Assembly: GCA_001789805.1 (NCBI GenBank)
Contig: MGAR01000015.1
Span: 1 to 50,015 of the forward strand
From: Candidatus Roizmanbacteria bacterium RIFCSPLOWO2_01_FULL_41_22
GTDB lineage: Bacteria > Patescibacteriota > Microgenomatia > UBA1406 > GWC2-37-13
DNA length: 50,015 nucleotides
Reading direction: 5' to 3'
Part shown: in pieces, positions 1-50,015 of the stretch
Layout of the letters: each line of letters opens with the position of its first letter
Position numbering within the stretch: the first letter of the stretch is position 1
The notes under the pieces: generated by a model
Databases searched by the model: none
The model's input: only the letters and a program-made list of their open reading frames with translations
Told to the model about the DNA's origin: nothing
Made by a program: the position numbers and the translations under genes

Positions 1-65
1 CTCTCAAGTGATCTCCAGTTGTTCCGCGACTCATAGGCGCTTACTTCATTTCCCCAGAGTGCCAT
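1..65 (-). CDS. Possible 5' end of an unidentified gene cut by the window edge
   Basis: An ATG at 65 on the minus strand opens a frame that stays open to the window edge, giving about 21 residues (MALWGNEVSAYESRNNWRSL...). It would be the next gene downstream of the prepilin at 147-725 on the same strand. No Shine-Dalgarno is visible. The fragment is too short to identify, and other short frames overlap it, so this is only a candidate. Confidence 0.3.
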   Translation of the reverse strand, partial: MALWGNEVSAYESRNNWRSLE

Positions 66-146
66 ATGTTTCGTAACTTATTCATATGAAAACAGCTCAA
101 TATAATAATGTCAATTATGAGAGAAAAGTATTTATTTGCTAAGTAT

Positions 147-725
147 TTATAGAGGTATCGCTTCAGCTCTAGCTCCTGAAGAATAAATAGCCCAACGGCC
201 ATTTCTTGCCGGGTCTGCAAATGAATCTTGATCTACATTACTACCTTCTGGTGTGCAATCAGCAACGACTTTAAAATCAACTCCATTGGACCAATAAGCA
301 TAACAAGCATAATCAGACGGATTATTAGCGCTACAACCACCCAGATCGTTACCTCCGGTACCATTATTGGTATTTATATTCTCGCGTGGATCACGGGGTA
401 ATTTCTGGAGATATCTTGGCGCTAGATTAGGAATATATCCATTTGCGCCTTCGACAGAGAACTCACCATGACCAACACAAGTTCCCCACCATTGATTCCC
501 TATAGTCTCTGGATAAATACCATTGTTATCTGCATAATAAAGAGCCAGAGACTTTTCAATCAATCTTAAATCCGCCTTTCTTCTGGTATTTCGTGAATTA
601 ATTAGTCCGTTGTTATAACCGGTAATTGAAAGAGGAATAAGAGCACCGATAATAGCAATCACGATAAGCATTTCAAGCAAAGTAAACCCTTTTTTTAGAT
701 TAAAAAGCTTAAATATCATAATCAA
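147..725 (-). CDS. Type IV prepilin / pseudopilin (GspG-like)
   Basis: 192 residues beginning with a class III signal: short basic leader ending LKKG, cleavage predicted between G13 and F14, Glu at mature position 5 (E18), then a hydrophobic helix of about 20 residues. This is the hallmark of type IV pilins and type II pseudopilins, which are processed and N-methylated by PilD and assembled at the membrane. The C-terminal part is a soluble head with several cysteines and a calcium-loop-like NGTGGND stretch, resembling GspG-type major pseudopilins. It stands apart from the main pilus operons but uses the same assembly signal, so it is probably a minor pilin or an alternative filament subunit. 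A promoter (TTGACA, 17 nt, TAACAT) lies just upstream. Confidence 0.85.
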   Translation of the reverse strand: MIMIFKLFNLKKGFTLLEMLIVIAIIGALIPLSITGYNNGLINSRNTRRKADLRLIEKSLALYYADNNGIYPETIGNQWWGTCVGHGEFSVEGANGYIPNLAPRYLQKLPRDPRENINTNNGTGGNDLGGCSANNPSDYACYAYWSNGVDFKVVADCTPEGSNVDQDSFADPARNGRWAIYSSGARAEAIPL

Positions 726-737
726 ATTATTAATTAT

Positions 738-766
738 ATGTTAACCATATTTAAATACGATGTCAA
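738..766 (-). promoter_or_regulatory. Sigma-70-type promoter of the prepilin gene
   Basis: On the minus strand, TTGACA at 761-766 and TAACAT at 738-743 are separated by 17 nt. The predicted start lies only a few bases before the ATG at 725, so the transcript would be leaderless or nearly so. Confidence 0.5.
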
Positions 767-803
767 TCATCTTGCCTAGCCGACGCGTGATAAATTTCCA
801 GAA

Positions 804-1862
804 TTAACCACTAATGAGCTTATAAAGTGACTCTTTATCTTTCCCAAGCTTCATTAATCCCAGGATGGTGGCATCTTCAAAATGTTCAACAATATAAGTT
901 TCGATTTTAAGCTCCTGAGTAAAAAAACGGTCGACACCTTTTACCCCGGCCAGTTGTCCCGCCAAAGCTATTCCATTTTGGAAAAGTTCATCGGCCACCT
1001 CAGGAGGAGATATCTCGATTAGTTCTTTAACAGCATCAATAATATGATTAAACTGAGTAATCAGGGCTTCTTTGATATCGGAAGATTTAAGCTTGATAGA
1101 TTTAGGTAAACCAGTCTCCAGTGACTTACCCCGGACAGTACCGGTTTTTTCATCACCGGTAAAATTAAGAAGTTGGATTTTCAGTTCTTCACATGACAGT
1201 TCACCAATGATTATGCCGTGCTTCAGATAAGTATAATTGGCAATAAGCTTGTTCATATAGTCGCCAGCATTTTTGAGAGTCTTTTGGGCGACTATTCCCC
1301 CACCGCTGATAATGGCAAGCTCAATTAAGCCTCCACCCAGATCAATAATAAAATTAGGCTGATGAGAGAATATATTGAAACCGCATCCGGCAGCTGTAGC
1401 TAATGCTTTTTCCAGAATAATCACATCCGAGGCGTCCACTTTTTCCAGAGCCTCAATTACCGCCTTATGTTCGATCTCTGTGGCAATTGACGGTACGCAG
1501 CTGACAGCGGTGATGGGCGGCTTAAGCAAATGAAATTGCGACAGATACGGCCGGATTGCTTTTTCATTACAGTGTTGAATAAAAGCTACTTCGGCATCAA
1601 AGTCATAAAGGATACCATTTATAATGGGGCGGGTAATTTGAATAAAATCGGGCGTTTTCCCGACAATGGTCTTTGCCTCGTTGCCAAAAAAAATATAATC
1701 CTTAATTTTGGCATTATATCCAAGATAAGAAGACTCACGAAGCACCACTCCTTTGTCTTTGACAGCCACCCTGGTGGTGGCCGTACCCAGATCGTAATAA
1801 ACCTGAAATGATGGAATAAAAGGGAAATGAAATTTTCTTAATTTTGCGCTAAAATTATTCAT
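804..1862 (-). CDS. MreB-like actin-family ATPase
   Basis: 352 residues with the actin/Hsp70 ATPase layout of MreB: phosphate-1 loop DLGTATTRVAVKDKG near residue 25, the segment ITRPIINGILYDF typical of MreB, connect/phosphate-2 region IIDLGGGLIELAII near residues 168-181, and an adenosine motif ALAGQLAGVKGVD near 300. MreB polymerises on the inner membrane and guides lateral cell-wall synthesis. A PilM/FtsA-like alternative is possible, but a separate clear PilM is encoded at 11465, and the N-terminal motif matches MreB better. It is divergent from the O-antigen-ligase-like gene with only 20 bp between starts. No mreC or mreD is adjacent, which is unusual. Confidence 0.75.
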   Translation of the reverse strand: MNNFSAKLRKFHFPFIPSFQVYYDLGTATTRVAVKDKGVVLRESSYLGYNAKIKDYIFFGNEAKTIVGKTPDFIQITRPIINGILYDFDAEVAFIQHCNEKAIRPYLSQFHLLKPPITAVSCVPSIATEIEHKAVIEALEKVDASDVIILEKALATAAGCGFNIFSHQPNFIIDLGGGLIELAIISGGGIVAQKTLKNAGDYMNKLIANYTYLKHGIIIGELSCEELKIQLLNFTGDEKTGTVRGKSLETGLPKSIKLKSSDIKEALITQFNHIIDAVKELIEISPPEVADELFQNGIALAGQLAGVKGVDRFFTQELKIETYIVEHFEDATILGLMKLGKDKESLYKLISG

Positions 1863-1870
1863 ACGGTATA

Positions 1871-1876
1871 TATTAT
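1871..1876 (+). promoter_or_regulatory. Candidate -10 element for the O-antigen-ligase-like gene
   Basis: TATTAT ends six nucleotides before the TTG at 1883, the same spacing as many other genes in this window. No convincing -35 is visible, and this AT-rich stretch is shared with the divergent MreB-like gene. Confidence 0.35.
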
Positions 1877-1882
1877 ATTCTA

Positions 1883-3856
1883 TTGGCGGTATCGTTACCT
1901 GAGAAAATAACAGATATGATCAAAAAGTCAATTCGCTGGCTGTATTATTTACTTTTTTTTGTTACTCCTCTGGTGATGAACTCAAATACATCTGAGATAT
2001 TTGAGTTTAATAAAATCATTGTTGTTTACTTTATTACTGTAATGGTTGGTGGGTTGTGGCTGATTAATCATAATATAGAAAGTAAACCTTTAAACAAGCA
2101 TCCGTTAGTTTTTCTTTACGGGTTTTTTCTTTTATCCCAGCTTCTTTCCACTATTTTCTCCATTGATCCGCATACGTCTATCTGGGGATACTACGGCCGG
2201 TTTAACGGAGGTTTATTATCAGTCCTCTCTTATTTCATATTATTTTACGTTTTTGCGGACATTTTCGATTTATCATATTTTATGAAAATATTAAAAATAT
2301 CATTAGTATCTTCTTTTTTTGTTGTGCTATGGGGGTTGCCGGGAAAGTTTGGCGCTGACCTTAGCTGTCTACTTTTTACTCACCAGTTAAATAATAGTTG
2401 CTGGACTGATCAATTCAAGCCGGCGGAACGGATGTTTTCCACTCTGGGGCAGCCTAACTGGCTTGGCGCGTATCTGGCAATCTGTTTTTTTATCGGACTA
2501 TATTTTGTTGTCAGCCATATTTTTGGAAAAGAGAAAGAAAACCGGTGGAAAAAAGCATTGCCGGCCGTTTATTTGCTATTTAATTTCGTAGGAATTATCT
2601 TTACCGGTTCGCGCTCGGCTTTGTTGGCGGTAATTATTAGTGTAATCGTTTTTTCCATCTTTTTTATCGCCAGATTTTACCGGCACAATAAAAAACTAAT
2701 CAGGACGTTTGGTTTTATTATGATCGTTTTCTTAGTGCTGGGAGTAGCGTTTACCCTTAGCAGAATTAGATCATCCACACACAATCTAACCGGGCCAATC
2801 AACGATTCTTTTGCTATCCGCCGGATAGTCTGGCGGGGAGCCTGGGCTTTGGGTTTGCGCTACCCGTTATTTGGTACCGGTGTTGAGACTTTTGCTTATG
2901 CTTATTATTTTGTCAGACCAATTGAACATAACCTCACTTCCGAATGGGATTTTCTTTATAACAAAGCCCATAACGAATACCTCAATTATCTGGCTACCAC
3001 CGGTTTTGTCGGTCTGACGGCGTATTTACTGCTTATTGGATCCAGTCTTTGGCTATTTTTCCGTGATCGGAAAAATCTGTTGGCAATAAGTTTGGGCTGC
3101 GCCTATTTGACAATCATAGTCACTAATGCGGTTGGCTTCTCCACTAGTACCATTAATCTTTACTTTTATCTGCTTCCGAGCTTATTCTTGATTTTTACGA
3201 AAAACAAGCACGAATTAAAACAAACCGCTCATAAGTTAACTAAAAATAAAATAGTCAACGGCGGAATAATAATAGTGATGGTTTTCTTGATTGTCCAAGT
3301 CGGAAAATACTATCTGGCTGATATCCAATATGCCAAGGCAAACAGTTATCTTTCCCAAAGTCGCTATTCCCAGGCTTTTGAAAGTTTAATTTCAACTGTC
3401 AAGCTGAAACATGAACATGTCTATGAGGATAAGTTATCATATACCCTGGCCAATCTGGCTTATTTGGCCAATATATCCAAAGAGCAAAATCTGACTAAAA
3501 AACTTATCGGATTGTCTGATGCATATAATAAAAAATCTTTGAAGGCTTCCCCTCAAAATGTTTTGTACTGGAAAACACGGGCAAAAAATTACTATCTTTT
3601 TTACCAGATAACGCAAAATAAGAAAGAGATGGATGAAGCTATCCAGTCTTTAAAGCTGGCAAAAGAGATCTCGCCCACCGATCCCAAAATCGATCAGAGC
3701 CTGGCTTTGTTTTATCTGGTTTTAAGTGAATCGACAAAAGACAGTAAGCTAAAAGAAAATGATCGCAAACAAGCAAAAAGCTATATCAATGAAGCGCTAA
3801 AACTTAAACCCGATTTTGTCGATGCGCTGGAACTGCAAAAAGAATTATCCAAATAA
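1883..3856 (+). CDS. O-antigen ligase/polymerase-like membrane protein with C-terminal TPR region
   Basis: 657 residues. The first ~440 residues form about ten to twelve hydrophobic segments; the central part has the Wzy/WaaL (O-antigen ligase) pattern, including a large loop with WGYYGRFNGG and the conserved GTGVETFAYAYYF and AHNEYLNYLATTGFVGL blocks. Residues ~480-657 are soluble and helical with alanine/tyrosine-rich TPR-like repeats. Such proteins transfer or polymerise glycans at the outer face of the membrane; in a monoderm cell the likely acceptor is a surface glycan or glycoprotein rather than LPS. The reading frame starts at TTG 1883; an in-frame ATG at 1916 just before the first membrane helix is an equally plausible start. 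The end lies two bases before a hairpin terminator. Confidence 0.8.
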   Translation: MAVSLPEKITDMIKKSIRWLYYLLFFVTPLVMNSNTSEIFEFNKIIVVYFITVMVGGLWLINHNIESKPLNKHPLVFLYGFFLLSQLLSTIFSIDPHTSIWGYYGRFNGGLLSVLSYFILFYVFADIFDLSYFMKILKISLVSSFFVVLWGLPGKFGADLSCLLFTHQLNNSCWTDQFKPAERMFSTLGQPNWLGAYLAICFFIGLYFVVSHIFGKEKENRWKKALPAVYLLFNFVGIIFTGSRSALLAVIISVIVFSIFFIARFYRHNKKLIRTFGFIMIVFLVLGVAFTLSRIRSSTHNLTGPINDSFAIRRIVWRGAWALGLRYPLFGTGVETFAYAYYFVRPIEHNLTSEWDFLYNKAHNEYLNYLATTGFVGLTAYLLLIGSSLWLFFRDRKNLLAISLGCAYLTIIVTNAVGFSTSTINLYFYLLPSLFLIFTKNKHELKQTAHKLTKNKIVNGGIIIVMVFLIVQVGKYYLADIQYAKANSYLSQSRYSQAFESLISTVKLKHEHVYEDKLSYTLANLAYLANISKEQNLTKKLIGLSDAYNKKSLKASPQNVLYWKTRAKNYYLFYQITQNKKEMDEAIQSLKLAKEISPTDPKIDQSLALFYLVLSESTKDSKLKENDRKQAKSYINEALKLKPDFVDALELQKELSK

Positions 3857-3857
3857 A

Positions 3858-3883
3858 AACCAGGTACAAGACTGTACCTGGTT
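3858..3883 (-). terminator. Rho-independent terminator of the pilus operon
   Basis: A perfect 10-bp inverted repeat (AACCAGGTAC, 6-nt loop, GTACCTGGTT). Read on the minus strand it is followed by TTTTTATTT, so it terminates the minus-strand pilB-T-C-pilin operon; on the plus strand there is no U-run. It sits in the 46-bp gap between convergent genes. Confidence 0.8.
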
Positions 3884-3902
3884 GATATCTTCGAATAAAG
3901 AA

Positions 3903-4391
3903 TTATCTTGCGCACCAGTAGGCACAACCGGCTGGATCATTATATCCAACTGCCGCGCTACAGTCTGTTCCGGCAAGCCCTCCATAGATGTTATTTCTTG
4001 AGTTGGGTTCTGCTCTTGCAGCTTTAGATTGCGGATTGAAACAAACACTAACACCGGTAGCAGGTCTGTACATATACATGACATTAGAAGTCATGTATTG
4101 TCCCGCAGTATTTAAAAAGTTGGCATTTAGCTCTCCAGCGGCAATCATAGTCGGGATCGCATTGGGAAGGGCGGCGGTATTTAACCAACCTCCAACTCCT
4201 GGAAAACTGCCGTATGATGCATAATAAGCATTGACTCCACGGACAATCTGAGTGGAAATACTTTTTTTGGCAGCATCAGCCGCTTTTTTGGTCTGTTCAA
4301 GCGGATCAAGCGCCAAAAACAAACCTACTGCCAATGCACCCAAAATACCAATCACTATTAATAGTTCAACCAAGGTAAAACCTTTTTTCAT
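3903..4391 (-). CDS. Type IV pilin-like protein, last gene of the pilus motor operon
   Basis: 162 residues starting MKKGFTLVELL: cleavage between G4 and F5, Glu at mature position 5, followed by a hydrophobic helix. The head domain is short and holds four cysteines near the C-terminus (positions roughly 115-160), able to form disulfides. It directly follows pilC in the same orientation and is followed by a strong terminator, so it is probably the major pilin made with its motor proteins. Compared with the prepilin at 147-725 it has a shorter leader and a glycine/alanine-rich head. Assignment to pilin rather than type II pseudopilin is by context. Confidence 0.85.
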   Translation of the reverse strand: MKKGFTLVELLIVIGILGALAVGLFLALDPLEQTKKAADAAKKSISTQIVRGVNAYYASYGSFPGVGGWLNTAALPNAIPTMIAAGELNANFLNTAGQYMTSNVMYMYRPATGVSVCFNPQSKAARAEPNSRNNIYGGLAGTDCSAAVGYNDPAGCAYWCAR

Positions 4392-4427
4392 AATATTGTT
4401 AAAACTTATATATAATTACAAGCTATC

Positions 4428-5630
4428 TTATTTTATTGAGTTTGTCAAGGAGAAGATGGGGGTGATTATGGAGAAGATAATAAATGACACTGCAATGCCC
4501 AAAACCACCAAAATTGCCGGCTCAATTAAAGTGATGAGTCCTTTCATCACAGACTCTGTCTCCAGTTGGTAAAAGTGGGCAATTTTGCCCAGGGTTTCTT
4601 CCAGTTTTCCGGTGTGTTCTCCAACTATCGTCATCTGGATAAGCGTTTGCGGAAAAATAGTTTCTGAGGCCATCGCGTCGCCCAAAGACACTCCCCGCTC
4701 CACACTGCGGTAGACATTTTTTAGGGCATTTTGAAAAAGCCGGCTGCTGGTGGCATGTTCGGTTATCTCCAAGCTTTCCAGAATCGGAACACCAGAGCCA
4801 ATAAGAATAGAAAACGTTCGAGTGGCATCAACCAGATTGGACATCATAATTACATCTTTAACTTTTGGTATTTTTAATAATAAGGTATCAACGATTATCG
4901 AACCTCGAGGAGATTTTAAAAATTTTTTTATTCCCTGAGATGAGATAATAACCAAACCAATGATGATATACCAGTAGCTGGCAAAAAAATTACTGACGCC
5001 AATTAAAATACGCGTGGTTAAAGGCAGCTCCGTATTAAACTGAGCGACCATTGTCAGTAAATTAGGTACTACAAAAGTAAGCAGGATAAAGATCATTGAA
5101 ATTCCGGCAATAATAACAATCACCGGATAAATGAGAGCGTTTTTTACTTTACCTCTAAACTCCCTTTGCTTATCCAAGTTATCGGAAACTTTGTCCAGGA
5201 TGATATCCAGTTTACCTGACGCTTCACCGGCTCTGACTAAAGCCACATATAACGGAGAAAAAAACTTGGGGTGTTTTTCCAAAGTCTTGGAAAAATTTTT
5301 ACCACTACTCACCTGTTGAATTATCTCATTAATAAGCCGGGTATATGATTGCTTATTGGTTTGTTTTTTAATAATTGACAAAGCATCAATCAAGGTTAGT
5401 CCGGCATTGAGCATCAGAGACAGTTGCCGGGTGAAGTTGGTAATATCGTTTTGGGTAAGATGATCAAAAAAATTGTTAAAAAGGCGCGAGAAAGCTTGAC
5501 TTTTTGCTTTTATTTCAATGGGAATCAAATTTTGCGATTTTAAGTAGAGGGCGATTGCATTGGCGTTTGGACCTTCAAATTCACCTTTCAGTATGACGTC
5601 CTTCTGAAGAGCCCGATATTCAAATAACAT
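4428..5630 (-). CDS. pilC: Type IV pilus inner-membrane platform protein PilC/GspF
   Basis: 400 residues, the usual PilC/GspF length. Two repeated cytoplasmic T2SF helical domains (about residues 65-190 and 265-390) are each followed by hydrophobic membrane segments (around 165-190, 215-235 and 370-392). Recognisable family blocks include FTRQLSLMLNAGLTLIDAL and the second-repeat counterpart FSILIGSGVPILESLEI. PilC couples the PilB and PilT ATPases to pilin addition and removal at the membrane. It lies 3 bp downstream of pilT and upstream of the pilin, so it is part of the same transcript. A weak AAGG purine stretch precedes the ATG. Confidence 0.95.
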   Translation of the reverse strand: MLFEYRALQKDVILKGEFEGPNANAIALYLKSQNLIPIEIKAKSQAFSRLFNNFFDHLTQNDITNFTRQLSLMLNAGLTLIDALSIIKKQTNKQSYTRLINEIIQQVSSGKNFSKTLEKHPKFFSPLYVALVRAGEASGKLDIILDKVSDNLDKQREFRGKVKNALIYPVIVIIAGISMIFILLTFVVPNLLTMVAQFNTELPLTTRILIGVSNFFASYWYIIIGLVIISSQGIKKFLKSPRGSIIVDTLLLKIPKVKDVIMMSNLVDATRTFSILIGSGVPILESLEITEHATSSRLFQNALKNVYRSVERGVSLGDAMASETIFPQTLIQMTIVGEHTGKLEETLGKIAHFYQLETESVMKGLITLIEPAILVVLGIAVSFIIFSIITPIFSLTNSIK

Positions 5631-5633
5631 ACC

Positions 5634-6689
5634 TTATTTAATAAATTTGCTTAACTCTGAAGATCTTTCAGCATAACGAATGGCCGTATCTCGGCTAATA
5701 AGGCCTTGCGAATAAAGTTTAAGTAAATATTTTTCAAATAAAATCATTTTGTTTTCTTCGTTAGTTTCAATCACATTATCCAGCATAAAAATTTTTCCTT
5801 CTCTAATTATTGAAGAAACGGCGGGCATATTAATAAGAATTTCAACAGCAGGGATGCGGGTTGAGTTATTGATATTGGGTAGAAGCCGCTGGGTTATTGC
5901 CGCTTTTAGCACCGATGCGAGCTGATAACGCACTTGGGTTTGCTGGTGGGGAGGAAAGACATCGATTATTCGGAAAATTGCTTCAGGCGTGGTGCTGGAA
6001 TGGAGAGTAGAAAAGACAAGGTGTCCGGTTTCGGCGATATTTAGCGCAGCCTGAATCGTGTCATAATCGCGCATTTCGCCAATTAAAACTACATCCGGAT
6101 CTTCTCTCAAAACTGAAGTCAACGCTTTTGTCCAGGAGTGGGTATCATAATGCAACTCTCTTTGGGAGACAATAGATTTGGCTTTAGGGAAAACATATTC
6201 GATCGGATCTTCTACGGTGACGATATGTTTTGTCTCCTCAAGATTGATTTCATTGACAATGGCAGCCAGTGAGGTAGTTTTACCTTCACCCGTTGGCCCG
6301 CAGATCAATACCAGGCCATCATGGAACTGGCTAAAAGTATGGAATTGAGATGGCAGATTTAGTTCATCAATCGATTTGATCACAGGTGGAATGATCCGAA
6401 AACAGGCAGCCAGAGTGCTTTTGGCATAGTAGCAGTTGACACGAAATCGGTAGCCTAAAAGCGCATAGCTAACATCAATTTCACGATTATTGATTAACAA
6501 AGTTTTTTGCTCAGTAGTAAGTAAAGAAAAAATTAACTCTTCGCTTGTTTCTTTGGTTAAAACATCATCAGTTTTTAGCTGATATAATTTTGTATTCACG
6601 CGGATAGTCGGATAGTACCCGACCAAAAGGTGGAGATCTGAACCTTCGCGCTTAATTGTGTCTTCCAATAACTGTTTAATAGAAACCAT
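5634..6689 (-). CDS. pilT: Type IV pilus retraction ATPase PilT
   Basis: 351 residues. N-terminal PAS-like domain, then a RecA-type ATPase: Walker A GPTGEGKTT (131-139; the usual GSGKST is GEGKTT here), Asp box VEDPIEYVFP, Walker B VVLIGEMRD and His box TGHLVFSTLHSS. The AIRNLIR-type C-terminal motif of classical PilT is not seen. PilT depolymerises the pilus and is needed for twitching and DNA uptake. The order pilB-pilT-pilC-pilin supports the call over a second PilB. The spacing to pilB is 32 bp with no clear ribosome binding site. Confidence 0.93.
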   Translation of the reverse strand: MVSIKQLLEDTIKREGSDLHLLVGYYPTIRVNTKLYQLKTDDVLTKETSEELIFSLLTTEQKTLLINNREIDVSYALLGYRFRVNCYYAKSTLAACFRIIPPVIKSIDELNLPSQFHTFSQFHDGLVLICGPTGEGKTTSLAAIVNEINLEETKHIVTVEDPIEYVFPKAKSIVSQRELHYDTHSWTKALTSVLREDPDVVLIGEMRDYDTIQAALNIAETGHLVFSTLHSSTTPEAIFRIIDVFPPHQQTQVRYQLASVLKAAITQRLLPNINNSTRIPAVEILINMPAVSSIIREGKIFMLDNVIETNEENKMILFEKYLLKLYSQGLISRDTAIRYAERSSELSKFIK

Positions 6690-6721
6690 ACTTACATCAT
6701 AGATAAAAAATATTAAAGTTA

Positions 6722-8437
6722 TTATTCGGCTACTCTGAGGGCCTCTTCTATAGTTGTTAAGCCCTGTAAAGCTTTAAGATAGCCATCTTGTTTTCTAGTC
6801 ATAAAATTATATTCTGAGATTGCTTGTTTTTGAATGTTGTCGGCGGTATCTAATTTTAAGATTAAGCGGTTGATTGATTGAGTGATTTTCAAAAGCTCAT
6901 AAATGCCGATTCTGCCAAGGTATCCAGTGTGATCACATAACTGACAACCAGCACCTTTAGCCAGACGGATAGCTGACTTTTTATAATCTGATGGTATAAA
7001 GTTACCCAATACTTCTTTGATTGAAGCCTGAACATCCTCAGGAGGCACAAACCAGGTTTTACAATTAGCACAGATTCTCCTGACAATGCGTTGGGCTAAA
7101 GAAGCCAGAAGCACTGATCCAATCAGAAATGGTTCTCCTCCAAGATCAATCAGACGTGGAATTGAAGTGGCCGCATCGTTGGTGTGCAGTGTCGCAAATA
7201 CCAAATGTCCGGTAAGTGCCGCTTGAATAGCTAGTTGCGTTGTTTCTTTATCACGGATTTCACCCACCAGAATAATATTTGGGTCTTGCCGTAAAAAGGA
7301 TCGCAAGCCTGAGGCAAAAGTCAGACCTGCCTGAGGATTGACCTGCACTTGGTTAATACCGGGAACCTGATATTCTACCGGATCCTCAAGTGTGACAATA
7401 TTAACATTAATTTTATTTAGGATACTTAAAATGGAGTATAAAGTGGTTGATTTTCCCGAACCGGTCGGACCAGTTACCAGGATAATACCATAAGGACTTT
7501 TTATTAGCTCCTGGATATCTTTAAGATGAGCGCCTTGAAGTCCCAGCTCAGTTAGGCTTGGCAAACCACCGCTTTTTTTTAAAAGTCGCATGACGATTTT
7601 TTCACCGTAAACAATAGGTAAACTGGATACACGAAGGTCAACCTCCTCTTTGTCTGTCTTAAAAGTAAATCTACCGTCTTGAGGAGCGCGTTTTTCGTCA
7701 ATTTTCATTGAAGACAAAATTTTGATACGCGAGACTAGCGATTCGTGGATACTAATTGGCAGAATCAATTTTTCAGCAAGCATCCCATCGATTCGATAGC
7801 GGACTCGTGATTTGTTTTCAAAAGGCTCGATGTGCACGTCTGAGGCACGGTTTTTTACTGCAAACTCCAAAATAGTATTGACGATTTTGGTGATAGGCGC
7901 TTCTCCAATATCCTGGTAATCGTTTTGGCCTTCGGTTGACTGCCCCTTGGTCAGTACTCCCAGATTTTGGAGAGCCGATTTGACCTCAGGAGTGATGCTT
8001 TTTGAGTAAGCAATGTCGATCATGTTAATAATGTCTTCTTCGTAAGTTAAGGCAAATAAAATTCGTTTACCGGTTTTAGCTTCAAAAAATTCCAAAGCAT
8101 TTAAATCAAGAGGGTCGGCTGTGGCCACATAAAGAGTGTCGGACTTAAAATTAAAAAAGTATGGCAAAACATGATATTGTTTAGCTAAATGTTGAGAAAT
8201 AAAATTCAATGCCTGCGGATCAATCGTGGTGTTTGTGATATCGATATAGTCGGTGTTTAGAAGTTTGGCTTTGGTCTTTAGAACAATGATTTTGGGAATT
8301 TCAGCATATTTTATAAGAAATTCTTCCGGTGGAATTTTTTTATCAAGTATCTCTATCTCATACCGATCGGCTTGGTTTTGGTCTATAATATTTTGTCGAG
8401 TAAGTTCTTGTAAGAACGGTCTTGGTGAAAGGTTCAT
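6722..8437 (-). CDS. pilB: Type IV pilus extension ATPase PilB/GspE
   Basis: 571 residues. An N-terminal MshEN/GspE-N domain (about 1-150) is followed by the N2 domain with SDVHIEPFENKSRVRYRIDG, then the ATPase: Walker A GPTGSGKSTT near residue 330, Asp box LEDPVEYQVPGINQVQVN, Walker B ILVGEIRDKET, His box TGHLVFATLHTND. A tetracysteine zinc site (CANC, then CQLC about 45 residues later) is typical of PilB/GspE and absent from PilT. It powers pilus extension. First gene of the operon pilB-pilT-pilC-pilin, divergent from the delta-prime/prepilin operon. Its ATG lies six nucleotides after a -10 element, which predicts a leaderless mRNA. Confidence 0.95.
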   Translation of the reverse strand: MNLSPRPFLQELTRQNIIDQNQADRYEIEILDKKIPPEEFLIKYAEIPKIIVLKTKAKLLNTDYIDITNTTIDPQALNFISQHLAKQYHVLPYFFNFKSDTLYVATADPLDLNALEFFEAKTGKRILFALTYEEDIINMIDIAYSKSITPEVKSALQNLGVLTKGQSTEGQNDYQDIGEAPITKIVNTILEFAVKNRASDVHIEPFENKSRVRYRIDGMLAEKLILPISIHESLVSRIKILSSMKIDEKRAPQDGRFTFKTDKEEVDLRVSSLPIVYGEKIVMRLLKKSGGLPSLTELGLQGAHLKDIQELIKSPYGIILVTGPTGSGKSTTLYSILSILNKINVNIVTLEDPVEYQVPGINQVQVNPQAGLTFASGLRSFLRQDPNIILVGEIRDKETTQLAIQAALTGHLVFATLHTNDAATSIPRLIDLGGEPFLIGSVLLASLAQRIVRRICANCKTWFVPPEDVQASIKEVLGNFIPSDYKKSAIRLAKGAGCQLCDHTGYLGRIGIYELLKITQSINRLILKLDTADNIQKQAISEYNFMTRKQDGYLKALQGLTTIEEALRVAE

Positions 8438-8443
8438 ATTTAG

Positions 8444-8472
8444 AATATAATCAGTTTTTGGTTAAAAAGCAA
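8444..8472 (-). promoter_or_regulatory. Promoter of the pilB operon (leaderless geometry)
   Basis: Minus-strand TTGCTT (8467-8472), 17-nt spacer, TATATT (8444-8449), then 6 nt to the ATG at 8437. There is no room for a Shine-Dalgarno. Confidence 0.65.
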
Positions 8473-8485
8473 TTATTAATTAAAG

Positions 8486-9160
8486 ATGTATCCTATTATT
8501 CTTGTTTCCAAAAGTACGCTACAGATCGAAAAATACCTTTCTGATTTTTGTCAGGAAAAATCATTAAGCTCAAGTCAGTTACTGGAAATTAAACCAGAAA
8601 AAAATGAGATCAGTATTAATCAGATCAGACAGCTTAGAAAACGGCTAAACGTTGAATCACAGGCTAAAAGGCTGATAGTTTTTTATTCTTTTGATACTGC
8701 AAGCTACGAAGCGCAAAATGCATTGTTAAAAACTTTAGAAGAAAAAACTTTCAGTAATTATTTTGTGATGATTGTTAACAAACTGGAAACGCTTCTTGAC
8801 ACTACTATTTCCCGGTCTAAAGTAATTGACCTTCGCGAAGCTGTGTCTTTCTCAGATGTTTTTTTAACGGTACGACCGGAAGTGATAGACTTAATCAAGT
8901 CTATCACCAACAGTGGCGATGCGCGGTTTCTTAATAGCCCGCTTGTTGCCGAAATTGATCGAGAATCAGCTGTGATTTTGATACAAGAAATTTTGTATTG
9001 TCTTTGGGATATGATATTGACTAGCAAAACACACAATGTTTCAATGATAAAAAAAGGCTTTTATTATCTAAAACTACTTCAGAACAACAATGTTAATCCG
9101 CAGTTGACTATAGATAACTTTCTTTTATATATCCAAAGAGAACTGGTGAAACAGAGTTGA
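8486..9160 (+). CDS. DNA polymerase III delta-prime-like clamp-loader subunit (reduced)
   Basis: 224 residues. Recognisable AAA+ clamp-loader segments: ISINQIRQLRKRLN near residue 48, then AQNALLKTLEEKTFSNYFVMIVN and SRSKVIDL, corresponding to the sensor-1/SRC region of delta-prime/gamma-tau. No Walker A P-loop is present, as expected for delta-prime, but the protein is about two thirds of the usual 300-330 residues and seems to lack the N-terminal zinc module. It would help load the sliding clamp. It is the first plus-strand gene before four prepilin genes; that pairing is an operon by spacing (31 bp) rather than by function. Confidence 0.75.
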   Translation: MYPIILVSKSTLQIEKYLSDFCQEKSLSSSQLLEIKPEKNEISINQIRQLRKRLNVESQAKRLIVFYSFDTASYEAQNALLKTLEEKTFSNYFVMIVNKLETLLDTTISRSKVIDLREAVSFSDVFLTVRPEVIDLIKSITNSGDARFLNSPLVAEIDRESAVILIQEILYCLWDMILTSKTHNVSMIKKGFYYLKLLQNNNVNPQLTIDNFLLYIQRELVKQS

Positions 9161-9191
9161 GATAATATAGAAAATATATTAAATTTATATT

Positions 9192-9668
9192 GTGACACTC
9201 GACTCCAAAAATATTATAACCAAGATCCAAGCCTTTTCTTTAATTGAGTTAATTATTGTTATAATTGTTATTACATTATTAAGTGGTGCTGGATTTGGAG
9301 TATATTCCCGATACGTACAAAGCAGTCGGGATGACCGGAGAATGTCTGACGCAATAACTATCCAACAAGCATTAGAAGATTATCGTAAGTCAAATATCAA
9401 TGACAGTTTTCCACTTGCCGTGACCACTTTGGTTCCCGATTTTCTTCAAGTTGTGCCTCAAGATCCCCAAACGCATTCTGCTTATAGTTTGTACTATCGG
9501 CCTATCCCAGCAGCCCCAGTAGCTTGTACTGATTCTTTAGTCGCGCCGGTTATCGCCTGTACCTCTTACTCTTTTGCTGTCTTCCTTGAAGCCTCGGACC
9601 ATTATCTGTATCTTACTCCATACACAGTAGATAATTTTCCAAATAGCGTCGCTACTCCCGCACTTTGA
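9192..9668 (+). CDS. Prepilin-like protein (minor pilin/pseudopilin)
   Basis: 158 residues from a GTG start. Leader ends IQA, with cleavage predicted between A14 and F15 and Glu at mature position 5 (E19), followed by LIIVIIVITLLSG. Alanine replaces the usual glycine at -1, a change tolerated by some prepilin peptidases. The head resembles GspG/PilE-type small pseudopilins with the DDRRMSDAITIQQALEDYRKS helix and a PQDP motif. First of four consecutive prepilin genes; the set probably forms a minor-pilin tip complex that primes pilus assembly. The start is only 31 bp from the upstream stop. Confidence 0.85.
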   Translation: MTLDSKNIITKIQAFSLIELIIVIIVITLLSGAGFGVYSRYVQSSRDDRRMSDAITIQQALEDYRKSNINDSFPLAVTTLVPDFLQVVPQDPQTHSAYSLYYRPIPAAPVACTDSLVAPVIACTSYSFAVFLEASDHYLYLTPYTVDNFPNSVATPAL

Positions 9669-9711
9669 AATACTCCATATTTATTAGTAGCTTTTTTATT
9701 CTAATTTCCGC

Positions 9712-9717
9712 TACAAT
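9712..9717 (+). promoter_or_regulatory. Candidate -10 element for an internal prepilin transcript
   Basis: TACAAT followed by six bases and the ATG at 9724, the spacing seen at other leaderless starts in the window. The -35 region is poor, so the promoter is tentative. Confidence 0.4.
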
Positions 9718-9723
9718 ATTTTC

Positions 9724-10215
9724 ATGGATAAAGCTTTTACTTTCATTGAGTTAATTATTGTCATTACCGTTACTACATTGCTAAGCGGTATTGCTCTTGT
9801 CAACTATCAGCGGATTGGCGGCCAAGAAAAATTACAAAAAGACGCAAAGCAGTTTGAGAGAATACTTTTCTTAGCAAAAGAAAAAGCCTCGGCAGCTGAA
9901 ACATTGCAATGCGATTCAACGGACCCTGGTATTGGTGAATTAATCGGCTTTAAAGTTGATCTAACAAGTAATGACTATTATCTTATTGAAGTTTGTCAAA
10001 ATCAGGAATTTATCATATCAGCTCAACATTTCTCTCCCAGCATTAGCGCTATTAACAATACATCAGTCACATTTAGAAAATCAGATATGGGTATTACCAG
10101 TAACGTGATAGTAAGTTTTGGTATAAGATCAATCTTGATCAATAACAATAATTGTCGATCATATGATGTCTCCCCAAGCGGCGCAATTGATGAGCTTAGT
10201 CCATATACATGTTAA
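9724..10215 (+). CDS. Prepilin-like protein (GspH/FimT type)
   Basis: 163 residues beginning MDKAFTFIELI: cleavage predicted A4/F5, Glu at mature position 5, then a hydrophobic helix. The following region (LQKDAKQFERILFLAKEKASAAE) matches the helix-rich start of FimT/GspH minor pseudopilins, and the C-terminal part is beta-rich. Minor pilins of this type sit at the fibre tip and take part in assembly and DNA binding. It is second in a run of four prepilin genes. Again alanine rather than glycine is at the -1 position. Confidence 0.85.
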   Translation: MDKAFTFIELIIVITVTTLLSGIALVNYQRIGGQEKLQKDAKQFERILFLAKEKASAAETLQCDSTDPGIGELIGFKVDLTSNDYYLIEVCQNQEFIISAQHFSPSISAINNTSVTFRKSDMGITSNVIVSFGIRSILINNNNCRSYDVSPSGAIDELSPYTC

Positions 10216-10227
10216 TAAAACAATAAA

Positions 10228-10788
10228 ATGTATCATAAAATCATTAACCAAAAGTCGGCGTTTTCTTTGCTTGAGGTGATTATTGCTATCGGAATATTGA
10301 CAACGGTCATTGTCGCCGCTTTACAACTAACCATTTTAACAATCCGCAACCTTACCGTCAGGGAGCATAATTTATATGCGACATATTATGCAGAAGAGTT
10401 ATATAATTTTTTAAATTCAGAACGGGAAGTGGACTGGGCGGCGTTTGCCGATAAGAGTACGGTTTCTGGTGGTTCTTCAACTACCTATTGCGCTAACACA
10501 CTTAACCCTTTGGCTGATATGACAATTACTATAAACGATATTCTTTTTAACGGGAGCTATCCTACCAATCTTAAGCTCTCCGACAATTATCGGGGTGCGT
10601 GTTTGCATTTTCAAGGTATTATTAACGGCCCAGGAGACCGGATCTTCAAAAGAGAGGTGACTCTCACATCCTTAATTCCGCCCGGTTCAACACCTTCGCA
10701 AATTCAGGTTGATCTTGATGTTACATGGGTGGATTATGGACAAGAATATCACGTCCCGCTTCAAAGTTTATTTACAGTTCACGACTGA
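10228..10788 (+). CDS. Prepilin-like protein (PilV/GspI type)
   Basis: 186 residues. Prepilin signal QKSAFSLLEVIIAIGIL with predicted cleavage A11/F12 and Glu at mature position 5; the SLLEVxIAIGIL sequence and the following AALQLTILTIRNLTVREHNLYATYYAEE are characteristic of PilV/GspI minor pilins. Starts 12 bp after the previous prepilin gene and ends 4 bp before the next, so clearly co-transcribed. Confidence 0.88.
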   Translation: MYHKIINQKSAFSLLEVIIAIGILTTVIVAALQLTILTIRNLTVREHNLYATYYAEELYNFLNSEREVDWAAFADKSTVSGGSSTTYCANTLNPLADMTITINDILFNGSYPTNLKLSDNYRGACLHFQGIINGPGDRIFKREVTLTSLIPPGSTPSQIQVDLDVTWVDYGQEYHVPLQSLFTVHD

Positions 10789-10792
10789 ACTT

Positions 10793-11413
10793 ATGATAAT
10801 AAATTTTAAAAAACAATTAACAAAAATTACCGGTCAAAGAGGCTATACCATTATAGAGTTAATAATTACCTTAATCGTTCTTTTACTGATTTTTCCGATA
10901 ACAAGCTCTATCGTGATTTCTGTCTTAAGATATCAAGACCGGTTAAATAAAATTGCTATTTTACGCATCGAAGGGCAAAACATCATCAATTTTGTTCGAA
11001 GCCACATTAGGGAACGGACTTATTGGGTATATTCCAACGATCCGCGCAGTCCGCCTGATACTGTAGAGTGCGCCGCATCACCCAGTTTTTATTCAAGCAG
11101 CAACGGATACGATATAGCCACTAGCAAACCGGATTTTTACTTTGTTACTGAAAACGAGCTAAATTGGTTTACAATATTTCTTCGGGACGGAAGGAATCTG
11201 GAGTTTGAAACGGAAATCGCCAACCCCATAATCGTTAATTCTCAAAGAGTTGCTGTGACGAGCTTTTCAATTTATTGTATACGAAAGAAGAACTTTTCGT
11301 CACCAGTTGTCAGTTATGATTTCACTTTGCAGGTAGCTGATCTTATTCCCGGCGTTAACCCGGCAAAACAGACATTTATTTTTCATGATAAATTCAAGTT
11401 GCAGATTAATTGA
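10793..11413 (+). CDS. Prepilin-like protein (PilW/GspJ type)
   Basis: 206 residues from ATG 10793 (the open frame extends upstream to 10709, but that start would overlap the previous gene, and the prepilin leader begins at 10793). Signal GQRGYTIIELIITLIV, cleavage predicted G17/Y18, Glu at mature position 5. The mature N-terminus is Tyr rather than Phe, which is uncommon. The long beta-rich head resembles PilW/GspJ. It is the last of the four clustered prepilins and completes the usual H-I-J set of minor pilins. Confidence 0.82.
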   Translation: MIINFKKQLTKITGQRGYTIIELIITLIVLLLIFPITSSIVISVLRYQDRLNKIAILRIEGQNIINFVRSHIRERTYWVYSNDPRSPPDTVECAASPSFYSSSNGYDIATSKPDFYFVTENELNWFTIFLRDGRNLEFETEIANPIIVNSQRVAVTSFSIYCIRKKNFSSPVVSYDFTLQVADLIPGVNPAKQTFIFHDKFKLQIN

Positions 11414-11429
11414 CAGCCTCTTTGATTCA

Positions 11430-11458
11430 TTGATTTTAATTTCCTCTTTTGTTACTCT
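11430..11458 (+). promoter_or_regulatory. Promoter of pilMNO (leaderless geometry)
   Basis: TTGATT (11430-11435), 17-nt spacer, TACTCT (11453-11458), then AATTAA and the ATG at 11465. Confidence 0.6.
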
Positions 11459-11464
11459 AATTAA

Positions 11465-12484
11465 ATGTCTAAAGACACATTTTCGATTGATATTACCCGA
11501 AAAAATATAAGGGTATGCGACTTAGAGGAGAAAGATGGAAAAATTGAGATTCTTTCTTTAGGTTACGATGATATTGTACCCAACTTTTTACTTGACGACA
11601 ATCCTCTCTTACAGAAAGAACAGGCTAAAAAGCTGCTTCAGTTGTATCAAAACTTAAAAATTTCTAAAAAAAAGGTCAATGTTGTTTTGCCAGACAGCGT
11701 TACCTACTCGCAGATTATTGAGATGCCCAAACTTAACGAACAGGAATTAATGCTGGCAATACGTTACCAGGCTGATGAGTTTATACCAATGCCTATAGAT
11801 GAGGTATATCTTGACATTGAGGTACTAAAAGAAGACCCAAAAAACTCTCGGCAGCTGACCCTGATAATCGCTGCTCCCAAAAACACAGTCACCAGAATTT
11901 ATAATATGCTTTCTTTAGCTCATTTAGTCCCCAAAAATTTGGAAAACGAGCTTAGCGTCATCGGACGACTGATTGCTTTGCGTTTTTCCCAAAGTAATGA
12001 ATGCACTGTTTTAGTAAATTTCGGTTTTTCCGGTACATCTCTTTATCTGGTGGATCCGTTATCTCATATCATCGTGGCTACACGTTCTTTTAAAATCGGG
12101 CTTGATCTAATTGTGCGGGATTTGAAAGTAAATTTAAACTGGGACGAAAAAAATACCTACGAAGCGCTAAAAAACATTGGGTTAACCCAAAACGCCACAG
12201 TTGATATTTACAAAATTATTTACCCGATTATGAAAGAGATGTTTCGTGAACTTGAACAGTTTATACAGCTTGCCAAAAGCAAATATAATCTAGAAGTCAA
12301 TAAAGTCTATCTTTTTAATTTTGACTCTTCTATTGCCAACTTTGCACCAACTATCCAATCTAATATGTCCGTTCCCACTCTACCCTTACCGATAGGCAGC
12401 ATTCTGATTCCTAATGTTATTACACAATCATTTTCAAGTGAGATATCATCGTTTGTTTCCGTTATTGCCGCTCAAATAAAATGA
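11465..12484 (+). CDS. pilM: Type IV pilus assembly protein PilM
   Basis: 339 residues with the FtsA/actin-like fold of PilM: FSIDITRKNIRVCDL at the N-terminus (phosphate-1), VNVVLPDSVTYSQIIEMPKLNEQELMLAIRYQADEFIPMPIDEV (a strong PilM signature, residues ~76-120), and a central phosphate-2 region VLVNFGFSGTSLYLVD. PilM is cytoplasmic, binds ATP and the N-terminal tail of PilN, and links the platform to the cell-wall-spanning part. The stop overlaps the start of the next gene by ATGA, which fixes the operon pilM-pilN-pilO. Confidence 0.9.
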   Translation: MSKDTFSIDITRKNIRVCDLEEKDGKIEILSLGYDDIVPNFLLDDNPLLQKEQAKKLLQLYQNLKISKKKVNVVLPDSVTYSQIIEMPKLNEQELMLAIRYQADEFIPMPIDEVYLDIEVLKEDPKNSRQLTLIIAAPKNTVTRIYNMLSLAHLVPKNLENELSVIGRLIALRFSQSNECTVLVNFGFSGTSLYLVDPLSHIIVATRSFKIGLDLIVRDLKVNLNWDEKNTYEALKNIGLTQNATVDIYKIIYPIMKEMFRELEQFIQLAKSKYNLEVNKVYLFNFDSSIANFAPTIQSNMSVPTLPLPIGSILIPNVITQSFSSEISSFVSVIAAQIK

Positions 12485-13047
12485 AATCATATATCAATTT
12501 ATTCAATTATTATAGACAGGAGTTTAATAAGGTCTCCATCTATATTTTAATTAAGCACTACTTTATATACACAACGACTATAGCCGGAGTATTTATGATT
12601 GTATTAATCGTCCTGCAGTTTTTTTTATTTTATCGCATAAATTACCTTAACAAAGAAAATAAGACGCTTAAAGAAAATTATTCAGCCAAAAAACCACTGC
12701 AAGAAAAAATAAAAATTCTGGTCGAAAAAAAACAAGAAATTGAAAATTTCCTCAAGGAGGATGCTAACTTTTTTACTTATTATCGTCTGATGGATCAATT
12801 TATTACTAATAGTAAAAGCGCTGTCCTTGTCCATTTTTCCTTAGATAACGAACAAAAAACAACTTTTGTAATACAAGTTGATAAAGAAGATCTTGAGAGC
12901 CTATACAACTCTATTGAGAATGACAGCTTTTTAGAGAAATTTATTTCTTTACGGGTCTTGGATGTTGTGCCTATTGAAAATGACAAGAATCAGTATAAAT
13001 TTTCTTTTGAGGGTAAATTTAAACAAATTAATGAAACCAGTATCTAG
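12481..13047 (+). CDS. pilN: PilN-like pilus assembly membrane protein
   Basis: 188 residues: a 40-residue cytoplasmic tail, one membrane helix (about 36-60), then a coiled coil rich in Lys/Glu (YLNKENKTLKENYSAKK) and a small alpha/beta domain. This is the PilN architecture; primary sequence similarity is low in this family, so the call rests on topology and on its position between pilM (ATGA overlap) and the PilO-like gene (17-bp overlap). It would anchor PilM at the membrane and dimerise with PilO. Confidence 0.75.
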   Translation: MKSYINLFNYYRQEFNKVSIYILIKHYFIYTTTIAGVFMIVLIVLQFFLFYRINYLNKENKTLKENYSAKKPLQEKIKILVEKKQEIENFLKEDANFFTYYRLMDQFITNSKSAVLVHFSLDNEQKTTFVIQVDKEDLESLYNSIENDSFLEKFISLRVLDVVPIENDKNQYKFSFEGKFKQINETSI

Positions 13048-13759
13048 TTTTTTAACCGGATTAAATTTTTCAGATATTTCTCATGAGTTGTTTTTTTGGC
13101 TTATACTGCTTGTGGTTTGGGCGTGCACTTTTTTCTTTGGCTGGAAAACGGTTTCTTCATATCAAAAATCAGTTGAGTTGGTAAAGAATAATAACAATTT
13201 AAAAGAAACGTTATCGTTATTAACAAAGTCATCCAACATATCGGTAGGTGAGATCGATCAATTTAACAATATTGCAGCTAATCTTATTCCTGAGAGGGAG
13301 AGCTATTTTTCTATAATCAACGCCTTAGATGCACTTTCTCAGAAAACCGGATTTATTTTTGGCGATTATGAAATAAATCTGTCTGACTCAAACCAAGAGA
13401 AGCTGTCATTAAACGTAAATGGGAAAGGCAATATCGATACGCTGCATACCTTTTTACAAGAGTACAAGTTTATCTCTGGCAGATTGATTACTATCAACAG
13501 TTTAGATCTTTTAGCCGAAGATCAAGACCAGTATAGTCTTACCCTAAATTTTTATCATCAATCAGCCTCATCAGTCGCTCCTGCCGATGCGCTTTCTGAA
13601 CCGGATGTTAGTGTGGCACCACTAGCGCCTCCACCTGGCAATCAGATAGGAGATTTGATTAGTTCTACATTGTCATCCCCAATCCAAGGAGAAACGTTAC
13701 AGCTTAGTGAAAAAGACATTCGTTTTGTTCGTGAGATAATTGCCCAGATAAAAGAATAG
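13031..13759 (+). CDS. pilO: PilO-like pilus assembly membrane protein
   Basis: 242 residues from ATG 13031, which overlaps the end of the PilN-like gene; a longer frame from 12962 would run deeper into it and is rejected. One membrane helix (about 20-42), a coiled-coil stretch (VELVKNNNNLKETLSLL), a ferredoxin-like region, then a proline/alanine-rich C-terminal tail. No pilP or secretin pilQ follows, in keeping with a cell that has no outer membrane. The stop codon directly abuts the convergent rpsP stop codon. Confidence 0.72.
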   Translation: MKPVSSFLTGLNFSDISHELFFWLILLVVWACTFFFGWKTVSSYQKSVELVKNNNNLKETLSLLTKSSNISVGEIDQFNNIAANLIPERESYFSIINALDALSQKTGFIFGDYEINLSDSNQEKLSLNVNGKGNIDTLHTFLQEYKFISGRLITINSLDLLAEDQDQYSLTLNFYHQSASSVAPADALSEPDVSVAPLAPPPGNQIGDLISSTLSSPIQGETLQLSEKDIRFVREIIAQIKE

Positions 13760-14008
13760 TTATTGAAAAAGTACTGATTGTTTATTTTTAAGAAGTCTTC
13801 GAAGACCATCCGAGAGTTGGGCGCCGTTTTGTATCCAGTAGTCATATCTGGCTTTAGTAATTTCGATTTTATTTTGGCTCATGGGTTGATAAAGGCCGAT
13901 TTTTTCAATATACGCACCGTCTCGTTTTTTCCTTTTATCTAAAGCAACAATACGATACACAGGATAACCGCGTTTGCCAAATTTCATTAACCTTAGTGTT
14001 ACTGCCAT
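13760..14008 (-). CDS. rpsP: 30S ribosomal protein S16
   Basis: 82 residues, normal S16 length. It begins with the family start MAVTLRLMKFGKRGYPVYRIV and continues with RDGAYIEKIGLYQP and the DYWIQNGAQLSDGLRRLL block. S16 binds the 5' domain of 16S rRNA during 30S assembly. Last gene of the minus-strand run recG-rpmF-nusB-rnc-rpsP; its stop touches the pilO-like stop with no intergenic base, so the two converging transcripts must overlap. Confidence 0.97.
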   Translation of the reverse strand: MAVTLRLMKFGKRGYPVYRIVALDKRKKRDGAYIEKIGLYQPMSQNKIEITKARYDYWIQNGAQLSDGLRRLLKNKQSVLFQ

Positions 14009-14068
14009 AGTAAAAATTTAGTAGTAATTGACAAGCTAAACAGATCGTGCTTGCATATTATAAAGGTC

Positions 14069-14761
14069 TTAAGTCATTTTTTCCAGTGAATTTTCCGCCG
14101 CCTTTTCCTCAGCGGTCTTTTTGGAGGAGCCTTGGCCTTCACCGAGTTTATGGTCTTTTACAAGTACCTCTACCTGAAAGATTTTATCATGTTCCGGACC
14201 GGTTTCTTTTATGGTCTGATAACTAGGAAGCACTTTATATTTTGCCTGAATGATCTCCTGTAAGCGGCTTTTGGGCGACAGATACAGTTTATTTTTCACA
14301 ATATAATCAAGTTTCTCTTTAAACAGATTTTTTAATATAAAATCATATGCTGAGTCAAAACCGCGATCAATGAAAATAGCGGCAATCAGAGCCTCAAAGG
14401 TGTCGGCCAGGATGTTGCTGTTAATCCTTCCTTTCCCTTTTTCTTCCCCTTTTGATAAATACAAATATTCTCCAAGTGCAAGTTTTTGGGCCACCTCAGC
14501 TAAACTTTCGGTACGTACAATGGATGCTTTGATATCAGTGTAATCACCCTCCTTTAAGTCGGGAAAGTTTTTATAGAGATAGATGGAAGTAATCAGCGAG
14601 AGAACACTGTCGCCTAAAAATTCCAGTTTTTCGTTTGACGGCAGATGGAGTTTGCGATGTTCGTTTAGGTATGAACGGTGTATAAAAACGTCTTTGAGCA
14701 GTGTTTTTTTGTTAAACTCCAAGTCGATCTTTTTCTCTAAATCCAGATATGATTTTTGCAT
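14069..14761 (-). CDS. rnc: Ribonuclease III
   Basis: 230 residues. The RNase III domain carries the signature NEKLEFLGDSVL near residue 42 with catalytic Glu/Asp, and the second acidic cluster LADTFEALIAAIFID; the C-terminal dsRNA-binding domain starts near residue 158 (SRLQEIIQAKYK) and ends GSSKKTAEEKAAENSLEKM. It cuts double-stranded RNA, including rRNA processing stems such as the one flanking the 23S gene in this window. Three bases separate it from nusB. Confidence 0.96.
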   Translation of the reverse strand: MQKSYLDLEKKIDLEFNKKTLLKDVFIHRSYLNEHRKLHLPSNEKLEFLGDSVLSLITSIYLYKNFPDLKEGDYTDIKASIVRTESLAEVAQKLALGEYLYLSKGEEKGKGRINSNILADTFEALIAAIFIDRGFDSAYDFILKNLFKEKLDYIVKNKLYLSPKSRLQEIIQAKYKVLPSYQTIKETGPEHDKIFQVEVLVKDHKLGEGQGSSKKTAEEKAAENSLEKMT

Positions 14762-14764
14762 ATA

Positions 14765-15133
14765 CTAGGGTTTTTTTTCAACTTCGTTTAGAATAGATCC
14801 CAGTACCGCGTTTATAAAGGCGTATGAGCGGTCACTTCCTATTTCACGCGCCAGTTCTACTGCTTCGTTAATTACTACTTTGTAAGGGGCAAGTTTGACA
14901 ATAAATAACTCATAGACTGCCAGTCGTAAAATACTAAGATCTGTTTTGGCAATGCGTTCAAGCGGATATTTTGGCGCGTGTTTAGCAATAAAACCGTCAA
15001 TTTTTGTAAGATTCTTTTGAATATCAATCGTCGTTTTCTCTTTGGGGAATGGTAGATTAGATTTACCTTTGATAAAGCATAAGGCATAAAGATTTTGTAC
15101 TATTTTAGTTCTCTTCGCGTGTCGTGGGTCCAT
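14765..15133 (-). CDS. nusB: Transcription antitermination factor NusB
   Basis: 122 residues, all-helical, with the NusB pattern DGFIAKHAPKYPLERIAKTDLSILRLAVYEL and VVINEAVELAREIGSDRSYAFINAVLGSI. NusB binds boxA with NusE (S10) in rRNA antitermination. It lies between rpmF and rnc, a grouping of rRNA-related functions. It is somewhat shorter than the 139-residue E. coli protein at the N-terminus. Confidence 0.93.
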   Translation of the reverse strand: MDPRHAKRTKIVQNLYALCFIKGKSNLPFPKEKTTIDIQKNLTKIDGFIAKHAPKYPLERIAKTDLSILRLAVYELFIVKLAPYKVVINEAVELAREIGSDRSYAFINAVLGSILNEVEKKP

Positions 15134-15176
15134 TTTGTCAGAAGTTTATTAAGAAACGTTAAAAATAAATCTCTTT

Positions 15177-15326
15177 TTATTTGCGGCAGTAACGGCAAAT
15201 CCGATGAGGGATTTTCTTTTTACCGCACTGTTTACAGATCACAAGTTTAGGCAAAGACTTAACCTTAGTGGCAAGCCTTATGCCTTTTCGGCGGGTGGAA
15301 GATTTACGTTTTGGCAATGGTGTCAT
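15177..15326 (-). CDS. rpmF: 50S ribosomal protein L32
   Basis: 49 residues, too short for most ORF callers. Starts MTPLPKRKSSTRRKGIRLA, contains SLPKLVICKQCGKKKIPHRIC and ends CRYCRK. The four cysteines (CKQC at 31-34, C44 and C47) form the zinc ribbon of the C+ form of L32. Located between recG and nusB on the same strand. Confidence 0.93.
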   Translation of the reverse strand: MTPLPKRKSSTRRKGIRLATKVKSLPKLVICKQCGKKKIPHRICRYCRK

Positions 15327-15391
15327 AATTTTTACTATTCAAAAACTATTTAGTAATACTATCATATTTTAGCAGGCAAAACAAGTATTGG

Positions 15392-17482
15392 TCAGTCGCG
15401 GGCCACTTGGGTAATAGTGAATTTTTTTAGTTTAGTCTGTACCTTAGGGACGCTCTCTAGTGAAAAGTTCTTTAAAAGAAAATGTACTGCATTTTTGGTT
15501 TTTTGAATAAGGGTCAGATCAGACATTTGGGCTATTTTCAGATCATCATAACCGTGTTGCCTATAACCAAAAATCTGTCCTGGACCACGGATTTTTAAGT
15601 CGTACTCGGCCAGTAAAAAACCTGTCTTAATTTTAGCAAAATACTCCAGCCGCTTATAATTGCTATTTTGGTTACTAGAAGTAAAAAGCAGGCAGTAAGA
15701 CTGTTTTTGTCCTCGTCCGACCCGGCCTCGTAACTGATGCAGTTGAGCCAAACCAAAGCGCTCCGCTCCCTCAATCAGCATTATTGTTGCATTTGGCACA
15801 TCTATTCCCACTTCGACGACCGAAGTACTGACTAAAATATCATATTTTTTAGCTTTAAAATCAGCCATGATTTGATTTTTTTCTTTGGCTTTTAGTTTAC
15901 CGTGCAGTAAGGCGATATTAAACTTGGAAAATATGTTATTTTGCAGATGCTGGTACTCTTTTTTTGCCGCTTTTACAGTTTGCATCGTCTCTACCTCCGA
16001 CTCTTCAATCAGAGGACAGATAATAAAAACCTGGTCTTTTTCCCGGGTGATTTTAGTTTTAATCCATTCGTAGGCGGCTATTCGTTTGTAGGGTGGAGTA
16101 AAAAAAGTCTTGACCGGTATCCGGTCTTTGGGCATCTCATCAAGTACCGACAGGTCAAGTTCATTGTGCAGTGTAAGCATAACGGTTCGTGGAATTGGGG
16201 TCGCAGTCATGGTTAATAAGTGCGGATTAAGTCCTTTTTGCTTGAGAGCCGCTCGCTGCGCGACGCCAAAACGGTGCTGTTCATCAATCACAACCAGTCC
16301 AATTTTGGGAAACTGTAATTTTTTGGTGATAAGAGCATGAGTGCCAATGATGATATCAAATTTTTCAGACGTGGTTTTTGTTTTTATTGATTTTACCGCA
16401 CCTGTCTGTAAAGCAATCTTGACTGCTAAGTTACGAAATAGATTATTTAGCGTAGCATAATGCTGGGAAGCCAGTATCTCGGTTGGCGCCATCACAAGAG
16501 TTTGATAACCATTAAGGTAAGCTACATAGGCCGCCACCGCCGCCACGATGGTTTTACCAGAGCCAACGTCTCCTTGTAAAAAGCGGTTCATCGGTGTTGT
16601 TTTTTGCAGATCGCGCACAATCTCCTCAATTACTTTTTTTTGAGCATTAGTCAAAATAAAAGGCAGGGAGCTTTGAAAATGGCTAATTTTGGCCATGAAG
16701 TCAGGACTTATGGTAAAGCCATGGGTTACAGTTTCTTTTTTCCACTGTTTTTTAATAATTGCTCCCGAAAGTTGAGTAAGAAATAATTCGTCAAAACCCA
16801 GCCGATTTTTAGCTTGTTCGATTTGCTTTTTTGATTTCGGAGAGTGAATCTGCTGATAAGCGGAAAATTCATCGGTAAGCTGATTGTAAACTCTGATTTT
16901 TTCAGGTAACCATTCAAATACCGTATTGACAAATTGATCATGTTGCGAAAGATGGTTTAAGACGATGTGTAATTTTTCCCGCAAAGTTCGTGAAGACAAA
17001 CCACGGCTCTCCGGATAAATTGGCACCAGTTTACCGGTATGAAGTGTATCAGTAAACTTAAGCCCTAGTATTTCATAATCTTTTGGTTCAATAATCAGGG
17101 TATTAAGATATTGTTTTACTTCACCGGCCACGGAAACAGAATTTCCAATTGTAAAAATCCTCATGATATAAGGTTGGTTGTACCAGATAAGGAGCAGTTC
17201 TCCTGTTTCATCGGCAATAGTGATTTTTTGAATTCGCCAGCCTTTCCTGGTGAACTCTTGTTTTGCTTTTTTGATAGAGCCTTGTACTGTAACGATTTCG
17301 CCAGGTTGGATTTTACTGATTTTTGAGATTAAAGAATAGTCTTCAAAACGGAAAGGAAAATAGTTTAACAAATCTTCCCAGGTGTTAATACCGATGGCCT
17401 TGAGCCGCTTAATGGTCAGACCACTGGTAGCCGGCAGCATATCAACGGTAGTATTTAAGATGTCGGAAATTGCCCCATTCAT
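15392..17482 (-). CDS. recG: ATP-dependent DNA helicase RecG
   Basis: About 696 residues: N-terminal wedge/OB-fold (residues ~50-150), helicase domain with Walker A GDVGSGKT, VIDEQHRFGVAQR (DEQH box), MTATPIPRT, then the C-terminal helicase motifs STSVVEVGIDVPNAT and QLRGRVGRG. RecG remodels stalled forks and Holliday junctions; ruvC is also present in this window. The frame is open to an ATG at 17503, but TATAAT at 17489-17494 followed by exactly six bases and the internal ATG at 17482 points to the shorter start, matching the geometry of other genes here. Confidence 0.93.
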   Translation of the reverse strand: MNGAISDILNTTVDMLPATSGLTIKRLKAIGINTWEDLLNYFPFRFEDYSLISKISKIQPGEIVTVQGSIKKAKQEFTRKGWRIQKITIADETGELLLIWYNQPYIMRIFTIGNSVSVAGEVKQYLNTLIIEPKDYEILGLKFTDTLHTGKLVPIYPESRGLSSRTLREKLHIVLNHLSQHDQFVNTVFEWLPEKIRVYNQLTDEFSAYQQIHSPKSKKQIEQAKNRLGFDELFLTQLSGAIIKKQWKKETVTHGFTISPDFMAKISHFQSSLPFILTNAQKKVIEEIVRDLQKTTPMNRFLQGDVGSGKTIVAAVAAYVAYLNGYQTLVMAPTEILASQHYATLNNLFRNLAVKIALQTGAVKSIKTKTTSEKFDIIIGTHALITKKLQFPKIGLVVIDEQHRFGVAQRAALKQKGLNPHLLTMTATPIPRTVMLTLHNELDLSVLDEMPKDRIPVKTFFTPPYKRIAAYEWIKTKITREKDQVFIICPLIEESEVETMQTVKAAKKEYQHLQNNIFSKFNIALLHGKLKAKEKNQIMADFKAKKYDILVSTSVVEVGIDVPNATIMLIEGAERFGLAQLHQLRGRVGRGQKQSYCLLFTSSNQNSNYKRLEYFAKIKTGFLLAEYDLKIRGPGQIFGYRQHGYDDLKIAQMSDLTLIQKTKNAVHFLLKNFSLESVPKVQTKLKKFTITQVARD

Positions 17483-17524
17483 GAACATATTATACCTGTT
17501 CATGTCTAGGGTCGGATATGAGAG

Positions 17525-17638
17525 TTATCTAATAAAAAGAAGAGGAGCCAAACTGGATAGTATCAGCAAAATCGAGGAAACAATCATGATGACTTTCCAG
17601 ATTCTTTCTTTGTTAAAATATTTCTTAAAAGAAGCCAT
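17525..17638 (-). CDS. Small single-span membrane protein, 37 residues
   Basis: ATG at 17638 to TAA at 17525. A basic N-terminus (MASFKKYFNKERIWK) precedes one hydrophobic segment of about 20 residues ending APLLFIR. The minus-strand promoter TTGAAA (17667-17672), 17 nt, TAAAAT (17644-17649), five bases, ATG supports real expression. It lies between recG and the divergent penicillin-binding protein gene. Function unknown; the short positively charged tail plus membrane anchor would suit a regulatory peptide or a partner of the neighbouring cell-wall enzyme, but that is a guess. Confidence 0.6.
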   Translation of the reverse strand: MASFKKYFNKERIWKVIMIVSSILLILSSLAPLLFIR

Positions 17639-17643
17639 AGCCT

Positions 17644-17672
17644 ATTTTACCTAAATTGTTGAATTTTTTCAA
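17644..17672 (-). promoter_or_regulatory. Promoter of the 37-residue membrane ORF
   Basis: TTGAAA, 17-nt spacer, TAAAAT on the minus strand, five bases before the ATG at 17638. Confidence 0.55.
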
Positions 17673-17674
17673 AG

Positions 17675-17703
17675 TTGCTATCTTTTGTATTTTTGGATAA
17701 AAT
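17675..17703 (+). promoter_or_regulatory. Promoter of the class A PBP gene (leaderless geometry)
   Basis: TTGCTA (17675-17680), 17-nt spacer, TAAAAT (17698-17703), six bases, ATG at 17710. It is back-to-back with the promoter of the small minus-strand ORF. Confidence 0.65.
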
Positions 17704-17709
17704 TGGTGC

Positions 17710-20295
17710 ATGGCATATATCCCTTTGCGCCAGAGAAGAGGCGGTTTTAATCTGAAAAGATTTTTGGCCAAATTAACTCCGCAGAAAGTAGCTTTATACG
17801 GAACACTGGCGCTTATAGCGTTGGTTGTGATTGGCTATCTATTCACTTTTTTGGTTTTTGCCTGGTATAGCCGACAACTTCCCTCACCGGGCAAGCTTTC
17901 TCAAAATCAGGGAGCATCAACAGTTTTTTATGATCGCGATGGTAAGACGCTTTATGAGATGTATAAAGATAAAAATCGTGTTCCGGTGCCTTTTGATCAG
18001 ATCTCCAAATACCTAAAAAATGCAACAGTCGCTATCGAAGATAAGCGGTTTTACACCCATCACGGGATCTCGGAGTTTGGAATTTTAAGAGCAGCGGTTT
18101 TTTCGATACTCGGGCAGTCCCAAGGCGGTTCAACTATCACCCAACAGCTTATTAAGAACGTCCTTCTGACTTCCGAGCGTAGTGTTTCACGCAAAATCAA
18201 AGAAGCAATATTAGCCGGCGAGGTTGAGAAACGCTACTCCAAGGAACAGATCCTGGAGATGTATTTGAATGAAAACCCATATGGCGGATCTTATTGGGGT
18301 GTAGGCTCAGCAAGCAAAGGTTACTTTGACAAAACGCCAAAAGATCTGACGTTGGTGGAGTCCGCTTTTTTAGCCGGTTTACCTCAAAGTCCTTCACGAT
18401 ATTCGCCTTTCTTGGGTAAAACCGATGCGTGGAAAGGCAGGACAAAAGATGTCTTAAGACGTATGCGAGAAGATGGCTACATTGTTTCAGATCAGGAGAA
18501 ACAGGCGTTAGCTCAACTTGAGAAGATGAAATTCACTAGTCCAAAGCTGGCTATCGAGGCACCGCATTTTGTCTTTTACGCCAAGCGGCAGATTGAGGAT
18601 GAAATCGGTGCCGGGCTATTGGACCGAGGAGTGAAAGTAAAGACGACGATAGCTTATGATGTGCAGGACTTTGTGCAAAAAGCTGTGAAAACAGAGATTG
18701 AAAAAATCAAAAAAGATTATCATGTGGGAAATGGTGCGGTTGTTGTTTTAGATTCTCAAACCGGCGAAATTTTGGCAATGGTTGGTTCTTATGATTTCAA
18801 TGACGAAGATTACGGCAAGTTTAATGTCGCAGTTGACGGTCTGCGCCAGCCGGGATCCGCCTTAAAACCGATCGAGTATGCAACGGCTTTTGAAAAAGGC
18901 TACACACCAAGTACGGTGATTATGGATGTAAAAACTAATTTTGGAAAACAAGGTGATGACGAATATACACCTGAAAATTATGATGGTAAATTTCGCGGAC
19001 CAGTGGAGATCCGTTTTGCTTTAGGCAATTCTTTTAACCTGCCGGCAGTCAAGATGTTGGCCATGGTTGGCTTAAGGGATTTTTTACAAAAAGCCTATGA
19101 TATGGGTCTGTCTACTTTGGCTCCAACACAAGATAACATGAATAACCTAGGCTTATCAGCTTCCCTTGGTGGTGGCGAGACTACTCTGTTGGAGTTAACC
19201 TCGGCTTACAGCGTGCTGGCTCGCGGCGGGATTAAAATTGACACTCAACCGATTATCGAGATTTCCGACTTTCAGAATAAAGGCATTTACAAGAAACCCA
19301 AAGTTCAAGAACGAAAAGTTTTGTCACCGGAAGTGTCTTTTCTTATATCACATATTTTATCTGATAACAACGCCCGTTCTGAGGAATTTGGATTAAATTC
19401 ATACCTCAACATTCCGGGTAAAACCGTGGCCGTCAAAACCGGCACCACCAATGATAAACGCGATAACTGGGCTATTGGGTTTACAAAAAGTGTTACTGTC
19501 GGTGTGTGGGTCGGTAACAATGATAACAGTCCGATGAACGCGAAAATTGCCTCTGGTACTACCGGCGCTTCAGAGATCTGGTATACAGTAATGCGTGAGA
19601 TACTCAAAAAATACCCGGATGGCATTATTGATAAACCCGATAAAGTAAAAGCGATGGAAATTGACGCTTATCTTGGTGGTTTGCCAAAAGACGGTTATCC
19701 AAAAAGAAGTGAGTATTTTATTGAAGGCGCAGAGCCAAAAGACATCGCCCCTTATTACAAAAAACTGAAAATTTCCAAAGCCAACGGTAAACTGGCCAAC
19801 GACATTGAGATACGAACCGGCAATTACGAAGAAAAAGATTTTATTTGTTTTACCGAGACTGATCCTATTTCCACTGACGGTAAAAATCGCTGGCAGGAAG
19901 CAATCGACGCCTGGGCGAGGGAACAATCGGATGAAAAATATCACTGCGCGACTGAGACCTCAGACGCATCTGCCGACTCAGTGGTCGTTTCTATAAAATC
20001 GCCAAATGACAAATCAAAGGTGGACAGCAATAACGTTGAGATAAAAGCTAAAATCACCTCTCTTTCTTCGATTAAAAACATCAAAATTTATGCCAATGGC
20101 AGCGAGGTCAAAAGTTTAGACGGCGATAGAAAAGATATTGACGAAACGGTTACACTGTTAGACGGAGTATATGATCTCAAAGTCAAAGTTTGGAATGACA
20201 AAGACCAGTTGGGAGAAGCAACAATAAAAGTAGGCGTTAAAATGGATTGGGACAGTATTTCACCAACTCCCCCCCCTTCTCCGACATCCTCTTAA
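17710..20295 (+). CDS. Class A penicillin-binding protein (PBP1A-like)
   Basis: 861 residues. Cytoplasmic basic tail, membrane helix about 28-52, glycosyltransferase-51 domain with EDKRFYTHHG near residue 110, GGSTITQQLIKN and KRYSKEQILEMYLNENPYG; transpeptidase domain with the SxxK motif GSALKP (Ser near 382) and KTGTTND near 577. Residues ~755-845 form an Ig-like/Big domain, followed by a Pro/Ser/Thr tail. It polymerises and cross-links peptidoglycan at the outer face of the membrane. It is monocistronic, with its own promoter, between recG and pheT. Confidence 0.95.
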   Translation: MAYIPLRQRRGGFNLKRFLAKLTPQKVALYGTLALIALVVIGYLFTFLVFAWYSRQLPSPGKLSQNQGASTVFYDRDGKTLYEMYKDKNRVPVPFDQISKYLKNATVAIEDKRFYTHHGISEFGILRAAVFSILGQSQGGSTITQQLIKNVLLTSERSVSRKIKEAILAGEVEKRYSKEQILEMYLNENPYGGSYWGVGSASKGYFDKTPKDLTLVESAFLAGLPQSPSRYSPFLGKTDAWKGRTKDVLRRMREDGYIVSDQEKQALAQLEKMKFTSPKLAIEAPHFVFYAKRQIEDEIGAGLLDRGVKVKTTIAYDVQDFVQKAVKTEIEKIKKDYHVGNGAVVVLDSQTGEILAMVGSYDFNDEDYGKFNVAVDGLRQPGSALKPIEYATAFEKGYTPSTVIMDVKTNFGKQGDDEYTPENYDGKFRGPVEIRFALGNSFNLPAVKMLAMVGLRDFLQKAYDMGLSTLAPTQDNMNNLGLSASLGGGETTLLELTSAYSVLARGGIKIDTQPIIEISDFQNKGIYKKPKVQERKVLSPEVSFLISHILSDNNARSEEFGLNSYLNIPGKTVAVKTGTTNDKRDNWAIGFTKSVTVGVWVGNNDNSPMNAKIASGTTGASEIWYTVMREILKKYPDGIIDKPDKVKAMEIDAYLGGLPKDGYPKRSEYFIEGAEPKDIAPYYKKLKISKANGKLANDIEIRTGNYEEKDFICFTETDPISTDGKNRWQEAIDAWAREQSDEKYHCATETSDASADSVVVSIKSPNDKSKVDSNNVEIKAKITSLSSIKNIKIYANGSEVKSLDGDRKDIDETVTLLDGVYDLKVKVWNDKDQLGEATIKVGVKMDWDSISPTPPPSPTSS

Positions 20296-20363
20296 TATCC
20301 AATACTAATTTCTTAATTCCAGATGCACAAAAATCGCTAAAAAGACAAATTGGCCATAATTTC

Positions 20364-22373
20364 TTACTGTAATTTATTTTGGATTTTTTGTAACTCTTTT
20401 TTTACCTCTTCTTCAGTGAGATTTTTGTGGGATGAGGAGAAATAAAACCTTAAAGTAATCTTTCCTTTGTAAAGATCCAAAAGTTCCACATTAGTAAGAA
20501 GCGGAGTGGTAGCAAAAGCCGTTTTTCGAATTTTGTCGTAGGTTTGTTTTTGGTTATGTTTGAGGTTGAGATCGAGTTTGATTATTGCATAAGGTGAGAG
20601 TGGTTTGAATGTCGCGATCGCCTGGTAATTTTTTATGAGTGCGCTAAATTCGATCTCAGCCACAAATAAACTACTTTTTATACCCATCGCTTCCTGATAT
20701 GTTTTTTTTATTTGACCCATACGGATTGCCGGTATATCAGCTAATCGCCATTCTACGGAAGTTGAAGGTAAGTAGTGTTTGCTTTCCCAGCGGATTATTT
20801 GATATTCGGAAATGTTTAGCTCGTTTAAAAGTGCTTGGATTATGCCCTTAAGATCAAAAAAATCGGTATTGGTCGCCAAACCCAACCGATAAATTTCATT
20901 TGGAAGTAGGGATTCCTTCTTTTCATAAATTTTGGCAATTTCAAAAAATTTCAGTTTGTCTTTTTTGTTTTCGTTGTCTTTGATGTTTTTAATAAGCGAA
21001 GGAATAAGAGAAGTACGCATATACCTGATTTCTTCCGAAATAGAGTTGTCAATCACGAGCTTGTTATCGGAATCTAAAGCCAACTTATCAATTAGTTCTT
21101 TGGAGATCATGGAATAGTTCATCATCTCGTTAAGTCCCAGATGCTTTAAAAAATATTTTATTTTTTGTTGGATAACAAACAGCATCTCAATATCGCGCGG
21201 CTGTTTGACATAAATAGTAGGCTGAATGGCATTATTTAAATTATGATATCCATAGACACGGGCGACTTCTTCTACAATATCTTCTTTGATATCAACATCA
21301 CCTGACCTGTAGGATGGTACTTTAATATGAAACGATTCATAGTCTTCGTTATGATGAATTTCCACCTTAAAACCCAGGTTTTCCAGAATATACTTAACTT
21401 TATTTTGCTCAATTGAAACTCCAATCAACCGATTAATAAAATCAAGAGTTACGTTAATTTCTTTAATTTGATAGGGATGCGGGTAAATATCATACAACGG
21501 TGAAGCGCTAATGCCTCCTGACAGTTCGTTTAATAGATCAATGCCGTATACAAATGTCGTTTCAACTCGCTGCGGGTCTAGACCTTTTTCAAAATAGGTA
21601 GCGGCTACAGTTCGCTGACCGGTGATCATAGAAGTACGACGAATCCTTTTTTTGTCATAATTTTGAATAAAAAAAACGATAGTAGTCGTTTTATTGTTTA
21701 TTGCGGAATTCAAACCGCCCATAATTCCGCAAAGATCAATTAAACGACCGGAGCCATCTTCAATTACAATATCTCCGCCAGGTAAAATAATTTCCTTTTC
21801 GTCCAAAGTGGTAATCTTTTCCCCTTTTTTACTTTCTCTTAGTATCATCTTGTGAGCGATAATTTTATCGTAGTCAAACATGTGTACCGGCTGGCCTAAA
21901 GATAACATCAGGTAATTGGAGATGTCGACAATATTATTGATTGATTTAATATCACACATCTGCAATCTCTGTTTGATCAAATCCGGTGCGGGTTTGATGT
22001 TTATATCTTTGTAAACAATCGCTGTGAAGCGAGGACAAAGATTATGGTCGGCGATGGTGATGTCCAGTTTCATATGCTCGCCCGGCTTGGTGTTCATGGA
22101 GGAAAAGGTATATTTTTGCAGCGGATTAATTTTTAGTTTAGCTTTTTTACCAAACTGTGGAAGAATAGCGGTAGCCTCTTGGGCTATACCAAATACGCTG
22201 GCCGTTTCTACGCGGTTTGTGGTGACTTCAATATCCAGTACATAATCTACCCCTATTTGTTGAACCCGTTCAATGGAGGGCCCGCAAAGGGAGAGATATT
22301 TTTGCAGTTCATACGGATCAGCATCAGTCTCCAGATACTCCAGCAGCCAATTGTATGTAATTTTTATATTCAT
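20364..22373 (-). CDS. pheT: Phenylalanine--tRNA ligase beta subunit, lacking the tRNA-binding insert
   Basis: 669 residues against about 790-800 in most bacteria. The N-terminal strand (ITYNWLLEYLETDADPYELQKYLSLCGPSIERV) runs straight into VLDIEVTTNRVETASVFGIAQE, so the EMAP/OB-type tRNA-binding domain that normally sits between them is missing. The B3/B4 editing domain (RFTAIVYKDI, NNIVDISNYLMLSLGQPVHMFD), B5 domain, catalytic-like core and C-terminal ferredoxin-fold anticodon-binding domain are present. It forms the alpha2-beta2 enzyme with PheS, encoded 77 bp upstream. The loss of the insert looks like domain shedding rather than a frameshift because the frame is continuous. Confidence 0.95.
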   Translation of the reverse strand: MNIKITYNWLLEYLETDADPYELQKYLSLCGPSIERVQQIGVDYVLDIEVTTNRVETASVFGIAQEATAILPQFGKKAKLKINPLQKYTFSSMNTKPGEHMKLDITIADHNLCPRFTAIVYKDINIKPAPDLIKQRLQMCDIKSINNIVDISNYLMLSLGQPVHMFDYDKIIAHKMILRESKKGEKITTLDEKEIILPGGDIVIEDGSGRLIDLCGIMGGLNSAINNKTTTIVFFIQNYDKKRIRRTSMITGQRTVAATYFEKGLDPQRVETTFVYGIDLLNELSGGISASPLYDIYPHPYQIKEINVTLDFINRLIGVSIEQNKVKYILENLGFKVEIHHNEDYESFHIKVPSYRSGDVDIKEDIVEEVARVYGYHNLNNAIQPTIYVKQPRDIEMLFVIQQKIKYFLKHLGLNEMMNYSMISKELIDKLALDSDNKLVIDNSISEEIRYMRTSLIPSLIKNIKDNENKKDKLKFFEIAKIYEKKESLLPNEIYRLGLATNTDFFDLKGIIQALLNELNISEYQIIRWESKHYLPSTSVEWRLADIPAIRMGQIKKTYQEAMGIKSSLFVAEIEFSALIKNYQAIATFKPLSPYAIIKLDLNLKHNQKQTYDKIRKTAFATTPLLTNVELLDLYKGKITLRFYFSSSHKNLTEEEVKKELQKIQNKLQ

Positions 22374-22401
22374 CTAAACATGTAACATGTAACATGTAGC
22401 A
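22374..22401. repeat. Short 7-bp tandem repeat in the pheS-pheT gap
   Basis: TGTAACA, TGTAACA, TGTAGCA in direct succession (22381-22401), preceded by the related CTAAACA. It lies immediately upstream of the pheT start codon. No function is evident. Confidence 0.5.
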
Positions 22402-22423
22402 TATAACCTAAAATCAGGTTATA
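22402..22423. other. Hairpin between pheS and pheT
   Basis: Perfect 8-bp inverted repeat TATAACCT / AGGTTATA with a 6-nt loop. No U-run follows on either strand, so it is not an obvious terminator; it might modulate pheT expression or stabilise the pheS message. Confidence 0.45.
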
Positions 22424-22450
22424 CGTTAAATGCAACCTATTACAAAAAAC

Positions 22451-23485
22451 TCAAAATTGTTCCAAAAAACGGATGTCGCCCGTATACAGATCGCGCATAT
22501 TTTTTAATCCTCCTCTGACCATCAGTAAACGTTCGATTCCAAAAGCAAAGGCCCAGCCGTTATATTCGTTGGCGTTGATTTTGCCGTGTTTTAATACGTT
22601 AGGATGAACCATACCAGCGCCCGCCAACTCCAGCCAGCCAGACTTGCATACGCGGCATTTTACTCCATCTCCCCTACCGTGACAGACTCCGCAGGTAATA
22701 TCGACCTCAAAAGAAGGTTCGGTAAACTGAAAATGGTGCGGCCGCAAACGAGCCTCACGGTCTTCTCCAAAATATTGTTTAACAAAATAGTCAATTGTTC
22801 CTTTCAAATGGGTAATATTGATACTTCGGTCAACGCACAATGATTCAAACTGGTGAAACATCGGCGTGTGGGTGGTGTCCCAGTTGGGGCGATAACATTT
22901 TCCGATGCTGATCATTCTGATTGGTGGTGTACCCACACGCCACATCTCCCGTACCTGACCTGATGAAGTATGGGGGGATAGAATCATTTTTCCAAGTTGA
23001 GGATCTTTTTGGGCTTTTAAGAAAAAAGTTTCAAAGTCATCCCGGCCAGGGTGGTCAGGTGGCATATTCAAAGAATCAAAAGAAAAATACTCTCTTTCTA
23101 TTTCCGGGTAAGTCATGCGGATAAAACCGATTTTACTAAAAATAGCACTGATTTCTTCCGTGGCATAGCTTATCATATGCAAACTGCCTTTGGGGTAAGG
23201 TCTGCCAGGAAGGGTATTGTCAAAGTCTGTCAACGCTTCGTCATTTTTAATAAGCTGATTTTTCTTTATCAGAAAAAGTTTGTTTATTTCTTCTTTGACA
23301 GCATTGATCTTTTGACCAAATTCCCGCCTCTTTCCTGGATCAATTTCTTTGATTTTTTGGAGCGTCTCATTAATCAGTCCGTGGCGGCCCAGATAGCGGA
23401 TAGTTAGTTCTTCCAATTTTTCAAGGTCGGAGACTTTTTGCAGATTTTTCTTAACTTGAGAAACAACATTGGTTAAATTCTCCAT
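22451..23485 (-). CDS. pheS: Phenylalanine--tRNA ligase alpha subunit
   Basis: 344 residues. N-terminal coiled-coil arm (residues ~1-85), then the class II catalytic core: PDHPGRDDFETFFL, LSPHTSSGQVREM (motif 2 region), FHQFESLCVDR, PSFEVDIT and the motif 3 block GWAFAFGIERLLMVRGGL. A pair of CxxC sites (CGVC, CRVC) inside the core is seen in many PheS of non-model bacteria and may bind zinc. It activates phenylalanine. Its ATG is placed six bases after TAATAT with TTGCAA 17 nt upstream, directly next to a dispersed repeat. Confidence 0.96.
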   Translation of the reverse strand: MENLTNVVSQVKKNLQKVSDLEKLEELTIRYLGRHGLINETLQKIKEIDPGKRREFGQKINAVKEEINKLFLIKKNQLIKNDEALTDFDNTLPGRPYPKGSLHMISYATEEISAIFSKIGFIRMTYPEIEREYFSFDSLNMPPDHPGRDDFETFFLKAQKDPQLGKMILSPHTSSGQVREMWRVGTPPIRMISIGKCYRPNWDTTHTPMFHQFESLCVDRSINITHLKGTIDYFVKQYFGEDREARLRPHHFQFTEPSFEVDITCGVCHGRGDGVKCRVCKSGWLELAGAGMVHPNVLKHGKINANEYNGWAFAFGIERLLMVRGGLKNMRDLYTGDIRFLEQF

Positions 23486-23491
23486 GCAGAT

Positions 23492-23520
23492 ATATTAGCT
23501 GATAGACACGAGCTTTGCAA
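23492..23520 (-). promoter_or_regulatory. Promoter of pheS (leaderless geometry)
   Basis: Minus-strand TTGCAA (23515-23520), 17 nt, TAATAT (23492-23497), six bases, ATG at 23485. The promoter begins about ten bases from the repeat element at 23531. Confidence 0.65.
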
Positions 23521-23530
23521 AAGGATTTAG

Positions 23531-23641
23531 ATACCGCTTTTAGATGAAATTGCAAAAAAACACTTCATCTTTCAGCGGCATAACCAAGTCTGACTTGGCA
23601 TAACCCTCCGTACTCCCGCCAAAGGCGGGATACGGTGGGTA
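23531..23641 (-). repeat. Dispersed double-hairpin repeat, copy 1 (with 20-bp insert)
   Basis: Read on the minus strand: ACCCACCGTATCCCGCC...GGCGGG hairpin, then CCGCTGAAAGATGAA...TTTCATCTAAAAGCGG hairpin. Copy 2 lies at 43803-43893 in the opposite orientation and is about 90% identical. Copy 1 carries an extra 20 bp made of a small palindrome (CCAAGTC T GACTTGG) plus a duplicated GGCATAACC. It sits between rplT and the pheS promoter. Two linked imperfect hairpins resemble REP/REPIN or MITE-like elements. Confidence 0.8.
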
Positions 23642-23650
23642 GATAAGACT

Positions 23651-23998
23651 TTAAGCTTTAATTTTGGCAACAAAGCTCTCAAATACCTTTGGATATTCAA
23701 CAGCAATCTGTGACAGAATTTTTCTATCTACTGCAATTTTTTTCAGTTTAAGAAGATGTATAAACTGGCTGTAATTTAGGTCAAGAGGCGAAACAGCCGC
23801 GTTTAGCCTTGTTATCCATAAACTTCGGAAGTCTCTTTTTTTGAGTTTACGGCCGATATAGGCATAAGAACCGGCATGCAGCACCGCTTCTTTGGCTTTT
23901 TGAAACTGTTTATGCCTGGTCATCCAGTAACCCTTGGCTAGTTTTAAAGTTTTCTTGTGCTTTCTTTTTGTCTGAATTCCGCTTTTTACTCGTACCAT
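23651..23998 (-). CDS. rplT: 50S ribosomal protein L20
   Basis: 115 residues, normal length. Basic helical N-terminus (MVRVKSGIQTKRKHKKTLKLAKGYWMTRHKQ shortened here), then AYIGRKLKKRDFRSLWITRLNAAV and the C-terminal globular part YSQFIHLLKLKKIAVDRKIL. L20 is an early 50S assembly protein and in many bacteria represses its own operon through the infC-rpmI leader. Order infC-rpmI-rplT is the conserved bacterial order. Confidence 0.97.
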   Translation of the reverse strand: MVRVKSGIQTKRKHKKTLKLAKGYWMTRHKQFQKAKEAVLHAGSYAYIGRKLKKRDFRSLWITRLNAAVSPLDLNYSQFIHLLKLKKIAVDRKILSQIAVEYPKVFESFVAKIKA

Positions 23999-24031
23999 AA
24001 GTTAGGTTATTGAAAGTCAAATATTAAAATA

Positions 24032-24226
24032 TTAAGCCACTGCCATCATCTTTTTAATTTTTTTCTCTATCCTGCCGTTAACCACCTTTATTCTATTTAG
24101 CGATCTGATCTGTCTTTTACTCTTGCTAGATTTTAGATGACGGATATTGTGAGAACGCCGCAACACTTTACCAGTGTTGGTAATTTTAAACCTTTTAGCC
24201 GCTGATTTTCGCGTTCGTTGTTTCAT
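24032..24226 (-). CDS. rpmI: 50S ribosomal protein L35
   Basis: 64 residues: KQRTRKSAAKRFKITNTGKVLRR followed by RHLKSSKSKRQIRSLNRIKV, the L35 pattern of a short basic protein. It lies between infC and rplT with short gaps and no visible Shine-Dalgarno. Confidence 0.96.
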   Translation of the reverse strand: MKQRTRKSAAKRFKITNTGKVLRRSHNIRHLKSSKSKRQIRSLNRIKVVNGRIEKKIKKMMAVA

Positions 24227-24250
24227 ATATAAGCTTTGGATATTAACTTT

Positions 24251-24784
24251 TTATTTCTTTTTGGCCACTACGGCTCGAATAACTCTTCCCTCTATCCTTG
24301 GTTCCTTGGAAACATTTACTTCCCCTAGATTACCAATAAATCGTCTGATTAAGTCCATTGCCATCTCGCGTTTAGCGATTTCCCGTCCTTTTAAAGTCAG
24401 ATTTATTCTTAGCTGATTGCCTTCAAGTAAAAAGTTTCTGGCTTTTTTTATTATCCTTTCCAGATCGGCTGGGCCAATAAATAATGAGATTTTTAAATCT
24501 TTAACCACGCTTTTTTTAATGCCTTTTCTAGCTTCTTTTTCTTTTTTTTCTTCCTGATAAAGAAATTTTTTAAAATTAATGATTTTAGCTACTGGCGGTT
24601 TAGCTGACGGCGCGATTAACACCAAGTCCAGCTCCTGAAGCCTAGCCTTATCAAGCGCTTCCTGTTTGGAAATGACTCCAATTTGTTTACCTTCAAAATC
24701 AATGACGCGTAAACTTTGAGCCTCAATCCGATAGTTCAGCTGATAAAATTTCCGCCTTGGATGAGGTGTTCTAAAATTTCTCAA
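24251..24784 (-). CDS. infC: Translation initiation factor IF-3 (TTG start)
   Basis: 177 residues. N-domain: YRIEAQSLRVIDFEGKQIGVISKQEALDKA; linker rich in Lys/Glu; C-domain: VKDLKISLFIGPADLERIIKKARNFLLEGNQLRINLTLKGRE. IF-3 binds the 30S subunit and rejects non-standard starts. The open frame begins at TTG 24784, and no in-frame ATG is available before the conserved region; rare start codons in infC are a known autoregulatory device (AUU in E. coli). The promoter lies about 40 nt upstream of the start, so unlike many neighbours this mRNA has a real leader. Confidence 0.95.
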   Translation of the reverse strand: MRNFRTPHPRRKFYQLNYRIEAQSLRVIDFEGKQIGVISKQEALDKARLQELDLVLIAPSAKPPVAKIINFKKFLYQEEKKEKEARKGIKKSVVKDLKISLFIGPADLERIIKKARNFLLEGNQLRINLTLKGREIAKREMAMDLIRRFIGNLGEVNVSKEPRIEGRVIRAVVAKKK

Positions 24785-24831
24785 ATGTAATGAGTTGCTA
24801 ACAAACTTTTAGTTTAACTTAGAATTTAGTA

Positions 24832-24860
24832 ATTATAAACAGATGTGCTTTATTTTGCAA
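24832..24860 (-). promoter_or_regulatory. Promoter of infC-rpmI-rplT
   Basis: Minus-strand TTGCAA (24855-24860), 17 nt, TATAAT (24832-24837). The predicted start is near 24825, giving a leader of about 40 nt before the TTG start codon. Confidence 0.7.
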
Positions 24861-24931
24861 GATTGAACTAGATTACCAAATCAGCGTCTATTTTACTATC
24901 TTACTGCCTACCAACTATACTTTTTTTAAGG

Positions 24932-26680
24932 TCAATCAACACTTTTTTGGGTGATCTTTTGTTGAACCAGCTCTACAAATTTAGCTAGTTTTAAAGGTTC
25001 AAGTTGTTTCCCCGATCTTTCTCGAACAGTCACCGTCTCTGAAGCTGATTCTCGTTCCCCAACCACCGCCATGTAATAAACTTTTTCTAATTGAGCATCT
25101 CGGATTTTCTTTTGCATGCGGTCTGCTCGCCTATCGACTTCTACTCTGATTCCGTTTTTGCTTAAAAGATCAGCGACCTGTTGGGCATAAGTTAGTTGAT
25201 CTGCAGATATGGGGATCATCTTTACCTGAACAGGCGTAAGCCAAAGAGGAAACGCTCCGGCAAAATGTTCAATCAAAATTGACAAAAAACGTTCGATAGA
25301 CCCCATAATAGCGGCATGAATCATTACAATCCTTTCTTTTTCCCCTTTTTCATTGACACAAGACAAATCAAACCTATAGGGCATATTCATGTCAAGCTGG
25401 ATTGTTGCCACCTGCCATTGTCGCAATAGCGAATCTTGAGCCAGGAAATCAATCTTGGGGCCGTAAAAAGCGGCTTCACCAATCGCCAGTTGATAACCTG
25501 TCTTCCGTTTGTCGGCTATACTTTTTAGTGTTAATTCTGTCTTTTTCCAACCATCCTCATCACCAAGATAGGCTTTCATATTATTGGGATCGTGAAAAGA
25601 TAAACGCACCTTAAGCTGAAAGCCAAAAGCGGAATAAAAGCTTTTTACGATATCCCAGATCGCGTTAAACTCGTTCTCAACCTGCGAATTTTGGCAAAAA
25701 ACATGGGCATCGTCCTGGGTAAAAGAACGAACCCTGGAAAGACCTGATAATTCCCCGGTTTGTTCATCGCGATAACAGACTGTGGTCTCCGCATAACGTT
25801 GCGGCATATCCCGATAACTCCGCGGTATATGGGCAAATATTTGTGTGTGGTGTGGGCAGTTCATCGGTTTCATAGCAAACAGATGACCTTCTCGGGACTT
25901 AATTTTGAATAACTCGTTAGCGAATTTTAACCAATGACCGCTTTTTTCATAAAGTTCTTTTTTAGTAATATGTGGTATCATCACTTTCTGGTAACCTTTT
26001 TCTTTCCGAAGTTGCCAGACGAAATCGTCAACTAAATTACGGATCAGCGTGCCTTTTGGTGTCCACAAAGCCAATCCTGGTCCAACTAAATCGGAAAAGA
26101 AAAACAGATCAAGTTCTTTACCTAATTTTTTATGGTCGCGTTTCTTGGCTTCTTCTATTTGCATGAGATATTTATTCAGCTCTTCTGTAGTTAAAAAAAT
26201 TGTACCGTAAATTCTGGTCAGCATCTTATTTTTTTCATTTCCTCGCCAATACGCCCCGGCAACAGACAACAGCTTAAAATGTTTAAGCTGCTGGGAAGGA
26301 TCATCAATGTGACCTCCACGACAAAGATCCCAGTATTTACCTGATTTATAAAAAGACAGTTTATGATCTGTTTTGCTGAATTCTGATATTAGTTCGTGTT
26401 TATAGGGATTATTTGGATATTCTTTTCTCGCTTGCTCCGGTGTTAATTGGTGCATTTCAAACTTTTCCCATGTTTTAATTAATTCACGCATTCTTTGCTC
26501 TATTTTAGGGAAATCACTTGCGGAAATTTTAATATCTCCAAAATCAAAGTCATAATAAAAACCATTTTCAATCGTCGGTCCAATCGTTCTTTTGGCGTCT
26601 GGCCACAACTCAATTACAGCCGCAGCCAAAAGATGGGCGCAGGAGTGTCTGAGGTTGTCAAGATTTTGCTGGTCATTCAT
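24932..26680 (-). CDS. thrS: Threonine--tRNA ligase lacking the TGS domain
   Basis: 582 residues; the ~60-residue N-terminal TGS domain of typical bacterial ThrS is absent. The editing domain is intact with HSCAH near residue 12 and CRGGH near 120, the four metal/editing ligands. The catalytic core has zinc-binding PMNCPHH, motif 2 CYRDEQTGELSGLSRVR, FTQDDAH, and motif 3 MIHAAIMGSIERFL; the anticodon domain ends the protein. It charges tRNA-Thr. A leader with four threonine codons and a terminator precedes the gene, which predicts control by transcription attenuation. Confidence 0.96.
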   Translation of the reverse strand: MNDQQNLDNLRHSCAHLLAAAVIELWPDAKRTIGPTIENGFYYDFDFGDIKISASDFPKIEQRMRELIKTWEKFEMHQLTPEQARKEYPNNPYKHELISEFSKTDHKLSFYKSGKYWDLCRGGHIDDPSQQLKHFKLLSVAGAYWRGNEKNKMLTRIYGTIFLTTEELNKYLMQIEEAKKRDHKKLGKELDLFFFSDLVGPGLALWTPKGTLIRNLVDDFVWQLRKEKGYQKVMIPHITKKELYEKSGHWLKFANELFKIKSREGHLFAMKPMNCPHHTQIFAHIPRSYRDMPQRYAETTVCYRDEQTGELSGLSRVRSFTQDDAHVFCQNSQVENEFNAIWDIVKSFYSAFGFQLKVRLSFHDPNNMKAYLGDEDGWKKTELTLKSIADKRKTGYQLAIGEAAFYGPKIDFLAQDSLLRQWQVATIQLDMNMPYRFDLSCVNEKGEKERIVMIHAAIMGSIERFLSILIEHFAGAFPLWLTPVQVKMIPISADQLTYAQQVADLLSKNGIRVEVDRRADRMQKKIRDAQLEKVYYMAVVGERESASETVTVRERSGKQLEPLKLAKFVELVQQKITQKSVD

Positions 26681-26713
26681 AAGATAAGTATATAAAAAAA
26701 AAGTTAATAAAAA

Positions 26714-26731
26714 ACCCCGGTAAAACGGGGT
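26714..26731 (-). terminator. Intrinsic terminator (attenuator) in the thrS leader
   Basis: Minus-strand stem ACCCCG / CGGGGT with a 6-nt loop, followed by TTTTTTATT. It lies inside the thrS leader, about 35 nt before the thrS start, downstream of the leader peptide. Its 5' arm can instead pair with an upstream segment. Confidence 0.85.
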
Positions 26732-26762
26732 CTGTAAATGATCACCATACTACAGATTCCCG
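26726..26762 (-). promoter_or_regulatory. Predicted antiterminator of the thrS leader
   Basis: CGGGAATCTGTA (26751-26762) can pair with TACAGACCCCG (26726-26736): six plus four base pairs around a small internal loop, which occupies the 5' arm of the terminator. The adjoining GTAGTATGGTGAT (26741-26753) can alternatively pair with the threonine-codon run ATCACTACTACTAC (26775-26788), freeing the terminator. These are the 1:2, 2:3 and 3:4 pairings of classical attenuation. Confidence 0.75.
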
Positions 26763-26764
26763 CT

Positions 26765-26806
26765 TTAGAAGGCGGTAGTAGTAGTGATAATAGAAACAAA
26801 TTTCAT
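26765..26806 (-). CDS. Threonine-rich leader peptide of thrS
   Basis: Thirteen residues, MKFVSIITTTTAF, with four consecutive threonine codons (ACT ACT ACT ACC), starting about ten nucleotides after the predicted transcription start. Stalling of the ribosome on these codons when charged tRNA-Thr is scarce would expose the antiterminator. Position, codon content and overlap with alternative RNA helices fit a leader peptide, although no homologue can be checked here. Confidence 0.8.
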   Translation of the reverse strand: MKFVSIITTTTAF

Positions 26807-26823
26807 GATAAACATCTAAAGTT

Positions 26824-26852
26824 AGTATATACGATACTCGGTGTTTTGTCAA
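26824..26852 (-). promoter_or_regulatory. Strong promoter of the thrS leader
   Basis: Minus-strand TTGACA (26847-26852), exactly 17 nt, TATACT (26824-26829). Predicted start near 26817; the leader to the thrS ATG is then about 135 nt. Confidence 0.85.
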
Positions 26853-26881
26853 AGACCCCCGCACTCTTACGTAAATGTGAA

Positions 26882-28054
26882 CTAGATCTTTTTTAAGGCT
26901 TGAGTCAAGTCCTCAATTAAGTCTTTAACGTCTTCTATTCCTACCGAAAGTCTGATTAAACCCTCACCAATATTTGATTGTTTCCTTTGCTCAGGCGATA
27001 GTTCGGAATGAGTCATCGAAGCCGGGTGCTCAATCAAGCTTTCCACTGCGCCTAAAGACACTGCCAGATGGATAAGTTTGACGTTGTTAACCATTTTTTC
27101 TCCAGCTTTATAACCGCCCTTTAGTTCAAAAGCTAAAATACCGCCGTTATAATTCATCTGTTTCCTAACAAGAGCTCGCTGTGGATGTGAAGCCAAACCC
27201 GGATAATACACTCTGGCGATTTTGGGATGTTTTTCTAAAAATTTTGCAATAGTTAAAGCAGAAGCAGACTGGTGTGGTAAGCGAAGGTTGAGAGTTGCCA
27301 ATCCGCGACTTACCAAGTAAGCGGTAAATGGTGACATTGTCAGGCCAAAAAAAATAAAGCTGTGACAGTACATCAGTTGGAGCAGTTTCGTAGATCCAAC
27401 TACCGCACCACCGATGATATCCGAGTGGCCGTTGTGGTATTTGGTCAGGCTATAGACGATAATATCCACTCCCAATTTCAGAGGTTCCTGAGCTGGAGGA
27501 GGAGCAAAGGTATTGTCAAATACCGAGAGAATGTGGTGCTTTTTAGCAAGAGCGGTAATTTTTTTAATGTCCAGCACCTCAAGAAGTGGGTTGGAAGGAC
27601 TCTCAAAATATAAAACTTTTGTTGTTTTATCAATGTGTTTTTCAATTTCTTGAATATTTTTAAAATCAATAAGATGTACTTTAATACCATATCTTGGCAA
27701 GATGTTTGCTATTAATTCATAGGCACCGCCATAGATCACTTTGTGGCTTACAATCGAGTCTCCGGCTTTTAAGTTGTGTAGTAAGGCTAAAGTAATTGCC
27801 GACATGCCCGATGAGGTGACAATGCACATTTCGGCCTCCTCCATTGCTGCAAGTTTCATTTCCAGCGCTGACACTGTAGGATTGGTGAAGCGCGAATAAA
27901 TCATACCTTTGGACTTACCTGCAAAACGAAGAGCTCCTTCTTTGGCTGTTGGAAAAACAAAAGTAGATGTCGGGTAGATAGGCGGAGCCACGGATCCATA
28001 GGTTGGATCAGCAAAATGAAGCCCTTTATGAATTGCATTAGTAGATAACCTCAT
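26882..28054 (-). CDS. PLP-dependent trans-sulfuration enzyme (cystathionine gamma-synthase/lyase or methionine gamma-lyase family)
   Basis: 390 residues, the family length. Fold-type I signature: STFVFPTAKEGALRFAGK, YSRFTNPTV near residue 52, SSGMSAITLALL, FESPSNPLLEVLDI, DNTFAPP, and the PLP-lysine motif SLTKYHNGHSDIIGG near residue 205. The C-terminus has HPASMTHSELSPEQR and EGLIRLSVGIED. Substrate specificity (cystathionine synthesis, lysis, or methionine degradation) cannot be read with confidence. It is the only amino-acid enzyme in a block of tRNA-synthetase genes; its promoter (TTTACA, 16 nt, TATAAT) lies just upstream. It ends 29 nt upstream of the -35 of the thrS leader promoter. 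Confidence 0.88.
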   Translation of the reverse strand: MRLSTNAIHKGLHFADPTYGSVAPPIYPTSTFVFPTAKEGALRFAGKSKGMIYSRFTNPTVSALEMKLAAMEEAEMCIVTSSGMSAITLALLHNLKAGDSIVSHKVIYGGAYELIANILPRYGIKVHLIDFKNIQEIEKHIDKTTKVLYFESPSNPLLEVLDIKKITALAKKHHILSVFDNTFAPPPAQEPLKLGVDIIVYSLTKYHNGHSDIIGGAVVGSTKLLQLMYCHSFIFFGLTMSPFTAYLVSRGLATLNLRLPHQSASALTIAKFLEKHPKIARVYYPGLASHPQRALVRKQMNYNGGILAFELKGGYKAGEKMVNNVKLIHLAVSLGAVESLIEHPASMTHSELSPEQRKQSNIGEGLIRLSVGIEDVKDLIEDLTQALKKI

Positions 28055-28137
28055 TTATTACACCGATTATATAACAGTTTTTATTATTGTAAAGGCTATG
28101 AATTATTAGATATGTATATTATCATCATTATCCGAAT

Positions 28138-29130
28138 TTAGTTGAGTCCTATGGCGCGCAATATTTCTTTTAAAGTTTGATCTGCGGTTAGGTTAGCCTT
28201 TTTTGCACCTTCAACACGCAAAGTATGGATATAATCGAGGTTTTTTTGTAACTCCTTTTTTTTAGATCTGTATTTATCAAAATATTGCATAAAAGTTTCG
28301 AAAACTATTTCTTTTATTTTCACATCTCCCACTGTTCCTTTCTGGTATTTTTCTTTCATTACATCAAGACCAATCTTGTCATATTCCATCAGTTGAAGGT
28401 AATCAAAACAGACGTTTTTTTGAGGATCACCTGGGTCACTGGAGTGTATACGGGCAGTATCGGTGGTAATTGACATAATCTGCTTTTTAATCTCTTCTTC
28501 TGTACCAAAAACCGGAATGTCATTTCCCAAAGACTTGCTCATTTTGCGAACGCCATCAATCCCTTTTACCCGAGCCACATCCTTTTTCAAATAAAGCTCG
28601 GGAATAATTAATATATTGCCGTAACGGTTATTAAATGTACGGCCCATTTCCCGACAAATCTCGACGTGTTGAGCTTGGTCTTCACCAACTGGAATAATAT
28701 TAGGTTTAAAAAGTAAAATGTCAGACGACATCAAAACCGGATAGCAAAAGAGGCCCATATTGATTGAATCTTGAGCCACATTTTTAGCCAGTTTATCTTT
28801 ATATCCATGCATCCGTTTCAGTTCACCAAGCGTTACTGCATTATTTAAAACTGTTTGTAAATATGGTATTGATGGAATATCTGACTGAACAAAAAAAATG
28901 GTTTTTTTGGGATCAATACCAAACGCGAGGTACTCGGTAAAGATATTTAAAGTGTTAGCCATTACCTCTTTAGGGTTAAAGACGGTATTTAAAGAATGGA
29001 TATTGGCGATCATATAAAAACACTCCCCCTTGGTTTGGAACTCCAGGTGAGACTTTGTCGCGCCAAAATAGTTGCCAAGGTGCAGTCCTTTGGCTGAGCT
29101 TGGTGTAATACCTGATAAGATCCGTTTCAT
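28138..29130 (-). CDS. trpS: Tryptophan--tRNA ligase
   Basis: 330 residues. Class I synthetase: TPSSAKGLHLGNYFGA carries the HIGH-like motif, VGEDQAQHVEICREM the tryptophan-pocket region, and VRKMSKSLGN the KMSKS loop; SSDPGDPQKNVCFDYL and a C-terminal anticodon region follow. It charges tRNA-Trp. The gene starts 28 bp after the tRNA-Val 3' end on the same strand, so it may be read from the tRNA promoter. No leader peptide with tryptophan codons is visible. Confidence 0.96.
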   Translation of the reverse strand: MKRILSGITPSSAKGLHLGNYFGATKSHLEFQTKGECFYMIANIHSLNTVFNPKEVMANTLNIFTEYLAFGIDPKKTIFFVQSDIPSIPYLQTVLNNAVTLGELKRMHGYKDKLAKNVAQDSINMGLFCYPVLMSSDILLFKPNIIPVGEDQAQHVEICREMGRTFNNRYGNILIIPELYLKKDVARVKGIDGVRKMSKSLGNDIPVFGTEEEIKKQIMSITTDTARIHSSDPGDPQKNVCFDYLQLMEYDKIGLDVMKEKYQKGTVGDVKIKEIVFETFMQYFDKYRSKKKELQKNLDYIHTLRVEGAKKANLTADQTLKEILRAIGLN

Positions 29131-29158
29131 AAGATTTAACGATAAGGTAAAAAAATAA

Positions 29159-29235
29159 TGGTGACTGCTGAGGGACTTGAACCCCCGACCTTCACAATGT
29201 CAATGTGACGCTCTAGCCAACTGAGCTAAGCAGTC
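29159..29235 (-). tRNA. tRNA-Val(GAC)
   Basis: Acceptor GACTGCT pairs with AGCAGTC, D-arm TTAGCTCAGTTGGCTAGAGC, anticodon loop TTGACAT with GAC, T-arm GGGGGTTCAAGTCCCTC. The 3' ACCA is encoded, unlike the other tRNAs in this window. Upstream of trpS on the same strand. Confidence 0.95.
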
Positions 29236-29285
29236 TTTTTGTAATATAAAGTATACAATAACTTCAATCTTCTACGCAATCTCAG

Positions 29286-29318
29286 TTATCCACATTAAAT
29301 CTCTTGCATTGTGGACAA
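29286..29318. promoter_or_regulatory. DnaA-box-like inverted repeat in the lexA promoter
   Basis: TTATCCACA (29286-29294) exactly matches the DnaA-box consensus, and TGTGGACAA (29310-29318) is its inverted near-copy, 15 bp apart. A third, weaker copy TCATCCACT follows at 29319-29327. They overlap the -35/-10 region of the LexA-like gene, so they could be an autoregulatory operator or DnaA-binding sites. Confidence 0.55.
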
Positions 29319-29332
29319 TCATCCACTATTAT
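29304..29332 (+). promoter_or_regulatory. Promoter of the LexA-like gene (leaderless geometry)
   Basis: TTGCAT (29304-29309), 17 nt, TATTAT (29327-29332), then seven bases and the ATG at 29340. Confidence 0.65.
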
Positions 29333-29339
29333 TTTCTAA

Positions 29340-29906
29340 ATGAAAGAAAAATACCTTGATCAAATTAAAAAATTTTACGGTAAATTCAGACGGCTTCCGA
29401 CTTATTCTGAGATGGCTAAATTGCTCGGTTTTTCTTCAAGAAATTCGGCTTTTAGAATTATGCAAAAATGGATTTCTTATGGCTTGGTACAAAAAATAAA
29501 TAATAAAATATCTCCTACTTCGCAGTTTTTTGCTTTACCGCTTTATGGTCTGGTGAAAGCAGGCTACCCGATTATGGCCGAGGAAAATAAAGAATACCTT
29601 ACCATCGATGAGTATTTAATCGGAGACCCTACCTCCACATTCCTTTTAAAAGTCAGCGGCGATTCGATGATCAATGCCGGTATCTTTGAAGGCGATATTG
29701 TGGTGATTGACAATAAAAAAGAAGCTAAGGACGGTGATATTGTGCTTGCGGAAGTAGATCGAGAATGGACGCTGAAGTTTCTTAAAAGAGATAAAAAGCT
29801 ATCATTTTTACGTGCCGCAAACGAAAAATATCCCGATATCCATCCACGTGAGGAACTAAAAATTAGGGGTATTGTAAAAGGCGTTGTAAGAAAATTCCAT
29901 TCTTAG
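29340..29906 (+). CDS. lexA: LexA-like SOS repressor (S24 self-cleaving)
   Basis: 188 residues. N-terminal winged helix (about 1-60: LPTYSEMAKLLGFSSRNSAFRIMQKW) and C-terminal S24 protease: cleavage site A74-G75 in LVKAGYPI, catalytic Ser109 in SGDSM, Lys146 in EWTLKFL. All autocleavage residues are in place. It would repress DNA-damage genes until RecA filaments trigger cleavage. The HTH differs from E. coli LexA, so its operator must differ; the inverted TGTGGA repeat in its own promoter is the obvious candidate. recG and ruvC elsewhere in the window are possible targets, but no matching site was seen there. Confidence 0.88.
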   Translation: MKEKYLDQIKKFYGKFRRLPTYSEMAKLLGFSSRNSAFRIMQKWISYGLVQKINNKISPTSQFFALPLYGLVKAGYPIMAEENKEYLTIDEYLIGDPTSTFLLKVSGDSMINAGIFEGDIVVIDNKKEAKDGDIVLAEVDREWTLKFLKRDKKLSFLRAANEKYPDIHPREELKIRGIVKGVVRKFHS

Positions 29907-29913
29907 TTTATTG

Positions 29914-29987
29914 CGCGCCCAAGCGGACTCGAACCGCCAACCCCTGCCGTGACAGGGCAGTGCTCTAGCCAATTGAGCTATGAGCGC
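29914..29987 (-). tRNA. tRNA-Asp(GTC)
   Basis: Acceptor GCGCTCA pairs with TGGGCGC (one G-U), discriminator G73 as expected for Asp, anticodon loop CTGTCAC, T-arm with TTCGAGT. CCA is not encoded. Its 5' end lies 5 nt after the stop of the MtaB-like gene and its 3' end 7 nt from the convergent lexA stop. Confidence 0.95.
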
Positions 29988-29992
29988 ATAAT

Positions 29993-31276
29993 CTAGACAA
30001 TTTTACCAAAAAGTTCACTGTTTTTACAATCTATTATTTTTACGTTTTTGATTTCACCAACAAATTTTTTTGGTGTTTTTACTTTAACTGGAATTTGATT
30101 GCTTAGTAAGCCGTATTGTAACCCTTTTTGGCGTTTTTCCAAAAGTAGAGCAGGAAAAGTATGTTCTAAATGAGTATTAAGAAATCGGAGATACTTCTTA
30201 CTACTAAGATCAGATAGGCGCTTTGCGCGGGCATGCTTAACATGAGCTGAGGGCAACGTCAGCCTTTTAGACAAATAATAACCGGCAGTATGCGGTCGCG
30301 GCCAATAGCGGAAAATATGAAATTTAGCTATCGGGGCGCGCTTTAAAAACTGGTAGCTGTCTTCAAAATCTTTATCTGTTTCTTCCAGATAGCCGACGAT
30401 TATGTCGGTACTGATAAAAACAAAGGGTTGAATCTGGTCTAATTTATTAAGTTTTTCCAGAAAATTTGCACTCGAATATCCCCGTTTCATTAGCTTTAGC
30501 ATCTTATCTGATCCTGACTGCAGCGGAATATGAAAATAATTAACTATTCTCCCAGTTGCACAGAAATTACTGTAAAATTGAAGAAACTCCGAATTAATAG
30601 TCCAGGGATGTATTGAACCGAAGCTTAAACGGCTAATTGCGGTCTTTCTAAGAATGGTGCTAAGAAGGTCTATAAACGACTCTTGTGTATCAAAGCCAAA
30701 AGCTTCGGTATTAATTGCCGTTAAAATCGCCTCCCTCATCGAGGGGTAGGCGTTAATTTGGCTAATTATCTGGGATATGGTTTTTGACTTAGGTTGGCCG
30801 CGAAGATAAGGAACAATGCAGAAGCTGCAAAAACGTTGGCAGCCATCTTGAATTTTAACTATGAGTCTTTTTGAAGCAAGAAATTTGTCGATTAAAGGTG
30901 CGATAACTTGAGCAAGTTTCAATTTGGAGTTTTTCAATTTTAGACGTCGATTAATTAGCTCAGCTAAATATTTTTTATTTTGGTTGTCAATAAGAAGCGA
31001 AATACCAGGAACTTTTTGGTTTGTTTTTAACCAGTTTGTAGCGGCACAGCCGGTAACCACGATTTTAGTGTCAGGCAAGCGTCTAAGCGTCTGGTAGATT
31101 TTCTGTCTGGCTTCGCGTTCGGCCTTACCTGTTACAGCGCAGGTATTGATTATGTACACTAGCGGATTTTGAGCTGAACGCACATATCCCAGGCTCAAAA
31201 GTTGGCGGTCAAGCTCTTCTTTTTCCGCTTGATTTACCCGGCAACCAAAGCTAAAAGAATCGAAAGTAGATTTCAT
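29993..31276 (-). CDS. mtaB: tRNA threonylcarbamoyladenosine methylthiotransferase-like radical SAM enzyme (MtaB/MiaB family)
   Basis: 427 residues. N-terminal MTTase domain with three cluster cysteines (FGCRVNQAE, NTCAVT, GCAA), radical-SAM motif CQRFCSFC near residue 146-153, IPLQSGSDKMLKLMKRGY, TDIIVGYLEETDKDFEDS, then a TRAM-like C-terminal part. The early GCRVNQ and overall spacing favour the MtaB/e-MtaB branch (ms2t6A37) over MiaB. The C-terminal RNA-binding region is short. It lies 5 bp upstream of tRNA-Asp, so the tRNA is probably made from the same transcript. Confidence 0.85.
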   Translation of the reverse strand: MKSTFDSFSFGCRVNQAEKEELDRQLLSLGYVRSAQNPLVYIINTCAVTGKAEREARQKIYQTLRRLPDTKIVVTGCAATNWLKTNQKVPGISLLIDNQNKKYLAELINRRLKLKNSKLKLAQVIAPLIDKFLASKRLIVKIQDGCQRFCSFCIVPYLRGQPKSKTISQIISQINAYPSMREAILTAINTEAFGFDTQESFIDLLSTILRKTAISRLSFGSIHPWTINSEFLQFYSNFCATGRIVNYFHIPLQSGSDKMLKLMKRGYSSANFLEKLNKLDQIQPFVFISTDIIVGYLEETDKDFEDSYQFLKRAPIAKFHIFRYWPRPHTAGYYLSKRLTLPSAHVKHARAKRLSDLSSKKYLRFLNTHLEHTFPALLLEKRQKGLQYGLLSNQIPVKVKTPKKFVGEIKNVKIIDCKNSELFGKIV

Positions 31277-31348
31277 AGGATATGCTTATTTTAGGGCTTA
31301 AACTGCGTTTTTGAGCTTAATTTGTCTATGGGCTAGAAAGTATAATAC

Positions 31349-31376
31349 TTGACAAACTTATAATAAATGCTATAAT
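31349..31376 (+). promoter_or_regulatory. Consensus promoter of the lysozyme-like gene at 31432
   Basis: TTGACA (31349-31354), 16 nt, TATAAT (31371-31376). Both hexamers match the sigma-70 consensus exactly. The predicted start is near 31383. Confidence 0.8.
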
Positions 31377-31385
31377 TCTACTTAG

Positions 31386-31431
31386 ATCCTAAGGTTATTC
31401 TTCTTGTCAAGAAAAGCTTTAGGATTTTTTT
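31386..31431 (+). promoter_or_regulatory. Terminator-like hairpin filling the 5' UTR of the gene at 31432
   Basis: ATCCTAA (31386-31392) pairs with TTAGGAT (31419-31425), enclosing a second helix TTCTT/AAGAA, and a run of seven T follows directly to the ATG at 31432. With the promoter just upstream, the whole leader is a potential intrinsic terminator or attenuator, and there is no ribosome binding site. Confidence 0.6.
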
Positions 31432-31965
31432 ATGTACAAAAAGCTTATAGTGATAACTCTTATCATAGTATCACTCACCCGCACACAACTCGTGGCTGCT
31501 CAACAGGAAGCCGGACAGTCGGCCAGGCTCCTTACGTATTCAGAAGATCAACTTAGTCCTGTGGACGCAAATGTCTACCAGCTAAAGCGTAAGGTTATAA
31601 GACAGGTCTTGGCCAAGTACAACTCACCGCTTTTAAACTCGGCAGATACCTTTGTTGACGTGTGTTTAAAATATAACCTCAACTGTTATTTGTTGCCGGC
31701 TATCTCTGGTGTTGAATCGACATATGGACGGTTTATTCTACCAGATTCATACAACCCGTTTGGATGGGGTGGAGGGCTAATTTTATTTAATAGCTGGGAT
31801 CAGGCTATTGAAACGGTGGGAGAAGGACTAGCTAAAAATTACATCAGTCGCGGCGCTTTGACCGTAGAGCAGGTGGGTTCAATTTATGCGGAAAGTCCTA
31901 CGTGGTCGGCTAAAGTTAACAGGATGCTTTTGGAATTTGAAAACGTTGAAAAATTAGTCAAGTAA
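31432..31965 (+). CDS. Secreted lysozyme-like (glucosaminidase/SLT-type) protein
   Basis: 177 residues. Signal peptide of about 23 residues (KKLIVITLIIVSLTRTQLVAA). The mature part has YNLNCYLLPAISGVESTYGRF with a Glu at the position used by lysozyme-like enzymes, then NPFGWGGG and IETVGEGLAKNYISRGALT. The same pattern occurs in the paralogue at 33534-34109. Such small domains in Patescibacteria probably cleave or bind peptidoglycan outside the membrane. It is preceded by a consensus promoter and an unusual terminator-like leader. Exact catalytic class is uncertain. Confidence 0.65.
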   Translation: MYKKLIVITLIIVSLTRTQLVAAQQEAGQSARLLTYSEDQLSPVDANVYQLKRKVIRQVLAKYNSPLLNSADTFVDVCLKYNLNCYLLPAISGVESTYGRFILPDSYNPFGWGGGLILFNSWDQAIETVGEGLAKNYISRGALTVEQVGSIYAESPTWSAKVNRMLLEFENVEKLVK

Positions 31966-31969
31966 AATA

Positions 31970-31997
31970 TTGCTTTTTTCTTCTCATACTGTAAAAT
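31970..31997 (+). promoter_or_regulatory. Promoter of the trigger-factor gene (leaderless geometry)
   Basis: TTGCTT (31970-31975), 16 nt, TAAAAT (31992-31997), six bases, ATG at 32004. Confidence 0.55.
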
Positions 31998-32003
31998 AAA
32001 GCC

Positions 32004-32873
32004 ATGTACAATCATAAAATAAATAAACTTCCCAAGAACACCTTTGATATAGTGCTTACATTCCCTTGGAGTGATATTGAGGTAGAGTATGCGAAAGCTT
32101 TTGAGGAGCTCCATAAAGATCTGGTAATAGAGGGTTTTCGTAAAGGTAAAGCTCCAAAAGAACTGGCTAAGAAATACCTAAAAAAGGAAGATGTTTATAA
32201 TCAGCTTATGCGGTCGCTATTCCCAAAAATCTATGAGGAAGTTATTTCCAAGCAAAATTTAAAGCCAATAATGTCTCCAAAAATTACTCTACTCAAAGCC
32301 AAAGAGAACGAAGAGTGGGAAGTGAAGTTCACTACAGCGCAAAAACCAGAAATTAAGTTAGGTAATTATAAGGATAAGCTAAAAGAAGCCAGACAAAATG
32401 TTAAAAACGGCGATATCTGGGTACCGGGTAAAGAACCGGCAAATAAAGAAGCAGACAACGAGAAGCTCAAAGAAAAAAATCTGCAGGAAACGCTTAACAC
32501 TTTGTTAAAGAATGTTGCGTGCGAAGTGTCAGACTTAATAATCCAGGATGAGCTCAACCACCGTCTTTCCCGGCTATTGGACGACATCCAAAAGTTAGGT
32601 CTAACGGTAGAGGGGTATCTTAAGTCAAAAGGAATCACAATGGACGAGCTAAAAAAGCAATATTCTGCCGAGATTTTGGATACCTATCGGATAGAGTTTA
32701 TCTTACAAGAGATAGCTGATGTAGAAGGAATTAAGGTAGAAAAAGCTGATTTAGACAAGCTTTTTGGCAAAATTCAAGATCTTAAAGAAAAGGAACAAGC
32801 TCAAAAACAGGCCTATTTTTATGCCTCTTTAATGAGGAAACAAAAGACACTTGAATATCTAAATAGCCTGTAG
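32004..32873 (+). CDS. tig: Trigger factor without PPIase domain
   Basis: 289 residues against about 430 in E. coli. The ribosome-binding domain is present with the L23-docking signature GFRKGKAPK (44-52) and the MSPKITLLKAKENEEWEVKFTTAQKPEIKL strand region. The FKBP-type PPIase domain that normally follows near residue 150 is absent; a Lys/Glu-rich linker leads directly to the helical C-terminal chaperone arms (LQETLNTLLKNVACEVSDLIIQDELNHRLSRLLDDIQKLG). It probably still shields nascent chains at the exit tunnel. The frame is intact, so the loss is ancestral, not a sequencing error. Confidence 0.88.
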   Translation: MYNHKINKLPKNTFDIVLTFPWSDIEVEYAKAFEELHKDLVIEGFRKGKAPKELAKKYLKKEDVYNQLMRSLFPKIYEEVISKQNLKPIMSPKITLLKAKENEEWEVKFTTAQKPEIKLGNYKDKLKEARQNVKNGDIWVPGKEPANKEADNEKLKEKNLQETLNTLLKNVACEVSDLIIQDELNHRLSRLLDDIQKLGLTVEGYLKSKGITMDELKKQYSAEILDTYRIEFILQEIADVEGIKVEKADLDKLFGKIQDLKEKEQAQKQAYFYASLMRKQKTLEYLNSL

Positions 32874-32879
32874 TAAAAT
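32851..32879 (+). promoter_or_regulatory. Promoter of the gene at 32886 (leaderless geometry)
   Basis: TTGAAT (32851-32856), 17 nt, TAAAAT (32874-32879), six bases, ATG at 32886. It overlaps the end of the trigger-factor gene, including its stop codon. Confidence 0.65.
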
Positions 32880-32885
32880 ACTGAT

Positions 32886-33533
32886 ATGATTAAGACTAAA
32901 CAAAAGTCTTCTCAGTCCAGCTTCGTCAATAATCGAGATTCTGTTGAAAATGACACAGAAAATTCTCTTGGTGACTTTGGATCTTCAATGGTCAAAAATA
33001 TCGGTAAAAGTTTTAAGGACATCGGAACTGGGGTTGCCGGAGGTGTTTTTGATGCGATGACCGGATATGATTCCTCACCGGACTTGCCTTGGGGTAACGA
33101 ACAGTATCCAAAACTTAATGAAATTGATCCTTCAAAAGCCAAAAGGGTGGAACACAAAAATGTCTTTAACTCTCAAAATTTGGAGGACAGAAGACAGATA
33201 GAAGCGATTACAGAGCTTATTAAACAGATTAAACAAGAGGTGCAACTTATAAAGAAACAAGATCGAGCTCTTCTTAGCGAAGTCAAAGATATCGAAAAAT
33301 TGACTTTGGAATCGTTACCTGAAAAGCCAGGTATTTATCATGTTCGTTTTTTGGAAGTTCTTTTAAAAATATTACAGTCTTTACGGGCAAAAATTGGCGA
33401 ATCAAGCACTTGGATGCAGGCACTTATTTCCAAAAAGAAAAAAAGAGGCTCTTTGTTTACTGTTCATTCCAAAGAAAAAGGCACGCAGTACTCTCTTTCG
33501 CAAGAGTTACAGTCTTCCCGATCTGTCCAATAA
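32886..33533 (+). CDS. Conserved-looking hypothetical protein (possibly DUF5660-type)
   Basis: 215 residues, soluble. N-terminal 30 residues are polar and low-complexity; residues ~30-60 contain a Gly-rich amphipathic stretch (MVKNIGKSFKDIGTGVAGG); residues ~95-140 form a long coiled coil (EAITELIKQIKQEVQLIKKQD); then PGIYHVRFLEVLLKILQSLRAKIGESSTWMQAL and a basic Ser-rich tail. From memory this layout resembles the uncharacterised DUF5660 proteins of Microgenomates; that identification needs a profile search. Expressed from its own leaderless-type promoter next to tig, and convergent with the lysozyme-like paralogue. Confidence 0.6.
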   Translation: MIKTKQKSSQSSFVNNRDSVENDTENSLGDFGSSMVKNIGKSFKDIGTGVAGGVFDAMTGYDSSPDLPWGNEQYPKLNEIDPSKAKRVEHKNVFNSQNLEDRRQIEAITELIKQIKQEVQLIKKQDRALLSEVKDIEKLTLESLPEKPGIYHVRFLEVLLKILQSLRAKIGESSTWMQALISKKKKRGSLFTVHSKEKGTQYSLSQELQSSRSVQ

Positions 33534-34109
33534 TCACTCGAGTATTTTAAGAAAGGTTTCCACTCCAAAAGCCCAACTGCCGTTTGAACCTGGTGTATAT
33601 TTTCTCATAATCTCATCAGCGCTAATTAAACCGCGATCAATATAATTCTCTTTTAGTCCTTTAGACACAGTCTCAATAGCTTCTTCATAGGAGGAAAATC
33701 TGGTTACGTTTGCGCCGTATATCCCCCATCCCCAGCAGTTATACGAGTTGTTAGGAATCACCCGGCAGGCGTTGGATTCCTGCATGGAGATAGCTGGGAC
33801 CAGTTTAAAATCAAGGTTGTATTTGTCTGCTGATGCCACAATAAAGTCGGCATGGTCGTATAACGGCGAGTTATGTTGGCGAAAAAAGCTCTTTAGGGTA
33901 GCTACTCGTATATCGCTATTTAGACTATCACTGCTGACTCCAAGTACTGATGACGGTGTCTTGATTGACTCAAGAGTCCTAATTTCCTCAAGAATCACTA
34001 GTATTTTAGTGTTTTTTAAGGAGTACCGGTAGGCCTTGACACTAATATAGACATTAATCAGAAGAATAGTAAAAAAAATTAGTGAAAACTTAGTTGTCTT
34101 TAAAAACAT
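33534..34109 (-). CDS. Membrane-anchored lysozyme-like protein, paralogue of the gene at 31432
   Basis: 191 residues. N-terminal hydrophobic anchor (residues 8-28), then LKSFFRQHNSPLYDHADFIVASADKYNLDFKLVPAISMQESNACRV, matching LAKYNSPLLNSADTFVDVCLKYNLNCYLLPAISGVESTYGRF of the paralogue: the catalytic-type Glu is retained (QESN). NCWGWG and YEEAIETVSKGLKENYIDRGLI follow. Likely a peptidoglycan-acting or binding enzyme on the outer face of the membrane. Its stop touches that of the convergent gene at 33533. Promoter TTGACA (34143-34148), 18 nt, TATAGT lies just upstream of the ATG. Confidence 0.65.
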   Translation of the reverse strand: MFLKTTKFSLIFFTILLINVYISVKAYRYSLKNTKILVILEEIRTLESIKTPSSVLGVSSDSLNSDIRVATLKSFFRQHNSPLYDHADFIVASADKYNLDFKLVPAISMQESNACRVIPNNSYNCWGWGIYGANVTRFSSYEEAIETVSKGLKENYIDRGLISADEIMRKYTPGSNGSWAFGVETFLKILE

Positions 34110-34144
34110 ATGTTTTTGACTATATAAACTTTATACGATAGCTG

Positions 34145-34699
34145 TCAATGTTTGAGGCGGTAATAATAAGTATTAAATTTCTTACCGACTATTCTTTTAA
34201 TCAGATGCTTTTGCAGGTACAGTATCTGAAAGCCATGTGATATGATAAGAGCGTCATTTTTAGTTTCAGTTAATAACTTCGATTTTAATTGGCTAATGAG
34301 ATTGGGAAACAAAAAAATATATATGACGTCGGCTTGCGAGAAATTAGCGCGAACTATGTCCTGGACAAAAAATTTCATATTCTTCGTTTGTTGTAACCAA
34401 CTACGTATTCGGGCTAAAATAATCACAATAGGGTTAATATCAATGCCGCAGCCGATCACCCCATAAAAGCTGGCGGCCTTTCTTAACACGCGTCCGTCAC
34501 CGCAACCAAGCTCCAACAGATACTGTCCAGGTTTTAAGTTAGCCTGTTTAAGAATCTCATTTAGATCCTGTTTTTTGGTAGCCACATACGGCGCCCCTTT
34601 GAAAAATGATAGTATCAGGCCCAAAAAATAGACAACTACGCAAAGTAATATAACAGCCTCAATCATTAAAAAACCGATATGAAATAGGCTTGATTCCAT
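34145..34699 (-). CDS. Membrane-anchored SAM methyltransferase, FAM173/ATPSc-KMT-like
   Basis: 184 residues. One N-terminal membrane helix (about 10-33), then GAPYVATKKQDLNEIL, SAM motif I LLELGCGDGRVL near residue 65, GCGIDINPIVIILARIRSW and VIYIFLFPNLISQLKSKL. The PYV(A/P)-GSGDGR-NP layout and helix match the FAM173 protein-lysine methyltransferases, one of which methylates ATP synthase subunit c in mitochondria. The substrate here is unknown. It lies downstream of the convergent lysozyme-like gene's promoter on the same strand and is followed by that gene. Confidence 0.7.
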   Translation of the reverse strand: MESSLFHIGFLMIEAVILLCVVVYFLGLILSFFKGAPYVATKKQDLNEILKQANLKPGQYLLELGCGDGRVLRKAASFYGVIGCGIDINPIVIILARIRSWLQQTKNMKFFVQDIVRANFSQADVIYIFLFPNLISQLKSKLLTETKNDALIISHGFQILYLQKHLIKRIVGKKFNTYYYRLKH

Positions 34700-34813
34700 G
34701 ATAAAATAGTATATAACGTTCTAACTTAGCTTTGTTGTTGAGTTTATTAATTTTTAAGGTATTTTTCGCATATTTAGCTCCTGTAGCTTAACTGGATAGA
34801 GTACGTGGCTCCT

Positions 34814-34926
34814 GCCCGCTATGACTAAGCGTCCGTAGCTTAACTGGATAGAGCAGATGGCTTCGGACCATCAGGTTGCGGGTTCGAGTCCTGCCGGACG
34901 CACAGAAAGCGATGGCAGGCGGGTCT
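34814..34926 (+). other. 113-nt insert (intron-like) in tRNA-Arg(CCU) carrying a complete tRNA
   Basis: Left arm 34814-34828, inner tRNA 34829-34902, right arm 34903-34926. The arms can pair: GCCCGC (34814-34819) with GCGGGT (34919-34924), directly under the anticodon loop, or alternatively CCTGCC (34811-34816) with GGCAGG (34914-34919). It is much too short, and lacks the conserved core, for a group I intron, although from memory group I introns do occupy the same anticodon-loop position of tRNA-Arg(CCU) in some proteobacteria. Confidence 0.75.
34829..34902 (+). tRNA. Inner tRNA-Arg(TCG), nested within tRNA-Arg(CCU)
   Basis: Acceptor GCGTCCG / CGGACGC, D-arm GCTTAACTGGATAGAGC, anticodon stem GATGG / CCATC with loop CTTCGGA (anticodon TCG), T-arm GCGGGTTCGAGTCCTGC, discriminator A; no encoded CCA. 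Canonical in every arm. The D-arm is nearly identical to that of the outer tRNA, so the two are paralogues. Confidence 0.95.
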
Positions 34927-34982
34927 GACCATGTGGTGGGGGTTCGATTCCCTCCAGGAGCACAAAAAAAGAAGCGTAATAA

Positions 34983-35055
34983 GGGTCTGTAGCTCAACTG
35001 GCAGAGCAGTAGCCTCTTAAGCTATTGGTTGAGGGTTCGAGTCCCTCCAGACTCA
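34983..35055 (+). tRNA. tRNA-Lys(CTT)
   Basis: Acceptor GGGTCTG / CAGACTC (one G-U), D-arm GCTCAACTGGCAGAGC, anticodon loop CTCTTAA, T-arm GAGGGTTCGAGTCCCTC, discriminator A, CCA not encoded. It lies 20 nt downstream of the nested tRNA-Arg pair and is probably co-transcribed. Confidence 0.95.
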
Positions 35056-35124
35056 CTAAAACTCAAATTTAAGGCCAAAGATTGTTTCTCCTTCAAAATG
35101 AGGCTAAAATGGCTACTTTAGAGG

Positions 35125-35159
35125 TTGATATATGGCCTATAGTATGATATACTATAGGC
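35125..35159 (+). promoter_or_regulatory. Promoter overlapped by a perfect palindrome, VanW-like gene
   Basis: TTGATA (35125-35130), 17 nt, TATACT (35148-35153), six bases, ATG 35160. The stretch 35135-35159 is an 11-bp perfect inverted repeat (GCCTATAGTAT, GAT, ATACTATAGGC) covering the -10 and ending at the base before the start codon, as a repressor operator or a second, divergent -10 would. Confidence 0.7.
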
Positions 35160-35825
35160 ATGAAAAAGATCATATTTACCGCCCTTATTATCGTTGTCGT
35201 GGCCGTAGTGATAATCTTATCCTGGCCGACCCCTACACCTCAAAAAAGTACCAATCAACTGCTTTCTCAAGTAAGTTATTCTCTGACCAATAGGTATGAC
35301 GATCCATCTGTCAACCAAGTGTTTGTCGATAATATTCTTTTGACTTTAGCTTATATGAGTGGAAAAATAAATCGTGGCGACCCGATAGTCTGGAACGCTG
35401 TAAAGTCAGCTGGTGTTACTGAGCTAGTACTTAAACCTGGTCAAACTTTTGCTTTTCACGACAGTGTTTTAGCCAAGTACCAGGGTAAAATAGCTTCTAC
35501 TACCAACGCTCATTTTATCTCTAGTGAAGGTTTTAAATCCGACGGCTGGTTAGTGGGTGACGGCGTCTGCCATCTGGCGTCTTTTATGTATGTTGTTTCC
35601 AAAGAAGCAGGACTAAAAACAGAAGCTCCAACCAAGCACGATTTTGCAACTATTGCTGAGGTGCCCAAAAGTCATGGCGTATCGATTTTCTATTCACCGG
35701 TTAATCAGACATCTAGTAATCTGCAGAACCTGTATATCACCAACACCTACAGCCATCCAGTAGCTTTTATTTTTTACCACAAAAATGACTCCTTAAATAT
35801 CAAGGTGGAAAAAAAATACAACTAA
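35160..35825 (+). CDS. VanW-like secreted/membrane-anchored protein
   Basis: 221 residues. N-terminal membrane anchor (residues 4-22), then a linker and a VanW-type domain: VLKPGQTFAFHDSV near residue 95, WLVGDGVCHLASFMYVVSKEAGLKTEAPTKHDF near 140-172, and a beta-rich end with LYITNTYSHPVAF. The classical GGGVCQ(V/L)ST of VanW is GDGVCHLAS here, so the Cys is kept. VanW proteins occur with cell-wall genes, but their activity is not established. First gene of an apparent operon with an L,D-transpeptidase and a membrane-anchored protein. Confidence 0.78.
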   Translation: MKKIIFTALIIVVVAVVIILSWPTPTPQKSTNQLLSQVSYSLTNRYDDPSVNQVFVDNILLTLAYMSGKINRGDPIVWNAVKSAGVTELVLKPGQTFAFHDSVLAKYQGKIASTTNAHFISSEGFKSDGWLVGDGVCHLASFMYVVSKEAGLKTEAPTKHDFATIAEVPKSHGVSIFYSPVNQTSSNLQNLYITNTYSHPVAFIFYHKNDSLNIKVEKKYN

Positions 35826-35829
35826 CTTC

Positions 35830-35858
35830 TTTACACGTCATTGTTTTTGTATTATTCT
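35830..35858 (+). promoter_or_regulatory. Promoter of the L,D-transpeptidase gene (leaderless geometry)
   Basis: TTTACA (35830-35835), 17 nt, TATTCT (35853-35858), six bases, GTG at 35865. It decides for the GTG start over the upstream TTG at 35841. Confidence 0.5.
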
Positions 35859-35864
35859 GAATAT

Positions 35865-36572
35865 GTGAAAAAGAAAAGACGGCATAGTAACCTAATTATT
35901 CGTTATTTAATAGTAATTTTTACCGTTTCCTTGCTTGCTGCTATAGTTTATCCGACCATTATCAGTCTCAAACATCCTCGTTGTGCTAATAGTCGAAGTT
36001 GTCAGGAAAGCCTCAAATTCGCGGTAAAAAAAGATGCGATCGCTATCTTCAATAACCAACGGTTAGCAGCACCAAACATTGCTTTAACTGAAAAAGATAC
36101 CCGACCAGTAGTTTTAGGGACAGATACCAATGACGAGGAAAAACATATCTATGTTGATCTGACAAGCCAGACATTATATGCTTTTGAAGGTAAGGAGTTG
36201 TTTATGCAAACACTAATTTCGTCAGGTAAATGGTTTCCAACACCAACCGGAGATTTTACGATTTGGGTTAAATTACGCTCTACCCGGATGAGTGGAGGGA
36301 CAGGTGATGATTATTATAATCTTCCCAATGTTCCATATGTAATGTTTTTTTATAATCAAGAAGTGTCTAAAAGCACTGGTTTTAGTCTCCATGGCACATA
36401 TTGGCACAATAACTTCGGCCATCCGATGAGTCATGGCTGTGTGAATATGAAAACCTCTGACGTAGCCAAGCTTTATGACTGGGCCAATCCGGTTTCTGAT
36501 GGCCTCACTACATATAGTAGTGATAAAAATCTAGGTACCAAAGTGACAATTTACGGTGAAGCGCCATTATGA
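35865..36572 (+). CDS. L,D-transpeptidase (YkuD family)
   Basis: 235 residues from GTG 35865; a TTG at 35841 in the same frame is less likely. Basic tail (KKKRRH), one membrane helix (about 14-32), then the YkuD domain: HIYVDLTSQTLYAFEGKELF, SSGKWFPTPTGDFTIW, and the catalytic motif HG...GHPMSHGCVNM with the nucleophile Cys near residue 190. It makes 3-3 peptidoglycan cross-links or attaches proteins to the wall. Its end overlaps the next gene by ATGA, so translation is coupled. With VanW and the class A PBP it makes up the wall-building set in this window. Confidence 0.9.
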   Translation: MKKKRRHSNLIIRYLIVIFTVSLLAAIVYPTIISLKHPRCANSRSCQESLKFAVKKDAIAIFNNQRLAAPNIALTEKDTRPVVLGTDTNDEEKHIYVDLTSQTLYAFEGKELFMQTLISSGKWFPTPTGDFTIWVKLRSTRMSGGTGDDYYNLPNVPYVMFFYNQEVSKSTGFSLHGTYWHNNFGHPMSHGCVNMKTSDVAKLYDWANPVSDGLTTYSSDKNLGTKVTIYGEAPL

Positions 36573-37207
36573 TAAAATCAAACTCCCTCGGTAGATTGCT
36601 AATTTTGATAATAATCGCGGCTAGTGCTTTGTTATTAGCGATAAGACAATTTTCCTTTACCGCTGACCGTTCATTTTCTTCTCAAGCCTTAGCCGATTTT
36701 GAAACCCCTACGCCCAGCCCCACTCCCTTTTCAACTAAACTGGATACTAAAATGGATTCTCCTGACGGCAAACTCACTCTAACTATGAAACAGGTCAAGT
36801 TTGAAAACTCGATTGACTATGCTTTTTATGTCACTGGAGAAGGAATTGATCAGCCGCGACTGATATTTAGCAAAATCCTACCAGATGGTGTTGAACTAAC
36901 CATTCCTTATAACACCTGGTCCCCGGATAACGCCTATGTTTTTATAAAAGAAAAAACGCTAACCGGTGATAATTATTTAGTTTTTTCGACTTCTGAGCAG
37001 CCACTTCCTAATAATCTATCATTAATTAATGTTAGCGCTCTATTTCAAGAAAAAATTGATCAGTATATTTTGGAGGAAATTACTGGTTGGGCTGGCCCAA
37101 CTTTGCTAATTGTTAACGTCAACGCGTTAACTGTCTCACTCGCGCCATCTTTTTGGTTTGAAGTACCAAGTCAGACGTTTATTCCCCTGTCTATCCGCTT
37201 TAATTAA
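36569..37207 (+). CDS. Membrane-anchored extracytoplasmic protein of unknown function
   Basis: 212 residues. N-terminal membrane helix (about 9-26), a Pro/Thr/Ser linker (FETPTPSPTPFST), then a beta-rich domain with SPDGKLTLTMKQ and WSPDNAYVFIKEK, which look like two blades of a propeller-type or PD40-like repeat. It overlaps the L,D-transpeptidase stop by ATGA, which ties it to the wall operon. I do not recognise a named family. Confidence 0.65.
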   Translation: MIKSNSLGRLLILIIIAASALLLAIRQFSFTADRSFSSQALADFETPTPSPTPFSTKLDTKMDSPDGKLTLTMKQVKFENSIDYAFYVTGEGIDQPRLIFSKILPDGVELTIPYNTWSPDNAYVFIKEKTLTGDNYLVFSTSEQPLPNNLSLINVSALFQEKIDQYILEEITGWAGPTLLIVNVNALTVSLAPSFWFEVPSQTFIPLSIRFN

Positions 37208-37272
37208 AATTTCTATACTAATACTGTACTGGTAAAAGTACTAAAAATGGCGTAAAATATTGCTATTTTTCT

Positions 37273-39042
37273 ATGACTAATATTTGGAAAATTATCAAGA
37301 TCGCCAAGCCGCTTTATAAATTACTAATGGTTATTGCTGTCTTGATTGTTTTTTCGGCTTTACTGGATCTTGTCACTCCGTTTTTCTCCAAGCTGATCGT
37401 TGATGTGATAACCTCAAAAATCAGCGGACAAGAAGCGACACTTGACCGGCTATATTTCCTAATTGCTTTGGCATTTTTGCTCAATTTTTTGGGAGTGATT
37501 GTGACTGCGGTTACCGAGAGGCTGGGTGATCATTTGGCCGGAAATCTAAGACGATACCTCACTGAGCAATTTTATGAAAAAGTCCTCACCTTGCCTCAAT
37601 CTTATTTTGATTCGGAAATTTCCGGTAAGATCGTCAATCAGCTAAATCGAGGTATTACAACAGTCTATAACTTCGTAAATACCGCCACCAACTTTCTTTT
37701 GCCCACTTTTTTACAAGCCATTTTTACAATCGTATTTATGGCTTTCTTCAACAAATGGGTAGCTTTTTTTACTTTTCTTTTATTTCCGATTTATATCGCT
37801 CTAAGCTATTACTCCACCAAGAAATGGGGCCAAGAAGAGATCAAGAAAAACAAGATTGAAGACGTCTCACGTGGCCGAATCCAGGAGGTTATCGCCAACA
37901 TTAAACTGGTTAAAAGCTTCAATAACCAGCAAAATGAGTTTGATCTAATCTCACAGAGTATGATAAAAAGTAATCAGATATACGCAAGACAAAGCAACGC
38001 TTACCATTTGTTTGATTTTTTTCGAAACCTTAGTCTGAACATAATTCTGGTCATTATTAACCTCATTGTTTTTTTAAATACCTATCAGGGTAAACTTGGT
38101 TTGGGAGATATGGTACTGATTATTCAGCTTCTGGCTCAGGTACGACGCCCGTTATTTGCGATGTCTTTTATTCTAACTAATATTCAAAACGCCGAAAGCG
38201 GTTCTAAAGAGTTTTTTGAGATTATGGCCTTAACTTCTAGCGAATTTTACAAAAATCAAAAAAGCTTAGAAAAAATAGTTAATCCAGCAATTAGCTTTAA
38301 AAATGTCTCATTCCAATACGAATCTTCTTCAATGCCTGTTTTACAAGATGTCAGTTTTGATATAAAAACACGGGAAAAAGTGGCCTTGGTTGGCCATAGT
38401 GGCGTTGGAAAAACCACGATCATCAATTTGATATTAAAGTTTTATCAACCCCTAAGTGGCCAGATATTTCTTAATGGTCAAAGCTATCATAAGCTAAATC
38501 ATCTCTATATTCGTCAAAATATCGCTTTGGTTTTTCAGGAAAGCGAGCTATTTTCCACTACTGTTCGTGAAAATGTTGCCTATGGAACAAAAGCGGCCCA
38601 AGATTGGATCGTTCATTCTCTTAAACTGGCAAACGCCTATGATTTTGTGATGAAATTGCCTCAAAAACTTGATTCTCAAGTTGGTGAGCGTGGAGTCAAA
38701 TTATCCGGAGGACAAAAACAACGAATTCAAATAGCCCGCGCAATTTTAAAAGACTCCCCTATTCTTATTCTTGATGAGGCGACAAGCAGTTTGGATTCAA
38801 AATCAGAAAGAGAGGTGCAAATTGGCCTTGAAAATTTAATGAAAGATCGTTTAGTAATCATTATTGCTCATCGCTTTTCCACTATCCAAAATGTCAATAA
38901 AATACTGGTAGTTGATGATGGACACATTGTAGATTCTGGTACTCCCCAGTCTCTTTCCATGCGTCCAGGGTTGTACCGTGATCTTTTAGACTACCAAATA
39001 GAGGGCAATAAAAAACTACTTGAGAAATTTGAGATTTATTGA
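37273..39042 (+). CDS. ABC transporter, fused permease and ATPase (MsbA/LmrA-like)
   Basis: 589 residues. Membrane domain of six helices (about 15-300), then the nucleotide-binding domain: Walker A GHSGVGKTT near residue 374, Q-loop VFQESELF, signature LSGGQKQ near 477, Walker B ILILDEATSSLDS near 496, H-loop IIAHRFS. Type IV exporter half-transporter that works as a homodimer; the substrate may be a lipid, peptide or drug and cannot be read from sequence. It is monocistronic, between the wall operon and the convergent cupredoxin gene, whose stop lies 3 bp away. Confidence 0.92.
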   Translation: MTNIWKIIKIAKPLYKLLMVIAVLIVFSALLDLVTPFFSKLIVDVITSKISGQEATLDRLYFLIALAFLLNFLGVIVTAVTERLGDHLAGNLRRYLTEQFYEKVLTLPQSYFDSEISGKIVNQLNRGITTVYNFVNTATNFLLPTFLQAIFTIVFMAFFNKWVAFFTFLLFPIYIALSYYSTKKWGQEEIKKNKIEDVSRGRIQEVIANIKLVKSFNNQQNEFDLISQSMIKSNQIYARQSNAYHLFDFFRNLSLNIILVIINLIVFLNTYQGKLGLGDMVLIIQLLAQVRRPLFAMSFILTNIQNAESGSKEFFEIMALTSSEFYKNQKSLEKIVNPAISFKNVSFQYESSSMPVLQDVSFDIKTREKVALVGHSGVGKTTIINLILKFYQPLSGQIFLNGQSYHKLNHLYIRQNIALVFQESELFSTTVRENVAYGTKAAQDWIVHSLKLANAYDFVMKLPQKLDSQVGERGVKLSGGQKQRIQIARAILKDSPILILDEATSSLDSKSEREVQIGLENLMKDRLVIIIAHRFSTIQNVNKILVVDDGHIVDSGTPQSLSMRPGLYRDLLDYQIEGNKKLLEKFEIY

Positions 39043-39044
39043 AT

Positions 39045-39536
39045 CTACTTTACAATCAGCTTTCCCACCATTCCCATCTGCCGATGATTGCCAACGCTGC
39101 AGTAATATTCAAAAGTGCCCATCTTATCTGCCACAAACTGAACTGTGTCAGATTCACCGGCGTTGGTTTTTTTTGTTGCGACGTTAAATTCGTCAATCAC
39201 CAGGTCATGAGTCCCTTCGGTGTTTGTAAAAATAATTTTGACTGTATCGCCTTTTTGGACAGTAATGTTTTTAGGATCAAACCAAAACATACCACCTCTG
39301 ATTGTAAATTCTTTTGCAGCGTTTATATTAGGACTTGTCTCTGATTTTGCTTCGGTTTTAGTTTGTACTACTGTAGTTATATTAGTTGTAGGTTTATTCG
39401 TTGAACTTGTTTGATTTAGTATTTTATTTCCGAAGTTTGAATAAAGATAAAATCCGGCTGCAGCCAATATCAATACCGCAACAACAATCATAAGCGGTGA
39501 ATTTTGGGATTTAGTTGTTTCTGTTTGTTCATCCAT
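39045..39536 (-). CDS. Membrane-anchored cupredoxin (plastocyanin-like)
   Basis: 163 residues. Membrane anchor (about 14-34), a long Thr/Ser/Lys linker (to about 75), then a cupredoxin domain: FWFDPKNITVQKGDTVKIIFTNTEGTHDLVIDEF with the first His ligand, and YYCSVGNHRQMGM with Cys, His and Met. All four type-1 copper ligands are present, so it should bind copper and carry electrons or handle copper at the cell surface. No oxidase or copper-transport genes are adjacent, so its partner is unknown. Confidence 0.85.
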   Translation of the reverse strand: MDEQTETTKSQNSPLMIVVAVLILAAAGFYLYSNFGNKILNQTSSTNKPTTNITTVVQTKTEAKSETSPNINAAKEFTIRGGMFWFDPKNITVQKGDTVKIIFTNTEGTHDLVIDEFNVATKKTNAGESDTVQFVADKMGTFEYYCSVGNHRQMGMVGKLIVK

Positions 39537-39612
39537 ACTAGTACTGAAATATTAATAGTTGAATAATAAATTATTTAGACATACTTTACAAGTAAGAATT
39601 CTGCAAGAAATA

Positions 39613-39637
39613 AAATCACGAGCTTTAGCAGTGATTT
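39613..39637 (-). terminator. Weak terminator overlapping the dus stop codon
   Basis: AAATCAC (39613-39619) and GTGATTT (39631-39637) form a 7-bp stem with the dus stop codon in the loop; on the minus strand TTTTATTT follows. Confidence 0.5.
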
Positions 39638-40671
39638 AGCATTTCTGAAATAATCACATTGACTTCTACCATGTTTTTGACACGCATTAAGCGAGCGCGA
39701 TATTTGGCAGCTCCCTTTAAATATTTACAGTACCAACTTAAATGTTTTCTTAAAGACAAGAAATGCCCATCTGGCAACATTTTGGTGAACACTTGACAGT
39801 GTTCAACCGCCACCTCCAGCCTCTGACGGTAACTTGGCGTCTTATCTTGAAAAACCCAGGGATTGCCGCAGGAAGCCCGACCGATTAAAACGCCTCCCAA
39901 TTTATATTTGCTAATTTTGACTTTTGCTTCGTCTATGTTTTTGATGTCACCATTACCAAGTAAAATAATTGAAGCGCCTCGGGTAAGCGTTGCAGCGCGG
40001 CCAATCTCTTCCCAGTCGGCTTTGCCGTGATACAGCTGCTGCAAAGTGCGGCCGTGAAGGGTTATCACTGCCGGTTGAGCTTCAACTAAATGATTAATCC
40101 ACGGTAAAGTAACCACTTTATCATAGCCGATTCTTGTTTTAATTGAAACCGGAAGAAGCCGTCTTTTTATTGATAAACGATATTTTTTTTGAATAAAGGA
40201 GATAAAATCGGTTGTTTTTGCAGAAATCTTCAGATTGGCAATTTTTCGTCCTTCAGACCAATCTTTAAAACCTTTTTTAGCCCATTTAACGATTTCTTTA
40301 GCTCTAATTGGCTCCAATATCAAAGCAGCTCCGGCACCTTTCTTGGTTACACTTCTATCCGGACAGCCCATGTTGATATCCAGCCCGTCATATCCAAGTT
40401 CAGCTACTATCATCGCGCAGTTGTAAAAGTCCTTTGGATTTGATCCGAAAAGCTGAGCTATGGTGGGTGTCTTGGTTTTATGGTGAATGAAGGCAGATAA
40501 AAGCGGGGTAATACCTCTATTGATGCCTTCAACAGAGACAAACTCAGTAAAAAGTACTGAAGGATGGCCGTATTTATCAGTGATATAGCGAAAAGCGGCA
40601 TCAGATATGCCGTCCATTGGCGCCTGGCCAATAATTGGTTTCTTGATACTTTTCCAGAGATCCGTTTCCAT
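39625..40671 (-). CDS. dus: tRNA-dihydrouridine synthase
   Basis: 348 residues. FMN-barrel protein with the N-terminal IGQAPMDGISDAAFRYI, LFTEFVSVEGI, AQLFGSNPKDF, GLDINMGCPDRSVTKKGAGAALI with the catalytic Cys (MGCP), VSIKTRIGYD, LHGRTLQQLYHGKADWEEIG and LLGNGDIKN/VLIGRASCGNPW. It reduces uridines in the tRNA D-loop. The tail is normal length. It starts 7 bp from the end of the upstream membrane protein gene on the same strand. Confidence 0.95.
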   Translation of the reverse strand: METDLWKSIKKPIIGQAPMDGISDAAFRYITDKYGHPSVLFTEFVSVEGINRGITPLLSAFIHHKTKTPTIAQLFGSNPKDFYNCAMIVAELGYDGLDINMGCPDRSVTKKGAGAALILEPIRAKEIVKWAKKGFKDWSEGRKIANLKISAKTTDFISFIQKKYRLSIKRRLLPVSIKTRIGYDKVVTLPWINHLVEAQPAVITLHGRTLQQLYHGKADWEEIGRAATLTRGASIILLGNGDIKNIDEAKVKISKYKLGGVLIGRASCGNPWVFQDKTPSYRQRLEVAVEHCQVFTKMLPDGHFLSLRKHLSWYCKYLKGAAKYRARLMRVKNMVEVNVIISEMLNHC

Positions 40672-40677
40672 ATGAAG

Positions 40678-42315
40678 TTACATGATCTCCTCTTTACGGG
40701 CGCGAACGAAGGTCATCCATTCTTCGATGACTTCAATAATCAGTTTGTACGGGGCTTCGATAATAAAATCGAAAAGTACGATAAACACATTGAGCTGCGA
40801 AATACCCTCACTAAATAGTTTACCCAAAGAAAGAATCGGCATGAAAAAAAAGTCAATTAGCGGCTGAAAAATACTGTCTTTTTCAAGTAAGCGGTATTCG
40901 TTAGCTACTTGTTTGATACGATAAGCAAAGAAAGAGATCACGCTTATAAAAAAAATAAAAATTAACTGGCTTAGTATATTGAAATTAATAGCCGCCAAAA
41001 TATCGTGAATAAACAAAAGCGTGATGATAAAGGTTAAGGTGTAAAAAATAGTAAATCCTAAAATCAGAAGCGGCCGTTTGGCTTTGGGTTTTTTAGTGAT
41101 TAAAGCTATGCTTTGTTCATATTTCGGATCGGCGTTGACGATATCAATCAGTCGCTGATAAATACGTTTAGTATTGTCTTCACCTGGTAAATGGATTGTC
41201 AAAACAATCAAAAGCATCAGAATGGGGGGAGCAATGGAGTTAATGGCAATTGAGCCGTAGTTGATTTCATCGTATATCAGTTTGGAAAGTGGCACTTCGA
41301 TGATTATTGCCAAAAGCATCTTGGTGATAAAAATATATATTAAACTTCGAATAGCCAGCGTGTTTAAACGCGATTTAATTAATTGGTATTTTTTCCGGCA
41401 GGTGCTATCAACTTCAGTCCACAACTTTTTTTTGTCAGTGAGCGTAACTTGTACCAATTGCTTTTTTTCTTTAATGATGTCAAATAAAATGAGAAACGGC
41501 GGGAGTTGTTTGCGGGTAAACTTCATCAGTTTTTCCACTAAGGGATTTCTGATCATTTTATCAAGGCGGGTAAAGATTTCAGGCAGTGAAGTGGTAAGTT
41601 GTTTTAACTCATCTTCGCTATATTGAGAGAGCGGTTTATAAAACACGCAATACGTGTGATACCTTTGGTAAGCTATATCAGTCTTGCCATAAGATTTCTC
41701 CAGGCCAATAAATAGAAAAGCGTCTTTTTGTGCCTCTGTCAAGTCGGCGACTTTTACTTTTTTATGAATAGTCTGAAAAATAAAGTATATGAAGTCCGCT
41801 TGTCTTTTAGCATAAGCCGGACTTAGGTTCTCTTCGATCTCGCAGGTGAGCATGTCAAAAAGGAACTGGGAAAGAAAAACTTGGGAGTTGCCATTACGGC
41901 CGGTAACTAATTCTTTTTTAATCTGTAAGTACCGATCGATTATTTTTTGGATAACTGATATGTCGTTTTGCCCCAAGGAACCATTTGCAAAATATCTGGC
42001 CCACATTAGCTCCCGCAGTAAATTTTCGGCTTCTCCAACAGCTTGGGGATTCATCGCTAAACGCCGCTTAAGTATACGTTCAATGGCGGCTCGTCTTAAA
42101 AGATGGTCTTCACGGTATTCGATGGCATTACGGACTTTCTCATAAACTAAAGCTAAAAAAGAGACAGCTTGTGAGACTTGCAGTTTGGTAAATTCATCAA
42201 CTGGTTGCTTTTCTTTTATGGAACTAAACGAGCTCAGTAAGACTTTAGTAGTTTTGGACAGTTCAATTACGTTATCCATATCCTCAGTCAAGGGCACTTT
42301 TTTAGCAACATTCAT
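40678..42315 (-). CDS. Multi-pass membrane protein of unknown function, 545 residues
   Basis: The first ~315 residues are soluble, helical and charged (LLRRAAIERILKRRLA, MLTCEIEENLSPAYAKRQADF). Four hydrophobic segments follow near residues 320-345, 355-380, 415-445 and 450-470, then an amphipathic C-terminus with two more hydrophobic stretches (PLIDFFFMPIL, LNVFIVLFDFIIEAPYKLII). No enzyme motif is recognisable. Promoter TTGCAG, 17 nt, TATAAT, six bases, ATG is near perfect, so it is probably well expressed; dus is co-transcribed. A large helical domain plus a membrane domain suggests a structural or sensing role, but this is not established. Confidence 0.75.
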   Translation of the reverse strand: MNVAKKVPLTEDMDNVIELSKTTKVLLSSFSSIKEKQPVDEFTKLQVSQAVSFLALVYEKVRNAIEYREDHLLRRAAIERILKRRLAMNPQAVGEAENLLRELMWARYFANGSLGQNDISVIQKIIDRYLQIKKELVTGRNGNSQVFLSQFLFDMLTCEIEENLSPAYAKRQADFIYFIFQTIHKKVKVADLTEAQKDAFLFIGLEKSYGKTDIAYQRYHTYCVFYKPLSQYSEDELKQLTTSLPEIFTRLDKMIRNPLVEKLMKFTRKQLPPFLILFDIIKEKKQLVQVTLTDKKKLWTEVDSTCRKKYQLIKSRLNTLAIRSLIYIFITKMLLAIIIEVPLSKLIYDEINYGSIAINSIAPPILMLLIVLTIHLPGEDNTKRIYQRLIDIVNADPKYEQSIALITKKPKAKRPLLILGFTIFYTLTFIITLLFIHDILAAINFNILSQLIFIFFISVISFFAYRIKQVANEYRLLEKDSIFQPLIDFFFMPILSLGKLFSEGISQLNVFIVLFDFIIEAPYKLIIEVIEEWMTFVRARKEEIM

Positions 42316-42321
42316 GGATCT

Positions 42322-42350
42322 ATTATATGGTAGAACTGCCCATCCTGCAA
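42322..42350 (-). promoter_or_regulatory. Promoter of the 545-residue membrane protein gene (leaderless geometry)
   Basis: Minus-strand TTGCAG (42345-42350), 17 nt, TATAAT (42322-42327), six bases, ATG at 42315. Confidence 0.7.
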
Positions 42351-42357
42351 TAATAGC

Positions 42358-43758
42358 TTAATGACCTCCGGTTTTTAGTTTGCCACCATGGTATAGTACT
42401 TTTTTGGTTATCTCTACTGCTTTTTGACGGGTTAACTGGGGATTTTTAGATTCAACAGTAACGCGTAAAAGTGGTTCAGTGTTTGAAGAGCGCGCTGTGA
42501 GGCGCCAATCTGGAAAATCAATCGCTACCCCATCAAGCGTGGAAAGTTCACCTTTTGCGTAATCGTTTCTTAACATCGCCAAGACCGGTTCTACGTTTTC
42601 TATTACAAAATTCATATCTCCGGATTCGTAGCTGACCTTAAAACTATCGGCAACCTCAGATAACGGTTTATTTTGCTCAGATAGCATTTTTAGCAAACCC
42701 ACTATAGTCATTACCTGAGATTCGGCACCGCCTATTTCCCGGTAAAAATAGTGAGCCGAACCTTCACCACCCAAAATCGCCTGGGTCTGGTTCATTAGTT
42801 GAGTCACATAGGCGTGTCCGGTTCTTGATATCAGAAGTTCTCCACCGTTTGCCTCAACATGCTTTTTGGTCGTAAGATAATACTTTTGGTCAACAATCAC
42901 TTTTGAACCGGGATATTTTTTCAACAGTTCCTGGGCTAGGATACTGGTAATGATGGAAGGGGTTACCACTTTCCCTTTTTCGTCGATAATAAACAATCGG
43001 TCGCCGTCACCATCCGGCGCCAGGCCTAAATCCGCTTTTTCTTCAAGAACTCTTTTTTGCAGGTCTACCAGATTTTCCGGCTGCATTGGGTCGGCCTGGT
43101 GTGCGGGAAAACTACCATCCAGATCAAAGTTCATTTTGACAAGTTTAATAGGTAGATATTTGGCTAGTTTTTGGATATAAATCGCGCCCATGCCGTTTGC
43201 CGGATCAGCAACGATTTTGAAAGGCTTTATAGAAGGATTGTCAAAATAATGAAGAGCATTTTTTATCTCGTCCTGGACAATACCGGTTTTTTTAATAACC
43301 GTACCTGGCTGTGATTTAGAAATTTTCACTCCTTTTATGGCCATTTGTTTTATCTCCTGCATACCAGTTGGCTTACCAATTTTAAGTAGGCCTTGCGGTG
43401 TGTTGAGGACAAACTTTAAACCGGCATACTCCTTGGGGTTATGGGATGCGGTAATCTGCACTCCAGCGTTGTAATGATATTTGGAAACGGCAAAATAAAA
43501 GCTTGGTGTGGAAATCAAATCTAAATTAATGACTGTTGCCCCGGCCTCAATAAATACGTTTTTTGCTACCTTAAACAAAGAAGGAGAAGAAAGTCGCATA
43601 TCGTATCCCAGTCCAACAGTAAAGTTATTTTTGTTGAGTTTTTTGGAAAAAAAAGTAAAAATGGCTCGAATAATCTTTTCCATACCCTCTTCGTCCAAGT
43701 CTTTCTGATAAACACCGCGAATGTCATAAGCTTTAAATATTTTAGGATTTAGCGCCAT
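42358..43758 (-). CDS. Phosphomannomutase/phosphoglucomutase
   Basis: 466 residues, typical of PMM/PGM. Phosphoserine loop TASHNPKEY near residue 103, metal loop DGDGDRLFIID near 240, sugar-binding GEGSAHYFYREIGGAES (the GEMSGH-type loop) near 323, and the phosphate-binding C-terminal SSNTEPLLRVTVES. It interconverts hexose 1- and 6-phosphates for nucleotide-sugar and surface glycan synthesis, which would supply the O-antigen-ligase-like pathway. -10 TACATT lies six bases before the ATG. The repeat copy 2 lies just upstream. Confidence 0.93.
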   Translation of the reverse strand: MALNPKIFKAYDIRGVYQKDLDEEGMEKIIRAIFTFFSKKLNKNNFTVGLGYDMRLSSPSLFKVAKNVFIEAGATVINLDLISTPSFYFAVSKYHYNAGVQITASHNPKEYAGLKFVLNTPQGLLKIGKPTGMQEIKQMAIKGVKISKSQPGTVIKKTGIVQDEIKNALHYFDNPSIKPFKIVADPANGMGAIYIQKLAKYLPIKLVKMNFDLDGSFPAHQADPMQPENLVDLQKRVLEEKADLGLAPDGDGDRLFIIDEKGKVVTPSIITSILAQELLKKYPGSKVIVDQKYYLTTKKHVEANGGELLISRTGHAYVTQLMNQTQAILGGEGSAHYFYREIGGAESQVMTIVGLLKMLSEQNKPLSEVADSFKVSYESGDMNFVIENVEPVLAMLRNDYAKGELSTLDGVAIDFPDWRLTARSSNTEPLLRVTVESKNPQLTRQKAVEITKKVLYHGGKLKTGGH

Positions 43759-43764
43759 AATTAA

Positions 43765-43770
43765 AATGTA
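43765..43770 (-). promoter_or_regulatory. -10 element of the phosphomannomutase gene
   Basis: Minus-strand TACATT ending six bases before the ATG at 43758; a TTATCT about 16 nt further upstream is a possible -35. Confidence 0.45.
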
Positions 43771-43802
43771 ATTAATAAATTATCTTAGATAAAGTGACAG
43801 TA

Positions 43803-43893
43803 TACCCACCGTATCCCGCCTCTGGCGGGAGTACGGAGGGTTATGCCGCTGAAAGATCGAGTATATTTTTGCAATTTCATCTGAAAGCGGTAT
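43803..43893 (+). repeat. Dispersed double-hairpin repeat, copy 2
   Basis: 91 bp in the opposite orientation to copy 1 (23531-23641), lacking its 20-bp insert. Hairpin A: ACCCACCGTATCCCGCC with GGCGGGAGTACGGAGGGT; hairpin B: GCCGCTGAAAGAT with ATCTGAAAGCGG. It begins one base after the holA-like stop codon (reading from that gene), so it could act as its 3' end structure. Confidence 0.8.
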
Positions 43894-43894
43894 A

Positions 43895-44590
43895 TCATAA
43901 ATAATAACAGGCTAATATGTCAAGAGACTGCTTCAAATTATAAGGAGTAGCGCTGGTTTTAATCGCAATATCAATTCGCGAAAGACCTTCATAAAAGCCG
44001 ATTAGTTTGTCCTGTGGCCAAAGTCGCGCTGTAAATAATAATTTTTTTCTTTGCCAAGGGGATAGATTATTTGCCAACGCCTCATTTTTTGCCAATATTA
44101 AATTTCTGACATGCCGACAGAGCATGGCAAAAACAAAACTTTCTTCCTGGGACTCGATAACTTTATTAAGAGACTGGATAAAGCCTTTTTTATTTATTGG
44201 ATAACAGTCATCAAGAAGCTGAAAAATACTTTTTTGCGGTTGAAATTCTTGAAAACTGTTAGCGATTTTTTTTAGCGTTGATAAAATATAAGCCGATTTA
44301 CCCTCCTCCCAGTCTACGATCAATATGCTCTGATCTAAAGCCAACTCTTCAATGAGTTTAGCAATTTTCGGAGCTTTTTTTTTGGAATACTTACGAGAAA
44401 GATTGGCGATAACATAAACCGGTTTTTGTCCAAAAAGACCTATCGTGCCACCGCTATTTTTGGCCAAATCCTCAAGATAGGGTGATGCAATATCATGCAC
44501 TATGTAACCTTTGTTTTTATACTCATCAGTTACTTTTAATAAATAATTTCTTGAGGACGCGCTGTCTTCACCACATATAACATTTAGCAT
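43895..44590 (-). CDS. holA: DNA polymerase III delta subunit-like (reduced)
   Basis: 231 residues against about 340 in E. coli. N-terminal MLNVICGEDSASSRNYLLKV, LFGQKPVYVIANLS, IEELALDQSILIVDWEEGKSAYILSTLKK and the C-terminal helical collar domain (FAMLCRHVRNLILAKNEAL, LSPWQRKKLLFTARLWPQDKLIGFYEGLSRIDIAIKT) match HolA order. It is the clamp-loader wrench that opens the beta clamp. The shortening is mainly in the middle AAA+-like part. Divergent from the PfkB gene with overlapping promoter regions. Confidence 0.85.
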   Translation of the reverse strand: MLNVICGEDSASSRNYLLKVTDEYKNKGYIVHDIASPYLEDLAKNSGGTIGLFGQKPVYVIANLSRKYSKKKAPKIAKLIEELALDQSILIVDWEEGKSAYILSTLKKIANSFQEFQPQKSIFQLLDDCYPINKKGFIQSLNKVIESQEESFVFAMLCRHVRNLILAKNEALANNLSPWQRKKLLFTARLWPQDKLIGFYEGLSRIDIAIKTSATPYNLKQSLDILACYYL

Positions 44591-44597
44591 GGCAGTT

Positions 44598-44603
44598 ATT
44601 ATA
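44598..44603 (-). promoter_or_regulatory. -10 element of the holA-like gene
   Basis: Minus-strand TATAAT, seven bases before the ATG at 44590. Confidence 0.5.
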
Positions 44604-44640
44604 CTTGGTTTTTTTACTAGATACTAAATACTGGATACTA

Positions 44641-44646
44641 TATACT
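44641..44646 (+). promoter_or_regulatory. -10 element of the PfkB-family gene
   Basis: TATACT, six bases before the ATG at 44653. The upstream AT-rich tract repeats the motif ATACT four times (44620-44646), so the exact -10 could slip; TAGATA 17 nt upstream is a weak -35. Confidence 0.5.
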
Positions 44647-44652
44647 GAAATT

Positions 44653-45567
44653 ATGTACGATCTGATTTCCATAGGCGCCGTAGGTATTGATCTTTATTTT
44701 CAGGGAGAGCGCCTTACCCATTCCAAAGACAGATTTGAGCTGGCAATTGGTGGAAAATATTTTGCCGAACGCTTTTATGAAGGGCTGGGTGGCGGTGGAG
44801 CAAATGTGGCAATTGGGGTTAGCCGGCACAACCTGCAAGTGGCACTTTTTAGCGAAATCGGCCAAAATGCGTTTAAAAAAATCATTCTTGACAAATTAGT
44901 AAGTGAACGTATTAATTACTCTCAATTTTGTCAATTTGAAAAAGATTATCTAAATATTTCCTGCATTTTACTAAAAGAAGATGGTGAAAAAACAATCGTT
45001 AATTACCGCAGCCAGCACCAAAAACTACTGGAAACAAAAAGCGACTTAACGGATCTCAAAAAAGGGAAGGCTGTTTATCTTGCCAATATGCCCAATATCT
45101 CCCTGCACGAGCGCTACCGCATCTTGACCTGGTCCAAACACCATAAAATTCTGACTTTTGTTAATCTGGGCGTTGTGGATTGTCGAAGACCAAAGCAAGA
45201 GTTACGAGAATTTTTAAAAAAAATAGATATTCTTATTATTAATGCGCACGAATTTGCCGATCTGGTAAAAGCGCCTTTTGGCGATATCGACTGGAAGGAA
45301 AATGTTTCAAAATATTATTTACCACATTTTAACGGGCAACTTCTCATTGTCACAAACGGTGAAAAAGGCAGTTACGCATATATCAATAAACATATTTTTC
45401 ACCAACCAGCAGAAAAATTACGAAAGATTCTTGATACTACAGGCGCTGGCGATGGTTACACTGCTGGGTTTATCGCTGAGTATCTTCAATCGGCCGATAT
45501 CCAAAGAGCAATGTCTTCAGGTACAAAATACGCAGCGCGAATTTTGGATAAAATCGGCGCAAATTAA
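44653..45567 (+). CDS. PfkB/ribokinase-family sugar or nucleoside kinase
   Basis: 304 residues from ATG 44653, chosen because MYDLISIGAVGIDLYF is the ribokinase-fold start and a -10 lies six bases upstream; the open frame extends to 44605. GLGGGGANVAIGVSRH near residue 48 (substrate-binding GG motif), AYINKHIF, and the anion-hole/catalytic motif DTTGAGDGYTAGFIAEYL with catalytic Asp near residue 275. The substrate cannot be told. It is convergent with ruvC. Confidence 0.9.
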   Translation: MYDLISIGAVGIDLYFQGERLTHSKDRFELAIGGKYFAERFYEGLGGGGANVAIGVSRHNLQVALFSEIGQNAFKKIILDKLVSERINYSQFCQFEKDYLNISCILLKEDGEKTIVNYRSQHQKLLETKSDLTDLKKGKAVYLANMPNISLHERYRILTWSKHHKILTFVNLGVVDCRRPKQELREFLKKIDILIINAHEFADLVKAPFGDIDWKENVSKYYLPHFNGQLLIVTNGEKGSYAYINKHIFHQPAEKLRKILDTTGAGDGYTAGFIAEYLQSADIQRAMSSGTKYAARILDKIGAN

Positions 45568-45574
45568 TAACAGA

Positions 45575-46069
45575 TTAGCCCGATACTAAAGACTCGTTAA
45601 GAAAGCAGTAAGCTAGACCGCAAGCTATAGCGTCGGACTGGTCATCATCGGCAATTGCTATATCTTCCTTCAAAGTCAGCTTAAGCATTTTTTGAACTGA
45701 TTTTTTATCCGCTGTGCCGTAACCGGTAATAATCTGCTTAATGGCAAGCGGAGTTAAAAGTTTTAGCGAGAGATTATTTTGGGCGGCTAAAAGCCTGATC
45801 ACTCCCTGAGCTTGTGCTACAGAAATGACTGTTTTGGCATTTTTAAAATAAAAAAGCTGTTCAAGAACAATTAAGTTTGGCTTATGTTTATCAATAAGTT
45901 GCTTCAAATCGTCATAGATTTTTTTTAACCGGATTTCCAAAGTGTTGGATCTTGAAGTTTTAATAAGGCCAGACGTTAGATAGCGGTACGAAGGACGTTT
46001 TTTAAAATTTTTTTCAAATACGCTATATCCAACTTTTTCAATACCCGGATCAATGGCTAAGAGTTTCAT
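45575..46069 (-). CDS. ruvC: Holliday junction resolvase RuvC
   Basis: 164 residues. MKLLAIDPGIEKVGYSVF gives catalytic Asp7; LIVLEQLFYFKNAKT carries the Glu, QAQGVIRLLAAQ follows, and DDDQSDAIACGLAY gives the C-terminal Asp pair. It resolves four-way junctions as a dimer with RuvAB. It lies 26 bp downstream of the rRNA terminator and is convergent with the PfkB gene. Confidence 0.95.
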   Translation of the reverse strand: MKLLAIDPGIEKVGYSVFEKNFKKRPSYRYLTSGLIKTSRSNTLEIRLKKIYDDLKQLIDKHKPNLIVLEQLFYFKNAKTVISVAQAQGVIRLLAAQNNLSLKLLTPLAIKQIITGYGTADKKSVQKMLKLTLKEDIAIADDDQSDAIACGLAYCFLNESLVSG

Positions 46070-46094
46070 ATTGTCATATTTTACTATAACAAAA

Positions 46095-46113
46095 ACCCCG
46101 CCAAAGGCGGGGT
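46095..46113 (-). terminator. rRNA operon terminator
   Basis: Minus-strand stem ACCCCGCC, TTT loop, GGCGGGGT followed by TTTTTGTTAT. It sits between the 3' processing stem of 23S and ruvC. The core CCCGCC-AAA-GGCGGG also recurs in intergenic repeats and in the 23S gene. Confidence 0.9.
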
Positions 46114-46117
46114 ATTG

Positions 46118-46144
46118 TTTTTAACTAAAAAAAGAGATGGGAGA
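46118..46144 (-). other. 3' half of the 23S rRNA processing stem
   Basis: On the minus strand TCTCCCATCTCTTTTTTTAG and on to TTAAAA; complementary to 49780-49806 over about 26 bp with one T/A length difference. RNase III would cut this helix, releasing 23S. Confidence 0.85.
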
Positions 46145-46426
46145 TCGTCCGTTAGTACGTCTCGACTAAATACATTGCTGTACTTACATCTGACGCCTAT
46201 TAAGCCAGTCATCTTCTGGCGGACTGATAGGGATTTTTAATCTTGAGGTATACTTCGCACTTGAGATGCATTCAGTGCTTATTACATAGGAATTTAGCTA
46301 CTGGGCAATGCTCTTGTGGAACAACCCATACACCAGGGATTCCTTCTTCCTGGTCCTCTCGTACTGAGGAAGAGTCCTCTCAAAAATCCAAGCGCCTGCA
46401 TCGGATAGAGTCCGAACTGTCTCACG

Positions 46427-47143
46427 CATGTTTATCCACTATTACTAATGGCATGGACTATATCTTCACCCTCTTTTTTTGAAAAAAAGTAGGGGCTGAC
46501 GTATTATGGTTTATAAAAAACCATCTTGGCTTAAAGCCGCAGTCTCTACGGGGAAAAGATTTATGTCTTTGATTTTTGCTCGAAGAAATCAATAATTATT
46601 TGGCTATTAATAGTTCTTCTTTTTGAATAGTTATAATTTGCCGTTTCATCGACTAAGTAACTTAAACGAATTAAAGCCGTTTTATTAAGTTTTTTAGGAT
46701 GATTTTCGATTATTTTAATAACCGTTTTGGCAACTTTCTTCTTTAACCTTAAATAAGGTAAAAGCAGATTTAAAATTTTTAATGTTTCTTTTAAACCTAC
46801 AATAGTATATTCGAACATACCATCTTTTCTATCTCGAATATAACCGTATTTAATTTTTTTCATTAGCCAGTAAAGAATTTCTTTATGGATGTTTTTTTGG
46901 TAAAAAACTATGCTAGTCCTAATCTGATAACCCAGCGCATAATCTTTACGACGCACCAATTGCGCCATAATACAACCATCTCCATCAAGAAATCCTGCGA
47001 CATATGATTTCTCCTTTATAGACATAAAACTAATCTTCCCTCGGTATTGCCCTAAAAAAAACAGTTCACACTTTTTTTAGGGTTTCACCGATATAAGTCA
47101 GATTTAGTATATCGTATTACTACGATAGAACGCAATGAAATTT
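46427..47143 (-). mobile_element. Group I intron in 23S rRNA at E. coli position ~2593
   Basis: Inserted between AGAACGT and CGTGAGACAG, which is U2593|C2594 in E. coli numbering. The 5' exon ends in U, the intron ends in G, and the 5' exon AGAACGU pairs with the internal guide GCGTTCT 11 nt into the intron, with a U-G pair at the splice site. The 3' part has GAAGATATAGTCC, a typical group I P7/P3 segment. A hairpin with an A/T tract at 47050-47082 is probably a peripheral helix. From memory this is the site of the Chlamydomonas chloroplast I-CreI intron. Confidence 0.92.
46561..47025 (-). CDS. I-CreI-like LAGLIDADG homing endonuclease
   Basis: 154 residues with one LAGLIDADG helix (YVAGFLDGDG, 8-17; Asp16 is the metal ligand), so it should act as a homodimer. 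Further similarity to I-CreI in order: IMAQL, KKIKYGYIRDR, LPYLRLKKKVAKTVIKIIE and SKRRTINSQ. I-CreI is 163 residues and is encoded in an intron at the same rRNA position, so the target should be the intronless 23S sequence around CGTCGTGAGACAG. It lies in a loop of the intron and should be translated from the spliced-out or precursor RNA; GAGGGAAG about 13 nt upstream may help. Confidence 0.93.
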   Translation of the reverse strand: MSIKEKSYVAGFLDGDGCIMAQLVRRKDYALGYQIRTSIVFYQKNIHKEILYWLMKKIKYGYIRDRKDGMFEYTIVGLKETLKILNLLLPYLRLKKKVAKTVIKIIENHPKKLNKTALIRLSYLVDETANYNYSKRRTINSQIIIDFFEQKSKT

Positions 47144-47176
<33 letters not shown>

Positions 47177-47212
47177 GGGCGAACAGCCCAACCCTTGGAA
47201 GCTACTTCGCCT

Positions 47213-47243
<31 letters not shown>

Positions 47244-49175
47244 GAACGACGCCGTCGATATGAACTCTCGGGCGTCACCAGCCTGTTATCCCCGAGGTAG
47301 CTTTTATCCGTTAAGCCCGTTCCGCAATCACAGCGGAATCGAGGATCACTAACGCCTACTTTCGTATCTGCTCGACTTGTACGTCTCGCAGTTAAGCCAG
47401 CTTATGTGTTTGCACTTCACTTACGATTTCCATCCGTAAGAAGCTGACCTTTGCGCCCCTCCGTTACTCTTTTGGAGGGAACCGCCCCAGTTAAACTGAC
47501 CGCCTAACACTGTTCCCAGCCAAAGGCTGGGTAAGGCGAAAAAAAGGCAAAGAGAGGTGTTTCATCGTCGGGGGGTACCGTATGGCACCCCCCTCCCTCC
47601 TACTCTCAACAGTTGCCTCCTTCTCACCAATGTCAAGTTTCAGTAAAGCTCTCGGGGTCTTTTTGTCCGGATGCAGGTAGGCCGCATCTTCACAGCCATT
47701 TCAACTTCGTCGGGCAATGGTTCAAGACAGTTGTCAACTCGTTAAACCTTTCATGCGGGCCGGAACTTACCCGGCAAGGGGCTACGCTACCTTAGAACTC
47801 TCAGGGTTAGAGCTGTCGTTCACTGGAGCTTGCGTCGAAGCCTTGTATGGAGATTGCTCGCCATAATCAACCCCAACGATTAACTTACCAGTACCGGACA
47901 GGCCTCAGCTCCTATACATCTCTTATGCAGATTTGCAGGAACCTGTGTTTTTGCTAAACAGTCGGTTGACAAACGTTTGCTGCGGGGGGTACCGTGTGGT
48001 ACCTCCAGAGCTTATCGATAAACTTACGCTCGCTTTTTTGCCGAGTTCCTTGAACCATCCTTACCCGTATGCCTTAGTCTTCTCGACCAGTTCACCTGAG
48101 TCGGTTATCGGTACGAACAAAATGTATACTCCTTCATAAATTTTTCCCGGAAACTTACGTCTTCAAACTCCCCCGATTGCTCGGAGTTGTATTTGCAGCT
48201 TACTGCAACTTGCGTTGCAGCTTACAGCTTAAACCCTCATATAGAAGGCTTTGAGTAGCAAATTTCGTCATTCATAAAGTAATAACGTATACATCTTGGT
48301 AGCAGAATATTAACTGCTTGTACATCGGTAGTACCAAAAATGGCACTTCCTTAGATTCGACTAACCCTCAGACGATAGACGTTGCTGAGGAAACCTTGAA
48401 CATTCGGCATCCCGAGTTTTCATCGGGAGATACACTACTTATGCTAGCATTCTCACTTCTTAACGCTCCACCATACCTTACAGTACAGCTTCACTGCATT
48501 AAGAAAGCTCCCCTACCCCCCAACATAAAGTTGGAGTTCTGTCTTCGGTAACCTTTTTAGCTCCGTTCATTTTTGGCGCATTATCTCCTGGGGTACCAGA
48601 CGGCACCCCATATTCAGGTGAGCTGTTACGCACTCTTTAAAGGATGGCTGCTTCTGAGCCAACCTCCCTGCTGTATTGGAAATAAAACGGCCTTTACCAC
48701 TTAAAAGGCATTTTGGAACCTTAGACGAAAATCTGGGTTGTTTCCCTCTCGACCATATCAGCTTATACCGATAGGTCTGACTCCTCCCAATTTTAAGGTG
48801 CGCATTCGGAGTTTAGTTGATTCTAACAACCTTGCGGTTGCTAAAACCATCTAGTAGCTCTACCTCGCACTGTACTTGGGAAGGCTATACCTAAATATAT
48901 CTCGGGGAGAACCAGCTATCTCCAGGTTCGATAGGCATATTACCCCTAACCACAAGTCCTCCCATGCCATTTCACCGACAACGGGTTCGGACCTCCACTC
49001 GTCTCTCGACGCGCTTCATCCTGCTCATGGTTAGCTCACCTGGTTTCGGGCCGTTCGAAAGCTGCTAGACGCCCTATTCAGACTCGCTTTCGCTTCGCTT
49101 TCCCCCGAATATTTGGGGGTTAAACTTGCAGCATTCGAACACTCGCTAGCTCATTCTTCAATAGGCACGACATCA

Positions 49176-49192
49176 TCCCGCCAAAGGCGGGA
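49176..49192 (-). repeat. REP-like palindrome within 23S rRNA
   Basis: TCCCGCCAAAGGCGGGA, 17 bp, identical to the core of the intergenic repeat at 23614-23630. In 23S it forms the tip of a variable helix near E. coli position 280-300. Confidence 0.6.
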
Positions 49193-49578
49193 CTCTGTCT
49201 GATTGTTAGCCAATGGTTTCAGGTTCTATTTCACTCCCCTTCCGGGGGACTTTTCACCTTTCCTTCGCAGTACTAATTCACTATCGGTCAGTTTGAGTAT
49301 TTAGCCTTGGATCGTGACCGACCCAGATTCCCACAAGGTTTGCCGTGACTCGTGGTACTTGGGAAATCCACTAGGGTAATTTTGATTTGGAATACAAGGC
49401 TATCACTTTCTATGGCTACCCTTTCCAGGGTATTTTTCTATCAAAATTACTCCCGTATGTGGCTCCGCAACTCCCCACCCGAAGGCAGGGTTTAGGCTGA
49501 TCTGCTTTCGCTCGCCGCTACTTACAGAATCTCATCCTTTTGTCTTGCGACTGAGGATTTTATATGATTTCTTTTCCA

Positions 49579-49613
<35 letters not shown>

Positions 49614-49779
49614 TCAGGTACCAGATGGTACCTGACTCCTTGATTTCTCAAGAAGGGGTTCCCCCATTCGGAAACCAACGATTAATAACGCCTGCTGAAG
49701 GGCTCATCGTTGTTTTCGCGCTTAAACACGCGTCCTTCTTCGGCTCAAACTGCCAAGGCATCCTCCATTGGCTTTATTT

Positions 49780-49806
49780 TCTCCCATCTCTTTTTTTTAG
49801 TTAAAA
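49780..49806 (-). other. 5' half of the 23S rRNA processing stem
   Basis: Minus strand TTTTAACTAAAAAAAAGAGA then TGGGAGA; pairs with 46118-46144. Confidence 0.85.
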
Positions 49807-49984
49807 GATGTTGCTTATCCCGCTTTTTTGGCGGGAACTACCTACTAAAACGTCATCCCGACAGAAATCGGGAAACGTTTTTCAAACAAAAGACCTGAAT
49901 TGTCAAAGTACGTCGTTTATTGGTTGGCTATTAACTTATAGCTATTAAAGTTTTACTAATTGCTAAAGGTTAATGGCAAACCTG
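49807..49984 (-). other. 16S-23S internal spacer (part)
   Basis: No gene. Two hairpins are visible: CCCGC with GCGGG at 49818-49837, and ATCCCGA with TCGGGA enclosed by AACGT/ACGTT at 49848-49881. The spacer carries a tRNA beyond the edge. No clear boxA could be assigned. Confidence 0.5.
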
Positions 49985-50015
49985 TGGACCTATGGGGAGT
50001 CGAACCCCAAACCTT
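49982..50015 (-). tRNA. Partial tRNA in the rRNA spacer (3' part only)
   Basis: Minus strand: T-arm TGGGGTTCGACTCCCCA and acceptor TAGGTCC with discriminator A; CCA is not encoded. The anticodon lies outside the window. The expected 5' acceptor GGACCTA and the spacer position suggest tRNA-Ile or tRNA-Ala, unproven. Confidence 0.75.

Follow-up and report, generated by a model that had tools for sequence, protein, structure and literature searches.

Bacterial tRNA genes are portrayed as uniform in structure, with group I and group II introns as the exceptions (PMC4033280), and our search of the open-access literature brought up no report of one tRNA gene lying inside another. Group I introns in the anticodon loops of bacterial tRNA genes (PMC4033280) share their insertion point and their harmlessness to the host with the 113-nt cassette described here, but the cassette lacks a ribozyme core and would be harmless by substitution, not by splicing. 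Integrative elements with tRNA attachment sites also insert in tRNA genes and bring along tRNA sequence that preserves host viability; what they restore is confined to the 3' part of that gene, whereas the cassette would supply a complete second tRNA and its target would be abandoned, and the 113-nt insert has no integrase gene, which sets it apart from integrase-type elements. Dada DNA transposons resemble the cassette in inserting into tRNA genes close to the anticodon or the A box, but they are eukaryotic and rely on multicopy targets, and the available excerpt of their description does not mention a tRNA cargo (PMC8869645). By analogy the cassette is also akin to IStrons, which in the excerpted account (PMC4227781) are mobile elements carrying what renders their insertion harmless; IStrons self-splice out, whereas the cassette would substitute for the gene that it has broken.

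In appearance the cassette resembles a REP-type mobile hairpin, though we do not class it as a REP. REP/RAYT palindromes (the GTAG and CGTC families and the RPE of Rickettsia; PMC3733652, PMC8266576) are, like it, short imperfect palindromes with many dispersed copies and no gene of their own, and they can lie inside genes, as the cassette hairpin sometimes does. One such copy, in G048 (L084), is a compact hairpin that adds 36 nt in frame to a pyrG-like gene, in the manner of RPE in Rickettsia. The feet of the cassette resemble the guide and the cleavage site that pair with each other at REP and IS200/IS605 ends (PMC8266576). The tag of the GTAG and CGTC REPs is absent from the cassette, whose left flanks vary and whose right end is CGGG. 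Unlike REP/RAYT systems, the cassette was found with no adjacent Y1 transposase and carries a whole tRNA gene matching its target; CGTC REPs also occur without a flanked RAYT gene (PMC3733652). IS200/IS605 elements, which move as single-stranded DNA by means of a Y1 transposase, likewise have hairpin ends, left/right end complementarity and no target duplication, but at 113 nt the cassette is too small for a transposase, and the likeness is one of sequence.

In the window, the whole 50,015-nt stretch of Candidatus Roizmanbacteria DNA that was analysed, positions 34777-34962 on the forward strand read directly as a tRNA-Arg gene split around a 113-nt insert (34811-34923). The 5' half of this outer tRNA (34777-34810) comprises the acceptor strand, D arm, anticodon stem, C32 and U33, and the 3' half (34924-34962) the anticodon UCU, the remaining loop, the T arm, the acceptor strand and a discriminator A. 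When joined, the halves formed 21 of 21 stem pairs (7+4+5+5) and were called as tRNA-Arg(tct) by ARAGORN. The insert holds an intact tRNA-Arg(UCG) flanked by the hairpin feet CCTGCCCG and GCAGGCGGG; this tRNA was called by both ARAGORN and Rfam at 34829-34902/3, with 21/21 pairs and an Rfam cloverleaf score of 66 bits against a cut-off of 29. The left foot of the cassette, CCTGCCCGC, lies at 34811-34819 and the right foot, GCAGGCGGG, at 34915-34923. Also on the forward strand is the neighbouring tRNA-Lys(CUU) at 34983-35055 (Rfam, 70.6 bits), which is conserved in most relatives examined and adjoins the locus in L002-L007. The nesting of one tRNA gene inside another is thus confirmed, and the original prediction of a complete tRNA gene in an anticodon loop, with every stem of both tRNAs paired, holds. 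Among 135 tRNAs, true flanks gave a full 12/12 match of acceptor and anticodon stem in 12 cases, all of them hairpin-framed nested loci, against 2 of 655 for mismatched flanks as a chance control. Folding of the 186-nt locus gave unremarkable z-scores (-1.35 as RNA, -1.01 as DNA), its minimum free energy fold did not show both cloverleaves, and a promoter scan upstream returned one weak consensus match, no better than those in shuffled sequences.

From the sequence of the window alone, cuts at CT^TCTGA and at CTCCT^GA both give a 7-nt loop. The locus is empty in the related genome G737, where the uninterrupted sequence is GGCTTCGAACC (L155). Because this empty site and the feet of other cassettes place the junction after U33, the outer anticodon is UCU. 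An outer tRNA-Arg(CCU), as first proposed, was rejected on this junction, since CCT belongs to the left foot of the insert; a check suggested alongside it found two intact tRNA-Arg(CCU) genes elsewhere in the genome of the window, G000 (L066, L074). In relatives the outer anticodon at this locus is UCG, as opposed to UCU in the window. We also considered whether G37 of the outer loop might signal decay and dropped the idea, as a tRNA-Arg(UCU) of G445 has an identical CTTCTGA loop. A strict N^TC target rule proved to be an artefact of the first search pattern; a relaxed search gave TT, GA, TA, GC and others after the junction.

The outer UCU tRNA may be an AGA reader that the cell needs. The G000 assembly, a draft of 37 contigs with 93% completeness, yielded no second UCU tRNA, and Leu(UAA), Thr(UGU) and Glu(UUC) are missing from it as well. 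All three adjoin tRNA-Arg(UCU) in G029 (L012), the first two also in L016; since these neighbours are missing from G000 too, its tRNA-Arg(UCU) cluster probably lies in an assembly gap. A search of G000 for a neighbour gene of the cluster gave no match, which does not decide the matter. Despite its completeness, the G000 tRNA list also lacks Asn, Trp, Ala(UGC), Gly(UCC), Ser(GCU) and others; some of the missing tRNAs may lie in gaps, and some may be split by inserts and so be invisible to tRNA scanners.

The arrangement recurs well beyond the window. We compared 45 distinct cassettes from Microgenomates and other Patescibacteria, one of them in a single-contig genome. When the two feet were sought at a spacing of 80-110 nt, there were 20 matches in 18 of 373 genomes of the class and 1 match for the reversed pattern; relaxing the right end gave 24 matches in 15 of 83 genomes of the order and 0 for the reversed pattern. 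With a T-loop included in the pattern, a scan of ~85,000 species genomes found cassettes in Roizman-, Gottesman-, Woyke-, Chisholm-, Levy-, Shapiro-, Kerfeld-, Kuenen- and Kazanbacteria, together with chance matches in other, mostly GC-rich genomes. A second nested pair occurs in G000 itself, a tRNA-Ile(GAU) within a tRNA-Ile(GAU) on contig 10 at 6084-6198 (L044, L051), with the hairpin in the opposite orientation and both cloverleaves at 21/21 pairs. Triple nesting was seen in L085 and L103. The inner anticodons included Arg UCG; Ile GAU and UAU; Val CAC, GAC and UAC; Leu CAA, CAG and GAG; Glu UUC and CUC; Pro CGG and GGG; Thr CGU; Gly UCC; Trp CCA; Ala CGC; and Gln CUG. One hairpin type carries at least 17 anticodons; related genomes do not count as independent cases, but so many anticodons, together with both hairpin orientations, imply many separate events.

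An error of assembly or binning at a pair of similar tRNA genes could be entertained for the window, where the assembly is a draft in 37 contigs and the inner and outer tRNA-Arg have a 19-nt stretch in common. We regard it as extremely improbable: the same architecture appears in dozens of independent assemblies, including the single-contig G445, which matches the Kazan record CP011216, titled as a complete genome, and relatives carry decay intermediates at the same locus. The possibility of an assembly error raised with the original prediction is contradicted by this recurrence.

The cassettes follow a small set of regularities. The feet covary over the 45 cassettes (CT-AG in 39, TC-GA in 4, TT-AG as a wobble in 1, and one mismatch), and CCCGC of the left foot is able to pair with GCGGG of the right foot, which by the search pattern is the same in all cassettes. 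Insertion leaves no target duplication. All tRNA-bearing cassettes lie within tRNA genes or what remains of them, the anticodon loop being the usual site and the D arm an occasional one, and none was seen elsewhere among the cassettes compared. Wherever the outer tRNA can be read, the inner tRNA is on its strand, whereas the hairpin itself occurs in both orientations. The inner and outer anticodons are the same, a few decayed outers not being readable with certainty, except in the window (UCG in UCU), L038 (CAC in CGU) and L243 (GAU in AAU). Compact hairpins without a tRNA were found in 40 of 373 genomes, with as many as 7 in one genome (reversed control, 0), inserted in unrelated places and in several cases within tRNA remnants.

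We consider it probable that the insert is a mobile, REP-like palindromic hairpin carrying a substitute tRNA, and that the inner tRNA takes over while the outer shell decays. The cassette would then be a mobile non-coding palindrome with REP-like feet and a whole tRNA gene in its loop, entering the hairpin loops of tRNA genes without target duplication, mostly at the anticodon and sometimes at the D arm. Once interrupted, the outer tRNA would no longer be made; the inner tRNA would be transcribed on the same strand from the promoter of the outer gene, released by the usual RNase P cleavage and 3'-end processing, and would replace the outer tRNA, whose shell would decay until the inner tRNA alone remained at the locus. 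Mobility may depend on a single-stranded hairpin recombinase of a Y1/HUH-like kind. Y1_Tnp had no match in G000, none of 30 fetched Y1 loci had a Y1 gene flanked by cassette hairpins, and no transposase was found beside the hairpins in the loci examined.

Evidence of movement comes from cassettes that are more alike than the tRNAs around them. The cassettes of L038 and L040 are 98% identical and their outers 63%, differing close to the junction; the two loci have a downstream neighbour gene in common at ~74%, so a single locus may have been converted or have received two insertions, a possibility that does not touch the other pairs. Cassettes in Val(GAC) of G739 and G754, from different genera, are 96% identical (outers 65%), and those of L042 and L045, from different families, 94% identical (outers 79%). 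The window itself has an uninterrupted tRNA-Val(GAC) (29159-29235) nearly identical to the outer Val(GAC) split in G005. Between G005 and G739 the nested unit is 98% conserved, while the adjacent gene is close to saturation at its 4-fold sites (17/49 identical). Since even the hairpin linkers are identical, we read this as recent lateral transfer; constraint is a possible alternative cause.

These comparisons also bear on a reading without transposition, in which, for any given tRNA type, a nested locus seldom originated and was then carried from species to species solely by homologous recombination in the conserved arms of the outer tRNA. It would account for the shared anticodon and strand and for the lack of tRNA-bearing cassettes outside tRNA genes, and the outers of L042 and L045 do agree beside the junction. 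Those of L038 and L040 differ close to it, however, the range of anticodons on one hairpin type would require many separate origins, and compact hairpins clearly insert in unrelated places; we therefore judge recombination alone to be unlikely. For the mobile cassette, the match of cargo to target is not fully explained by random transposition, because no tRNA-bearing cassette was seen outside tRNA genes. It may arise because the host is rescued, and the insertion survives, only where the cargo is transcribed and of the same specificity, because ready-made nested loci recombine through the outer arms, or both; neither selection nor outer-arm spread alone explains everything, for example the first origin for each tRNA type.

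The states of the two tRNAs suggest which of them works. Inner cloverleaves had 20-21 of 21 pairs without exception; outers had 20-21 in about half of cases, a share possibly inflated by exact-match patterns that favour young cassettes, and 14-19 in the rest. Among relatives, the window's locus is empty in G737, nested in G000, G005 and G739, nested with a decayed outer in G023, G035 and G754, and occupied by a single inner-type tRNA in G017, G020, G021 and G022. We infer an order from empty through nested and decayed outer to inner-type alone, a series of sequence states and not a dated tree. The scan of relatives suggested with the original prediction did find the arrangement again, with about half of the outers decayed. 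The single-contig G445 has 43 anticodon species, and there Val(CAC) occurs uninterrupted only as the inner tRNA; in G000 no copies of Arg(UCG) and Ile(GAU) were found besides the inner ones, a weaker statement, as in most genomes here, in a draft lacking more than 10 expected tRNA species. The sole-copy pattern and the integrity of the inner tRNAs against decay of the outers support replacement, with the inner tRNA as the putative working copy and the outer presumably left unspliced; the half of outers that keep perfect stems counts against it.

That half speaks for a reading in which the cassette is an intron, excised with ligation of the outer halves, while the inner tRNA derives from the excised piece, so that one transcript yields two tRNAs. 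The feet could pair under the anticodon stem, and the strongest reason to keep this reading is the conservation of outer and hairpin between G005 and G739, both of which have RtcB. No group I intron matched in Rfam at E<=1 over 34740-35070 and there is no ribozyme core (P3-P8), in line with the earlier remark that the insert leaves no room for one. RtcB was found in 3 of 24 genomes searched (G005, G739 and G035, all of one genus) and in none of the other 21, which include G000 and the single-contig G445. Many outers are decayed, whereas no inner is, and the outer of G027 (L020) is nested yet has lost its anticodon. No canonical bulge-helix-bulge was seen by eye at the locus. The archaeal/eukaryal splicing endonuclease is not known from bacteria. 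The splicing or RtcB religation first suggested is thus not supported. We hold the intron reading to be quite improbable, and it is still a shade less probable that one transcript gives two working tRNAs, the outer religated by an unfamiliar bacterial mechanism and the inner an intron-encoded gene of the outer. The other option offered with the original prediction, a fresh insertion that killed a tRNA, came close as to the insertion, but missed that the cassette is recurrent and mobile and brings a same-anticodon replacement.

If a recurrent, laterally moving cassette breaks into tRNA genes of many specificities and supplies a same-anticodon substitute, selfish elements would have a novel means of occupying single-copy essential genes, and minimal genomes a route for tRNA gene replacement. 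The cassettes pose a testable question in the matching of cargo to target, and for annotation, the split outer tRNAs were missed by the standard scans used.

Other loci show variants of the theme. Vehicles other than the compared hairpin exist: in G027 (L020) a nested tRNA-Arg(UCG) lies in a different hairpin (TCCCGCAT/ATGCGGGA), with the outer stems intact. Some 30 nt past the intact tRNA-Arg of G737 (L155), a related hairpin (CCCGCCTGC...GCGGGC) interrupts the D arm of the neighbouring tRNA-Lys, whose 3' half is missing. In G145 (L185), two dead tRNA-Arg-like copies with a compact hairpin, at 1457 and 2514, lie beside an intact tRNA-Arg(CCU).
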